64,000 bases of DNA from Coralloluteibacterium stylophorae (GTDB lineage Bacteria > Pseudomonadota > Gammaproteobacteria > Xanthomonadales > Xanthomonadaceae): positions 124,001 to 188,000 of the forward strand of contig NZ_JAGQFT020000001.1 in the NCBI RefSeq assembly GCF_018122625.2. The letters run 5' to 3'. Below the pieces are notes generated by a model that worked only from the letters and a program-made list of their open reading frames with translations, had not been told where the DNA came from and searched no databases. Within the stretch, counting starts at the first letter, position 1. Every line of letters starts with the position of its first letter. A program made the position numbers and the translations under genes. Positions 1-64,000 of the stretch are shown in pieces.

Positions 1-421
1 GCCTGTTGACCGCGACCAGGTACTCCTTCTCGTGCCGGTTCTCGGCGCGCAGGATCTCGTTGACGATGTCGCCGTTGCTGGTCATCAGGATCAGCCCCTC
101 GGAGTCCTTGTCGAGGCGGCCGATCGGGAAGATGCGCCGTTCGTGGCCGACGAAGTCGACGATGTTGCCCTTGACCGCGGACTCGGTCGTGCAGGTGATG
201 CCGACCGGCTTGTTCAGCGCGATGTAGACGTGGCGTCGCCCCGAGCGCGTCTCGCGCAGCGGCAGCGGGCGGCCGTCGAGGAGCACCTCGTCGCCCTCGG
301 CGACCTCGGTGCCGATCCCGCCGGGGCGGCCGTTGACCGTGACCCGCCGGGCGGCGATCAGGCGATCGGCCTCGCGGCGCGAGCAGAAGCCGGTCTCGGC
401 GATGTGTTTGTTGAGGCGCAT
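1..421 (-). CDS. rluF: 23S rRNA pseudouridine synthase RluF-like (3' end outside window)
   Basis: Pseudouridine synthase of the RsuA/RluB/RluE/RluF class; only the first 140 codons lie in the window. Residues 1-50 form an S4 RNA-binding domain (starts MRLNKHIAETGFCSRREAD). The catalytic domain begins with ALNKPVGI and carries GRLDKDSEGL, in which Asp104 is the expected nucleophile. The stretch NIVDFVGHERRIFPIGRLDK resembles E. coli RluF, which modifies U2604 of 23S rRNA, more than RluB or RluE. The start ATG at 421 places the S4 domain at the N-terminus as usual. It lies 49 bp downstream of the DUF1415 gene in the same direction, so co-transcription is likely. The RluF assignment is by resemblance; family membership is firm. 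Confidence 0.87.
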   Translation of the reverse strand, partial: MRLNKHIAETGFCSRREADRLIAARRVTVNGRPGGIGTEVAEGDEVLLDGRPLPLRETRSGRRHVYIALNKPVGITCTTESAVKGNIVDFVGHERRIFPIGRLDKDSEGLILMTSNGDIVNEILRAENRHEKEYLVAVNR

Positions 422-470
422 GGCGGACCGCCGGCAGGGCCGCGCATCCTGCCAAAGCCGCGCAGCGGCG

Positions 471-1037
471 TCATCTGCCGTCGTCGGCGGGCCCGTCCCA
501 GAGCGCGTCCCAGCCGGCGTGGCCCAGCCGGCGCAGGGTCTGGATGTTGCGTTCGTAGATCGCGTCGGTGTCGGGCACGGCGGCGACCGCGGCGTCGACC
601 GAGGACTCGCGCAGCAGGTGCAGGATCGGGTGCGGCGAGCGGTTGCTGTGGTTCTCGATCGCGTCCGGCGCGGCGTCGGCGAAGCGGTAGTCGGGGTGGA
701 AACTCGCGACCTGCACCACGCCCTCCAGCCCCTGCATGCGCACCGCCAGGTCGGCGATGTCGAGGAAGGCGTTGTAGGCCTCGAAGTCGCGCAGCACGCA
801 AGGGTGGATCAGCAGGGTGGTCTCGACCCGCTCCGGATCGGCGTCGCGCAGCAGTGCGAGCTCCGCATCGAGGTCGCCGAGCAGGGCGTCCTCGTCCGTC
901 GCCCGGCTCACCGCCATCCGCAGGCGTCCGCGCACCAGCGGCGCGCGTGCGAACGGGCAGAGGTTGAGGCCGATCACCGCGCGCTCCAGCCAGGTGCGGG
1001 TGGCGGCGAGGACGGCGCTGTCGTCGGGATCGGTCAC
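471..1037 (-). CDS. DUF1415 family protein
   Basis: Protein of 188 residues matching the DUF1415 family, found mainly in gamma- and betaproteobacteria and without an established biochemical role. Visible conserved features are LNLCPFA near residue 25, the LLIHPCVLRDFEAYNAFLD block in the middle, VASFHPDYRF, and a SPHPILHLLRE segment. There is no signal peptide or membrane segment, so it is probably cytoplasmic. The ATG start gives the usual family length. It is followed on the same strand by rluF. Upstream, a REP-like inverted repeat separates it from dbpA. Function unknown. Confidence 0.87.
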   Translation of the reverse strand: MTDPDDSAVLAATRTWLERAVIGLNLCPFARAPLVRGRLRMAVSRATDEDALLGDLDAELALLRDADPERVETTLLIHPCVLRDFEAYNAFLDIADLAVRMQGLEGVVQVASFHPDYRFADAAPDAIENHSNRSPHPILHLLRESSVDAAVAAVPDTDAIYERNIQTLRRLGHAGWDALWDGPADDGR

Positions 1038-1070
1038 GTCGAGGTCCGGCTGGCTGTGAGAGCGGCTTCT

Positions 1071-1142
1071 GTGGGAGGGGCTTCAGCCCGGACGGCGGGT
1101 GCTCGGGTGACCAGCGCGGGTCGCGGCTGAAGCCGCTCCTAC
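1071..1142. repeat. REP-like inverted repeat pair (BIME-like)
   Basis: Two 20-bp units in inverted orientation lie between dbpA and the DUF1415 gene: GTGGGAGGGGCTTCAGCCCG at 1071-1090 and GCGGCTGAAGCCGCTCCTAC at 1123-1142. The reverse complement of the second matches the first at 16 of 20 positions. The GTAGGAGCGGCTTCAGCC form is typical of REP elements in Pseudomonas, Stenotrophomonas and other Xanthomonadaceae. The pair could fold into a cruciform or long hairpin with a ~32 nt loop. Confidence 0.75.
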
Positions 1143-1164
1143 GGCGGCGGTGTGGCGCGTCGGG

Positions 1165-2538
<1,374 letters not shown>

Positions 2539-2733
2539 GCGCCATGATCGCAGCTTTCGGGCGGGCCATGGCGGCGGTGAGGGCGCCGCCGCCGCGGACC
2601 CGGGCCGCGGTCGCATGCCCGGGACGCCGGATGGCGCCGCGCGGACGCGTCGCATCGGTCAAGATCGGCACCCGGCGGCCGATGACGAACAGGCTGCGCC
2701 GGCACCGGCGCCCGTTCCACCGCAAGGATCCCC

Positions 2734-3558
2734 ATGCTGCAGACCCCGCTTCTCGACGAATTCCTGGCCGACGTGCCGGAGGAGCTCGGCTGTCGCCGTT
2801 GCCGCGCCGCCGAGCGCTACCGGCACGAGGTGCGGATGGCGTTCCAGCCGATCGTCGACGCCGAGGACGGCTCGGTCTACGCCTACGAGGCGCTGGTGCG
2901 CGGCCCGGCGGGCGAACCGGCCGGCGAGGTGCTGGCGGCGGTCGCGGACGCGCAGCGCTACGGCTTCGACCAGACCTGCCGCGTCGCCGCGATCCGCACC
3001 GCCACCCGCCTCGGGATCGCGACGCGGCTGTCGATCAACCTGATGCCGAACGCGGTCTACGACCCGGCCACCTGCATCCGCATCACCCTCGCCGCCGCCG
3101 ACCGCTATGGCCTGCCGGTGTCGCGCATCGTGTTCGAGCTGACCGAGCAGGAGCGCATCCGCGACCTCGACCACACCCTGGCGATCCTGCGCGACTACCA
3201 GCGGCGCGGCTTCACCATGGCCATCGACGACTTCGGCGCCGGCTTCTCCGGCCTCGGGCTGCTGGCCGAATGCCAGCCGCAGCTGCTGAAGCTGGACATG
3301 GGCCTGGTCCGCGGCATCGACGGCGACCCGGTGCGTCGCGCGATCGTCGAGGGCGTGCTGGTGACCGCGCGCGGGATCGGCTCGCGGGTGGTGGCCGAGG
3401 GCGTCGAGACCGAGGGCGAGCTGGTGACCCTGCACGACCTCGGTGTGCGCCTGTTCCAGGGCTACTGGTTCGGGCGCCCGGCGCTGGAGGCGCTGCCGGA
3501 GATCGACGCCGCCGCGCTCGCGCCGCTGCGTCGCGGCCGGACCGCAAGCGCGGCCTGA
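2734..3558 (+). CDS. EAL-domain protein, putative c-di-GMP phosphodiesterase
   Basis: Stand-alone EAL domain of 274 residues. The signature EALVRG is at residues 52-57, followed by SINLMPN, the ELTE motif, DDFGAGFSGL, a lysine in QLLKLDMGLVRGID, EGVETEGE, and the GYWFGRP end. These are the metal-binding and catalytic positions of active EAL phosphodiesterases, so activity toward c-di-GMP is likely. The N-terminus carries a CRRC pair (Cys20, Cys23) that might bind metal or form a disulfide. There is no signal peptide or membrane segment. AAGGA about 10 nt upstream supports the start. It precedes uup on the same strand by 58 bp. Confidence 0.88.
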   Translation: MLQTPLLDEFLADVPEELGCRRCRAAERYRHEVRMAFQPIVDAEDGSVYAYEALVRGPAGEPAGEVLAAVADAQRYGFDQTCRVAAIRTATRLGIATRLSINLMPNAVYDPATCIRITLAAADRYGLPVSRIVFELTEQERIRDLDHTLAILRDYQRRGFTMAIDDFGAGFSGLGLLAECQPQLLKLDMGLVRGIDGDPVRRAIVEGVLVTARGIGSRVVAEGVETEGELVTLHDLGVRLFQGYWFGRPALEALPEIDAAALAPLRRGRTASAA

Positions 3559-3604
3559 GCCAGGCGATTCGCCGCCGCGTCGGCCGCCGGCGCGCGGCGG
3601 CCGG

Positions 3605-3610
3605 TAGAAT
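3605..3610 (+). promoter_or_regulatory. candidate -10 element directly before uup
   Basis: TAGAAT ends six nt before the uup start codon, so a transcript would begin at or within a base or two of the ATG, giving a leaderless mRNA. No Shine-Dalgarno sequence is visible in the gap, which fits. No good -35 hexamer stands 16-18 nt upstream. Confidence 0.4.
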
Positions 3611-3616
3611 CCGCGC

Positions 3617-5490
<1,874 letters not shown>

Positions 5491-5494
<4 letters not shown>

Positions 5495-6090
5495 GCGCAC
5501 CGGCGCAGGGCAGCCTCGCCGGCTTCGAACCGCCCGCAGCGACCGGCGACACGCACCGCCTGTTCTTCGCGCTGTGGCCGGACGAGGCGGTCCGCGCCGC
5601 GCTGGCCGAGCGCGCCGCGGCGCTGCGCGCACAGAACCGCGACCGCGCGCGCTGGGTCGGCGCGCACCGCTACCACATGACGCTGCATTTCCTGGGCGAC
5701 CGTCCGGCGCTGGACGAACCGGTGCTGGCGCGCGCCTCGGAGGCCGTCGCCGCGCTGGACATCGGCGCCTTCGACCTCGCCATCGACCGCGCCGGCAGCT
5801 TCGGCAACCGCAGCGTGCCGTGGTGGCTGGGATGCGCGCGGACGCCGCCGGCACTGGGCGCGCTGCACGGCGCGCTCGGCGAGGCGCTGCTGCGCGCCGG
5901 CGTACGCCTGTACGAACCGAGGCGCCTGGTGCCGCACATCACCATCGCCCGCGACGCGCAGCGCCGCCTCGAGGACCTGCCGATCCCGCCCCTGGTCTGG
6001 CGGGTCGACCGCTTCGTGCTGATCCACAGCGTGCTCGGGGCGGCGTCGGAGTACCGCGTCGTCGGCGACTGGCCGCTGCGCACCGGCTGA
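5491..6090 (+). CDS. thpR: RNA 2',3'-cyclic phosphodiesterase (2'-5' RNA ligase family)
   Basis: Protein of 199 residues in the 2H phosphoesterase superfamily. The two HxTx motifs are HMTL (His62, Thr64) and HITI (His149, Thr151), which form the active site that hydrolyses 2',3'-cyclic phosphates. The DTHRLFFALWPDEAVR opening is typical of ThpR/LigT. Translation is probably coupled to uup, since the start codon overlaps the uup stop (ATGA). It is a cytoplasmic RNA-processing enzyme whose physiological substrate is not settled even in E. coli. Confidence 0.92.
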
Positions 6091-6145
6091 GCGCCCGGGC
6101 GCGGCAGTCTCACCGCCTGCATCGGGACGGGCGCAGGATCCCGGG

Positions 6146-6733
6146 ATGAGCCAGCCCCTGCTGTTCGACCCCGGCCCGGAACTGCTGATGGACGACGCCG
6201 ACGGCCGCGTGCTGCACGTGCCCGCGCTCGTCGCGGCGGAGACCGCGACGGCGTGGTTCGAGGCGCTGCTGCACGGGCTCGACTGGCGCGCGCAGCGGCG
6301 CGACATGTACGGGCGCGAGGTCGACGTGCCGCGGCTGCTGGCGGGCTTCGCGCTGGCCGATCCGGCGCTGCCGGCCACGGTCGCCGCGGCGCGCGACGCG
6401 GTCGCCGCGCACGCCTCGGCGCCGTTCACCCATGTCGGCATCAATCTGTACCGCGACGGCCGCGACAGCGTGGCGCCGCACAACGACACCCTCGACGAAC
6501 TCGTCCCGCGCCAGCCGATCGCGCTGCTGTCGCTCGGCGAGACGCGGCGCATGGTGATCCGTCGGCGACGCCCGCCGGGCGGCAGCCTGCACATGGATCT
6601 CGCCGCCGGCAGCCTGCTGCTGATGAGCTGGCGCACCCAGCTGCACTGCGACCACGGCATCCCCAAGGATCCCGCCGTACGCGCACCGCGGATCAGCCTC
6701 GCGTTCCGGGTACGCCCGCCGGCCGCGGCCTGA
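6146..6733 (+). CDS. AlkB-family 2-oxoglutarate/Fe(II) dioxygenase
   Basis: Protein of 195 residues related to AlkB and the ALKBH2/3 type, which reverse alkylation damage in nucleic acids by oxidative dealkylation. The iron ligands are visible as HxD (His112, Asp114 in NLYRDGRDSVAPHND) and a distal His170 (HGIPK). The 2-oxoglutarate-binding RxxxxxR signature is RISLAFR near the end. No signal peptide. AGGA lies about nine nt before the ATG. It follows thpR by 55 bp on the same strand and may share its transcript. The true substrate (DNA, RNA or both) cannot be told from sequence. Confidence 0.87.
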   Translation: MSQPLLFDPGPELLMDDADGRVLHVPALVAAETATAWFEALLHGLDWRAQRRDMYGREVDVPRLLAGFALADPALPATVAAARDAVAAHASAPFTHVGINLYRDGRDSVAPHNDTLDELVPRQPIALLSLGETRRMVIRRRRPPGGSLHMDLAAGSLLLMSWRTQLHCDHGIPKDPAVRAPRISLAFRVRPPAAA

Positions 6734-6814
6734 ACGGGCGGGTGCGCGGTTCGCGGCCCGTCGACGGCGTCCGACGCAGGCTTGCGGCGTCAGTTTCGTC
6801 ATCCGGAGAACGCC

Positions 6815-7237
6815 ATGGCCGCCGATCGCAGGAACGACCCGCACGACACCCACGCCGCGCCGCTGCGCCAGCGCGACGACACCGACGTCGCCAACGACGA
6901 CCGCGACCTCGACCGTTTCGGCCGTGCTGCCGACGCCGACGACCAGGAGGCCGCGCGCGAGCTCGGCTCCACGCCGGCCGCCGGCCTGGGCGGCGACCCG
7001 GCCGACCGGGAGGCGGTGCAGCGCACCGGCCCGGGCACCCACGGCGGACGCCCGCTCAACGAGAACGGCGACACCCGCGGCACCGACAAGGTCTACGGGC
7101 AGCACGACAGCGCCGAGGGCACCTCGCCGCCGCACGGCGAACGCGAGGCCTCCGACCAGGACGTGCGCGAGAACATGCGCGGCGGCGCGCTGCACGACTA
7201 CGACGCCGCCGGCCCGGTCAAGGACCAGAAGCGCTGA
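6815..7237 (+). CDS. small, highly hydrophilic hypothetical protein
   Basis: I do not recognise a family. The 140-residue product is very rich in Asp, Glu, Arg, Gly and Ala, has no hydrophobic stretch and no cysteine, and should be largely disordered. Segments such as RNDPHDTHAAPLRQRDD and GRPLNENGDTRGTDKVYGQHD recall small stress-induced hydrophilins, but this is composition only. The ATG at 6815 follows GGAGA with good spacing; an in-frame TTG at 6782 is less likely. It stands alone, 81 bp after the AlkB gene. Confidence 0.7.
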   Translation: MAADRRNDPHDTHAAPLRQRDDTDVANDDRDLDRFGRAADADDQEAARELGSTPAAGLGGDPADREAVQRTGPGTHGGRPLNENGDTRGTDKVYGQHDSAEGTSPPHGEREASDQDVRENMRGGALHDYDAAGPVKDQKR

Positions 7238-7393
7238 GGGCACCGGCCGCGGCGTCCGCAGGCGTCGCGCTGAAGCCGCCGCCTTCCGCGTTCGTGGCCG
7301 CGAGCCCTGTGCGGCGCCGCCAGCCGGGCGCGTCATCCCGGCTGCGTCGGCGCCCGGTATCGTGGCCGGCCCCGACTGCCGGACCGCCCCCAC

Positions 7394-8260
7394 ATGCCCA
7401 CCCGCCACGTCCCCACGCCCACCACCTTCCTCGACATGCCGGCGCTGCGGATCGAGACGCCCGCGTCCACCGCGGTGCTGAGCCTGTTCGGCGCGCAGCT
7501 GCTGTCGTTCGTGCCGAAGGGCGGTCAGGACCTGCTGTGGGTGTCGCCGCAGACGCGCCGCCCGCCGGCGCCGATCCGCGGCGGCGTGCCGCTGTGCTGG
7601 CCCTGGTTCGGTCGCCAGGGACAGGCCGCCGACGCGCCGGCGCACGGCCTGGTGCGCACCCTGCAGTGGAGCCTGATCACCGCGGTGCAGGACGCGGATG
7701 GCAGCGTGGCGCTGGAGCTCGCGCCGCCGCGCATCGACGCCACCCCGCTGCGCGCGCGCCTGCGCATCCGCGTCGGCGCGGGCTTCGAGCAGGCCCTGGA
7801 GACGTACAACGCGGGCGACGTGCCGGTGCGCTTCACCCAGGCCCTGCACAGCTATTTCGCCGTCGGCGATGCGACGCGGGTGCGGGTGGAGGGGCTGGAC
7901 GGGCTCGACTACCTCGACAAGTTCGACGGCTTCGCCCGCCATGTGCAGAAGGGCGACTGGACGCTGGCGGACGCGCGCGATCCCGGCCGCAGCGACCGCA
8001 TCTACCTCGGCGCGGGCGGGCGCTACGTGCTGTGCGACCCCGCCGAGGGGCGCGCCATCGAGGTGCGCACCGGGGGCAGCCGCAACGTGGTGGTATGGAA
8101 CCCGGGCGAGGCGGCGACGCGCGACTTCGCCGACCTCGCGCCGGATGCCTGGCGCCGCTTCCTCTGCGTGGAGGCGGCCAACAGCGAGTCGGAGGCGGTC
8201 GAGCTGGCGCCGGGCGCCAGCCATGCGCTGCGCCAGACGGTGACGCTCCTGGAGGCCTGA
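7394..8260 (+). CDS. D-hexose-6-phosphate mutarotase (YeaD-like)
   Basis: Aldose-1-epimerase-fold protein of 288 residues of the glucose-6-phosphate 1-epimerase (YeaD) type, interconverting anomers of hexose 6-phosphates. Family landmarks are PIRGGVPLCWPWFG, HGLVRTLQW (catalytic-region His), ALHSYFAVGD (second His), and the glutamate in FLCVEAANS near the C-terminus. No signal peptide. It converges on the alpha-glucan phosphorylase gene with only seven bases between the two stop codons, so a glycogen-related role is plausible though not proven by position. No clear Shine-Dalgarno precedes the start. Confidence 0.88.
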   Translation: MPTRHVPTPTTFLDMPALRIETPASTAVLSLFGAQLLSFVPKGGQDLLWVSPQTRRPPAPIRGGVPLCWPWFGRQGQAADAPAHGLVRTLQWSLITAVQDADGSVALELAPPRIDATPLRARLRIRVGAGFEQALETYNAGDVPVRFTQALHSYFAVGDATRVRVEGLDGLDYLDKFDGFARHVQKGDWTLADARDPGRSDRIYLGAGGRYVLCDPAEGRAIEVRTGGSRNVVVWNPGEAATRDFADLAPDAWRRFLCVEAANSESEAVELAPGASHALRQTVTLLEA

Positions 8261-8267
8261 GGACGCC

Positions 8268-10787
8268 TCAGCGCGCCCACAGGATCTGCGGGGCCTCCAG
8301 CGGCACCGCGGTGTCCGCCAGCGCCGGCACCACCCGTGCGGTGTAGTGGTCCGCCGGCCGGTCCGCCGGCACGTCCGCGAAGTAGTGCAGCTCGCGCATG
8401 TCGCGGCTGCCCGGCTGGCGCTGCAGCGGCACGATCTCCGGCGCCGCGCCGTCCCGCGGGTTGGCGTACAGCTCGACCCGCAGGCTGGCGGGATCGACCG
8501 CACCGGCGCACAGCGCCACGGCGACGCGGTGCACGCCCCCGGTGGTGCGCACGCTGGTGCCGAGGAAGCGGATGTCGTGCCAGTTCGCGGCCAGGCCCTC
8601 GGTCTTGCGCAGGCGCTCGGACAGCAGCACCGGGTCGCGGGCGGCGTCCGCCCTGACCCGCACCGCCGCCGGCAGGTAGTAGCGCTCCAGGTACTCGCGC
8701 ACGGTGCGGTCGCTGGAGAAGTGCGCGGTGAGGCGCGACATGCTGGTGCGGATGCGCGCGAGCCAGGCGCGCGGCAGGCCCTCGCCGTCGCGCGCGTAGA
8801 ACTCCGGCACCACCTCCGACTCGAGCAGGTCGTAGAGCTGGGCGGCATCGGCCGCGTCCCACTCCGGCCCGTGTTCCTGGCCATCGCCGATGCCCCAGCC
8901 GACGTCGGCGGCATAGGCCTCGGCCCACCAGCCGTCGAGCTGCGAGAGGTTGAGGCCGCCGTTGGCCAGGACCTTCATGCCGCTGGTGCCGCTGGCCTCC
9001 CACGGCCGGCGCGGCGTGTTGACCCACACGTCCACGCCCTGCACCAGGTGCCGCGCCACGCGCATGTCGTAGTCGGCGAGGAAGGCGACGCGGCCGCGCG
9101 CCTCGGGCAGGCGCACGAACTCGGCCCACTCCTGCACCATCGCCTGGCCCTTGCGGTCGGCCGGATGCGCCTTGCCGGCGATCATCAGCTGCACCGGGCG
9201 CTCGGGATCGTTGAGGATGCGCAGCAGGCGCCCGGGGTCGGCCAGCAGCAGGTTGGGACGCTTGTAGGTGGCGAAGCGCCGCGCGAAGCCGAGCGTCAGC
9301 ACCTGCGGGTCGAACAGGTGCCGGGCGGCCTCCATCTGCTCGATGCTGGCGCCGCGGATGGCGATGCTGCGGGCGACGTGGGTGCGCGCGAACTCGACCA
9401 GGGTGCCGCGGGCCTGGTTGCGCATCGCCCACAGCTCGGCGTCGGACGTGCCGGAGAGGTCGGCGTCGCCGCGGACGTCGGCGGGTTCGGGCATCGCCCG
9501 CCAGGCGTCGGCGCCCAGCGCCTTCTCCCACAGCGGGCGCGCGGCCCGCGAGATCCAGGTCGGCACATGGATGCCGTTGGTGACGTGCCCGACCGGAACC
9601 TCGGCCTCCGGCCAGCGCGGGAACAGGTCGGTGAAGATGCGGCGGCTGGTGTCGCCGTGGAGCTCGCTCACCGCATTGACCCCACCGCTGCAGCGGGTGG
9701 CGAGCCAGGCCATGTTGAACGGCTCGTCCACGTCCTCGGCATGACGGCGGCCGAGCGCCAGCAGGGCGGGCAGGGGCAGGTGCAGCTCCTGTTCGGCGTA
9801 GCGGCGCAGGTACTTGGCGACCAGCTCCGGCGCGAAGCGGTCGAAGCCGGCCTCGACCGGAGTATGCGTGGTGAAGACGTTGCCGGCGCGGGTCGCCGCG
9901 AGCGCGACCTCGAACGGCACCTTGTGCTCGCGCACGTGGTCGCGCGCGCGCTCGAGCACGGCGAAGGCGGCGTGGCCCTCGTTGAGGTGGAGCACGTCCG
10001 GCACGATGCCGACCTCGCGCAGCAGCCGCCAGCCGCCGATGCCGAGGATGATCTCCTGCCGGATCCGCGATTCGCTGTCGCCACCGTAGAGCTCGCTGGT
10101 GATCAGGCGGATCTGCGGCGGATTGGCCGGGTCGTTGGTGTCGAGCAGCAGCAGGCGGTTGCGGCCCACCTTCGCCTCCCACGCGCGGATCCACAGGGTC
10201 ACCCCCGGCAGGTGGATCGGCAACCGCACGATGCTGCCGTCGGGCCGGTACAGCGGGCAGATCGGCATGTGGTGGGTGTCGTTGACCGGATACAGCGCCT
10301 GCTGTTCGCCGGCGGCGGTGATCTCCTGGCGGAAGTAGCCGTGCTGCCACAGCAGGCCCACCGCGGTGACCGGCACGCCGAGGTCGTTGGCGGCGGCGAG
10401 CTGGTCGCCGGCGACGTTGCCGAGGCCGCCCGAGTAGATCGGCAGCGACTCGCTCAGCATGTACTCCATGCAGAAGTAGGCGACGTGGCGCAGCGGGCCG
10501 TCGCCGTGGCGGGTCTGGAACCAGGTCGCCGCGGTGTCGCGCGCGTGGCGGGCACTGGCGAGGGTGGCGATGGTGCGCCGGAAGGCGGCGCCGGAGACGG
10601 TCGCCTCCAGGCGTTCCGGGCTCGACGCGCTCAGCACCAGGCAGGGGTTGCGGGTCATCTCCCACAGCTCCTCGTCGATGGCGCGCCAGATGCCGTCGTT
10701 GCCGGCGTCCCAGCGGATGGACAGGTCCATCGCCAGCTCGCGGAGGGCGGACCTGGGGTCGATGGTCGGTTCGGGGGAATCGGTCAT
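8268..10787 (-). CDS. glgP: alpha-glucan (glycogen) phosphorylase, GT35
   Basis: PLP-dependent phosphorylase of 839 residues that releases glucose 1-phosphate from alpha-1,4-glucans. Residues ~10-110 form the N-terminal DUF3417 domain found in the archaeal/actinobacterial-like branch (TIGR02094 type), distinct from E. coli GlgP/MalP. Catalytic-domain landmarks are YFCMEYMLSESLPIYSGGLG, HLNEGHAAF, the THTPVEAGFDRF block, GHVTNGIHVPTW, and EASGTSGMKVLANGG with the PLP-binding lysine. A GAGAAGG Shine-Dalgarno precedes the ATG. The gene converges with the hexose-6-phosphate mutarotase. No other glycogen genes lie in the window. Confidence 0.92.
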   Translation of the reverse strand: MTDSPEPTIDPRSALRELAMDLSIRWDAGNDGIWRAIDEELWEMTRNPCLVLSASSPERLEATVSGAAFRRTIATLASARHARDTAATWFQTRHGDGPLRHVAYFCMEYMLSESLPIYSGGLGNVAGDQLAAANDLGVPVTAVGLLWQHGYFRQEITAAGEQQALYPVNDTHHMPICPLYRPDGSIVRLPIHLPGVTLWIRAWEAKVGRNRLLLLDTNDPANPPQIRLITSELYGGDSESRIRQEIILGIGGWRLLREVGIVPDVLHLNEGHAAFAVLERARDHVREHKVPFEVALAATRAGNVFTTHTPVEAGFDRFAPELVAKYLRRYAEQELHLPLPALLALGRRHAEDVDEPFNMAWLATRCSGGVNAVSELHGDTSRRIFTDLFPRWPEAEVPVGHVTNGIHVPTWISRAARPLWEKALGADAWRAMPEPADVRGDADLSGTSDAELWAMRNQARGTLVEFARTHVARSIAIRGASIEQMEAARHLFDPQVLTLGFARRFATYKRPNLLLADPGRLLRILNDPERPVQLMIAGKAHPADRKGQAMVQEWAEFVRLPEARGRVAFLADYDMRVARHLVQGVDVWVNTPRRPWEASGTSGMKVLANGGLNLSQLDGWWAEAYAADVGWGIGDGQEHGPEWDAADAAQLYDLLESEVVPEFYARDGEGLPRAWLARIRTSMSRLTAHFSSDRTVREYLERYYLPAAVRVRADAARDPVLLSERLRKTEGLAANWHDIRFLGTSVRTTGGVHRVAVALCAGAVDPASLRVELYANPRDGAAPEIVPLQRQPGSRDMRELHYFADVPADRPADHYTARVVPALADTAVPLEAPQILWAR

Positions 10788-10931
10788 GGCCTTCTCGCGC
10801 CGTGGAGGAGGGAAGGCGACCTTAGGACCGGGGATCGTGGATGTCGAACCCGTGCCGGCTCCCGTGGCCGCGGTCGTTCATGCTCGGCCCGCGGCGGTGA
10901 AGGCGGTGCTTGCTGCGTCGCCGCAAACACG

Positions 10932-10960
10932 AAAAAACCGCCGCCCCGGGGGGCGGCGGT
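10932..10960 (-). terminator. rho-independent terminator of dcp
   Basis: Minus-strand hairpin with an 11-bp G+C-rich stem (ACCGCCGCCCC at 10937-10947 paired with 10950-10960 on the plus strand) followed in the minus direction by six T residues. It lies 27 bp beyond the dcp stop codon. Confidence 0.85.
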
Positions 10961-10986
10961 CTCCGGTGGTCGGACCCGGGCCGGTC

Positions 10987-13173
10987 TCAGTTCAGGCCGC
11001 GGCGCTCCAGCAGCGGCTCGATCTCGGCGTCGCGGCCGCGGAAGTCGCGGAACAGCTGCATCGCGTCCTTGCTGCCGCCCTGGGAGAGCAGGGTCTTGCG
11101 GAAGTGGTCGCCGTTCTCGCGCTTCAGGCCGCCGTTCTCCTTGAACCACTCGACCGTGTCGGCATCCAGCGTCTCGGCCCAGATGTAGCCGTAGTAGCCG
11201 GCCGAGTAGCCGCCGCCCCAGGTGTGCGAGAAGTAGGGTGTGCGGTAGCGCGGGGGCACCGGCTCGTAGTCGACGCCGGCATCGGCCAGCGCCTCGGCCT
11301 CGAACGCCATCACGCCGTCGGCGTCCGGCAGCGCGTCGGCGCTCTTCTGGTGCCAGGCCTGGTCGAGCAGCGATGCGCCCAGGTATTCGGTGGTGGCGAA
11401 GCCCTGGTTGAACTTCTCCGAGGCCAGCACCTTGTCGAGCAGCTCCTGCGGCATCGCCTCGCCGGTCTGGTAGTGCTTGGCGTAGTTGGCCAGCACCTCG
11501 GGCCAGGTCGCCCACATCTCGTTGACCTGCGAGGGGAACTCGACGTAGTCGCGCGGCACCGAGGTGCCCGAGAAGCGCGGGTAGGTCACGTCCGAGAACA
11601 TGCCGTGCAGCGCATGGCCGAACTCGTGGAACATCGTGGTGACCTCGTCGAAGGTGAGCAGGGTCGGCTCGCCCTCCGACGGCTTCTTGATGTTGAGGTT
11701 GTTGGTGACGATGGGCTTGGTGCCCATCAGGTCGGACTGGCTGACGAAGGAGTTCATCCAGGCGCCGCCGCGCTTGGAGTCGCGGGCGTAGAAGTCGGCG
11801 GTGAAGATCGCCAGCTGCTCGCCGTTGGCGTCGAACACGTCGAACACGCGCACGTCGGGGTTGTAGGTCGGCAGGTCGGTGCGTTCCTTGAAGGTCAGCC
11901 CGTAGAGCTTGTTCGCGGCGTAGAAGACGCCGTTCTGCAGCACGCTGTCGAGCTCGAAGTAGGGCTTGAGCGCGGCCTCGTCGATGTCGTAGCGCTCGGC
12001 GCGCAGCTTCTCGGTGTAGTACTGCCAGTCCCAGGGCGCGAGCTCGAAATCGCCGCCCTCGGCGTCGATCATCGCCTGCAGGTCGGCGGCTTCCTTGCGC
12101 GCGTTACGCACCGCCGGCGCGGCCAGCTCCGACAGGCGCGCGTTGACCGCCTCGATGCTACCGGCGGTGGAGTCGGCGAGCTGGTAGTCGGCGTGGTTGT
12201 CGAAGCCGAGCAGGGCCGCGCGCTGGGCGCGCAGCTTGGCGATCTGCGAGACGACGCCGGTGTTGTCGAACTCGTTGCCGCGGCTGTTGCGCGACACCGA
12301 GGCCTCGAAGACGCGCTTGCGCAGGTCGCGGTTGGCCAGCGAGTCGAGCACCGGCTGCTGGGTGGTGTTGAGCAGGGTGATGACGTACTTGCCGTCCATG
12401 CCGCGGGCCTTGGCGGTGTCGGCGGCGGCCTTGATCGTCGCCTCGGACAGGCCCTCAAGCTCGGCGCGGTCGTCGACGACGACGGCCGAGGCGTTCACCT
12501 CGTTCAGCACGTTCTGGGTGAACTGGGTCTGCAGGGTCGCCAGCTCGGCGTTGAGGTCCTTGAGCTTGGCCTTGTCGGCCTCGGAGAGCTGGGCGCCGGC
12601 GCGGACGAAGTCGGTGTGGTAGCGCTCGAGCAGGCGCGCGGACTCGGGATCCAGGCCGAGCGAATCGCGCTGGTCGTAGAGCGCCTTGACCCGGGCGTAG
12701 AGGGCGTCATCGAGCAGCACCGCGTCGCGGTGGGCGGCGAGCTTCGGCGCGATCTCGGTCTGCAGCGCCTTCAGGGTGTCGTTGATGTCGGTGCCGGTGA
12801 CGCTGAAGAACACCGTCGACACGCGGTCGAGCACCTGGCCCGCGCGCTCCATGGCGACGATGGTGTTCTCGAAGGTCGGCGCCTCGCCGTTGTCGGCGAT
12901 CGCGCGGATTTCCTGCAGGTGCTCGGCCATGCCGCGCTCGAACGCCGGCGCGTAGTCGGCGTCGCTGATCTTGTCGAACGGCGGGTACTGCAGCGGCAGC
13001 GTGCTCTCGGCGAAGAAGGGATTGGACGCGCTGGCGTCGGCGGAGGTGCCGTCCTGGCCGCTGGCTGCGGCGCCGGTGGCGGCCGCGGTCTCCTCGGACT
13101 GCGCTTCGCAGCCGGGCAGGGTCAGGGAGAGGGCCGAGGCGACCGCGAGGGCGAGTACGAGGCGTGAGGTCAT
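10987..13173 (-). CDS. dcp: M3 family dipeptidyl carboxypeptidase, predicted lipoprotein
   Basis: Zinc metallopeptidase of 728 residues of the Dcp/oligopeptidase A family. The N-terminus is a lipoprotein signal with lipobox LPGC, so the mature protein starts at Cys22 and should be anchored in the cell envelope. A low-complexity Ala/Ser/Thr/Gln linker follows to about residue 50. The zinc site is HEFGHALH (His516, Glu517, His520), with a downstream glutamate in EFPSQVNEMWATW as third ligand. The C-terminal block GGYSAGYYGYIWAE is conserved in the family. It likely trims dipeptides from peptides in the periplasm. A strong terminator follows. Neighbours give no further clue. Confidence 0.9.
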   Translation of the reverse strand: MTSRLVLALAVASALSLTLPGCEAQSEETAAATGAAASGQDGTSADASASNPFFAESTLPLQYPPFDKISDADYAPAFERGMAEHLQEIRAIADNGEAPTFENTIVAMERAGQVLDRVSTVFFSVTGTDINDTLKALQTEIAPKLAAHRDAVLLDDALYARVKALYDQRDSLGLDPESARLLERYHTDFVRAGAQLSEADKAKLKDLNAELATLQTQFTQNVLNEVNASAVVVDDRAELEGLSEATIKAAADTAKARGMDGKYVITLLNTTQQPVLDSLANRDLRKRVFEASVSRNSRGNEFDNTGVVSQIAKLRAQRAALLGFDNHADYQLADSTAGSIEAVNARLSELAAPAVRNARKEAADLQAMIDAEGGDFELAPWDWQYYTEKLRAERYDIDEAALKPYFELDSVLQNGVFYAANKLYGLTFKERTDLPTYNPDVRVFDVFDANGEQLAIFTADFYARDSKRGGAWMNSFVSQSDLMGTKPIVTNNLNIKKPSEGEPTLLTFDEVTTMFHEFGHALHGMFSDVTYPRFSGTSVPRDYVEFPSQVNEMWATWPEVLANYAKHYQTGEAMPQELLDKVLASEKFNQGFATTEYLGASLLDQAWHQKSADALPDADGVMAFEAEALADAGVDYEPVPPRYRTPYFSHTWGGGYSAGYYGYIWAETLDADTVEWFKENGGLKRENGDHFRKTLLSQGGSKDAMQLFRDFRGRDAEIEPLLERRGLN

Positions 13174-13226
13174 CGCGAGGAGGTTCCTGTGGAGGGGAAG
13201 TCAGCACACGAGCCTAACGCGTCGAC

Positions 13227-13265
13227 GCCGGCGCGACCCATGACGAAAGGCATGGTCGCGCCGGC
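13227..13265. other. long hairpin in the 3' region of the aldo/keto reductase gene
   Basis: The arms are 13227-13242 and 13251-13265 (GCCGGCGCGACC...CATG against CATGGTCGCGCCGGC). They give about 15 paired bases with one bulged C and an 8-nt loop. There is no T-tract on either side. It starts 7 bp past the reductase stop on the minus strand and could act as a transcript-end or stability structure. Confidence 0.55.
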
Positions 13266-13271
13266 CGGGCC

Positions 13272-14225
13272 TCATGCGGACGCGGCGTCGAGGCGCCCGA
13301 TCTCGTCGTCGGCGAGGCGCAGGTCCGGCGCCTGCAACGTGCCCTCCAGCTGCTCCAGGCTGGTGGCGCTGACGATCGGCGCGGTGATGCCGGGGCGGCC
13401 GATCAGCCAGGCCAGGGCGACCTGGGCCGAGGTCGCCCCATGTGCGGCGGCCACCGTGTCCAGGGCCGCGAGGATCCGCGTCCCGCGCGCATCGAGATAG
13501 GCCTCGACCATGCCCGCGCGGGCGCGGCCGGCGAGATCGGCCCGCGAGCGGTACTTGCCGGTGAGGAAGCCCGCGGCCAGGGCGAAGTAGGGGATCACGC
13601 CGATGCCGTGCTCGCGCGCCACCGCGGCGAGTCCCGCCTCGTAGCCGGCACGGTCGGCGAGGTTGTAGTGCGGCTGCAGGGATTCGTAGCGCGGCAGGCC
13701 CAGCCGCGCGCTGGTCTCCAGCGCCTCGCGCAGGCGCGCCGCATCGTAGTTGGAGGCGCCGATGGCGCGCACCTTGCCCTCGCGGATCAGGTCGGCGAAG
13801 GCGCCGAGGGTGTCCTCGAGCGGAGTCCCGCGGTCGTCCTCGTGGGCCTGGTAGAGGTCGATGCGGTCGGTGCGCAGGCGCCTGAGCGAGGCGTCGACCG
13901 CCTCGCGCACGTAGCGCGGCGACAGGCCGCGGCGGTCGTCGCCCATCGGCTTGCCGAGCTTGGTCGCCAGCACCACACGCTCGCGGCGGCCTTCGCCCTG
14001 GGCGAACCACGCGCCGAGCACGCGTTCGGATTCGCCGCCCTCGTGACCGTCGACCCAGCGCGAGTAGACGTCGGCGGTATCGACGAGGTTGAAGCCCGCG
14101 TCGGTGAAGGCGTCGAGCAGGCGGAACGACGTGCGCGCGTCGGCGGTCCAGCCGAAGACGTTGCCGCCGAAGGCGAGCGGAGCGACGTGGAGGCCGGAGC
14201 GGCCGAGTCCGCGGAGCTGGGGCAT
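13272..14225 (-). CDS. aldo/keto reductase
   Basis: NADPH-type aldo/keto reductase of 317 residues with the expected TIM-barrel tetrad: Asp and Tyr in NLVDTADVYSRW, Lys in VLATKLGKPMGD, and His in DLYQAHEDD. The C-terminal cofactor region PIVSATSLEQLEG fits the family of general stress/YajO-like reductases. The ATG at 14225 has AAGGGAGA upstream; the open frame continues far upstream but only as a shadow of the neighbouring gene. It is last in a minus-strand run with an aldehyde dehydrogenase (29 bp gap) and a TPP enzyme. Substrate unknown, probably an aldehyde made or handled by that pathway. Confidence 0.88.
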   Translation of the reverse strand: MPQLRGLGRSGLHVAPLAFGGNVFGWTADARTSFRLLDAFTDAGFNLVDTADVYSRWVDGHEGGESERVLGAWFAQGEGRRERVVLATKLGKPMGDDRRGLSPRYVREAVDASLRRLRTDRIDLYQAHEDDRGTPLEDTLGAFADLIREGKVRAIGASNYDAARLREALETSARLGLPRYESLQPHYNLADRAGYEAGLAAVAREHGIGVIPYFALAAGFLTGKYRSRADLAGRARAGMVEAYLDARGTRILAALDTVAAAHGATSAQVALAWLIGRPGITAPIVSATSLEQLEGTLQAPDLRLADDEIGRLDAASA

Positions 14226-14254
14226 GGCGATCTCCCTTGGAAAAACAGGCGGAT

Positions 14255-15682
<1,428 letters not shown>

Positions 15683-15720
15683 GGAGGCTCTCCTTGGGGC
15701 ACCGCGGCAGCGGCCGTGGG

Positions 15721-17364
15721 TCAGTCGACCGCCGCGGCGCGGCGGGCGAGGTCGTGGTTGAGGATGCGGCCGTTGTCGGCGTAGTCGACGGGCAGGTCGA
15801 TCAGGTCGACGCCCGGGCGCGCCAGGCACTCGGCCAGCAGCGGCGCGAATGCCGCGGCGCTGTCGGGGCGGTGCCCGCGCGCGCCGTAGCTCTCGGCGTA
15901 GCGCACGAAATCGGGGTTGCCGAGCGCCATGGCGTGGTCGGCGAAGCCCATCTCCTGCTGCTTCCAGCGGATCATCCCGTAGGCGTCGTCGCGCAGGACC
16001 ACGACGGTCAGGTCGATCCCGAGCCGCACGCAGGTCTCCAGCTCCTGCGAATTCATCATGAAGCCGCCGTCGCCGCAGATCGCCAGCACGCGCCGCCGCG
16101 GATGCACCAGCGCCGCCGCCATCGCCGATGGCAGGCCGGCGCCCATGGTGGCCAGGGCGTTGTCGAGCAGCAGGGTGTTCGGCCCGGCGGCGCGGTAGTT
16201 GCGCGCGAACCAGATCTTGTAGATGCCGTTGTCGAGGCAGGCGATGTCCGCGGCGCCGAGGGTCGCGCGGATGTCGGCGACCACGCGCTGCGGATACATC
16301 GGAAAGCGCGCGTCGTCGGCCCCCTCCCCGAGCTGGGCATCCATCGCCCGGCGCACGCGGTCGAAGAAGGCGAAGTCCCAGTGCGCGGGCCGCTCGAAGC
16401 CCTCCTGCAGCCGCCACAGGGTGTTGGCGATGTCGCCCACGACCTCGATCTGCGGGAAGTAGACGCTGTCGACCTCGGCGCCGACGTAATTGACGTGCAG
16501 CACGGTGCGCCGGCCCTCGCGCATGAAGAACGGCGGCTTCTCCACCACGTCGTGGCCGACCATCACGATCAGGTCCGCCGCGGCGATCGCGCGGTGCACG
16601 AAGTCGCCGTCCGACAGCGCGGCGCAGCCCAGCCAGGCCGGGTGGTGCTCGTCGACCACACCCTTGCCCATCTGCGTGGTGACGAAGGGAATGCCGAGCG
16701 TGTCGACGAACTGCCGCAGCATGCGCGCGCTGGTCTTGCGGTTGGCGCCGGCGCCGATCACCAGCAGCGGATGCCGCGCCTGCGCGAGCGCATCGCGTGC
16801 GCAGGCGATGGCCTTGCGGTCGGCGACCGGGCGCCGCGAGCGGCTGGCGGCCAGGAGCGGCGCCTCGCAGTCGTCGCGGGCGATGTCCTCGGGCAGCTCG
16901 AGATGGGCGGCGCCGGGCCGTTCCTCGGCCGCGCGGCGAAAGGCCTCGCGGACCTTGGCCGGCACCGTCGCCGCGGAGACGATCTGCCGCGTGTACTTGG
17001 TCAGCGGCCGCATCATGTCGACCACGTCGACGATCTGGAACGCGCCCTGCTTGCTGCTGCGGATCGGCTTCTGCCCGGTCAGCATCACCATCGGCATCGC
17101 CCCGAGCTGGGCGTAGGCGGCGGCGGTGACCAGGTTGGTGGCGCCGGGACCCAGGGTCGACAGGCACACGCCGGGACGGCCGGTGAGGCGGCCGACGGTC
17201 GCGGCCATGAAGCCGGCCGCCTGTTCGTGGCGGGTCGGCAGGATGCGGATGGACGAGGTGCGCAGGGATTCGACGAGGTCGAGATTTTCCTCGCCCGGCA
17301 CGCCGAAGATGTACTCGACGCCTTCGGCCTCCAGGGCGCGGACGAACAGGTCCGATGCTTTCAC
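15721..17364 (-). CDS. acetolactate synthase large-subunit-like TPP enzyme
   Basis: Thiamine-diphosphate enzyme of 547 residues of the acetolactate synthase family. The activating glutamate is in PTRHEQAAGF (Glu47). The metal/TPP motif starts GDGGFMMNSQELETCVRL and ends at RDDAYGM, with Asp where anabolic IlvB enzymes usually have Asn. No small regulatory subunit (ilvH/ilvN) is beside it; it sits with an aldehyde dehydrogenase and an aldo/keto reductase. That points away from branched-chain amino acid synthesis and toward a catabolic or specialised role, although databases usually name it acetolactate synthase. It lies 110 bp after xseA on the same strand. Confidence 0.82.
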   Translation of the reverse strand: MKASDLFVRALEAEGVEYIFGVPGEENLDLVESLRTSSIRILPTRHEQAAGFMAATVGRLTGRPGVCLSTLGPGATNLVTAAAYAQLGAMPMVMLTGQKPIRSSKQGAFQIVDVVDMMRPLTKYTRQIVSAATVPAKVREAFRRAAEERPGAAHLELPEDIARDDCEAPLLAASRSRRPVADRKAIACARDALAQARHPLLVIGAGANRKTSARMLRQFVDTLGIPFVTTQMGKGVVDEHHPAWLGCAALSDGDFVHRAIAAADLIVMVGHDVVEKPPFFMREGRRTVLHVNYVGAEVDSVYFPQIEVVGDIANTLWRLQEGFERPAHWDFAFFDRVRRAMDAQLGEGADDARFPMYPQRVVADIRATLGAADIACLDNGIYKIWFARNYRAAGPNTLLLDNALATMGAGLPSAMAAALVHPRRRVLAICGDGGFMMNSQELETCVRLGIDLTVVVLRDDAYGMIRWKQQEMGFADHAMALGNPDFVRYAESYGARGHRPDSAAAFAPLLAECLARPGVDLIDLPVDYADNGRILNHDLARRAAAVD

Positions 17365-17474
17365 GCGCGCGTTCCGGTGCGGGTTCCTCGCCCACTATCG
17401 CCGTTGCTGGGCGAAGAGGTCGTCACCGTCGCCGGCCCGCCGACGCAACGCAGCGTCCTTGCGGGCTCCCGCGG

Positions 17475-18770
<1,296 letters not shown>

Positions 18771-18859
18771 GAACGGCGGGGCAGTGTAGCGCGGTGTCCG
18801 GGCGCCGGCCGGCTGAACCACCGCATCGCGCGATCCGCCGGGCGCGGCGGGCGGTGCGC

Positions 18860-18865
18860 TAAAAT
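18860..18865 (+). promoter_or_regulatory. candidate -10 element for ispG
   Basis: TAAAAT stands 32 nt before the ispG start in an otherwise very G+C-rich divergent intergenic region. No convincing -35 hexamer stands 16-18 nt upstream. Confidence 0.4.
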
Positions 18866-18897
18866 CGCCCGGTTTCCCAGAGCGCGACACGCCCGCG

Positions 18898-20145
18898 ATG
18901 ACCTCGACCGCAGCACCCCAGCCGCGCCGCGCCGCCCGCGCCGTGCGCATCGGCCACGTCACCGTCGGCGGCGACGCCCCGGTGGTGGTGCAGTCGATGA
19001 CCAACACCGACACCGCCGATGTCGCCGGCACCGTCAGGCAGGTCGCCGAGCTCGCCCGCGCCGGGTCCGAACTGGTGCGCATCACGGTCAACACGCCGGA
19101 GGCCGCGGCCGCGGTGCCGCGGATCCGCGAGAAGCTCGACCTGATGGGCACCGACGTGCCGCTGATCGGCGATTTCCACTACAACGGCCACCAGCTCCTG
19201 GCGAAGGAACCGGCCGCGGCACGGGCGCTGGCGAAGTACCGCATCAACCCCGGCAACGTCGGCTTCGGCAAGAAGAAGGACACCCAGTTCGCCGAGCTGA
19301 TCGGCTTCGCCATCGAGCACGGCAAGCCGGTGCGCATCGGCGTCAACTGGGGTTCGCTGGACCAGTCGCTGGCCGCGGCGCTGATGGACGAGAACGCGAA
19401 GCGCGCCGAGCCCTGGGACGCCGGCCGCGTGCTGCGCGAGGCGCTGATCCGCTCGGCGCTGGATTCGGCCGACCGCGCGGTGGAACTCGGCCTCGGCGCG
19501 GACCGCATCGTGCTCTCGGCCAAGGTCAGCGGCGTGCAGGAGCTGATCGCGGTGTACCGCGACATGGCCGCGCGCGGCGACTACGCCCTGCACCTGGGCC
19601 TGACCGAGGCCGGCATGGGCTCCAAGGGCATCGTCGCCTCCAGCGCGGCGCTCGCCGTGCTGTTGCAGGAAGGCATCGGCGACACCATCCGCATCTCGCT
19701 GACGCCCGAGCCGGGGCAGTCGCGGACCGCGGAGGTGGTCGTCGCGCAGGAACTGCTGCAGACCATGGGCCTGCGTGCGTTCACCCCGATGGTGACGGCC
19801 TGCCCGGGCTGCGGGCGCACCACCAGCACCTTCTTCCAGGAGCTCGCGCAGACCGTGCAGGGCCACGTGCGCGAGAAGATGCCGACCTGGCGCATCACCC
19901 ATCCCGGCGCCGAGAACCTCACGCTCGCGGTGATGGGCTGCGTGGTCAACGGCCCGGGCGAGTCGCGCCACGCCAACATCGGCATTTCGCTGCCGGGTAC
20001 CGGCGAGGCCCCCTCGGCGCCGGTCTTCATCGACGGCCAGAAGGCGGTGACGCTCAAGGGCGCCAACATCGCCCAGGAGTTCGTGGCGCTGATCGACGAT
20101 TACGTGCACACGCGCTACGCCCCGGCGGTGTCGACGCCGGTGTGA
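18898..20145 (+). CDS. ispG: 4-hydroxy-3-methylbut-2-enyl-diphosphate synthase
   Basis: Iron-sulfur enzyme of the MEP isoprenoid pathway that reduces 2-C-methyl-D-erythritol 2,4-cyclodiphosphate to HMBPP. It has 415 residues. The TIM-barrel half has [30 protein letters not shown] and [10 protein letters not shown]. The [4Fe-4S] ligands are Cys302 and Cys305 (ACPGCGRT) and Cys348 ([10 protein letters not shown]), with the glutamate of NGPGE as the expected fourth ligand. The basic start [14 protein letters not shown] is not a signal peptide. It diverges from xseA and ends 117 bp before the kinase gene. Confidence 0.95.
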
Positions 20146-20221
20146 GCGATCCGCCGCGCGGGGGCGCGGCACGCGTAGAACGGGCGCCGCGAAGGCGGCG
20201 CGGCCCGGGGAGGGGCGGACG

Positions 20222-20266
20222 ATGGGGATCGACTGGAGCGGCCGGCGCGCCGCGACTGTGGCATGA
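20222..20266 (+). CDS. possible 14-residue leader peptide coupled to the kinase
   Basis: A tiny ORF (MGIDWSGRRAATVA) has a strong GGGGAGGGG Shine-Dalgarno seven nt before its ATG, and its TGA overlaps the kinase ATG by four bases (ATGA). The kinase start itself has no Shine-Dalgarno. The arrangement suggests translational coupling, with ribosomes loading at the small ORF and re-initiating at the kinase. There is no homology evidence, and such an ORF can arise by chance. Confidence 0.35.
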   Translation: MGIDWSGRRAATVA

Positions 20267-23016
20267 GCGGGCGGCCCGGTGTCCGCGCGCTGTTCGACGC
20301 CGTCTGCGACACGCCGCCGGAGACGTGGCGGCGGCGCCTGTCGGAGCTGTGCTCCGATGCCGACACCATCGAGGACGTGATCTCGCTGCTCGATGCGCAG
20401 ACGGCGGCGCTGGGACGGGCGGCGACGCCGATCGGGACGCTGATCGGCGCGCTCGACCACGGCGAACTCGAGGTGGGCGCGCGGGTCGGCGTGTGGCGCC
20501 TGACCACGGAACTGGGGCGCGGCGGCATGGGCTCGGTGTTCCTCGCCGAGCGCGACGACCGCCTGTACCGGCACCGGGTCGCGATCAAGCTGCTGCGCGG
20601 CCTGCGCGGCGCCGCCGCTGCCGAACGCCTGGCCGTGGAGCGCCAGATCCTCGCCGACCTGCAGCACCCCAACATCGCACGCCTGTACGACGGCGGCACC
20701 ACGCCCGCGGGCAATCCCTACCTGGTGATGGAGTACGTGGAGGGCGAGCACGTCGATGTGTGGTGCGCGCGCCGCGCGCCGTCGCTGGGCGAGCGGCTGG
20801 GGCTGTTCCTGCGCATCGCCCGTGCGGTGCAGGCCGCGCACCAGCGCCTCATCGTCCATTGCGACATCAAGCCGAGCAACGTCCTGGTGCGCACCGACGG
20901 CGAGCCGGTGCTGCTGGATTTCGGCATCGCGCGGCTGACCGGCGCGCGCGACGGGCAGGCCGCGTACGGCACGCCCGGCTACGCCAGCCCCGAGCAGCTC
21001 GCCGGCGAGCGGCCGGGCGTCACCAGCGACGTCCATGGGCTCGGCGTGCTCCTCATCGAGCTGCTGAGCGGGACCCGCGCCCGGGTGCGCGGGGACGCGG
21101 CCACGCCGCCGTCCCCGAGCGCGCTGGCGACCGATCCGGCATGGTCGCGGGCGCTGCGCGGCGACCTCGACGCCATCTGCGCGCGGGCGACCGCGGCGTC
21201 TGCCGACGATCGCTATGGGAGCGTGGAGGAGTTCGCGGCCGACATCGCGCGCGTGCTGGCGCGGCGACCGGTGGCCGCGCGCAACGGCGGTGCCGCCTAT
21301 CGGATGCGGCGTTTCCTGGACCGCAACCGCTTCGCCGTGGCCGCCGCCGTGACCGTCGGCGTGGCGGTGGTGGGCGGCCTCGTCGTTTCGCTGCTGGCGC
21401 TGGCCGAGGCGCGCGAGCAGAAGGCCCTGGTGGAGGCGCGCCGCCAGGAACTCGAGCGCGTCACCGCGTTCCAGGCGTCGATGCTGGAGGACCTGGACAT
21501 CGAGGCGATGGGCGCCGAGCTGGTCGAGGGCGTGCGCGACGGCCTGCGGACGCTGCACGAGGCGGATCCGACCGCCGATCCTGTCGACCGCCTGCAGGGC
21601 AGCGACATCGCCCGCGAACTGATGCGTCGCCAGTTGCTGGCGCGCGCGCACGCCGCGATCCGATCCGATTTCGCGGATGTCCCGGAGGTGGGCGCCGACC
21701 TGACCGAGTCGCTGGCCCGGATCGAGCACACCTTCGGCCTCTACGAAGACGCGGCGCGCGACTTCGCCGCCCTGGCGGAGCAGCGCCGCGCGGCCGGGGC
21801 GGACGCCGCCGCCGTGCTGCGCGCGGAGACCGGACGCGCCGAGGCGATGTGGGGCGTGGGTAGCCGCAACCGGGAAGCGCGCGAATCGCTGCTCGCGGCG
21901 CTTGCGGCGACGGAGCTTGCGCCGGCCGATCCCGTGCGCATCCACGCCGAGACGCTCGCCGCTGAACTGCAGCTCGATTCGGGTTCGATGCCGGAGGCGC
22001 TCGCGGCGCTGGAGGAGCTTGCCGCGCGCGCCCGGCATGCCGCGCTGGACGAGGCGTCGCTGCTGGAGGTCGAGGCCGCGCGGGCGCGAGCACTGTCGAA
22101 GACGGGAGATGTCGCTGCTGCGGCGCCGCTGCTCGAGGCGGTGGCGACGCGTCGCGTCGCGATACTCGGCGCCGGGCACGCGGCGACCCTCGCCAGTCGC
22201 GTCGAGCTGGCGTTCCTGCGTCTGAGGATGAGCGACTTCGAGGGCGGGCGCGCGCTGCTGGGCGAGATCCTCGACGTCGAGCGTCGGCGCCTGGGGCTCG
22301 ATCACCCGCGGACGCTGCAGATCCGGACCGCGCTGGCGGCTGCGCTGGTCGAGCTCGACCGCGACGACGAGGCGCTCGCCGAGCTGGAGGCGCTGATCGC
22401 GGCCTCCACGCGCGTACTGGGCGCGGAGGCGCCGCTCACGCTGCGCAACAGGCTGAACATGGCATCGCTGCTGGCGCGCACCGGACAGGTCGAGCGGGCG
22501 CTCGTCCTGGAGCGGGAAGTCCTCGACGCGCGCACGCGCCTGCTCGGACCGGAGGATCCGGCCACGCTGTCGATCGCGATCAACCACGGCGCCACGCTCC
22601 GGCGGGGTGCCGACATCGCCGCCTCGCGCCGCCTCCTCGAGGACGTGCTGCCGGTCGCGCAGCGCGTCCTCGGCGAGCGCCACCCGCTCACCCGCCAGGC
22701 GCTGACCGTGCTCGGGCAGGACGCGATGGACGTCGGCGACGTCGACGCTGCGGTCGCATACCTGCGCCGATCATTCGACTCACTGCTCGCGGCGGGAAGC
22801 GACGAGGTCTGGCTCGCCCGCGGCGCCTGGGCGCTGGTCCGGGCGTTGCGCCGCCAGGGCGAGAATGGAGAAGCCGATGCCCTCTACGCCAAGCACGTCG
22901 CCGCTCTGCTGGCGCGTCGCGACGACGACCTGCAGCAGGCAGGCCGCGCGCTGCGCGACGAGATCCTCGCGCAGCAGGCGGTCGACGCGCCGGCGTCCAC
23001 CGCTGGCCAGGGCTGA
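20263..23016 (+). CDS. transmembrane Ser/Thr protein kinase with TPR-like C-terminus
   Basis: Hanks-type kinase of 917 residues. The kinase domain spans ~76-345: glycine loop ELGRGGMGSVFLAER, the VAIK lysine near 108, catalytic loop IVHCDIKPSN (~197-206), and DFG at ~219 in LLDFGIARL. HCD replaces the usual HRD, making it a non-RD kinase; the catalytic Asp is kept. One membrane segment (~356-378) leads into a long helical, TPR-like domain to the C-terminus, so the kinase faces the cytoplasm and the repeats the periplasm. Related proteins in Xanthomonadaceae usually sit beside an ECF sigma gene, but here the pair is elsewhere (31398-31946). Ligand and target unknown. It may be translated through the small upstream ORF. 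Confidence 0.9.
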   Translation: MSGRPGVRALFDAVCDTPPETWRRRLSELCSDADTIEDVISLLDAQTAALGRAATPIGTLIGALDHGELEVGARVGVWRLTTELGRGGMGSVFLAERDDRLYRHRVAIKLLRGLRGAAAAERLAVERQILADLQHPNIARLYDGGTTPAGNPYLVMEYVEGEHVDVWCARRAPSLGERLGLFLRIARAVQAAHQRLIVHCDIKPSNVLVRTDGEPVLLDFGIARLTGARDGQAAYGTPGYASPEQLAGERPGVTSDVHGLGVLLIELLSGTRARVRGDAATPPSPSALATDPAWSRALRGDLDAICARATAASADDRYGSVEEFAADIARVLARRPVAARNGGAAYRMRRFLDRNRFAVAAAVTVGVAVVGGLVVSLLALAEAREQKALVEARRQELERVTAFQASMLEDLDIEAMGAELVEGVRDGLRTLHEADPTADPVDRLQGSDIARELMRRQLLARAHAAIRSDFADVPEVGADLTESLARIEHTFGLYEDAARDFAALAEQRRAAGADAAAVLRAETGRAEAMWGVGSRNREARESLLAALAATELAPADPVRIHAETLAAELQLDSGSMPEALAALEELAARARHAALDEASLLEVEAARARALSKTGDVAAAAPLLEAVATRRVAILGAGHAATLASRVELAFLRLRMSDFEGGRALLGEILDVERRRLGLDHPRTLQIRTALAAALVELDRDDEALAELEALIAASTRVLGAEAPLTLRNRLNMASLLARTGQVERALVLEREVLDARTRLLGPEDPATLSIAINHGATLRRGADIAASRRLLEDVLPVAQRVLGERHPLTRQALTVLGQDAMDVGDVDAAVAYLRRSFDSLLAAGSDEVWLARGAWALVRALRRQGENGEADALYAKHVAALLARRDDDLQQAGRALRDEILAQQAVDAPASTAGQG

Positions 23017-23057
23017 GTCCACCGGATCCGCCTGGATCGGCGCAGGAGGTCGATCCC

Positions 23058-23771
23058 ATGCATGACGCGCTCCGCGCGGCGCGGGCGGTGGCGCGCGTCG
23101 TCGGCTCGGTGGGACGTCGCCATTGGCCGCAGCTCCTCGTGCTGTTCCTGGCGATCCTGGTGCCGCTGTGGGGCTTCGCCGAGCTCGCCGAGGAGGTACG
23201 CGAGGGCGAGGCCTTCGATTTCGACGACCCGCTGCTGCTGTGGGCGCAGGGCCTGCAGACGCCGGGCCTGGATCGCTTCTTCGTGCTGGTCAGCCTGTTC
23301 GGCTATGCCTGGGGCGTGGTGCCCCTGGACGTGGCGATCCCGCTCGTGCAGCTGGCGCTGCGGCGGATCCGCGCGTTCGTGTTCTTCACCGTCAGCGTGC
23401 TCGGTTCGGCGCTGCTGAACATGGGCGCCAAGGCCTTCTACGGGCGCACGCGGCCGAGCCTGTGGGAATCGATCGCGCCGGAAACGACCTTCAGTTTCCC
23501 GAGCGGCCATGCGATGGGCTCGATGACGCTCGCCGCGGCCCTGGTGCTGCTGGCGTGGCCGACGCGCTGGCGCTGGATCGCACTGGCGCTCGGCGTGGTG
23601 GCGGTGGCGCTGGTCGGCTTCTCGCGCGTCTACCTGGGCGTGCACTACCCGTCGGACGTCGTCGCGGGCTGGGCGGCGGGGCTGGTGTGGACGGTCGGCG
23701 TCCACCAGGTACTGCATCTGTTTCCGCGCTGGCGCGCGCGGCCTGCGAGGCCGGAGCACGCGCCGGCCTGA
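23058..23771 (+). CDS. PAP2-family membrane phosphatase
   Basis: Integral membrane phosphatase of 237 residues with about five or six hydrophobic segments. The three type-2 phosphatidic acid phosphatase motifs are present: KAFYGRTRPS (KxxxxxxRP), SFPSGHAM (PSGH), and SRVYLGVHYPSDVVAGW (SRxxxxxHxxxD). Substrates of such enzymes are phosphatidate, phosphatidylglycerol phosphate or undecaprenyl diphosphate; sequence alone does not choose. It starts 41 bp after the kinase stop on the same strand and converges on the EamA transporter gene. Confidence 0.9.
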   Translation: MHDALRAARAVARVVGSVGRRHWPQLLVLFLAILVPLWGFAELAEEVREGEAFDFDDPLLLWAQGLQTPGLDRFFVLVSLFGYAWGVVPLDVAIPLVQLALRRIRAFVFFTVSVLGSALLNMGAKAFYGRTRPSLWESIAPETTFSFPSGHAMGSMTLAAALVLLAWPTRWRWIALALGVVAVALVGFSRVYLGVHYPSDVVAGWAAGLVWTVGVHQVLHLFPRWRARPARPEHAPA

Positions 23772-23780
23772 CCGGCCGCT

Positions 23781-24758
23781 TCAGCGCGGCGGCGCCTGCG
23801 TGCCGCGTCCGGGGCCGTCGGCCGCGGGCGCGTCGGCCGCGGCGATGGCGACCGTCCGCGTGCCGGGACCGGCGCGGCGGGCGAGGGTGGCCTCGCGGTG
23901 GGCGATGTAGGCGTTGGAGCCGAAGATCACCAGCGCGCCCAGGGCCGTCCACGGGCCGACCGTCTCGCCGAACAGCGCCCAGCCGAGCACCGCCACGATC
24001 GGCACCTGGGCGAAGCTGATCGGGGTCAGCAGCGAGGCGTCGCCGAGCTTGAGCGCGCGCGTCCAGAACATGTGGCCCAGGGTGCCGAGGAAGCCGGCGC
24101 CGACGATCCACAGCCAGGTCCAGCCGTGCGGCCAGGTCCATACGAACAGCGCCGGGACCAGCGACATCGGCACCCAGAACAGGGTGGTGTAGAGCACGAT
24201 GGCATCGGACTTCTCGGTGCGCGACAGGATCTTGATGCCGATGGCCACGCCCGCCGACAGCACCGCCGCGCCGAGCGCGACCAGGCTCATGGCGCTGAAG
24301 CCCTCGGTCCCGGGGCGCACGATCAGCAGTACCCCGACGAAACCCGCCGCCACCGCGCTCCAGCGCCGCGCCCGCACCACCTCGCCGAGTACCAGCACCG
24401 CGGCGATGGTGACGAACAGCGGCGTCGAGTAGGACAGGGTCACCGCCTGCGCCAGCGGCAGGTAGACGATCGCCGAGAACCCGCACAGCATGCTGACCAC
24501 GCCGATCAGGCAGCGGGTGAAGTACAGGTGCAGCTTGGTGGTGCGCAGCAGCCCCCAGCCGTGCCGCGCCAGCAGCGGCAGCGCGAACACCATGCCGAAC
24601 AGGTTGCGGAAGAAGGCGATCTCGAACGGGTGCAGTTCGGCCGAGGCCTTGCGGATGGTGACCGCCATGCAGGCGAAGGCGCCGGCGCTGCACAGCATCA
24701 GGCCCACCGCGCGCAGGATGTCGCGGCGGGCGCCGTCGTCGTCGTCGATGGCGTTCAT
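23781..24758 (-). CDS. EamA-type DMT-superfamily transporter
   Basis: Inner-membrane protein of 325 residues with about ten predicted helices arranged as two EamA halves. The first runs from AVGLMLCSAGAFACMAVTIR to GFVGVLLIVRPG and the second from LVALGAAVLSAGVAIGI to GALVIFGSNAYIAHRE. The drug/metabolite family exports metabolites or amino acids; the substrate here is unknown. A disordered, Ala/Gly/Pro-rich tail of ~35 residues follows the last helix. The ATG overlaps the murB stop by four bases (ATGA), so it is the third gene of a pyrD-murB-eamA operon. Confidence 0.87.
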   Translation of the reverse strand: MNAIDDDDGARRDILRAVGLMLCSAGAFACMAVTIRKASAELHPFEIAFFRNLFGMVFALPLLARHGWGLLRTTKLHLYFTRCLIGVVSMLCGFSAIVYLPLAQAVTLSYSTPLFVTIAAVLVLGEVVRARRWSAVAAGFVGVLLIVRPGTEGFSAMSLVALGAAVLSAGVAIGIKILSRTEKSDAIVLYTTLFWVPMSLVPALFVWTWPHGWTWLWIVGAGFLGTLGHMFWTRALKLGDASLLTPISFAQVPIVAVLGWALFGETVGPWTALGALVIFGSNAYIAHREATLARRAGPGTRTVAIAAADAPAADGPGRGTQAPPR

Positions 24759-25816
24759 GCCGCGACGGCCGGCGCGAAGCGCGCGCCGACGATGCGCGGT
24801 TCCGGCTCCAGGCCGACGCCGAAGCGGGCCTCCACCGAGGCGGCGATGCGCTCGGCCAGGGCGAGGATGTCCGGCCCCGTGGCATGGCCGTGGTTCACCA
24901 GCACCAGCGCGTGCTGCGCGGCCACGCCGGCGTCGCCCTGGCGTGCACCCTTCCAGCCGCAGGCCTCGATCAGCCAGGCCGCCGAGAGCTTGCGCCGCGC
25001 GTCGTCGCCGGCCGGATACACCGGCATGGCCGGATGTGCGGCGGCCAGTGCGTCCGCGCGCGCCGCGGCGACGATGGGATTCTTGAAGAAGCTGCCGGCG
25101 TTGCCGAGCGTGCGCCAGTCGGGGAGCTTGCGGGTGCGGATGCGGCTCACCGCGTCGGCCACGTCGCTGGCGGTCGGCGTGGCCACGCCCATCGCCGCCA
25201 GTTCCTCGCGCAGGCCGGCGTAGTCCAGGCGCAGCGCGGGGGCGGCGGGGAAGAAGAACTCGACCGCGACGATCACGTAGCGGCCCGCCTCGCGCTTGAA
25301 CACGCTGTCGCGGTAGCCGAACGCGCAGGCCTCGCGCGGCAGCCGCACGACCCGTGCGCCGCGCCGGTCCCAGGCCTCCACCGTCTCCACGAACTCGCCG
25401 ATCTCGGTGCCGTAGGCGCCGATGTTCTGAATCGGCGCGGCGCCGATGGTGCCCGGGATCAGCGCCATGTTCTCCGGCCCGGCGATACCGCGGGCGAGCA
25501 CCTGGCGCAGGAAGTCGTTCCAGGCCAGGCCGGCCTCGGCGCGGATGCGGGTACCGGAGGCGTCCTGCCCGAGGACGGTGGTGGCATCGGCCTCGATCCG
25601 CAGCGCGAGCGGGATGTCGCCGGCCAGCAGCAGGTTGCTGCCCGCGCCGATGAGCACCGGCTCGCGCCCGGCCACGGCCGGATCGGCGAGCGCGGCCGGC
25701 AGGGCCTCGATCGCCTGCACCTCGACCAGCAGCGCCGCCCGGGTGTCGACGCGGAAGGTGTTGCGGTCGATCAGCGAGGCGTCGCGGGCGAGGGTGTAGC
25801 CGGAGTTCGAACTCAT
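24755..25816 (-). CDS. murB: UDP-N-acetylenolpyruvoylglucosamine reductase
   Basis: FAD enzyme of peptidoglycan precursor synthesis that reduces UDP-GlcNAc-enolpyruvate to UDP-MurNAc. It has 353 residues and is of the E. coli (type I) class, shown by the FGYRDSVFK loop. FAD-binding landmarks are [12 protein letters not shown] and [16 protein letters not shown]; the proton-donor serine is in [10 protein letters not shown] and the C-terminal glutamate in EPEPRIVG. The frame is open upstream to 25906, but the ATG at 25816 overlaps the pyrD stop (ATGA) and gives the usual N-terminus. It is translationally coupled at both ends. Confidence 0.95.
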
Positions 25817-26850
25817 GCCGGTGCGCGCTCGCCGCGTTGGCGGCGGATCGCCTCGACGCTCTCGCGGACGAGGTCCGGGCCGCGATAGACCAGACCGGTG
25901 TAGCACTGCACCAGGAGCGCGCCGGCCTCGGTCTTGGCCGCGGCGTCGGTGCCGTCGAGGATCCCGCCGACGCCGATCATGCCGATTGCGGCCGGCAGCC
26001 GCTCGCGCAGCGCGCGCAGGACGGCGGTGGACCGGGTCATCAGCGGCCGCCCGGACAGGCCGCCGGCCTCGGCGGCGTGGCGGTCGCCGGCGACCAGCGT
26101 GCGGTCGAGGGTGGTGTTGGTGGCGATAACCCCGTCGATGCCGGCGCGGGCGATGCTCGCCGCGCTGCCGTCGATGCCGGCCTCGTCCAGGTCCGGGGCG
26201 AGCTTGACCAGCAGCGGCACCCGCCGTGCGCCCTGGGCGCCGAGGCGGTCGCGCGCCTCGCGCAGCGTCGAGAGCAGGGCGTAGAGCGATTCCTCCTGCT
26301 GCAGGTCGCGCAGGCCGGCGGTGTTGGGCGAGGAGATGTTGACGGTGACGTAGTCGGCCACGCCGTGCACCCGCTCCAGGCAGAACAGGTAGTCCTCGGC
26401 GGCGCGCTCGTTCGGCGTGTCCTTGTTCTTGCCGATGTTGACGCCGACCATGCCCGGGCGTCGGGCGCGGTCGAGGTTGCGCAGCAGCGCGTCGACGCCG
26501 TCGTTGTTGAAGCCGAGCCGGTTGATCACCGCCTGGTGCTCGGGCAGGCGGAACATGCGCGGCTTCGGGTTGCCCGGCTGCGGGCGCGGGGTGACGGTGC
26601 CGACCTCGACGAAGCCGAAGCCGAGCGCGAACAGCGCGTCGACGTAGCCGCCGTTCTTGTCCATGCCGGCGGCCAGGCCGACCGGATTGTCGAACTGCAG
26701 CCCGAAGGCGGCGGTGGCCAGCGACGGCGGGCGCCCGCCGAGCAGGCCGTGGGTGCCGCTGCGGTAGGCGGCCTCCATCGCGCGCAGGCCGAGGCCGTGC
26801 GCGGTCTCGGCGTCGAAGGCGAAGAAGAAGGGGCGGGCGAGTCCGTACAT
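25813..26850 (-). CDS. pyrD: dihydroorotate dehydrogenase (quinone), class 2
   Basis: Membrane-associated FMN enzyme of pyrimidine synthesis that oxidises dihydroorotate to orotate with quinone. It has 345 residues. The N-terminal helical quinone-binding region ([21 protein letters not shown]) marks class 2. Landmarks are [44 protein letters not shown], catalytic Ser in [18 protein letters not shown] and ATNTT. It is first in a run with murB and the EamA transporter, with 4-bp overlaps. pyrC lies at the far end of the window and is not linked. Confidence 0.95.
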
Positions 26851-26852
26851 GC

Positions 26853-27179
26853 TCAGGCAGCGAGGAGGCCGGCGACGATGGCGGCGCCGCCCAGCAGGAA
26901 GAGGGCGCCGACCACCAGCCCGGCCAGCACGATCCCGGCCAGCTGCACCCAGCCGAGCACCAGTCCGATCACCGCCAGCGTGTCGCCCTGCCAGCGACCG
27001 GGGGCGCGCTTCATGTCGCCGCGCGCCATGTGCCCGGCCACCACCGCCACCACGGCGCAGACCAGCGGCAGCGCGACCCAGGCGAGGATCCCGCAGACCA
27101 GGGCGACGACCGCACCGGTATGGGTGGGCGGCACCGGCGGGGGCGGGAGCGCGGGGGCGCCGGGTTCGGGGGTGTCCAT
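26853..27179 (-). CDS. DUF4190-domain small membrane protein
   Basis: Protein of 108 residues. A proline-rich N-terminus (~1-20) is followed by two hydrophobic hairpins, [21 protein letters not shown] and [20 protein letters not shown], separated by the [10 protein letters not shown] loop typical of DUF4190. It is probably an inner-membrane protein of unknown function. The ATG at 27179 has CGGAG nearby. It ends two bases before pyrD starts and begins 13 bp after the methyltransferase stop, so it may be read together with both. A paralogue lies at 27995-28273. Confidence 0.8.
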
Positions 27180-27192
27180 GGCGGGCTCCGTG

Positions 27193-27975
27193 TCAGGCGG
27201 CCGGGCCGGGGATCCGGCCGACGAAGGCGCGCGTGAGGTAGTCGAAGGAGACGCGACCGTCGGTCGCGGTGGCGTCGAACAGGGCGTTGAGCGCCTGCAT
27301 CGCCGCCGCGTGCCGCGGATGGCCGGGCGCAGGCGCGTAGGACGAGGACAGGAAGCGGCCGCGCAGCGCCGTGCGGTCGAGCAGCTGGCGATGCGGAAAC
27401 GCGCGCAGGTCGAGGAACCAGTCGCCCAGCCACGCGCGGAGGTCCTCGTCGCTGTCGTAGCGTGCGGCGACGCCGGCGTAGTCGTCGCCGTGGGTGCGCA
27501 GCAGCGCCTCGTAGCCGTCGAGGAAGGGCGTGCCGGCGGGCGGGCGCGTGTTCCAGAACACCACGACGTGGCCGCCGGGGCGCAGCACGCGCGCGCATTC
27601 GCGACGGAAGGCGGCGCGCTCGAACCAGTGGAAGGCCTGCGCCGCGGCGACCAGGTCGACGCTGCCGGCATCGAGGCCGAGCGCGTCCGCACGGCCGTCG
27701 AGGACGCCGCGGAAGCCCGCGTGCCCGCCGACGCTGCGCAGGCAGGCCGCGCGCATGGCGGCGTTCGGCTCCACCGCGATCGCCTTGAGCCCGGCCTCGA
27801 GCAGCATCAGCGTGGAGATGCCGGTCCCGGCGCCGACGTCGGCGGCGAGCCGTCCCGGCGCCAGGGCGCCGGACTCCAGCAGCCAGTCCACCATCGCCCG
27901 CGGATAGTCGGGCCGGTAGCGGACGTAGTCCTCGACCCGGTCGTCGAAGCGGCCGACGCTGTCCTTGCTGCTCAT
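27193..27975 (-). CDS. class I SAM-dependent methyltransferase
   Basis: Methyltransferase of 260 residues with motif I AADVGAGTGISTLML, the acidic end of strand 2 in AIAVEPNAAMR, VDLVAAAQAFHWF as motif II region, and RVLRPGGHVVVFWN as motif III. Overall it resembles the UbiE/Methyltransf_11 group of small-molecule methyltransferases. The substrate is unknown. It is set between two small DUF4190 membrane proteins in the same direction, with gaps of 13 and 19 bp, suggesting a common transcript. Confidence 0.85.
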   Translation of the reverse strand: MSSKDSVGRFDDRVEDYVRYRPDYPRAMVDWLLESGALAPGRLAADVGAGTGISTLMLLEAGLKAIAVEPNAAMRAACLRSVGGHAGFRGVLDGRADALGLDAGSVDLVAAAQAFHWFERAAFRRECARVLRPGGHVVVFWNTRPPAGTPFLDGYEALLRTHGDDYAGVAARYDSDEDLRAWLGDWFLDLRAFPHRQLLDRTALRGRFLSSSYAPAPGHPRHAAAMQALNALFDATATDGRVSFDYLTRAFVGRIPGPAA

Positions 27976-27994
27976 GCCGGCGGCCGTCCTGCGC

Positions 27995-28273
27995 TCAGAA
28001 CGTCGACAGCCACGCCACGCCGCCGAAGAACAGCAGTACGGCCAGGGTGCCGAGCACGGCCAGCGCCAGCGCCGCCCAGCCCAGCACCAGGCCGGCCACG
28101 GCGAGCCCGTCGCCTTCGTAGCGGTCGGGCTCGCGCCGGATCTCGCCGCGGGCGAGGTGGCCGGTGACCACCGCCACCAGCGCGCCGATCAGCGGCAGGA
28201 TGGTCCAGCCGAGGATCCCGCTCACCAGGCTGGCGACGGCGAGGCCGCTGGTGCGTCGCAGGGGTGTGGACAT
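27995..28273 (-). CDS. DUF4190-domain small membrane protein (paralogue)
   Basis: Protein of 92 residues with the same plan as the one at 26853-27179: hydrophobic segment ASLVSGILGWTILPLIGAL, loop GHLARGEIRREPDR, then GLVLGWAALALAVLGTLAVLLFFGG. It lacks the longer proline-rich N-terminus of its paralogue. Membrane location is likely and function unknown. It lies 16 bp after amaB and 19 bp before the methyltransferase, all on the minus strand. Confidence 0.8.
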   Translation of the reverse strand: MSTPLRRTSGLAVASLVSGILGWTILPLIGALVAVVTGHLARGEIRREPDRYEGDGLAVAGLVLGWAALALAVLGTLAVLLFFGGVAWLSTF

Positions 28274-28289
28274 GGCGGGGGCCTCCGCG

Positions 28290-29825
28290 TCAGAACTCGA
28301 ACTTGATGCCCTGCGCCAGCGGCAGCGCGTCCGAGTAGTTGATGGTGTTGGTCTGCCGGCGCATGTAGACCTTCCAGGCGTCGGAGCCCGACTCGCGACC
28401 GCCGCCGGTGTCCTTCTCGCCGCCGAAGGCGCCGCCGATCTCGGCGCCCGAGGTGCCGATGTTGACGTTGGCGATGCCGCAGTCGGAGCCGGTGGAGGAC
28501 AGGAAGCGCTCGGCCGCCTTGAGGTTCTGGGTGAAGATCGCCGAGGACAGCCCCTGCGGCACGCCGTTCTGCATGGCGATGGCCTCGTCCAGCGTCTTGA
28601 ACGGCATCACGTAGAGGATCGGCGCGAAGGTCTCGGCCTGCACGATCGGGTCGTCGGCGCCGAGGCCGGTGATGATGGTCGGCAGCACGAAGTTGCCCTT
28701 GCGCTCGGTGAGCGCCTTGCCGCCGGTGACGACGGTGCCGCCCGCGGCCTTGGCCTTCTCCACCGCATCGAGGTAGCCCCTGACCGCGTTCTGGTCGATC
28801 AGCGGCCCCATCAGCGTGTTGGCGTCGGTCGGATCGCCGATCTTGGACTCGACCTGGGCGTAGGCGGAGGCGAGCGTCTGCACCATGGCCTCGTACAGGC
28901 TCTCGTGCACGAACAGGCGCCGCGTCGAGGTGCAGCGCTGGCCGGCGGTGCCCACCGCGCCGAACACGATCGCCGGGATCGCGAGCTTCAGGTCGGCGGT
29001 CTCGTCGACGATCATCGCGTTGTTGCCGCCGAGCTCCAGCAACGAGCGGCCCATGCGCTTGGCCACCTCGGCGCCGACGATGCGGCCCACGGCAGTGGAG
29101 CCGGTGAAGCTGATCAGCGGGATGCGGGTGTCGGCGACCAGCGCCTTGTCCAGGCCCTGGCCGGCCTCGTTGAGCAGGAAGAACAGGTCGGGGAAACCGC
29201 CGTCGGCCAGCGCCTCGTTGCAGATGCGGATCACCGCGATCGAGGTCAGCGGGGTCTTGGGCGAGGGCTTCCAGATGCAGATGTCGCCGCAGACCGCCGC
29301 CACGAACGCGTTCCAGCTCCATACCGCGACCGGAAAGTTGAACGCGCTGACGATGCCGACCAGGCCGACCGGATGCCACTGCTCGTACATGCGGTGGCCG
29401 GGGCGTTCGGAATGCATGGTGAGGCCGTAGAGCTGGCGCGACAGACCGACGGCGAAATCGCCGATGTCGATCATCTCCTGCACCTCCCCGTCGCCCTCGG
29501 GCTTGATCTTGCCCATCTCCAGCGAGACCAGCGAACCCAGCGCGTCCTTGTTCCGGCGCAGCGCCTCGGCGCACAGGCGCACCGCCTCGCCGCGACGCGG
29601 CGCCGGCGTGGTCCGCCAGACCTCGAACGCGGCCTGGGCGCGCGTCAGGATCGTCTCGTAGTCGTCCCGGTTCGCACCGTGCACGGTCGCCAGCACCTCG
29701 CCGGTGGCGGGCGCGGGGTGCGCGATGCTGCCGGCGTCGGTGGTGGTGGCCCACTCGCCCTGGCCGAGGTAGGTGCCGGAGACGGTGGATTCGATGCCGA
29801 GAGCGGTGAGGACGGGATGCGTCAT
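28290..29825 (-). CDS. amaB: L-aminoadipate-semialdehyde dehydrogenase (ALDH7/AmaB)
   Basis: Aldehyde dehydrogenase of 511 residues of the ALDH7 family. Family members oxidise alpha-aminoadipate semialdehyde (piperideine-6-carboxylate) in lysine catabolism. Landmarks are [59 protein letters not shown] (general base Glu) and [10 protein letters not shown] (catalytic Cys). The C-terminal [19 protein letters not shown] is typical of ALDH7. AGGAG precedes the ATG. No other lysine-degradation genes are adjacent. tRNA-Arg lies 65 bp upstream on the same strand, with a hairpin between. Confidence 0.88.
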
Positions 29826-29847
29826 GCGGACTCCTGTGCGACGACCG

Positions 29848-29879
29848 GTCCGTGCGCCGCTGCGGCGGCCGGCACGGAC
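29848..29879. other. hairpin between tRNA-Arg and amaB
   Basis: Perfect outer stem of 8 bp (GTCCGTGC at 29848-29855 with GCACGGAC at 29872-29879) around a G+C-rich interior that can pair further. It may mark the end of the tRNA transcript or structure the amaB leader; no T-tract follows. Confidence 0.4.
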
Positions 29880-29889
29880 GGAAAGCGAA

Positions 29890-29966
29890 TGGCGCCCCCG
29901 GCGCGATTCGAACGCACGACCTTCCCCTTAGGAGGGGGACGCTCTATCCAGCTGAGCTACGGGGGC
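29890..29966 (-). tRNA. tRNA-Arg(CCU)
   Basis: Cloverleaf of 77 nt including an encoded CCA. Acceptor stem GCCCCCG/CGGGGGC, D-arm GCTC-AGCTGGATA-GAGC, anticodon stem TCCCC/GGGGA with loop CTCCTAA (anticodon CCT, codon AGG), T-arm GTGCG-TTCGAAT-CGCGC, discriminator G. All stems pair, with one G-T in the T-stem. Confidence 0.96.
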
Positions 29967-30021
29967 GTGATCCGGAGGATTTTCGCACGAAGCCGGGGTC
30001 GCCTGCATGCTGCGGGCGCAT

Positions 30022-30040
30022 CCGCGGCCTCAGGCCGCGG
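30022..30040. other. perfect hairpin whose loop is the YigZ stop codon
   Basis: CCGCGGCC (30022-30029) and GGCCGCGG (30033-30040) pair perfectly; the three-base loop 30030-30032 is the TGA stop of the minus-strand YigZ gene. There is no T-tract. Confidence 0.5.
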
Positions 30041-30626
30041 CGTCGACCTCGAAGCGACCGGCGCCGCGGGTCAGGTCGCGGTGCCAGTCGCGCAGCGCGT
30101 CCACGTGCGCCACCGCGACCTCGAGCGCGAGCGCGACGCCGAGCGCGTCGAAGCGCTCGTCGACGATGCTGGCCGCATGCTCGGGCAGTCGCGCCTTCAG
30201 CGTGGCGAGTTCGGCGTAGCCGACCTCCAGTTCGACCCGCGCGAGGTCGAGCAGCTCGATGCGCGGTGCCAGGCGCAGACACTCCGCGGCGGTGCCGCCA
30301 TAGGCGCGGGCCAGGCCGCCGGCGCCGAGCTTGGTGCCGCCGTACCAGCGCGTGACCACCACCGCCACGCGGTCGCAGCCCTGGCCGTCGATCGCGGCGA
30401 GGATGGGGCGGCCGGCGGTGCCCGCGGGTTCGCCGTCGTCGCTGGAGCGGTACTGCCCGCCGACGCGCCAGGCCCAGCAGTTGTGGGTGGCATCGGACGC
30501 GCCGACCCGGGCGATGAAGGCCGCCGCCTCCTCGGCCGATGCGACCGGCGCGGCGTGGGCGAGGAAGCGGCTCCTGCGGATCTCCTGCTCGTGGCGCACC
30601 TGGCCGGCGAGGGTGGACAGGGTCAC
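30030..30626 (-). CDS. YigZ/IMPACT family protein
   Basis: Protein of 198 residues of the YigZ (UPF0029, IMPACT-like) family. Signature segments are the RRSRFLAHAAPV opening, HNCWAWR, SSDDGEPAGTAGRPI, and VVTRWYGGTKLGAGGLARAYGG. Bacterial YigZ proteins bind nucleic acid or the ribosome, but their role is unsettled; the eukaryotic relative IMPACT regulates translation. The GTG at 30626 is chosen because it begins just ahead of the conserved domain; no ATG is suitably placed. It lies 34 bp downstream of the putative anti-sigma gene on the same strand. Confidence 0.85.
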   Translation of the reverse strand: MTLSTLAGQVRHEQEIRRSRFLAHAAPVASAEEAAAFIARVGASDATHNCWAWRVGGQYRSSDDGEPAGTAGRPILAAIDGQGCDRVAVVVTRWYGGTKLGAGGLARAYGGTAAECLRLAPRIELLDLARVELEVGYAELATLKARLPEHAASIVDERFDALGVALALEVAVAHVDALRDWHRDLTRGAGRFEVDAAA

Positions 30627-30660
30627 CGCGCCGCTCCCGTGGCGGATCGCGCAGGGCGGC

Positions 30661-31401
30661 TCATCGCAGCAGCGGCTCGAGGTCGTCGGGCAGCGCGATC
30701 TCGGGATGCCGCGCGTGGAACAGGCGCAGGCTCTCGGTGGCGCCGGCGCGGTCGCCATCGGCCAGGCGCGTCCGGATCCGCGCGATCCAGTCGATCGGCG
30801 CGAGCCGTGCATCCAGCGCCGGGGGCGGCAACGCGGCCCGCGCGGGCGCCGCGGGAGGACGCGGCGCGCCCGCCGGCGGCGGCACCGCGGCGGTCGTGGC
30901 CCGCGCCTCGGCCGCCGGCGTGGCCGGCGAGGGCACGCGCAGCGCGTCCGGATCCGGCTCCAGCGTATTCGCCGCGGGCGCCGGCGGAACGAGGGATCGG
31001 GCGTGCGGGCGAGGCGCCGCTGCCTCCGTCGCCGCAGCGCCGTCGGTGTCGGCCGTGATCGCCCTGCGCAGCGTCTCCCGCGCCGCCGATGCCGGGATCG
31101 AAGGCGGTGGCGGCGGCGCGGCTGATTCGGCGAACGTCGACGACGCCGGCGCGGCCTCGTCCTGCATCCGCCAGAACACGGAGATCGCCAGCACGGCCAC
31201 GGCGGCGGTGGCCAGCCCGGCCCACGGCGCACGCCGCCGCGCCGCCGGTCGCCCGGTGCGGCGCGCCGCCTCGAGCACGCGGGCATCGGTCGCCGGCGAA
31301 GGGGCGCCGTCGGGCAGGGACGCGAGGGTCTCCGCGAGCGAACGCTCCTCCGGGGTCAGCGGAGTGTGCAGGGGCGGCTGGGCATGCTCGGGGCGGCTCA
31401 T
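30661..31401 (-). CDS. putative membrane anti-sigma factor
   Basis: Protein of 246 residues with no family I can name with certainty. Residues 1-57 are hydrophilic (EERSLAETLASLPDGAPSPATDARVLEAAR), a single membrane segment spans ~59-77 (PWAGLATAAVAVLAISVFW), and a long Pro/Ala-rich, probably disordered stretch reaches ~205. A small C-terminal helical domain follows (DWIARIRTRLADGDRAGATESLRLFHARHPEI). Its ATG overlaps the stop of the ECF sigma gene by four bases, the usual arrangement for sigma/anti-sigma pairs. No zinc-binding HxxxCxxC anti-sigma motif is present, so the assignment rests on position and topology. Confidence 0.6.
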   Translation of the reverse strand: MSRPEHAQPPLHTPLTPEERSLAETLASLPDGAPSPATDARVLEAARRTGRPAARRRAPWAGLATAAVAVLAISVFWRMQDEAAPASSTFAESAAPPPPPSIPASAARETLRRAITADTDGAAATEAAAPRPHARSLVPPAPAANTLEPDPDALRVPSPATPAAEARATTAAVPPPAGAPRPPAAPARAALPPPALDARLAPIDWIARIRTRLADGDRAGATESLRLFHARHPEIALPDDLEPLLR

Positions 31402-31946
31402 GGCGCAAGCCTCGCACGCAGCTTGTCGACGGCGTAGCGAAGCCGCGACTTCGCGGTTTCCGCACCCACGCCGGTGATCGCGGCGATGGCTTCCAGCGAC
31501 AGGCACTGGTCGAGGCGCAGCAGCAGCGTCTCGCGCTGCTCGGCGGGGAGCTCGGCGAGCGCGATCTGCAGGCGCCGTCGGCGTTCGAATTCACCCAGTT
31601 CGGCGTCCGGCGTGCTGGCATCGGCGAGCGTCCCGAGCCGGGTCTCGGCGTCCTCGGGTGCGCCGGGCCGGACGCGGCGGGCGCGCCAGTGGTCGCCGAG
31701 CCGGTTGTGCGCGATCTGGTAGAGCCAGGTCGTGAACCGGGCGTCGGTGCGGTAGCGGCTGCGCGCGGCCACGACCCGCTGCCACACGTCCTGGAACACC
31801 TCCTCGCTGGCCTCGCGGTCGCCGAGGCTGCGCTGGATGAAGCGGAACAGCGGTCCCCGGTGCCGGCGGTAGAGCGCGTCGAAGGCGCCGGCGACGCCTT
31901 CCGCGTACGCGAGCATGAGGGTCTCGTCGCTGGGGTCCTCGGTCAT
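31398..31946 (-). CDS. ECF RNA polymerase sigma factor
   Basis: Sigma-70 family factor of 182 residues with only regions 2 and 4, as in ECF sigma factors. Region 2 spans ~10-90 (AFDALYRRHRGPLFRFIQRSL, then ASEEVFQDVWQRV and FTTWLYQIAHNRLGDHWR). Region 4 spans ~120-180 (ALAELPAEQRETLLLRLDQCLSLEAIAAITGVGAETAKSRLRYA) and contains the helix-turn-helix. The stop overlaps the next gene, a one-pass membrane protein that is probably its anti-sigma. No Shine-Dalgarno precedes the ATG; TAGGCT ends seven nt before it, hinting at a leaderless mRNA. Regulon unknown. Confidence 0.9.
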   Translation of the reverse strand: MTEDPSDETLMLAYAEGVAGAFDALYRRHRGPLFRFIQRSLGDREASEEVFQDVWQRVVAARSRYRTDARFTTWLYQIAHNRLGDHWRARRVRPGAPEDAETRLGTLADASTPDAELGEFERRRRLQIALAELPAEQRETLLLRLDQCLSLEAIAAITGVGAETAKSRLRYAVDKLRARLAP

Positions 31947-32073
31947 GGCGGCGAGCCTACGTGATCGGCCGCGGACGGGGCAGCCGTGGGCGCCGGGTCC
32001 GTGGCTGGCCGCAGCATGCGTTGCGGCGCAGCACGCAGGGCGTTGCTAGACTGCCGTGAAGGCAGGGGGTGCC

Positions 32074-35028
32074 GTGATCGACGGGACGACGGTGGTCGAG
32101 CAACGCAGCGTGGAGGGCGGCGTGGACAGCGGACGTTGGGACGGGCTTGCGTCCGTATCCGACCTCGCGCAGCTGGCCTCCGCGCTCGATGCGCTGCTGG
32201 ACGGACGTCCCGGCTACCGCGGCCTGTGCCTGATGAGCGGCGTGGGCGACGGCGCCCAGGACAGCGCCGGCGCGCTGGTATCGGCGGAACTGCGCGCGCT
32301 GGCGGCGCGCGAGATCGGCACCGGCGGCGGCGTGCCGGTCGAGTGCGACAGCGGCTTCGTGGTCGCCTGGCGCCGCGCCGTCGGCGGTCATTGGCTCCTG
32401 CTGGCGGTGGACACCGATGGCGGCGCCGCGGCCTGGAGCGACTTCATCGGCTGGACGCGCGCCCTCGGCTGCTCGCTCCTGGAGCGGATGGCGCTGGCTC
32501 GCAGCGTCTCGCGGCTGGAGAACGCCGAGCGCCTGCAGCGTGCGCTGTACGCGATCGCCGACATGGCCAGCGCGCGGCTCGACATGCACGACATGCTGCG
32601 TGGCCTGCACCGCATCGTCGCCGGGCTGATGTACGCGGAGAACTTCTACATCGCGCTGTACGACGCCGAGCGGCGCACGATGCGCTTCCCGTACTTCGCC
32701 GACACCGTCGACACCTTCGTCCCCGACCCGGAGCAGGAGCTCGCCGAGGACGGCCTCTCCGACAGCCTCACCCTGCGCCTGATCCGGCACGGCCAGGCGC
32801 TGCGCGGCTCGTCGACCGAGGTCTGCAGGATCCTCGGCCTCGACCACGACCAGGGCGAGCGCGGCCCGCATGCGCACCACTGGCTCGGCGTGCCGATGCA
32901 CGACGAGGACGGCGTGCGCGGCGCCATCGTGGTGCAGAGCTACGACCCGGGCGTGTCCTACAGCGACGAGGACCGTGCGCTGCTGTCCTTCGTCGCCCGC
33001 CACATCCTCACCGCACTGGAGCGCAAGCAGCAGCAGGCCGATCTGGAGCGCCATGTCGCGGTGCGGACCTGGGAACTGGCGCTCGCCAACGAGGAGCTGA
33101 AATCGGAGGTGATCGAGCGCCAGAACGGCGAGCGCCTGCAGGCGGCGCTGTTCCGCATCGCACAGCTGTCGACCGAGGCGGAGTCGCTCGAGGAGTTCTA
33201 TGCCGCGGTGCATGCGGTGGTCGCCGAGCTGCTGTACGCGCGCAACTTCTTCATCGCGCAGCTCAGCGCGAGCGGCGACAGCCTCGAGTTCCCGTATACC
33301 GTCGACGAGCGCGACCCGGCGCGGCCGCGCCGCAGCCTCGGCCGCGGCCTCACCGAGTACGTGCTGCGCACCGGGCGGGCCCTGCTCGCCGACCGGCGCA
33401 AGGTCGGCGAGCTCACCGCCGCCGGCGAGGTGCGCACCTCGGGCGCCCCGGCGGTGCACTGGCTGGGCGTGCCGCTGCGCCAGGAGGACCGCACCGTCGG
33501 GGCGCTGGTCGTGCAGAGCTACTCGCCGGACTTCCTGTTCAGCCAGCGCGACCAGGAACTCCTGACCTTCGTCTCGCTGCACATCGCCAACGGCATGCAG
33601 CGCAAGCGCGCCCGCGACAATCTGCTGCAGGCCCACGCCGAGCTGGAGCAGCGGGTCGAGGAGCGCACCCGCGAGCTGGCCGCCGCCAACGACGAGCTGC
33701 GCCAGCAGATCGCCGAGCGCCTGCGCGCCGAGGAACTCCTCACCCATCGCGCGCTACACGACGCCCTGACCGGGCTGCCCAACCGCTCGCGCCTGTTCGA
33801 CACCCTGCAGGGCGCGATGGCGGCCTTCCGCCACGATCCGCGGCGGCGCTTCGCGGTGCTGTTCCTGGACCTGGACCGCTTCAAGGTCATCAACGATTCG
33901 GTCGGCCACCTGATCGGCGACGAGGTGCTCAAGCATGCGGCGCGGCGCATCGTCTCGGCGGTGCGCCAGCCCGATGTCGTCGCCCGGCTGGGCGGCGACG
34001 AGTTCGCGGTGCTGGTCCACGAGATCGAGGGCGAGGCGGACGCGCGCGAGGTGGCGGAGCGCATCATCGCCGCGCTCACCGCGCCCATGCAGATCGACGA
34101 GAAGGAGCTGTTCACCGCCGCCAGCGTCGGCATCGCCCTGGCCAGCCCCCGCTACCGGCGCGCCGAGGAGATGCTGCGCGACGCCGACGCGGCGATGTAC
34201 CGGGCCAAGGCCAAGGGCCGCAACCGCAGCGAGGTGTTCGACGAGGCGCTGCACGACGAGGCGCTGCGTACGCTCGACCTCGAGAACGACCTGCGCCGCG
34301 CGCTCGCCGAGGGCCACTTCGAGCCCTACTACCAGCCGATCGTGTCGCTCGACGACGGGCGCTGCGTGGGCTACGAGGCGCTGCTGCGCTGGAACCACGA
34401 GATCCTCGGCGTGCTCGCGCCCGACAGCTTCCTGCCGGTGGCCGAGGAGAGCGGCCTCATCGAGCAGATCGACTGGCTGATCTACGAGAGCGTGTTCGGC
34501 AGCATGCCGCGGCTGCTCGAGGGCCAGCAGTACGTGAGCATCAACGTCTCGGCGCGGCACTTCCATACGCCCGACCTGGCGCGGCGCCTGCTGGCGCTCG
34601 CCGCGCGCTACGACGCCGACCCGCGGCGCCTGCGCATCGAACTCACCGAGGGCGCGCTCCTCGACGACACCCACAACGTCAGCGCCGTGCTCCACGAGCT
34701 GCGCGGCGCCGGCGTGCGCACGCAGCTCGACGACTTCGGCACCGGCTATTCGGCGCTGTCCTACCTGCAGCGCTTCCCGATCGCGGCGATCAAGATCGAC
34801 CGCAGCTTCGTCGCCGACCTGCAGGCCGAAGGGGCGCAGGAAGGGCATGCGGTGGTCCGCGCGATCCTCGCCCTGGCGCAGTCGCTCGGGCTGGAGACGA
34901 TCGGCGAGGGCATCGAGACCACCGTCCAGTGCAGCACGCTGGCCCAGCTCGGCTGCCAGCGCGGGCAGGGCTTCCTGTTCGCGCGCCCGCAGCCGCTGGA
35001 GGCGCTGCGCCCGGTCGCGGGCGGCTGA
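32074..35028 (+). CDS. GAF-GAF-GGDEF-EAL c-di-GMP enzyme
   Basis: Signalling protein of 984 residues. After an N-terminal region (~1-155), two GAF-like domains (~165-320 and ~350-510) are linked by a coiled coil (QQQADLERHVAVRTWELALANEEL) and followed by a second one (LEQRVEERTRELAAANDEL). The GGDEF domain (~565-715) has DLDRFKVINDSVGH and RLGGDEF with an RQPD inhibitory site five residues before it. The EAL domain (~735-975) has YEALLRW, NVS, ELTEGALLDD, DDFGTGYS, KIDRSF and GEGIETT. Both catalytic sites look intact, so the protein could make and break c-di-GMP. No membrane segment. GTG 32074 is favoured by an AGGGGG Shine-Dalgarno; GTG 32056 is in frame too. Confidence 0.9.
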   Translation: MIDGTTVVEQRSVEGGVDSGRWDGLASVSDLAQLASALDALLDGRPGYRGLCLMSGVGDGAQDSAGALVSAELRALAAREIGTGGGVPVECDSGFVVAWRRAVGGHWLLLAVDTDGGAAAWSDFIGWTRALGCSLLERMALARSVSRLENAERLQRALYAIADMASARLDMHDMLRGLHRIVAGLMYAENFYIALYDAERRTMRFPYFADTVDTFVPDPEQELAEDGLSDSLTLRLIRHGQALRGSSTEVCRILGLDHDQGERGPHAHHWLGVPMHDEDGVRGAIVVQSYDPGVSYSDEDRALLSFVARHILTALERKQQQADLERHVAVRTWELALANEELKSEVIERQNGERLQAALFRIAQLSTEAESLEEFYAAVHAVVAELLYARNFFIAQLSASGDSLEFPYTVDERDPARPRRSLGRGLTEYVLRTGRALLADRRKVGELTAAGEVRTSGAPAVHWLGVPLRQEDRTVGALVVQSYSPDFLFSQRDQELLTFVSLHIANGMQRKRARDNLLQAHAELEQRVEERTRELAAANDELRQQIAERLRAEELLTHRALHDALTGLPNRSRLFDTLQGAMAAFRHDPRRRFAVLFLDLDRFKVINDSVGHLIGDEVLKHAARRIVSAVRQPDVVARLGGDEFAVLVHEIEGEADAREVAERIIAALTAPMQIDEKELFTAASVGIALASPRYRRAEEMLRDADAAMYRAKAKGRNRSEVFDEALHDEALRTLDLENDLRRALAEGHFEPYYQPIVSLDDGRCVGYEALLRWNHEILGVLAPDSFLPVAEESGLIEQIDWLIYESVFGSMPRLLEGQQYVSINVSARHFHTPDLARRLLALAARYDADPRRLRIELTEGALLDDTHNVSAVLHELRGAGVRTQLDDFGTGYSALSYLQRFPIAAIKIDRSFVADLQAEGAQEGHAVVRAILALAQSLGLETIGEGIETTVQCSTLAQLGCQRGQGFLFARPQPLEALRPVAGG

Positions 35029-35039
35029 GGCGGGGATCC

Positions 35040-36218
35040 TCAGGCGGCCAGGCCGGCGGCGTGGCCGCAGGCCCAGGCCCACTGGAAGTTGAAGCCGCCG
35101 AGGTGTCCGGTCACGTCGACCACCTCGCCGATGAAGAACAGGCCCGCGACCTGGCGCGACATCATGGTGCGCGAGTCGAGTCCGTCGGTGTCGACCCCGC
35201 CCAGGGTGACCTCGGCGGTGCGGTAGCCCTCGGTGCCGCTGGCGACCACCGGCCAGGCCGACAGCACGCCGGCGATGCGCGCGAGGTCGCGCGGCTGCAG
35301 CCGGCGCATGCGCGGCGAGCCGCCGAGGTCGTGCTCGCACAGGCGCTGGGCGAGGCGGCGCGGCAGGGCCTCGGCGAGCACGCTGCGCAGCTCCGCGTCG
35401 GGCGATGCCGCGCGGCGTTCGCACAGCCAGGCGTGCGCGTCGCGGTCGGGCAGCAGGTCGACCTCCAGCGCGTCGCCGGGCTGCCAGTACGACGAGATCT
35501 GCAGGATCGCCGGCCCCGACAGGCCGCGGTGGGTGAACAGCATGGCGTTGCGGAAGGCGCGGCCGTTCGCGCGCGCCTCGACCGGCAGCGCCACGCCGGG
35601 CAGGTCGACGTTGCGCTCGAGCGGCGCGCCGCTGAGCGTCAGCGGCACCAGCCCCGCGCGCAGCGGCAGCACCTCGTGGCCGAAGCGGCGCGCCAGGTCG
35701 AAACCGAAGCCGGTGGCGCCCATCCGCGGGATCGAGAGCCCGCCGGTCGCCACCACCAGGCTGTCGGCATGCACCGTCTGGACGCCGGCCTCGACCGTGA
35801 ACCCCGGCGCCGTCGCCGCCACGCCGCCGACCGCCACGCCGGTGCGGATCTCGACCCCGGCGTCGCGGCACTCGTCGACGAGCATGCGCACGATCAGCTT
35901 CGACGACACGTCGCAGAACAGCTGGCCGAGCTCCTTCTCGTGGTAGGCGACGCCGTGCGCCTCGACCATGGCGACGAAGTCGGCCGGCCGGAAACGCGCG
36001 AGCGCCGACTTGCAGAAGTGGCGGTTGCCCGAGATGAAGTTCTCGGGCGTCGTGTGCAGGTTGGTGAAGTTGCAGCGCCCGCCGCCCGACATGAGGATCT
36101 TCTTGCCGACGCGCTCGGCGTGCTCGAGCACGAGCACGCGGCGGCCGCGGCGTCCGGCGGTGAGCGCGCACATCAGGCCGGCGGCGCCGCCGCCGATCAC
36201 GACGACGTCGAAGCTCAT
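35040..36218 (-). CDS. HI0933/BaiN-like FAD-dependent oxidoreductase
   Basis: Flavoprotein of 392 residues. The N-terminal dinucleotide-binding motif is VVVIGGGAAGLMCALTAG (~5-22), followed by the family motif KKILMSGGGRCNFTN. Mid-protein markers are VATGGLSIPRMGATGFGFDLA and FTHRGLSGPAILQISS, and the end has FFIGEVVDVTGHLGGFNFQWAW. This is the HI0933/YhiN/BaiN family. Some members reduce bile-acid intermediates in gut bacteria, but the role in proteobacteria is unknown. It converges with the GGDEF-EAL gene (11 bp apart). A TAGAAT on the minus strand at 36296-36301 may be its -10 element. Confidence 0.88.
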   Translation of the reverse strand: MSFDVVVIGGGAAGLMCALTAGRRGRRVLVLEHAERVGKKILMSGGGRCNFTNLHTTPENFISGNRHFCKSALARFRPADFVAMVEAHGVAYHEKELGQLFCDVSSKLIVRMLVDECRDAGVEIRTGVAVGGVAATAPGFTVEAGVQTVHADSLVVATGGLSIPRMGATGFGFDLARRFGHEVLPLRAGLVPLTLSGAPLERNVDLPGVALPVEARANGRAFRNAMLFTHRGLSGPAILQISSYWQPGDALEVDLLPDRDAHAWLCERRAASPDAELRSVLAEALPRRLAQRLCEHDLGGSPRMRRLQPRDLARIAGVLSAWPVVASGTEGYRTAEVTLGGVDTDGLDSRTMMSRQVAGLFFIGEVVDVTGHLGGFNFQWAWACGHAAGLAA

Positions 36219-36295
36219 GCGGACGGAGAAGCGGGGACGGGCATCGTCGGAAGCGGGGAGGGCGTAGGGGGGGCGTGCGGGCGATCCGGCCGCGC

Positions 36296-36301
36296 ATTCT
36301 A
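36296..36301 (-). promoter_or_regulatory. candidate -10 element for the BaiN-like gene
   Basis: TAGAAT on the minus strand, 77 nt before the oxidoreductase start, in the 108-bp gap after the Gre-like gene. No convincing -35 element. Confidence 0.3.
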
Positions 36302-36326
36302 CGCAGGCGGCGCGCGGCCGGTGGCC

Positions 36327-36809
36327 TCAGGGGCCGGCATCGAGCGCGACGACCTCGACCTCGAGGTCGCCCGCCGGCCGCGGCCAGACCCGCGTCTCCC
36401 CGATCCGCGCGCCGAGCAGGGCGCGCGCCAGCGGCGAGACGTGGCTGATCAGGCCGCGCTCGGGATCGGCCTCGTCCTCGCCGACGATGCGATAGCGGAA
36501 GCGGCGGTCGTCGGCGTCGGCGATCTCCACGCGCATGCCGAAGCCCACCTGCTCGAGTGCGCCGCCGCCGGGCGTGACGACCATGGCCGATTCGATGCGC
36601 GCCCGCAGCCAGCGCATCTCGCGCTCGATGTGGGCGCGTTCGATCGCCGGCAGGTCGCGCTCTCCGCGGCGCCGCGCGGCGTCGGCGAGGCGCGTGCGCA
36701 GCAGCTCCAGGCCGCGGGCGGTGACGTAGTTCGGGTGCGGGCTGACCGGCAGTTCCGGCAGATCGCCGGGCAGGTCGCCGTCGGTCTCCTTGACGAAGGC
36801 GCGGCTCAT
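36327..36809 (-). CDS. GreA/GreB-family protein with shortened coiled coil
   Basis: Protein of 160 residues related to transcript-cleavage factors. The C-terminal domain (~88-158) is Gre-like: FGMRVEIADADDRRFRYRIVGEDEADPERGLISHVSPLARALLGARIGE. The N-terminal part has SPHPNYVTARGLELLRTRL and HIEREMRWLRARIESAMVV, matching the two helices of the Gre finger. The span from the VT of the first helix to the RWL/RYL of the second is about 40 residues against about 60 in E. coli GreB, and the GDRSENADY tip with the two catalytic acids is not kept. It may bind polymerase without stimulating cleavage, somewhat like Rnk or Gfh1. The next gene upstream on the same strand is tex, 96 bp away. Confidence 0.78.
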   Translation of the reverse strand: MSRAFVKETDGDLPGDLPELPVSPHPNYVTARGLELLRTRLADAARRRGERDLPAIERAHIEREMRWLRARIESAMVVTPGGGALEQVGFGMRVEIADADDRRFRYRIVGEDEADPERGLISHVSPLARALLGARIGETRVWPRPAGDLEVEVVALDAGP

Positions 36810-36905
36810 GCGTCCTCCTGTTGTTCGACGCGAACGACGCTACGTGCCGGCGTGTGCACGAGGCGCAGCCGCGCCTACACGGGGCGGCGCGGCTGCGGCG
36901 TCCGT

Positions 36906-39275
<2,370 letters not shown>

Positions 39276-39304
39276 GCGCGGTGCGGCGTCGTTGCGGGCC
39301 GCGC

Positions 39305-39333
39305 AGTATCGACAGCTGCGGATGCGATGTCAC
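39305..39333 (-). promoter_or_regulatory. sigma-70 promoter for tex
   Basis: On the minus strand GTGACA (39333-39328) and GATACT (39310-39305) are separated by exactly 17 nt. Five of six and four of six bases match TTGACA and TATAAT. Transcription would start about 23 nt before the tex ATG. Confidence 0.6.
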
Positions 39334-39482
39334 GGCGCCGGCATCTGCGCACGGATCTGCATGCCGTTGATGATTTCCGTGCGCACAATCGGGACTGATC
39401 GTTTCCATTGTTCTACTTTTGAATCTTCCGCGGCCTCCGCATCCTTGCGCCACCGCCACCACGCGACAGTCGGGAGCAGGCC

Positions 39483-40178
39483 ATGATCGAACGCAGACCC
39501 TTCGCCACCCTCGGCGCCGCCGACCACGGCTGGCTCGACGCCCGGCACCACTTCTCCTTCGCCGGCTACCACGATCCGGAGCGGGTGCACTGGGGCGCGC
39601 TGCGGGTATGGAACGACGACGCCATCTCCGCGCGCAGCGGCTTCCCGCCGCATCCGCACGCGGACATGGAGATCGTCACCTACGTCCGCGAGGGCGCGGT
39701 CACCCACCAGGACAGCCTCGGCAACCGCGGCCGGACCGTCGCCGGCGACGTCCAGGTGATGAGCGCCGGCACCGGCATCCGGCACGCCGAGTACAACCTG
39801 GAGGACCACACGACCCGGATCTTCCAGATCTGGATCATTCCCACCGAGCGCGGCGGCGAGCCGGCCTGGGGCAGCAGGCCCTTCCCGAAGGACGACCGCT
39901 CGGGCCGCTTCGTGGCGCTGGCCAGCGGCATGGGCGACGCCGATGCGCTGCCGATCCGCGCCGACGCCCGCGTGCTCGGCGCGACGCTCGGCCGCGCCGA
40001 AAGCGCCACCTACACGCTCGGCGCGGGACGCTTCGCCTATCTCGTCGCGGCGACCGGCGCGATCGAGGTCAACGGCGTCCGCGCCGAGGCCCGCGACGGC
40101 ATCGCCATCCGCGACGAGCACGAACTGCGCATCACCGCGATCGACGGCGCCGAGCTGGTCCTGGTCGACAGCGTCTGA
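39483..40178 (+). CDS. pirin family protein (quercetinase-like)
   Basis: Bicupin of 231 residues of the pirin/YhhW family. The metal site in the N-terminal cupin is visible as [15 protein letters not shown] with a further histidine in [25 protein letters not shown] belongs to the C-terminal cupin. Bacterial pirins of this length often have quercetin 2,3-dioxygenase activity; the physiological role is unclear and may concern redox stress. GAGCAGG is close to the ATG. wrbA follows by 43 bp on the same strand, a pairing that recurs in proteobacteria. The upstream region (39361-39425) is unusually A+T-rich for this genome. Confidence 0.9.
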
Positions 40179-40221
40179 GCGTCGGCCCCGTTTCCCATCC
40201 ACCCTGAAGGACGACATCCAC

Positions 40222-40821
40222 ATGGCAAAGGTTCTGGTTCTCTACTACTCCGCCTACGGGCACATCGAGACGATGGCCAACGCCGTCGCCGAGGGCGCGC
40301 GCGAGGCGGGTGCGAGCGTCGACATCAAGCGCGTGCCGGAGCTGGTGCCCGAGGAGGTCGCGAAGGCGTCGCACTACAAGCTCGACCAGGCCGCGCCGAT
40401 CGCGAAGGTCGACGATCTGGTGGAGTACGACGCCATCATCGTCGGCACCGGCACCCGCTACGGACGCATGGCCTCGCAGATGGCGAACTTCCTCGACCAG
40501 ACCGGCGGCCTGTGGGCGCGCGGCGCGCTCAACGGCAAGGTCGGCGGCGCCTTCACCTCGACCGCCAGCCAGCACGGCGGGCAGGAGACGACGCTGGTCT
40601 CGATCCTGACCAACCTGATGCACTTCGGCATGGTGACCGTCGGCCTGCCGTACAGCTTCCAGGGCCAGCTCAGGCTGGACGAGGTCAGCGGCGGCGCGCC
40701 CTACGGCGCCACCACGATCGCCGCCGGCGACGGTTCGCGCCAGCCGAGCGAGAACGAGCTCGCCGGCGCGCGCTTCCAGGGTCGCCACATCGCCGAGGTC
40801 GCGGGCAAGCTCTTCGGCTGA
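40222..40821 (+). CDS. wrbA: NAD(P)H:quinone oxidoreductase WrbA
   Basis: Flavodoxin-like FMN enzyme of 199 residues that reduces quinones by two electrons. Landmarks are [18 protein letters not shown] (phosphate-binding loop), [38 protein letters not shown], and the SQHGGQE segment typical of WrbA. GAAGGA lies about 11 nt before the ATG. It probably shares a transcript with the pirin gene, and both fit an oxidative or quinone stress response. A strong hairpin at 40828-40857 follows the stop and separates it from the convergent FAD oxidase gene. Confidence 0.93.
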
Positions 40822-40827
40822 TGCGCA

Positions 40828-40857
40828 CCGGTGCGGCGCCGCGCTCCGCCGCACCGG
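40828..40857. terminator. bidirectional hairpin between wrbA and the FAD oxidase
   Basis: A perfect 11-bp stem, CCGGTGCGGCG (40828-40838) with CGCCGCACCGG (40847-40857) and an 8-nt loop, sits between the two convergent stop codons. It lacks a T-tract, so termination may be weak or rho-assisted. Confidence 0.5.
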
Positions 40858-40858
40858 A

Positions 40859-41974
40859 TCATGCCGTCGCGGCGAGCAGCGCCTCGACGTGTTCGGCGAT
40901 GGCCAGCGACGCGGTCAGTCCGGGCGACTCGATGCCGAACAGGTTCACCAGCCCCGCCACGCCGTGGTCGGCGGGCCCGCGGATCACGAAGTCGGCGGCA
41001 GGCTCGTCCGGCCCGCCGAGCTTGGGACGCACCCCCGCATAGCCGGGCAGCAGGTCTTCCATGCGCACGTCCGGCAGATAGCGGGTGATCGCGGCATGGA
41101 AGCAGGTGGCGCGCTCCGGGTCGACGAGGTACTCGGGCGCGTCGATCCATTCCACGTCGGGGCCGAAGCGGGCGCGGCCGGCGAGGTCCAGGGTCAGGTG
41201 CGTGCCCAGCCCGCCCGGTTCCGGCAGCGGATAGACCAGGTGCCGGCAGGGCGAGCGCCCGGCGAGGGTGAAGTAGACGCCGCGCGCGTAGCGGGTGCGC
41301 GGCCGCTCCGGCTCCGCCAGCCCCTCGATCGCGTCGGCGACCTCCGAAGCGAACAGTCCGCCGCAGTTGACCAGCACCCGCGTCCGCAGCCGGATGCGCC
41401 CGCCATCAGGGTCCGCGAACTCCAGATCGATGCCGCCCGCCGTCGGCCACGCCCGCTCGAAGCGGGTCCGGTAGGCGACCATCGCCCCGGCGTCCTGCGC
41501 CTCGCCGAGGTAGGCCAGCATCAGGCCGTGGCTGTCGACGATGCCGGTCATCGGCGAGGACAGCGCCGCGGTGGCGCGCACCCGCGGCTCCATGCCGCGC
41601 AGCATCGCGGCGGTGATCGGATGCACCTCCTCGGCGCCGGCCGCATGCGCGCTGGCCGCGATCTTCTCGAGCCCCGGTTCGAGTCCGGCCTCCGTGGCGA
41701 TGATCAGCTTGCCGCAGCGGCGATGCGCGACGTGGTGCGCGCGGCAGTACTCGTAGATCAACTGCCGGCCGCGCATGCACAGGCGCGCCTTGAGCGACCC
41801 CGGCGGGTAATACAGGCTGGCGTGGATGACCTCGCTGTTGCGCGAGCTGGTGTGGGTGCCGAAGCTCGACTCGCGCTCGACCACCACCACGCTCGATCCG
41901 GCCAGGGCGAGCCGGCGCGCCACCGCCAGTCCGATCACGCCCGCGCCCACCACGACGCAATCCACCTGGTCCAT
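40859..41974 (-). CDS. L-2-hydroxyglutarate oxidase-like FAD-dependent enzyme
   Basis: FAD-dependent oxidoreductase of the DAO superfamily, 371 residues. The N-terminal VVVGAGVIGLAVARRLALAGSSVVVVERE binds FAD, followed by GTHTSSRNSEVIHASLYYPPGSLKARLC, which is characteristic of LhgO/L2HGDH. Further landmarks are VNCGGLFA, GVYFTLAGRSP, and the C-terminal LVNLFGIESPGLTASLAIAEHV. E. coli LhgO oxidises L-2-hydroxyglutarate to 2-oxoglutarate with electrons to quinone; I infer the same here with moderate confidence. It is divergent from the sugar operon, with a palindromic A+T-rich region between. Confidence 0.85.
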   Translation of the reverse strand: MDQVDCVVVGAGVIGLAVARRLALAGSSVVVVERESSFGTHTSSRNSEVIHASLYYPPGSLKARLCMRGRQLIYEYCRAHHVAHRRCGKLIIATEAGLEPGLEKIAASAHAAGAEEVHPITAAMLRGMEPRVRATAALSSPMTGIVDSHGLMLAYLGEAQDAGAMVAYRTRFERAWPTAGGIDLEFADPDGGRIRLRTRVLVNCGGLFASEVADAIEGLAEPERPRTRYARGVYFTLAGRSPCRHLVYPLPEPGGLGTHLTLDLAGRARFGPDVEWIDAPEYLVDPERATCFHAAITRYLPDVRMEDLLPGYAGVRPKLGGPDEPAADFVIRGPADHGVAGLVNLFGIESPGLTASLAIAEHVEALLAATA

Positions 41975-42087
41975 TGGTTTCGCCTCCCGGCGCCGGCGGT
42001 GCGGCGTCCTTCCTGTGATGGTGCCCGTACGTCGACCGTGTGCGGCAGGCAGCGTTGTGAAGGCATGCGCCGCCCGTCGTTAAAATA

Positions 42088-42101
42088 GTGACAACGGTCA
42101 C
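42088..42101. promoter_or_regulatory. palindromic putative operator GTGAC-N4-GTCAC
   Basis: GTGACAACGGTCAC lies in a short A+T-rich island in the 186-bp region between the FAD oxidase gene (minus) and the sugar operon (plus), 60 bp before the epimerase ATG. A TAAAAT hexamer at 42081-42086 immediately precedes it on the plus strand, placing the palindrome at the expected transcription start, where a repressor would block. No -35 element stands at standard spacing. The regulator is unknown. Confidence 0.45.
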
Positions 42102-42160
42102 AATATTGCCCCATCGTCCGGCCTGCCAAGTCTGGCTCACGCCTACGGGGAAGGGCACGC

Positions 42161-43210
42161 ATGAAGATCGTGGTGACCGGCAACATGGGTTACGTTGGAC
42201 CGGTGCTGGTCCGCCATCTGCGACAGCGCTTCCCGGAGGCCATGCTCGTCGGCATCGACAGCGGCCTGTTCGCGCACTGCCTGTCGGCGGACGGCTTCCC
42301 GGAGCGCCTGCTCGACCTGCAGATCTACGCCGACGTGCGCGACATCAGCCGCGAGATGATCGAGGGCGCCGACGCGGTCGTGCACCTGGCCGCGGTCTCC
42401 AACGATCCGATGGGCTCGCGCTTCGAGGCGGTGACCGAGGCGATCAACTGGCGCGCCAGCGTCAGGGTCGCCGAACTTGCCGCCGCCTGCGGCGTCGGGC
42501 GCTTCGTGTTCGCTTCGAGCTGCTCGGTCTACGGCTTCGCCGAGGGCGGCCCGCGGTCGGAGGGCGACCCGCTGAACCCGCTGACCGCGTATGCGCGCTC
42601 CAAGATCGAGACCGAGCATGCGCTCGAGGCGCTGTCGGCGCCGGACATGGTCATCACCGCGCTGCGCTTCGCGACCGCCTGCGGCTTCTCCGATCGCACG
42701 CGCCTGGATCTGGTGCTCAACGATTTCGTGGCATCGGCCATGGCCACGCGGCGGGTCGACATCCTCAGCGACGGCACGCCTTGGCGGCCGCTGATCCATG
42801 TCGCCGACATGGCCCGCGCGATCGAATGGGCGATCACGCGCGAGGCCGCCGACGGCGGCCGCTACCTTGCGGTCAACGCCGGCGCGGACAGCTGGAACTA
42901 CCAGGTCAGCGAGCTCGCCCGCGGCGTCGCGCAGGCGATCGCGGGCGTGGAGACCACGGTCAACGCCGCCGCGCCGCCGGACCGGCGCTCCTACCGCGTG
43001 GACTTCTCGCTGTTCCAGCGGCTGGCGCCGGCGCACCAGCCCCGCATCGGCCTGGCCGACGCCATCGCCGGCCTGTGGCGGGGACTCAAGGCCATCGGCT
43101 TCGACGATCCCGACTTCCGCACCCGCTCGCCCTACATCCGTCTGCGTGCGCTCGACGCGCAGATGCAGGCCGGTCAGCTCGGCGAGGACCTGCGATGGGT
43201 CGCGGCGTGA
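42161..43210 (+). CDS. NAD-dependent nucleotide-sugar epimerase/dehydratase
   Basis: Extended short-chain dehydrogenase of 349 residues. The cofactor motif is VVTGNMGYVGPVLVRHL (GxxGxxG form), followed by VVHLAAVSNDP, the catalytic serine region VFASSCSVYGF, and YARSK (Tyr and Lys of the active site). RPLIHVADMARAIEWA marks the sugar-nucleotide epimerase/dehydratase family. The exact substrate cannot be assigned. GGGGAAGGG gives a strong Shine-Dalgarno. It is the first of four closely spaced plus-strand genes ending with a glucose-1-phosphate cytidylyltransferase, so a CDP-sugar substrate is plausible. Confidence 0.87.
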   Translation: MKIVVTGNMGYVGPVLVRHLRQRFPEAMLVGIDSGLFAHCLSADGFPERLLDLQIYADVRDISREMIEGADAVVHLAAVSNDPMGSRFEAVTEAINWRASVRVAELAAACGVGRFVFASSCSVYGFAEGGPRSEGDPLNPLTAYARSKIETEHALEALSAPDMVITALRFATACGFSDRTRLDLVLNDFVASAMATRRVDILSDGTPWRPLIHVADMARAIEWAITREAADGGRYLAVNAGADSWNYQVSELARGVAQAIAGVETTVNAAAPPDRRSYRVDFSLFQRLAPAHQPRIGLADAIAGLWRGLKAIGFDDPDFRTRSPYIRLRALDAQMQAGQLGEDLRWVAA

Positions 43211-43247
43211 GGCCCCTGGGCGAGCGGCATGCGGAGCCATGGCTGCC

Positions 43248-43814
43248 ATGAGGTTCGAGCCGATCGCGCTGGCGGACGCCTGCACCATCGATCTCGAGCG
43301 ACGCGGCGACGATCGCGGCTTCTTCGCCCGCGCGTTCTGCGAGGACGAGTTCGCGGCGATGGGCCTGCACAGCCACTTCGCGCAGATCAACAACTCGCTG
43401 AGCGTGCGCGCCGGCACCCTGCGCGGCATGCATTTCCAGCTCCCGCCGGCGGCCGAGGTCAAGGTGGTGCGCTGCATCCGCGGCAGCCTGTGGGACTGCA
43501 TCGTCGACCTGCGCCCGGGGTCGCCCAGCTACCTGCAGTGGGCCGGCGTCGAGCTCAGTGCCGGGAACCGCCGCATGCTGTACGTGCCGCGCGGGTTCGC
43601 GCATGGCTTCATCACGCTCGAGGACGACACCGAGGCGCTGTACCTGGTGAGCGACCGTTACGCGCCCGACCGCGAGCGCGGCCTGCGCTGGAACGATCCG
43701 CGCCTGGGCATCCGCTGGCCGCGCGCGCCGGTGGAGATCTCCGCCAAGGACGCGGCCTGGTCCGACTTCGACGCCGACGCGCTCGGGCTGGCGCAGTTCC
43801 ACACAGCGCCCTGA
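43248..43814 (+). CDS. RmlC-like dTDP-4-dehydrorhamnose 3,5-epimerase family protein
   Basis: Cupin-fold sugar epimerase of 188 residues. RmlC landmarks are IDLERRGDDRGFFARAFCEDEF, INNSLSVRAGTLRGMHFQ (catalytic-site His), VVRCIRGSLWDCIVDLR, and YVPRGFAHGFITLEDDTEALY. Such enzymes epimerise C3 and/or C5 of 4-keto-6-deoxy sugars linked to a nucleotide. The ATG at 43248 has GGAG 11 nt upstream; an ATG at 43239 is in frame but only two nt from the same GGAG. It follows the epimerase gene by 37 bp. Because the operon also holds a cytidylyltransferase, the nucleotide may be CDP and not dTDP. Confidence 0.85.
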   Translation: MRFEPIALADACTIDLERRGDDRGFFARAFCEDEFAAMGLHSHFAQINNSLSVRAGTLRGMHFQLPPAAEVKVVRCIRGSLWDCIVDLRPGSPSYLQWAGVELSAGNRRMLYVPRGFAHGFITLEDDTEALYLVSDRYAPDRERGLRWNDPRLGIRWPRAPVEISAKDAAWSDFDADALGLAQFHTAP

Positions 43815-43858
43815 GCGGTCCCCTTCTTCCACGCCACACCACGCCAGGGAGGCGTTCC

Positions 43859-45199
43859 ATGCTCATCGTCGATACCGCCATCCGCAGACGTCTCGCCACC
43901 GGCCGCCCCGTCGCCGTCGGGCTCTACGGCGTCGGCTTCATGGGCCGCGGCATGGTCGTCCAGGCCGAGCGCCACCTGCCCGTGCTGCGCTTCGCCGCGA
44001 TCTGCAACCGCAACGTCGAGCGTGCGATCCAGGCCTTCCTCGCCTGCGGCATCGCGCGCGACGACATCGTCGAGGTCCATACCCACGCCGCGTTCGCCGA
44101 CGCGCTCGCCCGCGGCAAGCGCGTGGTCACCTCCGAGATCGCGCTGATCGCCGAGTCGCCGGCGATCGACATCGCGGTCGAGAGCACCGGCCACGTCGAG
44201 TACGGCGCCCGCGTCACCCTGGCCTGCATCGCGGGCGGCAAGGACATCGTCTCGCTCAACGTGGAGCTGGACGCCACCGTCGGGCCGTTGCTGAAGGCCA
44301 GGGCCGATGCGCACGGGGTGATACTCAGCGGTGCCGACGGCGACCAGCCCGGGGTGACCATGAACCTGGTCCGCCACATCCGCACGATGGGGCTGCGGCC
44401 GCTGGTCTGCGGCAACATCAAGGGCCTGCAGGACCGCACCCGCAACCCCGCCACGCAGGCCGGCTTCGCCAGGCAGTGGAACCAGACCCCGGCGATGGTG
44501 GCGAGCTTCGCCGACGGCACCAAGATGACCGCGGAGCAGGCCATCGTCGCCAACGCGGTGGGCCTGCAGGTGTCGCAGCGCGGGATGATCGGCCGCGACC
44601 ACGACGGCCACGTCGACGAGCTGGTCGACATGTACGACCACGCGGCGGTCGAGGCGCTCGGGGGCATCGTCGACTACGTGGTCAAGGCGCGGCCAAGCCC
44701 GGGCATCTACGTCCTGGCCGGCGCGCAGGACGACAACCAGCGCTTCTTCCTCGACCTCGGCAAGCTCGGCAAGGGGCCGTTCTACAGCTTCTATACGGCG
44801 TGGCACCTGACCACGCTCGAGTTCCCGATCTCGATCGCCCGCGTCGCGCTGTGCCGCGACGTGATCATCGCGCCTGCGGCGGGGCCGCGGGTGGACGTGG
44901 TGGCGACCGCCAAGACCGACCTGCGCGCGGGCGATGCGATCGACGGCATCGGCGGCTTCAAGACCTACGGCATCGCGGAGAACTACGCGACCGCACGGCG
45001 CGAGCGCCTGCTTCCCATGGGCCTGGCGGAAGGTTGCCGGCTGCGCCGCGACGTGGCCCGCGACCAGGTGCTGACCTACGAGGACGTGGACCTTGCCCCG
45101 GACGCCCTCGTCAACGGCCTGCGCGCGGAGCAGGACCTGATGTTTCCCGTCGCGGCCGCCGCGACGGCTCAACCCCACCTGCAAGGAGAGACGGCATGA
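43859..45199 (+). CDS. NAD(P)-dependent oxidoreductase with C-terminal SAF domain
   Basis: Protein of 446 residues of the predicted homoserine-dehydrogenase-like family with a SAF domain (COG4091 type), sometimes misnamed FlgA in databases. The Rossmann motif is VGLYGVGFMGRGMV (~20-33), followed by SEIALIAESPAIDIAVESTGHVEYGA and LSGADGDQPGVTMNL. The last ~90 residues (DVVATAKTDLRAGDAIDGIGGFKTYG...VARDQVLTYEDVDL) form the SAF domain. Homologues recur in surface-polysaccharide clusters, so a role with an unusual sugar is likely, but the reaction is unknown. AGGGAGG precedes the ATG. The stop overlaps the rfbF start (ATGA). Confidence 0.82.
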   Translation: MLIVDTAIRRRLATGRPVAVGLYGVGFMGRGMVVQAERHLPVLRFAAICNRNVERAIQAFLACGIARDDIVEVHTHAAFADALARGKRVVTSEIALIAESPAIDIAVESTGHVEYGARVTLACIAGGKDIVSLNVELDATVGPLLKARADAHGVILSGADGDQPGVTMNLVRHIRTMGLRPLVCGNIKGLQDRTRNPATQAGFARQWNQTPAMVASFADGTKMTAEQAIVANAVGLQVSQRGMIGRDHDGHVDELVDMYDHAAVEALGGIVDYVVKARPSPGIYVLAGAQDDNQRFFLDLGKLGKGPFYSFYTAWHLTTLEFPISIARVALCRDVIIAPAAGPRVDVVATAKTDLRAGDAIDGIGGFKTYGIAENYATARRERLLPMGLAEGCRLRRDVARDQVLTYEDVDLAPDALVNGLRAEQDLMFPVAAAATAQPHLQGETA

Positions 45200-46026
45200 A
45201 GGTCGTGATTTTCGCCGGCGGCTACGGCAGCCGGCTCAGCGAGGAAACCGCTCTGCGCCCCAAGCCAATGGTGGAGGTGGGCGGCCATCCGATCATCTGG
45301 CACATCATGAAGATCTACGCGGCCTACGGCTTCCGCGACTTCGTGATCCTGGGCGGCTACAAGGTCGAGTTCATCAAGAACTACTTCCTCAACTACTGTG
45401 CGATCAACAGCGACTTCACCGTCGACCTGCGCTCCGGAAAGCTGCTCTGGCAGCAGGCCCGCAACGAGGACTGGACCGTCACCGTGCTCGACACCGGGCT
45501 GGAGACCATGACCGCCGGGCGGCTCAGGCGGGCGCGTTCGGTGATCGGCAGCGAACGCTTCCTGCTGACCTACGGCGACGGCGTGTCCGACGTCGACCTC
45601 GCTGCCCTGATCGCCCAGCACGAGGCGTCCGGCGACTGGGTCACGCTCACCGCGGTCACCCAGCCGGGACGCTACGGCGCGCTGGCGCTGAATCCGGAGG
45701 ACGGGCCTGCGGCGAACCGCGTGCGCGCCTTCCGCGAGAAGGCGGTCGGCGACGGCGGTCTCATCAACGGCGGGTTCTTCGTGGTCGAACCGGAGGTCTT
45801 CGATCTCATCGACGGCGACGCCTCGGTGTGGGAGGAGGAGCCGATGGACCGGGTGATCGAGCGCGGCAAGCTCGGCGCCTACCGCCACACCGGCTTCTGG
45901 CAGAGCATGGACTCGCTGCGCGACAAGATGGTGCTCGAGAACCTCTGGGAGCGCGGCAATGCGCCGTGGACCCGGGGCGTGCGCCGGGTCGGGGACAAGG
46001 TCGCGACGCTGCGCTCCGTCGGCTGA
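45196..46026 (+). CDS. rfbF: glucose-1-phosphate cytidylyltransferase
   Basis: Nucleotidyltransferase of 276 residues that makes CDP-glucose from CTP and glucose 1-phosphate, the entry point to CDP-3,6-dideoxyhexoses. Landmarks are VVIFAGGYGSRLSEETALRPKPMVEVGG (GxGxR and PKP motifs), WHIMKIYAAYGFRDFVILGGYK, LTYGDGVSDVDL, INGGFFVVEP and GFWQSMDSLRDK. It is translationally coupled to the SAF-domain dehydrogenase. CDP-glucose 4,6-dehydratase (rfbG), which normally follows, is not in the window. It converges on a DUF707 gene 13 bp beyond. Confidence 0.92.
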   Translation: MKVVIFAGGYGSRLSEETALRPKPMVEVGGHPIIWHIMKIYAAYGFRDFVILGGYKVEFIKNYFLNYCAINSDFTVDLRSGKLLWQQARNEDWTVTVLDTGLETMTAGRLRRARSVIGSERFLLTYGDGVSDVDLAALIAQHEASGDWVTLTAVTQPGRYGALALNPEDGPAANRVRAFREKAVGDGGLINGGFFVVEPEVFDLIDGDASVWEEEPMDRVIERGKLGAYRHTGFWQSMDSLRDKMVLENLWERGNAPWTRGVRRVGDKVATLRSVG

Positions 46027-46038
46027 CGCGGCGGACCG

Positions 46039-47046
46039 TCAGCGCGGGTCGTCCGCGCGACGGGTCAGGTTCTGCAGGCCGAACGGGCCCCCACGCTGCC
46101 GGCGCCGGTCGAGTTCCAGGGCCGGCGTGCCGGGATACTGGCGACGCAGGAAGATCCGTCCGCCGCAGCTGTCGGCCAGCGACTTGACGCGCCGAAGCGC
46201 CCGCAGCTTGCGCCACAGGCGCGGCCCGGCAAGATAGATGTCGTCCCACCATGGCGCCTGGACACTGCGCCCGCCGCGGGTGAGGGCGCCCAGGGTCCTG
46301 CGCTCGACACGCTCGATGCCGTGCGCCTCGAGGTAGCGACGCTCGACGCTGTGCGGGTCGGTGCCCGCGGCGCGGATCGGTGCGTACAGCGGGCCGGTCC
46401 AGAACGAGCGGGTGTGCAGCACGCTGACGGCGTCGAGCACCGCCATCGCCCTCGGCGTATCGCGCAGCTGTGCGGCGAGGACGTGGTCCATCGCCCAGAT
46501 GTTGTCGTGGTCGCGGAGGTAGGGCAGGCAGCGCTTGAAGACGTCGACCCGGATGATCGGCGCCATCAGCTCGATCAGGCTGACGTAGCGCAGCTCGAGG
46601 CCGGGGCGGTGCACGGTGTCGAGGTGGCCGAAGAAGCTGAAGGGATTGAGGCTGAGCTGCGCCGCGCCGAGATCGTGCTTGCGCATGAGCTGGAATCCCA
46701 GGTTCCAGTCCGCCACGGTCGCGACGAGGTCGTCGTCGGGCAGGGCGATGTAGTCGTAGGCATCGAGGTCGATGCCGGCCCGCTCCAGCGCGACGCTGAT
46801 CCCGTAGAACTTGCTGCGCTCCGGATCGTTGCTCCAGCTCAGCCCGCGCCCGGAGCGTGGCACCGGGCCGAGGCGCGAGCCGTAGTAGCTCAGGTGCAGG
46901 TCCCAGTCGCGCGCGGTATGGGCGGGCTTGAGCCAGGTGGCATGGAGCGACTTGTCGCCGACGCGGGCCAGGACCAGGTTGCGGCTGCCACCCGGCTGCC
47001 AGCGCCGGGCCGGCGCGGGAGCGGTGGAGGGTGAGGATTGCAGCAT
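46039..47046 (-). CDS. DUF707 family putative glycosyltransferase-like protein
   Basis: Protein of 335 residues matching DUF707, a family seen in polysaccharide loci and plants with a predicted nucleotide-diphosphosugar transferase fold. Key segments are RNLVLARVGDKSLHATWL, WDLHLSYYGSR, YDYIALPDDDLVATVADWN (a DDD-type metal-binding motif), and HDNIWAMDHVLAAQL. No signal peptide or membrane segment. It faces the sugar operon tail to tail. The donor sugar and acceptor are unknown; enzymatic activity is inferred from the fold and the aspartate motif. Confidence 0.7.
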   Translation of the reverse strand: MLQSSPSTAPAPARRWQPGGSRNLVLARVGDKSLHATWLKPAHTARDWDLHLSYYGSRLGPVPRSGRGLSWSNDPERSKFYGISVALERAGIDLDAYDYIALPDDDLVATVADWNLGFQLMRKHDLGAAQLSLNPFSFFGHLDTVHRPGLELRYVSLIELMAPIIRVDVFKRCLPYLRDHDNIWAMDHVLAAQLRDTPRAMAVLDAVSVLHTRSFWTGPLYAPIRAAGTDPHSVERRYLEAHGIERVERRTLGALTRGGRSVQAPWWDDIYLAGPRLWRKLRALRRVKSLADSCGGRIFLRRQYPGTPALELDRRRQRGGPFGLQNLTRRADDPR

Positions 47047-47272
47047 TGGAGCAGACCTCGCTGGGCGTGCACCGTCCGATGGTACCTGTCAGTGCCAGCA
47101 GCCGGTCGCTCGCATCGCTGGATGCGGACACCGGCGCGTTCGGCGCGTGGTTCCCCGAGACCGGTGCGCGGCACGGCTCCAGCCTCCCCGCGAGCTTAGG
47201 ACTGGCGTGCCGCGCAGACCATGCGCCGCTGTGGCGCTCCGACGGACGGTTGCGGCGGGTCGGTCGGGAACG

Positions 47273-47303
47273 AAAAAGGCCAGGGCGACGGCCCTGGCCT
47301 TTT
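47273..47303 (-). terminator. rho-independent terminator after tRNA-Ala
   Basis: A perfect 9-bp stem (GGCCAGGGC at 47278-47286, GCCCTGGCC at 47291-47299) with a 4-nt loop is flanked by five A and four T residues, so on the minus strand the stem is followed by TTTTT. It lies just past the tRNA-Ala 3' end. Confidence 0.85.
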
Positions 47304-47313
47304 CCTCGAAGCG

Positions 47314-47389
<76 letters not shown>

Positions 47390-47464
47390 ACGCAGGCGCG
47401 GAAGTATACGCACCTTCGACCGGAGCTGGCTAGACCTTCGCCGGGTGTCGCGCCGTTCCGGCGA

Positions 47465-48556
47465 TCAGGGCGCCTCGAGGAGCGGAGCCAGGCGCGGTTC
47501 GAGCGCCTGCCTGCGCCAGCCGGCGAGCGCACCGGTCCAGCCTCGTCCGTCCAGGAGCTTCTGCAACAGGCGTCGCGACGCTAGCAGGCCCTCCGGCAGG
47601 TCGAGACGCCGCGCCTCCGCGGCGACCGCGTCCTGCAGGGCGCGCATCCGGGCGCGTTCGCGATCGCCGGGCGCGCGCGCGCGCGGGAGTTCGCTCTGCT
47701 CGTCGGCAAGCGGCGTCGCGAGCGCCTGCAGCAGCTCAGCGCGCTGGCGCCGCGGCGCCTTGGGATGCGCATCGAGGATCGCCGCCAGCGCCGCCGCGTC
47801 GGCCGGCGCGCGGCGGGCGAGGGTGACGGCGAGTTCGGCGTCCAGGATCCAGTTCTTCGGCCGGTCCAGCGCGCGTGCCTGCACCTCGCGCCACCGCAGC
47901 AGGCGGTACAGGCGGCGCTGTGCCTCCACGTCCAGGACCTGGGCGCTGCGCACCGCGAGGTGCGGCCAGCGCTCGGGCTCGTCCTGCTCGGCCTGGGCCA
48001 CCAGACGCCCGCAGTCCTGCTCGAGCCAGTCCCGGCGACCGAGCGCATCCAGGCGCTGCGCGAGTTCGGCATGCAGGGCATGCAGGTAGCGCACGTCGTC
48101 GCTGGCGTAGTCCTGCTGGCTCGCCGAAAGCGGGCGCCTGAGCCAGTCCGAACGCGTCTCGCCCTTGGCCAGGACGGTGCCGGTGATCGTCTCGACCAGC
48201 TTCTGGTAGCCGAGACCGGCGCCGAAGCCCGTCATCGCCGCGGCGATCTGGGTGTCGAACAGCGGACGCGGCGGCACGCCGCAGGCGTGGGCGAGGGCCT
48301 GCAGGTCCTCGCTGGCGCTGTGCATCAGCTTGGCCGCACGCGTGTCGGCCAGCCAGTCGCGCAGGACACCGGTCATGCCGGGCACGAGCGGATCGACCAG
48401 CAGGATCTCCCCGTCCAGCGCGAGCTGGACCAGGGCCAGCTGCGGATACCACGTCCGCTCGCGCACGAATTCGGTATCCAGCGCCACCGGGCCGCGGCCC
48501 TGCCAGTCGGCGAGGCGGTCCTGGAGGAGTTCGGGTCGGTCGATCCAATGATGCAC
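47465..48556 (-). CDS. rnd: ribonuclease D
   Basis: DEDD-family 3'-5' exoribonuclease of 363 residues involved in tRNA 3' maturation. Exo motif I is ALDTEFVRE (~26-34), motif II lies in KLMHSASEDLQALAHAC, and motif III is DYASDDVRYLHAL. An HRDC domain (~205-290, RLYRLLRWREVQARALDRPKNWILDAE) follows, plus the RNase D C-terminal helical region. The start is GTG at 48556 (GTG-CAT-CAT-TGG). It lies 75 bp upstream of tRNA-Ala on the same strand, which is amusing for a tRNA-trimming enzyme but may be chance. Divergent from the SUMF1 lipoprotein. Confidence 0.92.
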   Translation of the reverse strand: MHHWIDRPELLQDRLADWQGRGPVALDTEFVRERTWYPQLALVQLALDGEILLVDPLVPGMTGVLRDWLADTRAAKLMHSASEDLQALAHACGVPPRPLFDTQIAAAMTGFGAGLGYQKLVETITGTVLAKGETRSDWLRRPLSASQQDYASDDVRYLHALHAELAQRLDALGRRDWLEQDCGRLVAQAEQDEPERWPHLAVRSAQVLDVEAQRRLYRLLRWREVQARALDRPKNWILDAELAVTLARRAPADAAALAAILDAHPKAPRRQRAELLQALATPLADEQSELPRARAPGDRERARMRALQDAVAAEARRLDLPEGLLASRRLLQKLLDGRGWTGALAGWRRQALEPRLAPLLEAP

Positions 48557-48614
48557 GGGCAGATTTCTGGTTGCGGGGGCCCGGACGATAGCCTAACGTC
48601 CCGCCGCAATGGCA

Positions 48615-48635
48615 GGCCGCGCCGTCGGCGCGGCC
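48615..48635. other. hairpin just before the SUMF1 lipoprotein start
   Basis: A perfect 9-bp stem GGCCGCGCC/GGCGCGGCC with a GTC loop, followed on the plus strand by CTTTC, ends 17 nt before the GTG start at 48653. It could be a weak terminator/attenuator or a structure that controls translation. Confidence 0.45.
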
Positions 48636-48652
48636 CTTTCCCGACTCCACGT

Positions 48653-50686
48653 GTGCGCGCCATTTCCCGCCTTCGACTCCTCTGCCTGCTGATCGCGCTG
48701 GTCGCAGTCGCCGGCTGCGGCGACCGCGATGCTGCCGATGGCGGGCGTGCCCCTGCGGCGCGCGATTCCGCTCCAGGCGGTGATGTGGGAGGCGGCGACG
48801 GGGACGGGCCAGCGATCGCTGCACCGCTGCCGTCCGCCGGGATCGCGGTGGGTCCGGGATGGACGCCGGCGCCGCTCGACCTCGATGAGACGGAGATCGA
48901 GCAGACGCTCGCTGATGCACAGGCGGCGCTCGACGCGGGGATCCTGCTCGACGGCGATGCTGCCGCCGCGGACGCGGCGGCGGATGCCCGGGCCGAACCC
49001 GCATCCGAATCCGACCCGGCCGGCGAAGACGCCGCCGGTACCGATGCCGATGCCGCGGCCGACGCCTCGCCGGCTGTCGAACCGGCCGCCGCTTCCGCAG
49101 CGGAGACGCCACGCCGGCCGGCGTTGGACCTCGTGCTCGCCGTGCTCGCGCGCCAGCCGGACGATGAGGAGGCGCAGGCGCTGGCGGCGCGCATCGCCGA
49201 GGAGCTGGAGGCCAGGATCGAGACCGCGGCGGCGCGCGGTGGGCTGCGCGAGGTCGAGCATCTGGCCAGCGCGGTGGCCGCGATTCCCGGAGGTATCGTC
49301 GGAAGCAGCGTGCAGGCCGCCGTGGCCGCCGCCCGCGAGCGCGCCCGCGAGGATGCCCGCGGCGTCGCCGCCGGCGTGGCGCGTCTGCAGGCCGGCCGGA
49401 TCCTCGAGCCCGCCGGGAGCAGCGCCCTCGACGCGTTCCGGGCGGTGCTCGCGCGTACGCCGCAGCATGCCGGCGCCCGGGCCGGGGTGGAGCGGATCCG
49501 CGAGGGCAGGATCGCCGCCGCGAACGCGGCCGCAGCCGACGGCGACTTCCCGTTGGCCGAGCGCCTGCTCGCCGAGGCCGATCGCGCCGATCCCGGCTCG
49601 AACCGGGTGCAGGACGCGAGCGTGCGCCTGGTGGCTGCGCGGCAGCGGCGGGCGCGGGACCTTTCCGAGCAGGCCGATGCCGCCATCGCGGAGCTCGATC
49701 TCGACCGCGCCGCCCGCCTCGCCGACGCCTACGCCCGCGCGAGCACGCGCGCGCAGGGCGTGGAGACGCTGCGCCGCCGGATCGAGACGGCGCGGCGCTA
49801 CGGCCACTTCGACGCAGGACAGACCTTCCGGGACGCGCTGGAGATCGGCGGCACCGCGCCGGAGCTCACCGTGGTGCCCCATGGCAGCTTCATGATGGGC
49901 GCCGCCGAAGGCGAGGCGGGCTCCAGCGACACCGAGCGACCCCGCCACCGCGTGGCCTTCGAGCGCGGCTTCGCGGTCACCACGGCACCGATCACCGTGG
50001 CCGAGTTCAGGCGCTTCACCGAGGCGACCGGCTACATCGGCACCGCGCAGTCCAGCGGGCGATCGATGGTCTACACCGAACGCGGCGGGGCCATGGCCGA
50101 GCGCCGCGGCGTCACCACGCGCGACGGCTACGACGGTCGCCGCGCGGACGCCGACGATCCCGTGCTGCACGTGTCCTGGTACGACGCCTCGGCCTACGCC
50201 ACCTGGCTGTCGCAGCAGACCGGCGAGACCTGGCGCCTGCCCAGCGAGGCGGAGTACGAATACATCCTGCGCGCCGGTACGGCCACGACCTATCCCTGGG
50301 GCGAGGGCATGCCGCAGCGCGTGCTCGGCAACCTGGCCGGCGACGGGGATGCGTCGAGCTCGCGGCGCGGCTGGGGCAATGCGGTGCCCGGCTACGACGA
50401 TGGCTATTGGGGCCCGTCGCCCGTGCGCACGTTCGCGCCGAACCCGTTCGGCCTGCACGACATGATCGGCAACGTCTCGGCCTGGACCGAGGACTGCTGG
50501 CACGACAGCTACCGGCGCGCGCCGCGCGACGGCAGCGCCTGGGTCAATCCGGGCTGCGCGCGCCGGGTGATCCGCGGCGCCTCGTGGGCGAGCGGCCCGG
50601 ACCAGGCGCGTTCGGCGTTCCGGCTGGGCGTGCCGGTGGACACGACCAGCGCGCGCCTGGGCATCCGCCTGGTCCGCGGGATCTGA
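48653..50686 (+). CDS. lipoprotein with C-terminal SUMF1 (formylglycine-generating-enzyme-like) domain
   Basis: Protein of 677 residues. The N-terminus is a lipoprotein signal (RLRLLCLLIALVAVAGC, lipobox VAGC), so it should be envelope-anchored. A disordered acidic Asp/Ala/Glu-rich region follows to ~150, then helical repeats rich in Ala/Arg/Glu (~155-390). The SUMF1 domain runs from ~400 (ELTVVPHGSFMMGAAEGEAG) through LPSEAEYEYILRAGT, FGLHDMIGNVSAWTED and RVIRGASWASGPDQARSAFRLG to GIRLVRGI. The cysteine pair that generates formylglycine in true FGE is absent, so it is a non-FGE member, perhaps an adaptor or PvdO-like enzyme. GTG 48653 is the only start near the signal peptide; no clear Shine-Dalgarno. 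Confidence 0.82.
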   Translation: MRAISRLRLLCLLIALVAVAGCGDRDAADGGRAPAARDSAPGGDVGGGDGDGPAIAAPLPSAGIAVGPGWTPAPLDLDETEIEQTLADAQAALDAGILLDGDAAAADAAADARAEPASESDPAGEDAAGTDADAAADASPAVEPAAASAAETPRRPALDLVLAVLARQPDDEEAQALAARIAEELEARIETAAARGGLREVEHLASAVAAIPGGIVGSSVQAAVAAARERAREDARGVAAGVARLQAGRILEPAGSSALDAFRAVLARTPQHAGARAGVERIREGRIAAANAAAADGDFPLAERLLAEADRADPGSNRVQDASVRLVAARQRRARDLSEQADAAIAELDLDRAARLADAYARASTRAQGVETLRRRIETARRYGHFDAGQTFRDALEIGGTAPELTVVPHGSFMMGAAEGEAGSSDTERPRHRVAFERGFAVTTAPITVAEFRRFTEATGYIGTAQSSGRSMVYTERGGAMAERRGVTTRDGYDGRRADADDPVLHVSWYDASAYATWLSQQTGETWRLPSEAEYEYILRAGTATTYPWGEGMPQRVLGNLAGDGDASSSRRGWGNAVPGYDDGYWGPSPVRTFAPNPFGLHDMIGNVSAWTEDCWHDSYRRAPRDGSAWVNPGCARRVIRGASWASGPDQARSAFRLGVPVDTTSARLGIRLVRGI

Positions 50687-50718
50687 TCCGCCGCCGGCAC
50701 GCGCGCCTCCCCGGCACG

Positions 50719-50748
50719 AAAACGCCCCGCGGCCGGAGCCGCGGGGCG
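50719..50748 (-). terminator. rho-independent terminator of phaR
   Basis: A perfect 11-bp stem (CGCCCCGCGGC at 50723-50733 with 50738-50748), loop CGGA, is followed on the minus strand by TTTT. It lies between the convergent stops of the SUMF1 lipoprotein and phaR and may also stop plus-strand transcripts. Confidence 0.8.
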
Positions 50749-50774
50749 GTCGTCGTAGCGCGTGGCGACGGATG

Positions 50775-51317
50775 TCAGCGGACGCGCGTCTTGTCGCCTC
50801 CGGCCGTTCCCGCGGTCTCCCGGGACCGGGCGCCCGCATGCGACGACGGACGCGCCTGCGCACCGGGATTCATGCTGCCGAGCAGGCCCTGCTGGAAGTT
50901 CTTCCACAGGTCCATGTTCCGCTCGGTGATCTGGTTGAGCATGCTCCACGGAGTCTGCCCCATCAGCGCGTTGAGCTGGCTGCGGAACTGCTGCTGCTGC
51001 TCGAGGAACAGTTCCATGCTGCGCTCCAGATAGCTGCCCATGAAGCCCTGCAGCGAGTCGCCGTAGAAGCGGATGATCTGGCTCAGGACCTGGGTGCTCA
51101 GCATCGGCTGCCCGTCCTGCTCGTGCTCGGCGATGATCTGCAGCAGCACCGGACGGGTCAGGTCCTCGCCGGAGCGGGCATCGCGGACCTCGAAGGCTTC
51201 GCCATCCACGATCAGCTGGCGCACGTCCTCGAGCGTAATGTAGCTCGAGATCTCGGTGTCGTAAAGCCGGCGGTTGGGGTACTTCTTGATGATTCGGATG
51301 TCTGACTTTGGTGCCAT
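50775..51317 (-). CDS. phaR: polyhydroxyalkanoate synthesis repressor PhaR
   Basis: Regulator of 180 residues. The N-terminal DNA-binding domain (PHB_acc_N, ~1-65) is IRIIKKYPNRRLYDTEISSYITLEDVRQLIVDGEAFEVRDARSGEDLTR; the following domain (SQIIRFYGDSLQGFMGSYLERSMELFLEQQQQFRSQ) is the PHB_acc repeat. PhaR senses polyhydroxyalkanoate and represses phasin and its own gene. The ATG at 51317 gives the family start MAPKSDIRI; the frame opens further upstream without homology. A 14-bp perfect palindrome 24 bp upstream may be its operator. phaB is the next gene upstream on the same strand. phaC and phasin genes are not in the window. Confidence 0.92.
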   Translation of the reverse strand: MAPKSDIRIIKKYPNRRLYDTEISSYITLEDVRQLIVDGEAFEVRDARSGEDLTRPVLLQIIAEHEQDGQPMLSTQVLSQIIRFYGDSLQGFMGSYLERSMELFLEQQQQFRSQLNALMGQTPWSMLNQITERNMDLWKNFQQGLLGSMNPGAQARPSSHAGARSRETAGTAGGDKTRVR

Positions 51318-51340
51318 GCGGCATCTCTGCAGTCGGGGTA

Positions 51341-51354
51341 ATGCTGCGCAGCAT
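51341..51354. promoter_or_regulatory. perfect palindrome upstream of phaR, possible PhaR operator
   Basis: ATGCTGCGCAGCAT is a perfect 14-bp palindrome centred about 31 bp before the phaR start. Its core CTGC/GCAG resembles half-sites reported for PhaR in Paracoccus, though without the 3-4 nt spacer. A second CTGCAG lies at 51327-51332. Confidence 0.4.
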
Positions 51355-51541
51355 GGACCCCTTGTTTTTGCAGGGCAATACGACCTAGGGGCCATCTACT
51401 GGCGCTGTCGGGGGCATCCCTGGTGCGCTGCGGCGTAATTACGAAGTCGGCACCGATGCTGCGCCGCGGCGGGCCGTTCGGTCACCGACGGCGGCCGGGC
51501 GGCCGCGGCGGGCCCGAATCGGGCCAACTGCGCGAAACGGC

Positions 51542-52282
51542 TCACCAGCCCATGTAGTGCCCGCCGTTGGCCGACAGGTTGGTGCCGGTGATCCAGGCGG
51601 CCTCCTCGGCCACCAGGAACGCCACGGCGTAGGCGATCTCCTCCGGCCGACCCAGCCGCCCGGTCGGGATCTGGGCGACGATCTTCGCCCGCACTTCCTC
51701 GGGCACCGCCATCACCATGTCGGTGGCGATATAGCCGGGCGAGACCGTGTTCACGGTGATGCCGAAGCGCGCGTTCTCCTGTGCCAGGGAGATGGTGAAG
51801 CCGTGCATGCCGGCCTTCGCGGCGGCGTAGTTGGCCTGGCCGTACTGCCCCTTCTGGCCGTTGATCGAGCTGATCTGCACGATCCGGCCCCAGCCGCGCG
51901 CGCGCATGCCCTCGATCACCGGACGGGTGACGTTGAAGCACGAGCCGAGGTTGGTGTCGATGACCTCCTGCCACTGTCGCGCCTGCATGCGGTGGAAGGT
52001 GGTGTCGCGGGTGATGCCGGCATTGTTGACCAGGATCTCCACCGGCCCGACGCGCGCCTCGATCTCGCGCACCATCTCCGCCGACGCGTCCGCTTCGCTG
52101 ACGTCGCCCTCGACCAGTTCCACCTCGATCCCCTCGGCCCGGCGCTGGGCCTGCCATGCCCGAGCGCGCGCCTCGTCGCGGTAATTGCTCACCACCCGAT
52201 GCCCCATCGACGCCAGCTTCTGGCAGATGGCGGTACCGATTCCGCCGGTTCCGCCGGTGACCAGGGCGATGCGAGGCTGCAT
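51542..52282 (-). CDS. phaB: acetoacetyl-CoA reductase (3-oxoacyl-CoA, NADPH)
   Basis: Short-chain dehydrogenase of 246 residues that reduces acetoacetyl-CoA to (R)-3-hydroxybutyryl-CoA for polyhydroxybutyrate. Landmarks are VTGGTGGIGTAIC (cofactor), VNNAGITRDTTFHRM, SSINGQKGQYGQANYAAAKAG (catalytic Ser, Tyr, Lys) and SPGYIATDMVMAVPEEV. The GQKGQYGQANY stretch and the C-terminal GTNLSANGGHYMGW distinguish PhaB from FabG. The ATG at 52282 has GGAG upstream; the frame is open further but unrelated. phaR lies 224 bp downstream; gluQRS precedes it. Confidence 0.92.
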   Translation of the reverse strand: MQPRIALVTGGTGGIGTAICQKLASMGHRVVSNYRDEARARAWQAQRRAEGIEVELVEGDVSEADASAEMVREIEARVGPVEILVNNAGITRDTTFHRMQARQWQEVIDTNLGSCFNVTRPVIEGMRARGWGRIVQISSINGQKGQYGQANYAAAKAGMHGFTISLAQENARFGITVNTVSPGYIATDMVMAVPEEVRAKIVAQIPTGRLGRPEEIAYAVAFLVAEEAAWITGTNLSANGGHYMGW

Positions 52283-52320
52283 GGAGCGACTCCGGGAATG
52301 ACTGCGGGAAGCTCGCCATC

Positions 52321-53238
52321 CTAGCCAAGGCCGGGGCCGGGCGGGGAACCGGCGGGAGCCGGTGCCGTTCCCGTCGCCGCGACCGGGCCCGGCGGCACCC
52401 TGGCCATGTCGAACCTCGCCGCCGCCGTGCGCAGCAGGTCGCGCAACGGCCCGGGCCGCGCCCAGACCGCGGGATCCTGGCCCAGCACCCGCCATGCCGC
52501 CGCCAGCGCCGGCCGCGGATCCGCGGGGTCGACGGGCAGTGCCGCCAACGACTTGCCGAGCTTGCGTCCCGCTGCATCGACGACCAGCGGCAGGTGCGCG
52601 TAGCGCGGCGTCGGCAGGCCCAGGCGCTGCTGCAGCAGGATCTGGCGCGGCGTCGAGTCGAGGAGGTCGGCGCCGCGCACGACGTGGGTCACGCCCTGCT
52701 CAGCGTCGTCCACCACCACCGCCAGCTGGTAGGCCCAGTGGCCGTCGGCACGGCGCACGACGAAGTCGCCGTCCTCCTCCGCGAGGTGGCGCGCGACCGC
52801 GCCCTGTACCGCATCGACGAAGCCGATGGTGCGTGCGGGTGCGCGCATCCTCGTTGCCGGCGGCCGCTCGGCATGCGCGTCCGCGACGCAGGCGCGGTGC
52901 AGGCCGTCGCTGGCGCCGAGCTCGCTGCGGCTGCAGCGGCAGGCGAAGACGTCGCCCTGCGCCTCGAGGCGCGCGAGCGCCTGCGCATAAAGCGCATGCC
53001 GCTGGCTCTGCCGGATCACCGCCGCGTCGGGATCCAGGCCGAAGGCGGCGAGCGTGCGCAGCTGCCCGTCCGCGGCGCCGGCGACCTCGCGTGGCCGGTC
53101 GATGTCCTCGATGCGGACCAGCCACTCGCCCTCGTGCGCCCGCGCATGCGCCCAGCTGCCGAGCGCGGCGACGAGGGATCCGAAGTGCAGGGGACCGGTC
53201 GGGGAGGGCGCGAAGCGCCCGCGGTAGCGCTCAGCCAT
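52321..53238 (-). CDS. gluQRS: glutamyl-Q tRNA(Asp) synthetase
   Basis: Truncated glutamyl-tRNA synthetase paralogue of 305 residues that attaches glutamate to queuosine of tRNA-Asp. It contains only the catalytic domain. Landmarks are RFAPSPTGPLHFGSLVAALGSW (HIGH-like motif), RIEDIDRPRE, zinc-site cysteines in ACRCSRSEL with later cysteine, DGHWAYQLAVVVDDAEQGVTHVVRG, and the KLGKS motif (KMSKS-like). The anticodon-binding half is absent as expected. A short Pro/Ala/Gly-rich tail of ~20 residues is extra. It is divergent from htpX. Confidence 0.92.
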   Translation of the reverse strand: MAERYRGRFAPSPTGPLHFGSLVAALGSWAHARAHEGEWLVRIEDIDRPREVAGAADGQLRTLAAFGLDPDAAVIRQSQRHALYAQALARLEAQGDVFACRCSRSELGASDGLHRACVADAHAERPPATRMRAPARTIGFVDAVQGAVARHLAEEDGDFVVRRADGHWAYQLAVVVDDAEQGVTHVVRGADLLDSTPRQILLQQRLGLPTPRYAHLPLVVDAAGRKLGKSLAALPVDPADPRPALAAAWRVLGQDPAVWARPGPLRDLLRTAAARFDMARVPPGPVAATGTAPAPAGSPPGPGLG

Positions 53239-53296
53239 CGGATCCGGCGGAAGTCTGAACGGTCGCGGCCGTGGCGTGCTGGACGGCAGGCATGAT

Positions 53297-53324
53297 CTTG
53301 AAATTAACCGATCGCGGCCAATCT
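53297..53324 (+). promoter_or_regulatory. sigma-32-like heat-shock promoter of htpX
   Basis: CTTGAAA (53297-53303) and GCCAATCT (53317-53324) are separated by 13 nt. They match the sigma-32 consensus CTTGAAA-N11-16-CCCCATnT at seven of seven -35 bases and five of the seven defined -10 bases. Transcription would start about 43 nt before the htpX ATG. Confidence 0.55.
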
Positions 53325-53372
53325 TCGGCTGGCGACCGGATCGCCGGTTCGTCCCTCGGGAGAGTACGAGAC

Positions 53373-54296
53373 ATGTTCAAGCGGATTACCTTGTTCCTGG
53401 CCACCAACCTCGCGGTGTTGGTGCTGCTGGGTATCGTGATGTCGGTGCTGCAGGGCGTCTTCGGCGTGCGCCTGGACGGCGGCGCGGGGCTGCTGGTGTT
53501 CGCGGCGGTGTTCGGGTTCGGCGGTTCGCTGATCTCGCTGATGATGTCGAAGTGGTCAGCCAAGATGGCGACCGGTGCCAGGGTCATCGAGCAGCCGCGC
53601 AACGAGGCGGAACGGTGGCTGGTGGAGACGGTGCGCCGGCAGGCGGATGCCGCGGGCATCGGCATGCCCGAGGTCGCCGTCTACGACGCGCCGGAGATCA
53701 ACGCCTTCGCGACCGGCGCCAGCCGCAACAATGCGCTGGTGGCGGTGTCGACCGGCCTGCTGCGCTCGATGAGCCGCGACGAGGCCGAGGCGGTGCTGGG
53801 GCATGAGGTGAGCCACGTCGCCAATGGCGACATGGTCACCATGGCCCTGGTCCAGGGCGTGCTCAACACGTTCGTGATCTTCCTGGCACGGGTCGTCGGC
53901 CGCGTCATCGACGGGTTCCTGAGCGGCAGCCGCGACGGCGAGCACGCGGGGCCGAGCTTCTTCTACTACGTGATCGTGTTCGTGCTGGACATGGTGTTCG
54001 GCCTGTTCGCCTCGATGATCGCGATGTGGTTCAGCCGCCACCGCGAGTTCCGTGCCGACGCCGGCGGCGCGCGCCTGGCGGGACGCCACAAGATGATCGC
54101 GGCGCTCGAGCGGCTCGCGCAGAACCAGGGCCAGAGCACGCTGCCGAACCAGATCCAGGCCTTCGGCATCTCCGGCGCCGTGGCCCACGGCATGCGTCGG
54201 CTGCTGCTGAGCCATCCGCCGCTGGCGGAGCGGATCCAGGCCCTGCGCGACGCGCCGCTGGACGAACACGCGGTCCGGCAGGGCGTGGTGTCCTAG
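53373..54296 (+). CDS. htpX: membrane-bound zinc protease HtpX
   Basis: M48 metalloprotease of 307 residues that degrades misfolded inner-membrane proteins. Membrane segments are at ~5-28 ([22 protein letters not shown]), ~38-58, and two between ~160 and 220. The zinc motif is [12 protein letters not shown] (HExxH), with the glutamate ligand in [15 protein letters not shown]. The catalytic part faces the cytoplasm. The ATG at 53373 gives the family start MFKRITLFL; the frame opens upstream without homology. A sigma-32-like promoter upstream fits the known heat-shock control of htpX. A rho-independent terminator follows. Confidence 0.95.
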
Positions 54297-54324
54297 CGCT
54301 TCTCCCGGTCCGCCAGCAGCAACG

Positions 54325-54351
54325 AGGCCCGCCTCCCGGCGGGCCTTTTTT
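54325..54351 (+). terminator. rho-independent terminator of htpX
   Basis: An 8-bp stem GGCCCGCC/GGCGGGCC (54326-54345) with loop TCCC is followed by six T residues on the plus strand, 29 bp past the htpX stop. Confidence 0.9.
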
Positions 54352-54374
54352 CTGGTGTCGCCACTTTCCCGGGA

Positions 54375-56450
54375 TCAGCCGAAGTCGTAGTTCATCAGGG
54401 GGCCCGCCGCCGCGAGGAAATGGCCCTCGACGTAGTCGACGCCGGCTGCGAACAGCACCGACATGCTCGCCGCGTCCTGCACGAACTCGGCCATGACCTT
54501 CTTGTCGTGCTCGCGCGCCTGCTCGGCGAGCGTGCGCAGGCGCTGCTGCGATTCGGCGTTGCGCGGCAGGTCCTGCATCAGCGCGCGGTCGATCTTGAGG
54601 AAGGCCGGGTCGAGGTTGGTCAGCAGGTGGAACGGATTGAGCCCGGAACCGAACTGCTCCAGCGCGAGCCGGCAGCCGAGCGCGGCGACGGCGGTCTGGA
54701 ACTCCTGCGTCGCCCTGAGCGCGGTGAAGGCCTTGGCCTCCGCGATCTCGAACACCAGCTGGGCGCCGTCGACGCCGTACTTCGACAGCTGCGAGGCGAC
54801 GAAGTCCTGGAGCGTGCCCCTGGTCAGCGAGGCCTGGGTGATCTTCACGAACAGGGTCGGGCTGTGGCGCCGGGTCCTGGCCTCGGCGCAGGCGGCGATG
54901 GCGTGGGAGATGACCCAGCGGTCGAGGTCGTCGAGCAGGCCGTGCTCCTCGGCGATGTCGAAGAACGCGCCGGGCAGGACCACCTCGCCCTCGCTGCCGC
55001 GCAGGCGGATCAGGACCTCGTACTGCTCGCCCGGCTCGCCCTGCAGGCTGATGATCGGCTGGTAGTGCAGCACGAAGCCTTCGTTGTCGAGCGCGCGGCG
55101 GATGCGCTCGACCCAGCCCAGCACGCGCTCCTCCTCGGCGCGGTCCACCGCGCCGGGATCGTAGATCTCGGCGCGGTTGCCGCCGACCTGCATGGCCGAC
55201 TGCAGCGACTGCGTGGCACGCGACAGCACCTGCTGCACCGTGGCGATCTTCTCGCCGATCTGGACGCCACCGATGCTCACGGTCAGCGACAGCGAACGGT
55301 CGTCGGCCTCGACGATGTGGCCGTCGAAGGCGCGGCGCAGCTGCTCGGCGACCTCCGCGCTGCGGCGGTGGTCGCACTCGGTGCACAGCACGGCGAAGCC
55401 ATGGTCGCTGAAGCGGGCGGCGTGGCTGTGCCCGTCGAGCGCGCCGCGCAGGCGTTCGGCCAGCGCCCCGAGCAGCGCGTCGGCATGGGCGAGGCCGATG
55501 TCGGCGAGCACGTTGCTGTAGTGGTCGGGCTCGATCAGCAGCAGGGCCTGGTCGCCACGGCCGCCGGCGGCGGCGGCCACCGAATCCTCCAGCAGCGCCA
55601 GGAAGTGCGCGCGGTTGTACAGGCCGGTCACCTGGTCGCGCTGGCGCAGCGCGTCGAGCTCGCGCGCGACGTCGGCATCGACCGCCTGCTGGCGGAACAC
55701 GATCTGCAGGCAGGACTCGCCCTCGTAGGTCGCCTGGGCGAACTCCATGACCGCGTCGAAACTCGAGCCGTCGGCACGCTGCGCGGCCAGTTCCAGGCTG
55801 CGCGGCGGCGGCTCGCCGCGGGACAGCCCGCGCAGGAGCTGCTTGAACTCGCCGGCGTGCGAGGGGGCGACCATGTCCAGCAGCGGCAGCCCCTCGACCT
55901 CGTCGAAGTCGGCGTAGCCGAACATCTCGAGGTAGGCGTCGTTGGCGCGGATGTGCATGCCCTCGTGGACGTAGGCGATCGGGTCGCGCGAGGAGGCGAT
56001 GAGCGCATCGCAGCGGCGCTCGCTCTCGCGCAGGGCGATCGCCAGCCGACGCAGGTCGCGGCGCCGCGCCAGCCCCTCGAACGCACGCCGCACCACCGCG
56101 CGCAGGTGCTCCGGACGACCGCGCAGCGCGACGTCCCTCGCACCGAGCGACAGCGCCTCGAGCACCGCGTTCTCGTCGAGCGACTCCATGCCGGCGATCA
56201 CCGGCAGGTCCTTGCCCGAGGCGTCGGTGACCTGCATGAGCAGCGGGAACGGGATCTGCGTCCCGGCCCAGGCCGCGAGCACCAGGTCGACCGGGTGCTC
56301 GAGCAGCAGGCGCGCGAGTTCGTCGCTGGATTCGGCGCGCAGCGGGCGGATCGCCATGCCGCCGTTGCGGAGCAGGCTGATGAAGCGTTCTGCGTCGTCG
56401 AGGCGGTCCTCGACCAGCAGCAGGCGTATCACGGTGTCGGACTGCGGCAT
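54375..56450 (-). CDS. FimX/Filp-like REC-PAS-GGDEF-EAL c-di-GMP receptor
   Basis: Protein of 691 residues, the same length as Pseudomonas FimX. Domains: receiver-like (~8-125, LLLVEDRLDDAERFISLL), PAS (~150-260), degenerate GGDEF (~275-420; ARFSDHGFAVL in place of the GGDEF site), and degenerate EAL (~440-690; YEVLIRLRG in place of EAL, and LEQFGSG in place of DDFG). With both catalytic sites lost, it should bind and not turn over c-di-GMP, as FimX and Xanthomonas Filp do in type IV pilus and virulence control. The receiver-like domain probably lacks normal phosphorylation. GGAGA precedes the ATG at 56450. Converges with htpX. Confidence 0.87.
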   Translation of the reverse strand: MPQSDTVIRLLLVEDRLDDAERFISLLRNGGMAIRPLRAESSDELARLLLEHPVDLVLAAWAGTQIPFPLLMQVTDASGKDLPVIAGMESLDENAVLEALSLGARDVALRGRPEHLRAVVRRAFEGLARRRDLRRLAIALRESERRCDALIASSRDPIAYVHEGMHIRANDAYLEMFGYADFDEVEGLPLLDMVAPSHAGEFKQLLRGLSRGEPPPRSLELAAQRADGSSFDAVMEFAQATYEGESCLQIVFRQQAVDADVARELDALRQRDQVTGLYNRAHFLALLEDSVAAAAGGRGDQALLLIEPDHYSNVLADIGLAHADALLGALAERLRGALDGHSHAARFSDHGFAVLCTECDHRRSAEVAEQLRRAFDGHIVEADDRSLSLTVSIGGVQIGEKIATVQQVLSRATQSLQSAMQVGGNRAEIYDPGAVDRAEEERVLGWVERIRRALDNEGFVLHYQPIISLQGEPGEQYEVLIRLRGSEGEVVLPGAFFDIAEEHGLLDDLDRWVISHAIAACAEARTRRHSPTLFVKITQASLTRGTLQDFVASQLSKYGVDGAQLVFEIAEAKAFTALRATQEFQTAVAALGCRLALEQFGSGLNPFHLLTNLDPAFLKIDRALMQDLPRNAESQQRLRTLAEQAREHDKKVMAEFVQDAASMSVLFAAGVDYVEGHFLAAAGPLMNYDFG

Positions 56451-56578
56451 GCCGTCTCCGGGCAACTCGTTCGTCGGTGCGGTCGCGGCGCCCCTTTCGC
56501 CGCAACCTGGATGGCGTCCTGCCGCATCGTCGGGCGGACAGCGCAAAGCATAGTCGAGGCGGCGGGCCTTGGGCCGCC

Positions 56579-57580
56579 TCAGAGCGGACGCTTGCCCGGA
56601 TCGCCGGCGACCTCGCGGACCAGGCGCGGGACCAGGTAGCCCGGCAGGCGCGCGGCCAGCGCCTCGTGCAGGGCACGCGCGGTCGCGTCGTCGACCTCGA
56701 AATGCGCGGCGCCGGCGACCCGGTCGAGCTGGTGCAGGTAGTAGGGCAGGACGCCGATCTCGAACGACCGCTCGCTCAGCCGCGCGAGCGCCTCGATGTC
56801 GTCGTTGATCCCGCGCAGGAGCACCGCCTGGTTCAGCACCGTCGCGCCGGTGCCGCGCAGCGCCGCGATGGCGCCTGCGACCGAGGCGTCCAGCTCGTTG
56901 GCGTGGTTGGCGTGGATGACCACCGCGACCGGCCAGGGCAGGCCGCCGAGCCAGGCGAGCAGATCGTCGTCGACCCGCTCGGGAAGCACCACGGGCAACC
57001 GGGTGTGGATGCGCAGGCGGCGCAGGTGCGGGATCGCCCTGAGCCGGGTGGTCAGGCCCGCGAGCTTGTGGGTCGCCAGCGAGAGTGGGTCGCCGCCCGA
57101 CAGCAGCACTTCCTCGATGCTCGGGTCCGCTGCGATGTAGGCCACGGCCTCCTGCCAGTCGCCGGCCGCGGCGGTGTCCTGCGCGTAGTCGAAATGGCGC
57201 CGGAAGCAGTAGCGGCAGTGCACCGCGCAGCTGCCGGTGGCCACCAGCAGCGCGCGGCCCCGGTACTTGTGCAGCACGCCCGTGGCGCCGCGCGCGGCCA
57301 TGTCGCCGACCGCGTCGATGCCGTAGCCAGGCACCAGCGCATCCTCCTCGATCACCGGCAGCACCTGGCGCAACAGCGGGTCGGTGGGGTCGCCGCGCCG
57401 CATCCGCGCGACGAAGCCGGGCGGCGCGCGCAGCGGGAACTGGCGGGCGGCGGCGTCGGAGACGCGTGCGGCCAGGTCGGGCAGGCCGAGCTCGCGCAGC
57501 AGGTCGCGCGGGTCGCGCAGCGACTGCCGCCACAGCGCCTGCCAGCCCACCGCCGAGCCGAGGGAGCGGGCGTGGCTCAC
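56579..57580 (-). CDS. epmB: EF-P beta-lysylation protein EpmB (lysine 2,3-aminomutase family)
   Basis: Radical SAM enzyme of 333 residues that converts L-lysine to (R)-beta-lysine for modification of EF-P. The iron-sulfur motif CAVHCRYC holds Cys118, Cys122 and Cys125. Other landmarks are HFDYAQDTAAAG, LLSGGDPLSL, RIHTRLPVVLPER, HANHANELD and VLNQAVLLRGIND. It is shorter than clostridial lysine 2,3-aminomutase, as EpmB should be. The GTG start at 57580 begins ahead of the conserved N-terminal QALWRQSLRDPRDLL. It is divergent from efp, its functional partner; epmA is not in the window. Confidence 0.93.
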   Translation of the reverse strand: MSHARSLGSAVGWQALWRQSLRDPRDLLRELGLPDLAARVSDAAARQFPLRAPPGFVARMRRGDPTDPLLRQVLPVIEEDALVPGYGIDAVGDMAARGATGVLHKYRGRALLVATGSCAVHCRYCFRRHFDYAQDTAAAGDWQEAVAYIAADPSIEEVLLSGGDPLSLATHKLAGLTTRLRAIPHLRRLRIHTRLPVVLPERVDDDLLAWLGGLPWPVAVVIHANHANELDASVAGAIAALRGTGATVLNQAVLLRGINDDIEALARLSERSFEIGVLPYYLHQLDRVAGAAHFEVDDATARALHEALAARLPGYLVPRLVREVAGDPGKRPL

Positions 57581-57730
57581 GGCGCCGGACCGGCGGGATG
57601 GAACGGGGCGTGGAACGGGCACGGCATCGGCATCACGGTTATCATGGAGGTTTGCGAAAGGCCGCCCACCGGGGCGGCCGCATAGTCTACGGCCGCGCAT
57701 GGCCGACCAACGATACGGAGCGAGCAAGGC

Positions 57731-58297
57731 ATGGCCAGTTACGGCATGAACGACGTCAAGAACGGGATGAAGATCCTCGTCAACAACGAGCCCTGCGTCA
57801 TCACCGACACCGAGTACGTCAAGCCGGGCAAGGGCCAGGCCTTCACGCGCGTGAAGTATCGCTTCATCAAGTCGGGCCGCGTGGTCGAGCTGACCATGAA
57901 GGCGACGGATTCTCTCGAGGCGGCGGACGTCGTCGACACCGACATGCAGTTCCTCTACGCCGACGGCGAGTTCTGGCACTTCATGAACCCCGAGAGCTTC
58001 GAGCAGGTGCAGGCCGACGAGGCCGGCGTCGGCGACGCGAAGAAGTGGCTCAAGGGCGAGGAGGACTGCGTGGTGACCCTGTTCAACGGCAGCCCGATCA
58101 CGGTGCAGCCGCCGAATTTCGTCGAACTCAAGATCGTCGAGACCGATCCGGGCGTGCGTGGCGACACCTCGGGCGGCGGCGGCAAGCCGGCCAAGCTCGA
58201 GACCGGTGCGGTGGTCCGCGTGCCGCTGTTCGTCGGCCAGGAAGAGGTCATCCGCGTCGATACCCGCAGCGGCGAGTACGTCAGCCGCGTCAAGTGA
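57731..58297 (+). CDS. efp: translation elongation factor P
   Basis: Elongation factor P of 188 residues, which relieves ribosome stalling at polyproline stretches. The three OB/KOW-like domains run ~1-65, ~66-128 and ~129-188. The tip loop [10 protein letters not shown] places Lys34 (numbering with Met1) at the position beta-lysylated by EpmA/EpmB, consistent with the neighbouring epmB. The C-terminal [26 protein letters not shown] is the EF-P signature region. CGGAG lies ~11 nt before the ATG. A G+C-rich hairpin at 58305-58333 follows the stop. Confidence 0.97.
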
Positions 58298-58304
58298 TCC
58301 GGCG

Positions 58305-58333
58305 CGCGCCTGCGGCACGGGTCCGCAGGCGCG
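58305..58333 (+). terminator. hairpin after efp
   Basis: An 11-bp perfect stem (58305-58315 with 58323-58333; core GCGCCTGCGG/CCGCAGGCGC) with a 7-nt loop begins 7 bp after the efp stop. No T-tract follows, so termination is uncertain. Confidence 0.45.
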
Positions 58334-58453
58334 GCGGGCGGCTCCGGCCCGGCCGGGCCACGACGGCAGGATGACCGAGGTCGCGGCCGTCATCCCGGCA
58401 CCGGCATGGTGTCGGCCCGCAGCATGCCGCCGCCACGTTTTCCAGGAGAGCCC

Positions 58454-59809
58454 ATGACCGACACCCTTCCCGAACCCTGCGATCTCCTGATCGAAGCCGG
58501 CTGGGTGGTCCCGGTCGAGCCGCATGGCGTGGTGCTGGAAGGCCACGCGGTGGCGGTCCGCGACGGCGCGATCCTGGCGGTGCTGCCGGCCGCGGACGCA
58601 GCGGCGCGTTACGCCCCGCGCGAGCACGTGCGCAAGCCGCATTCGGTGCTGCTGCCGGGCCTGGTCAACGCACACGTGCACAACCCGATGACCCTGCTGC
58701 GCGGCGTCGCCGACGACCTGCCGCTGATGGTCTGGCTGCGCGAGCACATCTGGCCGATCGAGGGCAAGGTGCTGGGGCCGGCCTTCGTCGCCGACGGCAT
58801 CGAGCTGGCCATCGCCGAGATGGTCCGCGGCGGCACCACCTGCTGCAACGAGAACTACTTCTTTCCCGACGCCGCCGCCGCGACCTATGCCCGGCACGGC
58901 TTCCGCGCCGTGGTCGGGCTGCCGGTGATCGACTTCCCGACGCCGTGGGCCGCTTCCCAGGACGAGTACTTCGCCAAGGCCCTGGAGGTGCACGACGGGA
59001 TCCGCGCCGATGCGCTGGTGACCAGCGCCTTCGTGCCGCACGCGCCGTACACCGTGGCCGATTCCGCCTTCGAACGCATCCGCGTGCTGGCCGACCAGCT
59101 CGACATCCCGGTCCACCTGCACGTGCACGAGACCGCGCAGGAGGTCGAGGACGCGCTGGCCAGGCACGGCAGCCGCGAGATCGCGCGCCTGGACCGCCTC
59201 GGCCTCTACAACGACCGCCTGATCGCGGTGCACATGACCCAGCTCACCGATGCCGAGATCGCGCTGACCGCCGAGCGCGGGGTGTCGGTGGTGCACTGCC
59301 CGGAATCCAACCTCAAGCTCGCCTCGGGCTTCTGCCCGGTGGAGAAGCTGCGCCGCGCCGGCGTCAACTTGGCGTTGGGCACGGACGGGGCGGCGAGCAA
59401 CAACGACCTCGACATGATCGGCGAGATGCGCACTGCCGCGCTGCTGGCCAAGGCCGTCGCCGGCGACGCCGCCGCGCTCGATGCGGCCAGCGTGCTGCGC
59501 ATGGCGACCCTGGGCGGCGCGCGCGCGATGGGGCTCGACGACCGCATCGGCTCGATCGAGCCGGGCAAGCGCGCCGACCTGGTGCTGGTCGACATGGACC
59601 CGATCGAGATGCAGCCGCTCTACCACGTGGTCTCGCAGCTGGTGTACGCGAGCGGGCGCGGACAGGTCAGCGACGTCTGGATCGACGGCCGGCGCCACCT
59701 GCGCGACCGCGCCTGCGAGGGGATCGACGTCGGCGCCGTCGGCGCCCGCGCCCGCGAATGGGCCGAGCGCATCGGCGCCATGCGCGGCGGCAGGACGGAG
59801 GCGGCATGA
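58454..59809 (+). CDS. mtaD: 5-methylthioadenosine/S-adenosylhomocysteine deaminase (TRZ/ATZ amidohydrolase)
   Basis: Metal-dependent amidohydrolase of 451 residues. The HxH motif is [15 protein letters not shown]; further metal-site residues are in [10 protein letters not shown], the histidine of [17 protein letters not shown], and the aspartate of [13 protein letters not shown]. The TRZ/ATZ family is best matched by MtaD, which deaminates methylthioadenosine or S-adenosylhomocysteine; related enzymes act on other purines or triazines, so the substrate is moderately sure. AGGAGAG supports the ATG at 58454. The stop overlaps the ubiG start (ATGA). SAH is the by-product of the UbiG reaction, which fits the pairing. 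Confidence 0.87.
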
Positions 59810-60543
59810 ATGCGACGCAGCAGGGGCAGGGGATGAACGCCAGCCAGGACGAACTCGACCGCTTCGGCGCGCTGGCGAGCCAGTGGTGGGACGAGAACGG
59901 GCCGCAGCGCCCGCTGCACGACCTCAACCCGGTGCGCCTGGACTACATCCGCAACCGCGCCCCGCTCGAGGGGCGGACGGTGCTCGACGTCGGCTGCGGT
60001 GGCGGCCTGCTGAGCGAGGCGCTCGCCCGCGCCGGCGCGAAAGTCACCGCGCTCGACCTCGCCCCGGAGCTGATCGAGGTCGCCCGGCTGCACCTGCTGG
60101 AGGCGCGCCTGGCGACGCCCGGCCTCGAGGTCGAGTACCTGCTCACCGCGGTCGAGCAGCTCGCGGCGGAGCGTCCGGCCGGCTTCGACGTGGTCTGCTG
60201 CATGGAGATGATCGAGCACGTGCCGGACCCGGCCGCGGTCATCGCCGCCTGCGCGCGCCTGCTGAAGCCGGGCGGGCAGCTGTTCGTGTCCACGCTCAAC
60301 CGTACGCCGGCGGCCTTCGCCTTCGCGATCGTCGGCGCCGAGTACGTCGCCCGCCTGCTGCCGCGCGGCACGCACCGCTACGCGCAGTTCGTGCGCCCGG
60401 CCGAGCTCGGCGCGTGGATGCGCGAGGCGGGGCTGTCGATGCAGGACGTCAGCGGCGTGCTCTACGACCCGCTGCGCCGGCGCGCGCGGCTGTCCTCGCT
60501 CAACGCGGTCAACTACATGGCCGCCGCGCGCAAGCCGGAGTGA
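59806..60543 (+). CDS. ubiG: ubiquinone biosynthesis O-methyltransferase UbiG
   Basis: SAM-dependent methyltransferase of 245 residues that performs both O-methylations in ubiquinone synthesis. UbiG landmarks are [33 protein letters not shown], motif [51 protein letters not shown], and [18 protein letters not shown]. The ATG overlaps the mtaD stop; a second ATG ten codons on (59833) is a weaker alternative. Next is gph, five bp after the stop with a GTG start, the usual ubiG-gph order. Confidence 0.95.
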
Positions 60544-60548
60544 GCGCC

Positions 60549-61235
60549 GTGACCGCTGGCGCCATCGCGCCGCTGGTGCTGTTCGACCTCGACGGCACCT
60601 TGCTCGACACCGCTCCCGACCTCGCCGCGGCCGCCAACCGGGTCCTGGCGGAGGAGGGGCGCGCGGCGCTGCCGGAATCGACGCTGCGGCCGTTCGTGTC
60701 CAAGGGCGCGCGCGCCATGCTGGCGGTGGCGTTCCCCGAACTGGATGACGCCTCGCGCGACGCCCTGCTGCCGGCGTTCCTGCGCCACTACGGCGCGGCG
60801 CTGGTCGTGGGCACGCGTCCGTACCCGGGCATCGAGGCGGCGCTGGCCGCGATCGAGGCCGCCGGCAGCCGCTGGGGCGTGGTCACCAACAAGCCCGAGG
60901 CGCTCGCCCGCGGCGTGGTCGCCGGCATCGGCTGGGGCACGCGCTGCAGCGCGCTGGTCGGCGGCGACACGCTGCCGGTGCGCAAGCCCGATCCGGCGCC
61001 GCTGCTGCTGGCCTGCGAACGCGTGGGCGTGCCCGCAGCCGACTGCGTCTACGTCGGCGACGATGCGCGCGACGTGCTGGCGGCGCAGGCCGCGGGCATG
61101 CCGGCGGTCGCCGCGATGTGGGGCTACCACGAGGACCACGAGGATCCGCGCGCCTGGGGCGCCGAGCGCGCGGCCGCCGACGGGCGCGCGCTGCTGGAGC
61201 CGGGGATGCTGGCGTCCGCGCGGAGCCTCGCGTGA
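60549..61235 (+). CDS. gph: phosphoglycolate phosphatase (HAD family)
   Basis: HAD-superfamily phosphatase of 228 residues. Motif I is VLFDLDGTLLDTAPDLAAAANRVL (nucleophile Asp), motif II VVTNKPEAL, motif III lysine in VRKPDPAPLLL, and motif IV VYVGDDARDVLAAQAAGM. Gph removes 2-phosphoglycolate formed from damaged DNA ends; the position after ubiG is typical. GTG 60549 is chosen since GGAG stands eight nt upstream; GTG 60540 overlaps the ubiG stop but has no Shine-Dalgarno. The stop overlaps the next gene's GTG (GTGA). Confidence 0.9.
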   Translation: MTAGAIAPLVLFDLDGTLLDTAPDLAAAANRVLAEEGRAALPESTLRPFVSKGARAMLAVAFPELDDASRDALLPAFLRHYGAALVVGTRPYPGIEAALAAIEAAGSRWGVVTNKPEALARGVVAGIGWGTRCSALVGGDTLPVRKPDPAPLLLACERVGVPAADCVYVGDDARDVLAAQAAGMPAVAAMWGYHEDHEDPRAWGAERAAADGRALLEPGMLASARSLA

Positions 61236-62005
61236 GCGGCGCCCAGGCCGAGGCGCTGACCGGCTTCGTCGCCAAGTGGCATGCGCGGGAGCCGGAGATG
61301 GCGATCGCCGAAGTGTTCTGCCCGCCGCCGCTGCGCGAGCGCTACCGCGCCTGGGGCGCGCTGCTGTTCGAGCTGCGCGAGGCAGTGTTCGAGCTCAGCG
61401 ATCCACGGGTGGCGATGGGCAAGACCGGGTGGTGGGCGGAGGAACTGGTCGCGCTGGAGCAGGGCAGGGCGCGCCACCCGGTGACGCAGGCGCTCGCCGA
61501 CGCGCCGCCGGCGCGGTGGACGCCGCTCGCCGGGGTGCTGATCGAGGCGGTGCAGGGCGAGGCGCGTCCGGCCGGGCGCGATGCCGCGTTCGCCGACGTC
61601 GCGCCGCTGGCGGCGGCGCTGGCCGCGGTGGAGGCGGAGCTGTTCGGCCGTGCCGCGCCGGATCCGGACGCAGCGCGTGCCGTCGCGGCCCATCTGCTGG
61701 CGCAGCGCCTGCTGGTCGGCATGGGCGGCGACGACCGCGGTCGCGTACCGATGCACCTGCAGGCGCGGCATGGCCTGACCAGCGGCCAGCTCGTGGAGCC
61801 GGCGGGGGCGTCGGCGCGGCGGGACTGGGCCGCCGAACTCGCCGAGGCGCTACCGCGCGCCCTGCCTGCCGCACCGCTCTATCGCCGGCAGCGTCTTGCA
61901 GCCGACCGCGCCCGCCTGGCCCGCGCCCGCGCCGGCAGGCCCGATGCGGCGCCCCCGGCGCTGGGCAGCCTGTTGCGCAGCTGGCGCGCCGCCCGCGCCG
62001 GCTGA
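61232..62005 (+). CDS. degenerate squalene/phytoene synthase family protein
   Basis: Protein of 257 residues that I place, with some reserve, in the trans-isoprenyl diphosphate synthase head-to-head (squalene/phytoene synthase) family. Support comes from FVAKWHAREPEMAIAEVFCPPPLRERYRAWGALLFELREAV and TGWWAEELVALEQGRARHPVTQAL, which match the start of the fold and its WWREEL...HPV segment. The aspartate-rich DxxxD motifs needed for diphosphate/Mg binding are missing, so it is probably not a synthase. Its GTG start overlaps the gph stop by four bases, with GGAG upstream, so it is translated with ubiG-gph. Function unknown, perhaps quinone-related. Confidence 0.62.
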   Translation: MSGAQAEALTGFVAKWHAREPEMAIAEVFCPPPLRERYRAWGALLFELREAVFELSDPRVAMGKTGWWAEELVALEQGRARHPVTQALADAPPARWTPLAGVLIEAVQGEARPAGRDAAFADVAPLAAALAAVEAELFGRAAPDPDAARAVAAHLLAQRLLVGMGGDDRGRVPMHLQARHGLTSGQLVEPAGASARRDWAAELAEALPRALPAAPLYRRQRLAADRARLARARAGRPDAAPPALGSLLRSWRAARAG

Positions 62006-62015
62006 ATGCCCGCTC

Positions 62016-62032
62016 GGTGCGGCGTCCGCACC
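62016..62032. other. hairpin between convergent genes at 62005 and 62034
   Basis: GGTGCGG/CCGCACC (7-bp perfect stem, CGT loop) lies between the stops of the phytoene-synthase-like and M23 peptidase genes. No T-tract; possible weak bidirectional terminator. Confidence 0.4.
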
Positions 62033-62033
62033 C

Positions 62034-62882
62034 TCAGTCGCCGCGCTCGAGCACCAGCAGCGGATCGACGCGCACGTCGAACCAGTTCATGCCCCAGTGC
62101 AGGTGCGGCCCGGTCGCGCGCCCGGTGGCACCGACCGCGGCGAATGCCTGGCCCTGTTCGACCCGGTCGCCGACCTGCACGTCGATGCGCGAGAGGTGCA
62201 GGAAATTGGAACTGACGCCGAAGCCGTGGTCGATGACGACCGTTCCGCCGGTGAGGTAGAGGTCGGGCTCGGCGAAGGTCACCGTGCCCGCGGCAGGTGC
62301 CTTGACCGGCGTTCCGGTCGGCACCGCGATGTCCATGCCGGAATGACCGGACGGGGCGGCCTGGCCGTTGTAGACGCGGCCGCTGCCGAAGCGCCCGCTG
62401 ATGCGGCCCTCGACCGGCCAGACGAACTGCCGGGCGAAATCGGTGCGGTCGTCGTCGCGCTCGCGCGCCGCGGTGACGCGCGCCTGCTCGCGCTGGATCC
62501 TGGCCGCGATCTCCGGCGGCGGCGACACGGTCTTCGGCGGCACGCCGTCGACCCGCTCGACCGGCCAGTCGCGCGCAGCCACCCTGATGCGCTCGGTGAC
62601 CGGCGCACCTTCCGGCGGGACGACGGTGACCTCGACCGGCCCCGCCTCGTTGCGGCCCAGCCCGAACACCACGGTGCCCCAGCCGCTGACCCGCAGAGAA
62701 CGCGCTCCGTAGCGGACCTCGCTGCCGGGAGGCACGCGGCCGAACACCAGCGCGCCCTGGGACGCCTCCGCCGGGAATACGATCCGCCCGGCGTCCGCCG
62801 CGTCGTCGTCCTGTCGCGCGAGGACGGCGGACGCGGCCAGCGCCAGCAGCAGTGCCGGCAGCGGCCGGCGCCAGCGCCTCAA
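62034..62882 (-). CDS. secreted M23-family peptidase
   Basis: Periplasmic LytM/M23 zinc metallopeptidase of 282 residues that likely cuts peptidoglycan cross-links or acts as a hydrolase activator. A signal peptide (RRWRRPLPALLLALAASAVLA) opens the protein when TTG 62882 is used; this codon has GGAG eight nt upstream and overlaps the pyrC stop (TTGA). A beta-rich N-terminal domain (~30-130) precedes the peptidase domain. There the zinc site is HSGMDIAVPTGTPVKAPAAG (His, Asp) and HLHWGMN (HxH near the end), with FVWPVEGRISGRFG ahead of it. Lacks a coiled coil, unlike EnvC. Confidence 0.87.
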   Translation of the reverse strand: MRRWRRPLPALLLALAASAVLARQDDDAADAGRIVFPAEASQGALVFGRVPPGSEVRYGARSLRVSGWGTVVFGLGRNEAGPVEVTVVPPEGAPVTERIRVAARDWPVERVDGVPPKTVSPPPEIAARIQREQARVTAARERDDDRTDFARQFVWPVEGRISGRFGSGRVYNGQAAPSGHSGMDIAVPTGTPVKAPAAGTVTFAEPDLYLTGGTVVIDHGFGVSSNFLHLSRIDVQVGDRVEQGQAFAAVGATGRATGPHLHWGMNWFDVRVDPLLVLERGD

Positions 62883-64000
62883 CGTGCGAACTCCAGCCGG
62901 CGTCCGGCGGGCTCGCCCAGGAGCCTGCTGCCGTCCCACACCTGCTCGCCGTTGACGAAGGTCGCCGCCACCTGCGACCGGAAGGTGGTCCCCTCGAACG
63001 GCGACCAGCCGCACTTCGACAGCACGTCCTCACGGCGCACGGTGAACGGCGCGTCGGCATCGACCAGGACCAGGTCGGCCCAGTAGCCCTCGCGCAGGAA
63101 GCCGCGCTCGGCGACGTCGAAGAGCAGGGCGGGCGCGTGCGCGAACTTCTGCACCACGCGGGCGATGTCGAACCGACCCGCATGCACGTGCTCGAGCGCG
63201 GAGACCAGCGCGTACTGCACCAGCGGCAGGCCCGACGGCGCCTTCGTGTAGGGGTTCTGCTTCTCCTCCCAGGTGTGCGGCGCATGGTCGGTCGCCAGGA
63301 CGTCGATGACGTCGTCGGCGACCGCGCGGATCAGCGCGTCGCGGTCGGAGGCATCCTTGATCGCCGGGTTGCACTTGATCAGGTGGCCCAGGCGCGCGTA
63401 GTCGGCGCGGGCAAAGTGCAGGAAGTGCACGCAGGTCTCGGCGGTGATGCGCTTGCCCTGGATCGGGCCGGCATCGAAGAAGCGCAGCTCGTCGGCGGTG
63501 GAGATGTGCAGCACGTGCAGGCGCGTGCCGTGCTTCCTGGCCAGGCCCACCGCCAGCTCGGTCGACTTCAGGCAGGCCTCGCGCGAGCGGATGTCGGGAT
63601 GGCACTCGGCCGGGATGTCCTCGCCGTAGCGCGCAACGTACTCGCGCTGCAGGGCGTCGATCGTCGGCGTGTCCTCGCAGTGGGTGATGATCGGCGTCGG
63701 CGCGTGGCGGAAGATCCCGCCGAGCACCTCCGGATCGTCGACCAGCATGTTGCCGGTCGAGGCGCCCATGAACACCTTGATGCCCGGCGCCGTCTTCGGG
63801 TCGAGCGTGCGCACGGCCTCGAGGTTGTCGTTGCTGGCGCCGAGGTAGAAGCCGTAGTTGCCCCAGGCGCGGCCGGCGGCCATGGCGTACTTGTCGGCCA
63901 GTGCCTGCGCGTCGAGCGTGGGCGGCCGCGTGTTCGGCATGTCCATGAAACTGGTCAGTCCGCCGGCCACGGCCGCGGCCGATTCGCTGGCGACGTCGCC
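62879..64000 (-). CDS. pyrC: dihydroorotase (5' end outside window)
   Basis: Amidohydrolase that closes carbamoyl aspartate to dihydroorotate in pyrimidine synthesis. 373 codons lie inside the window and the frame continues off the right edge (GDVASESAAAVAGGLTSF precedes the first plausible internal start). Visible markers are SFMDMPNTRPPT, the lysine of GIKVFMGASTGNM (carbamylated metal-bridging Lys), ITHCED and HVLHIST (metal His), and LATDHAPHTWEEK (catalytic Asp). The N-terminal HxH lies outside. Family assignment is firm; allantoinase-like relatives are the only rival. The stop overlaps the TTG start of the M23 peptidase gene. Confidence 0.9.
   Translation of the reverse strand, partial: GDVASESAAAVAGGLTSFMDMPNTRPPTLDAQALADKYAMAAGRAWGNYGFYLGASNDNLEAVRTLDPKTAPGIKVFMGASTGNMLVDDPEVLGGIFRHAPTPIITHCEDTPTIDALQREYVARYGEDIPAECHPDIRSREACLKSTELAVGLARKHGTRLHVLHISTADELRFFDAGPIQGKRITAETCVHFLHFARADYARLGHLIKCNPAIKDASDRDALIRAVADDVIDVLATDHAPHTWEEKQNPYTKAPSGLPLVQYALVSALEHVHAGRFDIARVVQKFAHAPALLFDVAERGFLREGYWADLVLVDADAPFTVRREDVLSKCGWSPFEGTTFRSQVAATFVNGEQVWDGSRLLGEPAGRRLEFAR

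Follow-up and report, generated by a model that had tools for sequence, protein, structure and literature searches.

What would a Gre factor do on RNA polymerase once its finger had lost the tip? The question is raised by a Gre-like gene (short gre, encoding short Gre) in a 64,000-nucleotide stretch of the Coralloluteibacterium stylophorae genome, hereafter the window. A sequence-only reading had placed this gene at 36327-36809 without naming a strand; the open reading frame fills exactly that interval, on the minus strand (Table 1). Since the finger has lost its tip, the protein should remain able to bind RNA polymerase without inducing RNA cleavage. The GC content of the gene (~0.74-0.77) is in line with its surroundings. 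The upstream neighbour is presumably Tex-like, and we do not call a terminator at the inverted repeat between the two genes. At the far end of the window, GTAGGAGCGGCTTCAGCCGCG (1122-1142, minus strand) resembles what we take to be REP-type repeats; it is the sole match in the window at up to two mismatches, and 19 of 100 shuffles gave at least one.

Table 1. Coordinates in the window of short gre, its parts and its neighbours
Feature	Position	Strand	Basis
Gre-like CDS, 160 aa, short finger	36327..36809	-	ORF and domain searches
N-terminal peptide, residues 1-10, MSRAFVKETD	36780..36809	-	Conservation (members partly picked by the peptide), pLDDT
Shortened finger: helix 31-48, turn 49-54, helix 55-74	36588..36719	-	AlphaFold model, length comparison
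Turn, residues 49-54, in place of the acidic tip	36648..36665	-	AlphaFold model, motif count
C-terminal polymerase-binding domain, PF01272, residues 86-155	36345..36554	-	Pfam
Ser125-Pro126 of the SPxAxAL loop, C-terminal domain	36432..36437	-	Pro 100%, Ser 88% (60 members below 70% identity)
AGGAGG, ribosome-binding-site-like, preceding the ATG start	36814..36819	-	Read in the sequence
Perfect 12-bp inverted repeat between the Tex-like gene and short gre	36864..36897	.	
Presumed Tex-like protein, upstream neighbour, same strand	36906..39275	-	ORF
FAD-dependent oxidoreductase, downstream neighbour, same strand	35040..36218	-	Name from the annotation of a Sphingomonas relative

A third Gre paralogue and its finger

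The C-terminal domain of short Gre scores 82.8 bits against PF01272 (cut-off 26.9), which places the protein in the Gre superfamily and bears out the earlier view that this domain is intact. The coiled-coil domain PF03449 gave no match in the protein at E values up to 1, nor at the locus in a search of the genome. That genome (4.0 Mb, 29 contigs) contains three PF01272 matches but two PF03449 matches, and its two other Gre proteins are an ordinary GreA (tip GDLKENAEY) and an ordinary GreB (tip GDRSENAEY). Normal greA and greB genes, whose presence elsewhere had been proposed as a check, are therefore both in place, and short Gre is a third Gre paralogue. It is not an Rnk by domain content, since Rnk_N (PF14760) was found neither in its Pfam scan nor in the genome of the window.

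Finger length was counted as the residues between Thr30, at the start of the first finger helix, and Arg66 in the second (short Gre numbering), in an alignment of 103 subfamily members with nine canonical GreA and GreB proteins, including the two of this genome. Short Gre has 35 residues and the 103 members have 34-42, as against 54-55 in all nine canonical proteins, with no overlap; short Gre thus lacks the full-length finger of GreA and GreB. The sequence-only reading had estimated a deficit of about 20 residues (about 40 versus about 60), close to the 19-20 counted here. Another set, 34 alphaproteobacterial proteins, has fingers of 26-44 residues; it includes a GreB-like protein (L321), and the filter missed one protein whose sequence was read (L327). 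The extreme of 26 residues belongs to L323 (genome G746), whose N-terminus still reads LSRAFVRE.

The acidic tip has disappeared together with the length. The motif GD(L/R)(K/S)EN(A/G)(D/E)Y, by which cleavage factors were recognized, occurs in none of the 103 members, short Gre included, so that the loss of a GDRSENADY-like tip, first noticed in one protein, extends to all of them. The turn of short Gre carries two acids, Glu50 and Asp52; no acid in the turn is conserved across the family, and an acid-x-x-acid pair falls within the central 14 finger residues of 13 of 60 members. Short Gre has all the features by which we define the subfamily: 26-44 residues between the anchors, no tip motif, and an MSxAFxKE-type N-terminus. 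What had been taken for a single odd protein is thus one of a conserved group.

Structure prediction, also proposed as a check, agrees with this count. The AlphaFold2 model of short Gre (alignment of 49 rows; mean pLDDT 91.5) has finger helices at residues 31-48 and 55-74, and the same predictor gave helices at 17-47 and 55-80 for the genome's own GreB (27 rows; pLDDT 93.6). The modelled helices are thus 18 and 20 residues long versus 31 and 26, and at 1.5 Å per residue the finger of short Gre would be ~9-20 Å shorter, depending on the helix used. As the short finger is common to relatives from several bacterial groups and the fold is predicted with high confidence, it is neither a chance feature nor the mark of a broken gene.

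The domain arrangement of the model is GreA-like, with both domains aligned to GreA 1grj (Z 15.7, rmsd 1.6, 129 residues), GreB 2p4v (Z 14.1, rmsd 2.2, 136 residues) and polymerase-bound Gfh1 3aoi (Z 14.6, rmsd 2.1, 132 residues). An integrative GreA model, 9a7t, ranks first (Z 16.3). Alignments are shorter for Rnk 3bmb (81 residues, Z 8.6) and for 2pn0 and the free Gfh1 entries (75-76 residues). The suggested comparison with GreA, GreB, Rnk and Gfh1 therefore returns a Gre fold in the GreA/GreB arrangement, and in Foldseek all 14 chains at E values up to 0.001 belong to Gre, Gfh1 or Rnk-type entries. The C-terminal domain weakly resembles FKBP-type folds (Z 6-7); these and the coiled-coil matches ranked below the Gre entries in both Foldseek and the structure search, and we set them aside as common folds. 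Within this domain, a loop is conserved among 60 members below 70% identity (Pro126 in 100%, Ser125 in 88%, Ser122 in 85%). E. coli GreA has S121 and S124 at the positions of Ser122 and Ser125, by our own count on the alignment; S121P is reported to lower polymerase binding and S124L to keep binding but lose activity (PMC7527559).

Distribution, neighbourhood and origin

Judged by their sequences, the short-finger proteins are a conserved, widespread and apparently little-studied subfamily. We counted as members those BLAST matches that align from residue 1 of short Gre and fit a loose N-terminal pattern, which gave 103 (short Gre counted) after removal of copies of its own locus and of one other locus. 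One match that failed the pattern alone (L112) and two full-finger GreB proteins set aside by hand (L140 and L141) are uncounted; all other excluded matches are from loci retrieved as canonical Gre. Because members were chosen by pattern and their loci ranked by whole-protein similarity, conservation figures for residues 1-8 are inflated.

The relatives that bear names, among the best 80 of 581 loci, are mostly alpha-, beta- and gammaproteobacteria (including Methylotenera, Methylobacterium, Mesorhizobium, Bradyrhizobium, Brucella, Caulobacter and Rhodobacter), with a few metagenome bins labelled Deltaproteobacteria, Desulfobacterales, Holophagaceae, Elusimicrobia and Eremiobacteraeota. In the window's class a short member occurs in at least 18 of 369 genomes, the window's own counted, a lower bound given that up to ten candidates were scored per genome. 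Among 59 other relatives searched (35 from the window's own family and 24 from its order), a full-length relative was found in one alone, G046, which belongs to another family. At least 37 of 385 alphaproteobacterial genomes have a short member by reading of the sequences, in a sample whose centre genome was picked for having one. All 33 genomes with a short protein that were searched for PF03449 hold at least one such canonical Gre domain, and the domain is absent from both plasmid records with a short protein (35 records searched in all). A search of titles and abstract openings, which barely covered the subscription literature, returned, apart from Rnk, no paper that deals with a subfamily of Gre with a short finger.

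NCBIfam has a model for these proteins, under the name GreA. The best NCBIfam match of short Gre is NF004973 (PRK06342; residues 1-155, 114.8 bits, below the curated cut-off of 159 bits), and the model matches all 53 members, short Gre included, of a further alignment (best E 1.5e-86). PF01272 is present in every one of these 53 proteins, and PF03449 gives insignificant matches alone in six (best E 0.025) and none in the remainder. The full model name, transcription elongation factor GreA, implies a cleavage factor, which the short-finger anatomy does not support. Since NF004973 is an equivalog that matches tipless proteins, the name is likely to mislead wherever it has been propagated.

Two ideas about the distribution were tried and rejected. 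A mobile-element origin finds real plasmid carriage (147 plasmid records with relatives, 111 of them covering at least 80%), but a phage origin is unsupported: PHROGs returned no family at E 0.01, of 12 phage-collection records just one, an unannotated 4 kb 'Bacteriophage sp.', spans the greater part of the protein, and the GC content is like that of the surroundings. Mutual exclusion with Rnk fails, as Rnk_N occurs in 10 of 45 genomes holding a short protein; the domain is found in 38 of 60 genomes of the window's family, a sample not comparable with those 45.

No gene neighbour is common to the whole subfamily. No other locus compared has short gre between a Tex-like gene and the oxidoreductase; a Tex-like gene lies beside it in copies of the window's own locus alone. 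The oxidoreductase adjoins short gre in Sphingomonas (54% identity) and at one further locus (32%). On the Sphingomonas plasmid (L040, 4001-5855), as in the window (35040-36809), short gre is followed by the FAD-dependent oxidoreductase on the same strand. The oxidoreductase occurs in 24 of 30 related genomes, the window's included, and the 23 others have no Tex-like gene or short gre within ~1.5 kb on each side (less in a few). Clustering of neighbours at 59 loci returned one large cluster overlapping the gene itself, groups within related genera, and common enzyme families, with one real exception. A mazG-like gene lies near short gre at no fewer than eight of the 103 loci (L128, L130, L131, L134-L137 and L139), which span four families of the window's class; this is a lower bound because many loci of the class span ~1.5 kb of flank. 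Where inspected, mazG points away from short gre; Pfam confirmed the MazG domain in L139. In L134 an HNH-type frame, recognized by eye, separates short gre from mazG and a class I/II aminotransferase follows, the aminotransferase cluster being common to four of the mazG loci. The window has no mazG-like gene near short gre, and the mazG neighbourhood does not point directly to the polymerase.

We do not claim an origin from trees. Three trees were built, each on 111 columns from the helix base and the C-terminal domain. The short proteins form one group beside GreB in the first (SH-aLRT 99 and 91, respectively) and one group beside all canonical Gre proteins in the second (88/40); in the third, rooted on Rnk, they form a basal grade instead (two changes; united as one group in 16% of bootstrap trees). 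Under constraint, a grouping with two motif-bearing GreB proteins was not rejected (p 0.68), and the same holds for GreA (p 0.81); both constrained trees scored better than the quick free tree. L321 (genome G676), which is in none of these trees, begins with MNKAFTKE and keeps the KNYMTPAG and KKRLREID segments of GreB, but has no GDRSENGDY tip and only 42 residues between the anchors versus 55. By its sequence it seems to be an alphaproteobacterial GreB with a separate tip loss. Tip loss from a peptide-bearing GreB is hence plausible as the origin of the family, which the trees cannot confirm.

The N-terminal peptide and GreB

Residues 1-10 of short Gre have a mean pLDDT of 56, and this low-confidence peptide is probably flexible. 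Among 60 members below 70% identity, Phe5 is kept in 100%, Glu8 in 95% and Ala4 in 93%, figures inflated by the selection of members. The peptide is shared with full-length proteins: L140 and L141, two full-finger GreB proteins from a single family of the class sample, have the MSxAFxKE type as well, and most alphaproteobacterial GreB proteins that we read begin with MSKAF(T/V)KE-type sequences.

To keep the peptide out of the query, 142 alphaproteobacterial genomes were searched with a GreB fragment stripped of its N-terminus. Matches at 1.3e-42 or better were obtained in 24 genomes, clearly separate from the next match at 3e-31. GreB bears the peptide in 16 of the 18 genomes without a short protein versus one of the six with it (Fisher p 0.0027), and after extension to 385 genomes, the 24 counted in, in 47 of 55 versus 2 of 16 (p 1.2e-7); the genomes are related, and neither p-value fully controls for kinship. 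For the extension the proteins were read, the profile searched with includes the peptide, the variants MNKAF and MSKAW were scored as present, and six GreA-type candidates (GDIKENAEY, GDLKENAEY, GDLSENAEY or GDISENAEY) were omitted. Two genomes without a short protein (G747 and G804), whose peptide-less GreB has an in-frame stop in the match, were scored as peptide-less, a counting that works against the pattern. The two exceptions with both peptide and short protein (G594 and G861) have nearly identical short proteins and are probably one lineage. As the larger search favours peptide-bearing GreB and scored up to nine candidates per genome, peptide-less GreB in genomes without a short protein is undercounted among the matches listed. 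An independent-pairs test found one pair on well-supported branches, too few for significance.

Outside this sample, apart from two genomes that also fall within the 385 (G428 and G429), the full peptide was present in none of eight named-relative genomes with both the short protein and an alpha/beta-type GreB; one of these GreB proteins starts MSKAQ. Gamma-type GreB in four genomes (G000, G046, G425 and G439) begins with M(S/T/G)RWRPP. Many GreB proteins of the window's class (L002, L008-L035 and L142-L151) start M(S/G)R(W/Y)RPP. A separate N-terminal pattern search was too narrow (Arg as AGR alone) and serves as a lead only.

One could speculate, and we consider the idea rather doubtful, that the short-finger proteins form a class dedicated to counteracting Gre and that MSxAFxKE is a docking or control signal given to one partner per genome. 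GreB would then bear the peptide when alone and give it up beside a tipless protein, and it would be the blocker, not the rescuer, that is recruited or regulated through the peptide. Whatever its cause, the alternation can be tested as a hint that Gre factors carry a peptide signal. By title or abstract opening, no report of it appeared among the papers listed by our literature searches, which were not aimed at the peptide.

Mechanism, alternatives and known systems

We favour, with moderate confidence, the view that short Gre is a non-cleaving, Rnk-like occupant of the secondary channel and a competitor of GreA, GreB or DksA. Its C-terminal domain would dock on the rim of RNA polymerase, where the globular domains are described as docking on the beta' rim helices (PMC7527559). 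The finger would enter the secondary channel but, being too short and devoid of the conserved acids, would neither reach nor re-arm the active site; D41 and E44 of the GreA tip are reported as catalytic residues needed for catalytic interaction (PMC7527559). Transcript cleavage would not be stimulated; instead short Gre would vie for one binding site with GreA, GreB and possibly DksA, in the manner of E. coli Rnk. GreA variants with poor antipause activity remain able to displace the wild type (PMC7527559), which speaks for such competition. Some GreA coiled-coil mutants lose polymerase binding (PMC7527559), so the shortened finger might also bind more weakly. The sequence-only reading had already proposed a channel occupant, and the anatomy fits: the finger is short, the tip motif is missing, the C-terminal domain is intact, the model is GreA-like, canonical Gre factors coexist in the same genomes, and the protein is conserved in several groups; this supports the proposal in part.

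Alternatively, short Gre might be an initiation regulator of the DksA/TraR kind, binding the channel mainly at promoters and altering open-complex stability, with contacts to the inside of the channel made by its short finger or its flexible N-terminal peptide. The globular domains of Gre and DksA are described as using the same rim helices (PMC7527559), and the peptide is strongly conserved (with the inflation noted above) yet poorly ordered in the model, so that it probably touches a partner. The same peptide, however, stands on full-finger GreB of alpha- and betaproteobacteria and hence does not simply substitute for a missing tip, and the fold of short Gre is that of Gre, which leaves a role in initiation unlikely. 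It is still less probable that the main role lies off the secondary channel, for example as a chaperone-like or RNA-binding protein: chaperone activity has been reported for GreA (PMC3521015) and the C-terminal domain is weakly FKBP-like, but the conserved Ser-Pro loop of the Gre C-terminal domain speaks against it.

Least probable, in our estimate, is that short Gre still stimulates cleavage, or does so in altered form, by docking more deeply or on a different polymerase in these species. Glu50 and Asp52 in the turn, and sporadic acids in relatives, could be invoked for this, against which stand the missing tip motif in 103 of 103 members and the canonical Gre factors already present in the same genomes. 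A different kind of alternative concerns direction, in that the short finger could be ancestral and the long cleavage finger a later state. The basal grade of short proteins in the Rnk-rooted tree, and the short finger of Rnk itself, would suit this order of events, but that tree has 111 columns only, the other two keep the short proteins as one group, and the tipless GreB-like L321 suggests that loss happens; we regard an ancestral short finger as improbable.

If the favoured reading, a non-cleaving competitor in the channel, is correct, it has consequences beyond this locus. Because models name the subfamily GreA, many proteobacterial genomes appear to hold a spare cleavage factor, which on sequence grounds is probably a non-cleaving competitor. 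Transcription rescue in these bacteria would be set by the ratio of cutter to blocker, and the family would amount to a natural experiment in finger length over more than 100 sequences.

The fold and the docking site were known; new to us are a tipless finger conserved on GreA-like architecture, the breadth of its distribution, and the way the N-terminal peptide alternates. GreB of alpha- and betaproteobacteria shares with short Gre the C-terminal domain and, in most proteins read, an MSKAF(T/V)KE-type peptide, but has a full finger with GDRSENGDY. The Sulfolobus protein TFS4 has a fold different from that of Gre. It resembles the proposed short Gre as a cleavage-factor paralogue turned polymerase inhibitor and differs in being a TFIIS-like zinc-ribbon protein (PMC5715097). 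Gfh1 and Rv3788 are described as channel-binding Gre paralogues without cleavage activity, as we propose for short Gre, but unlike short Gre they keep the tip acids (PMC4598747, PMC3132773). Rnk has a Gre-type C-terminal domain and a coiled coil expected to be too short to reach the active centre, the coiled coil of Gfh1 being described as longer (PMC4598747). The helices of the short Gre model are likewise short, as in E. coli Rnk (3bmb), and would likewise stop short of the active centre. Short Gre differs from Rnk in having no Rnk_N domain, and Rnk forms its own group in all three trees. Since the model aligns poorly with Rnk overall, over 81 residues versus 129 with GreA and 136 with GreB, the analogy between the two is one of function, not of shared domain arrangement.
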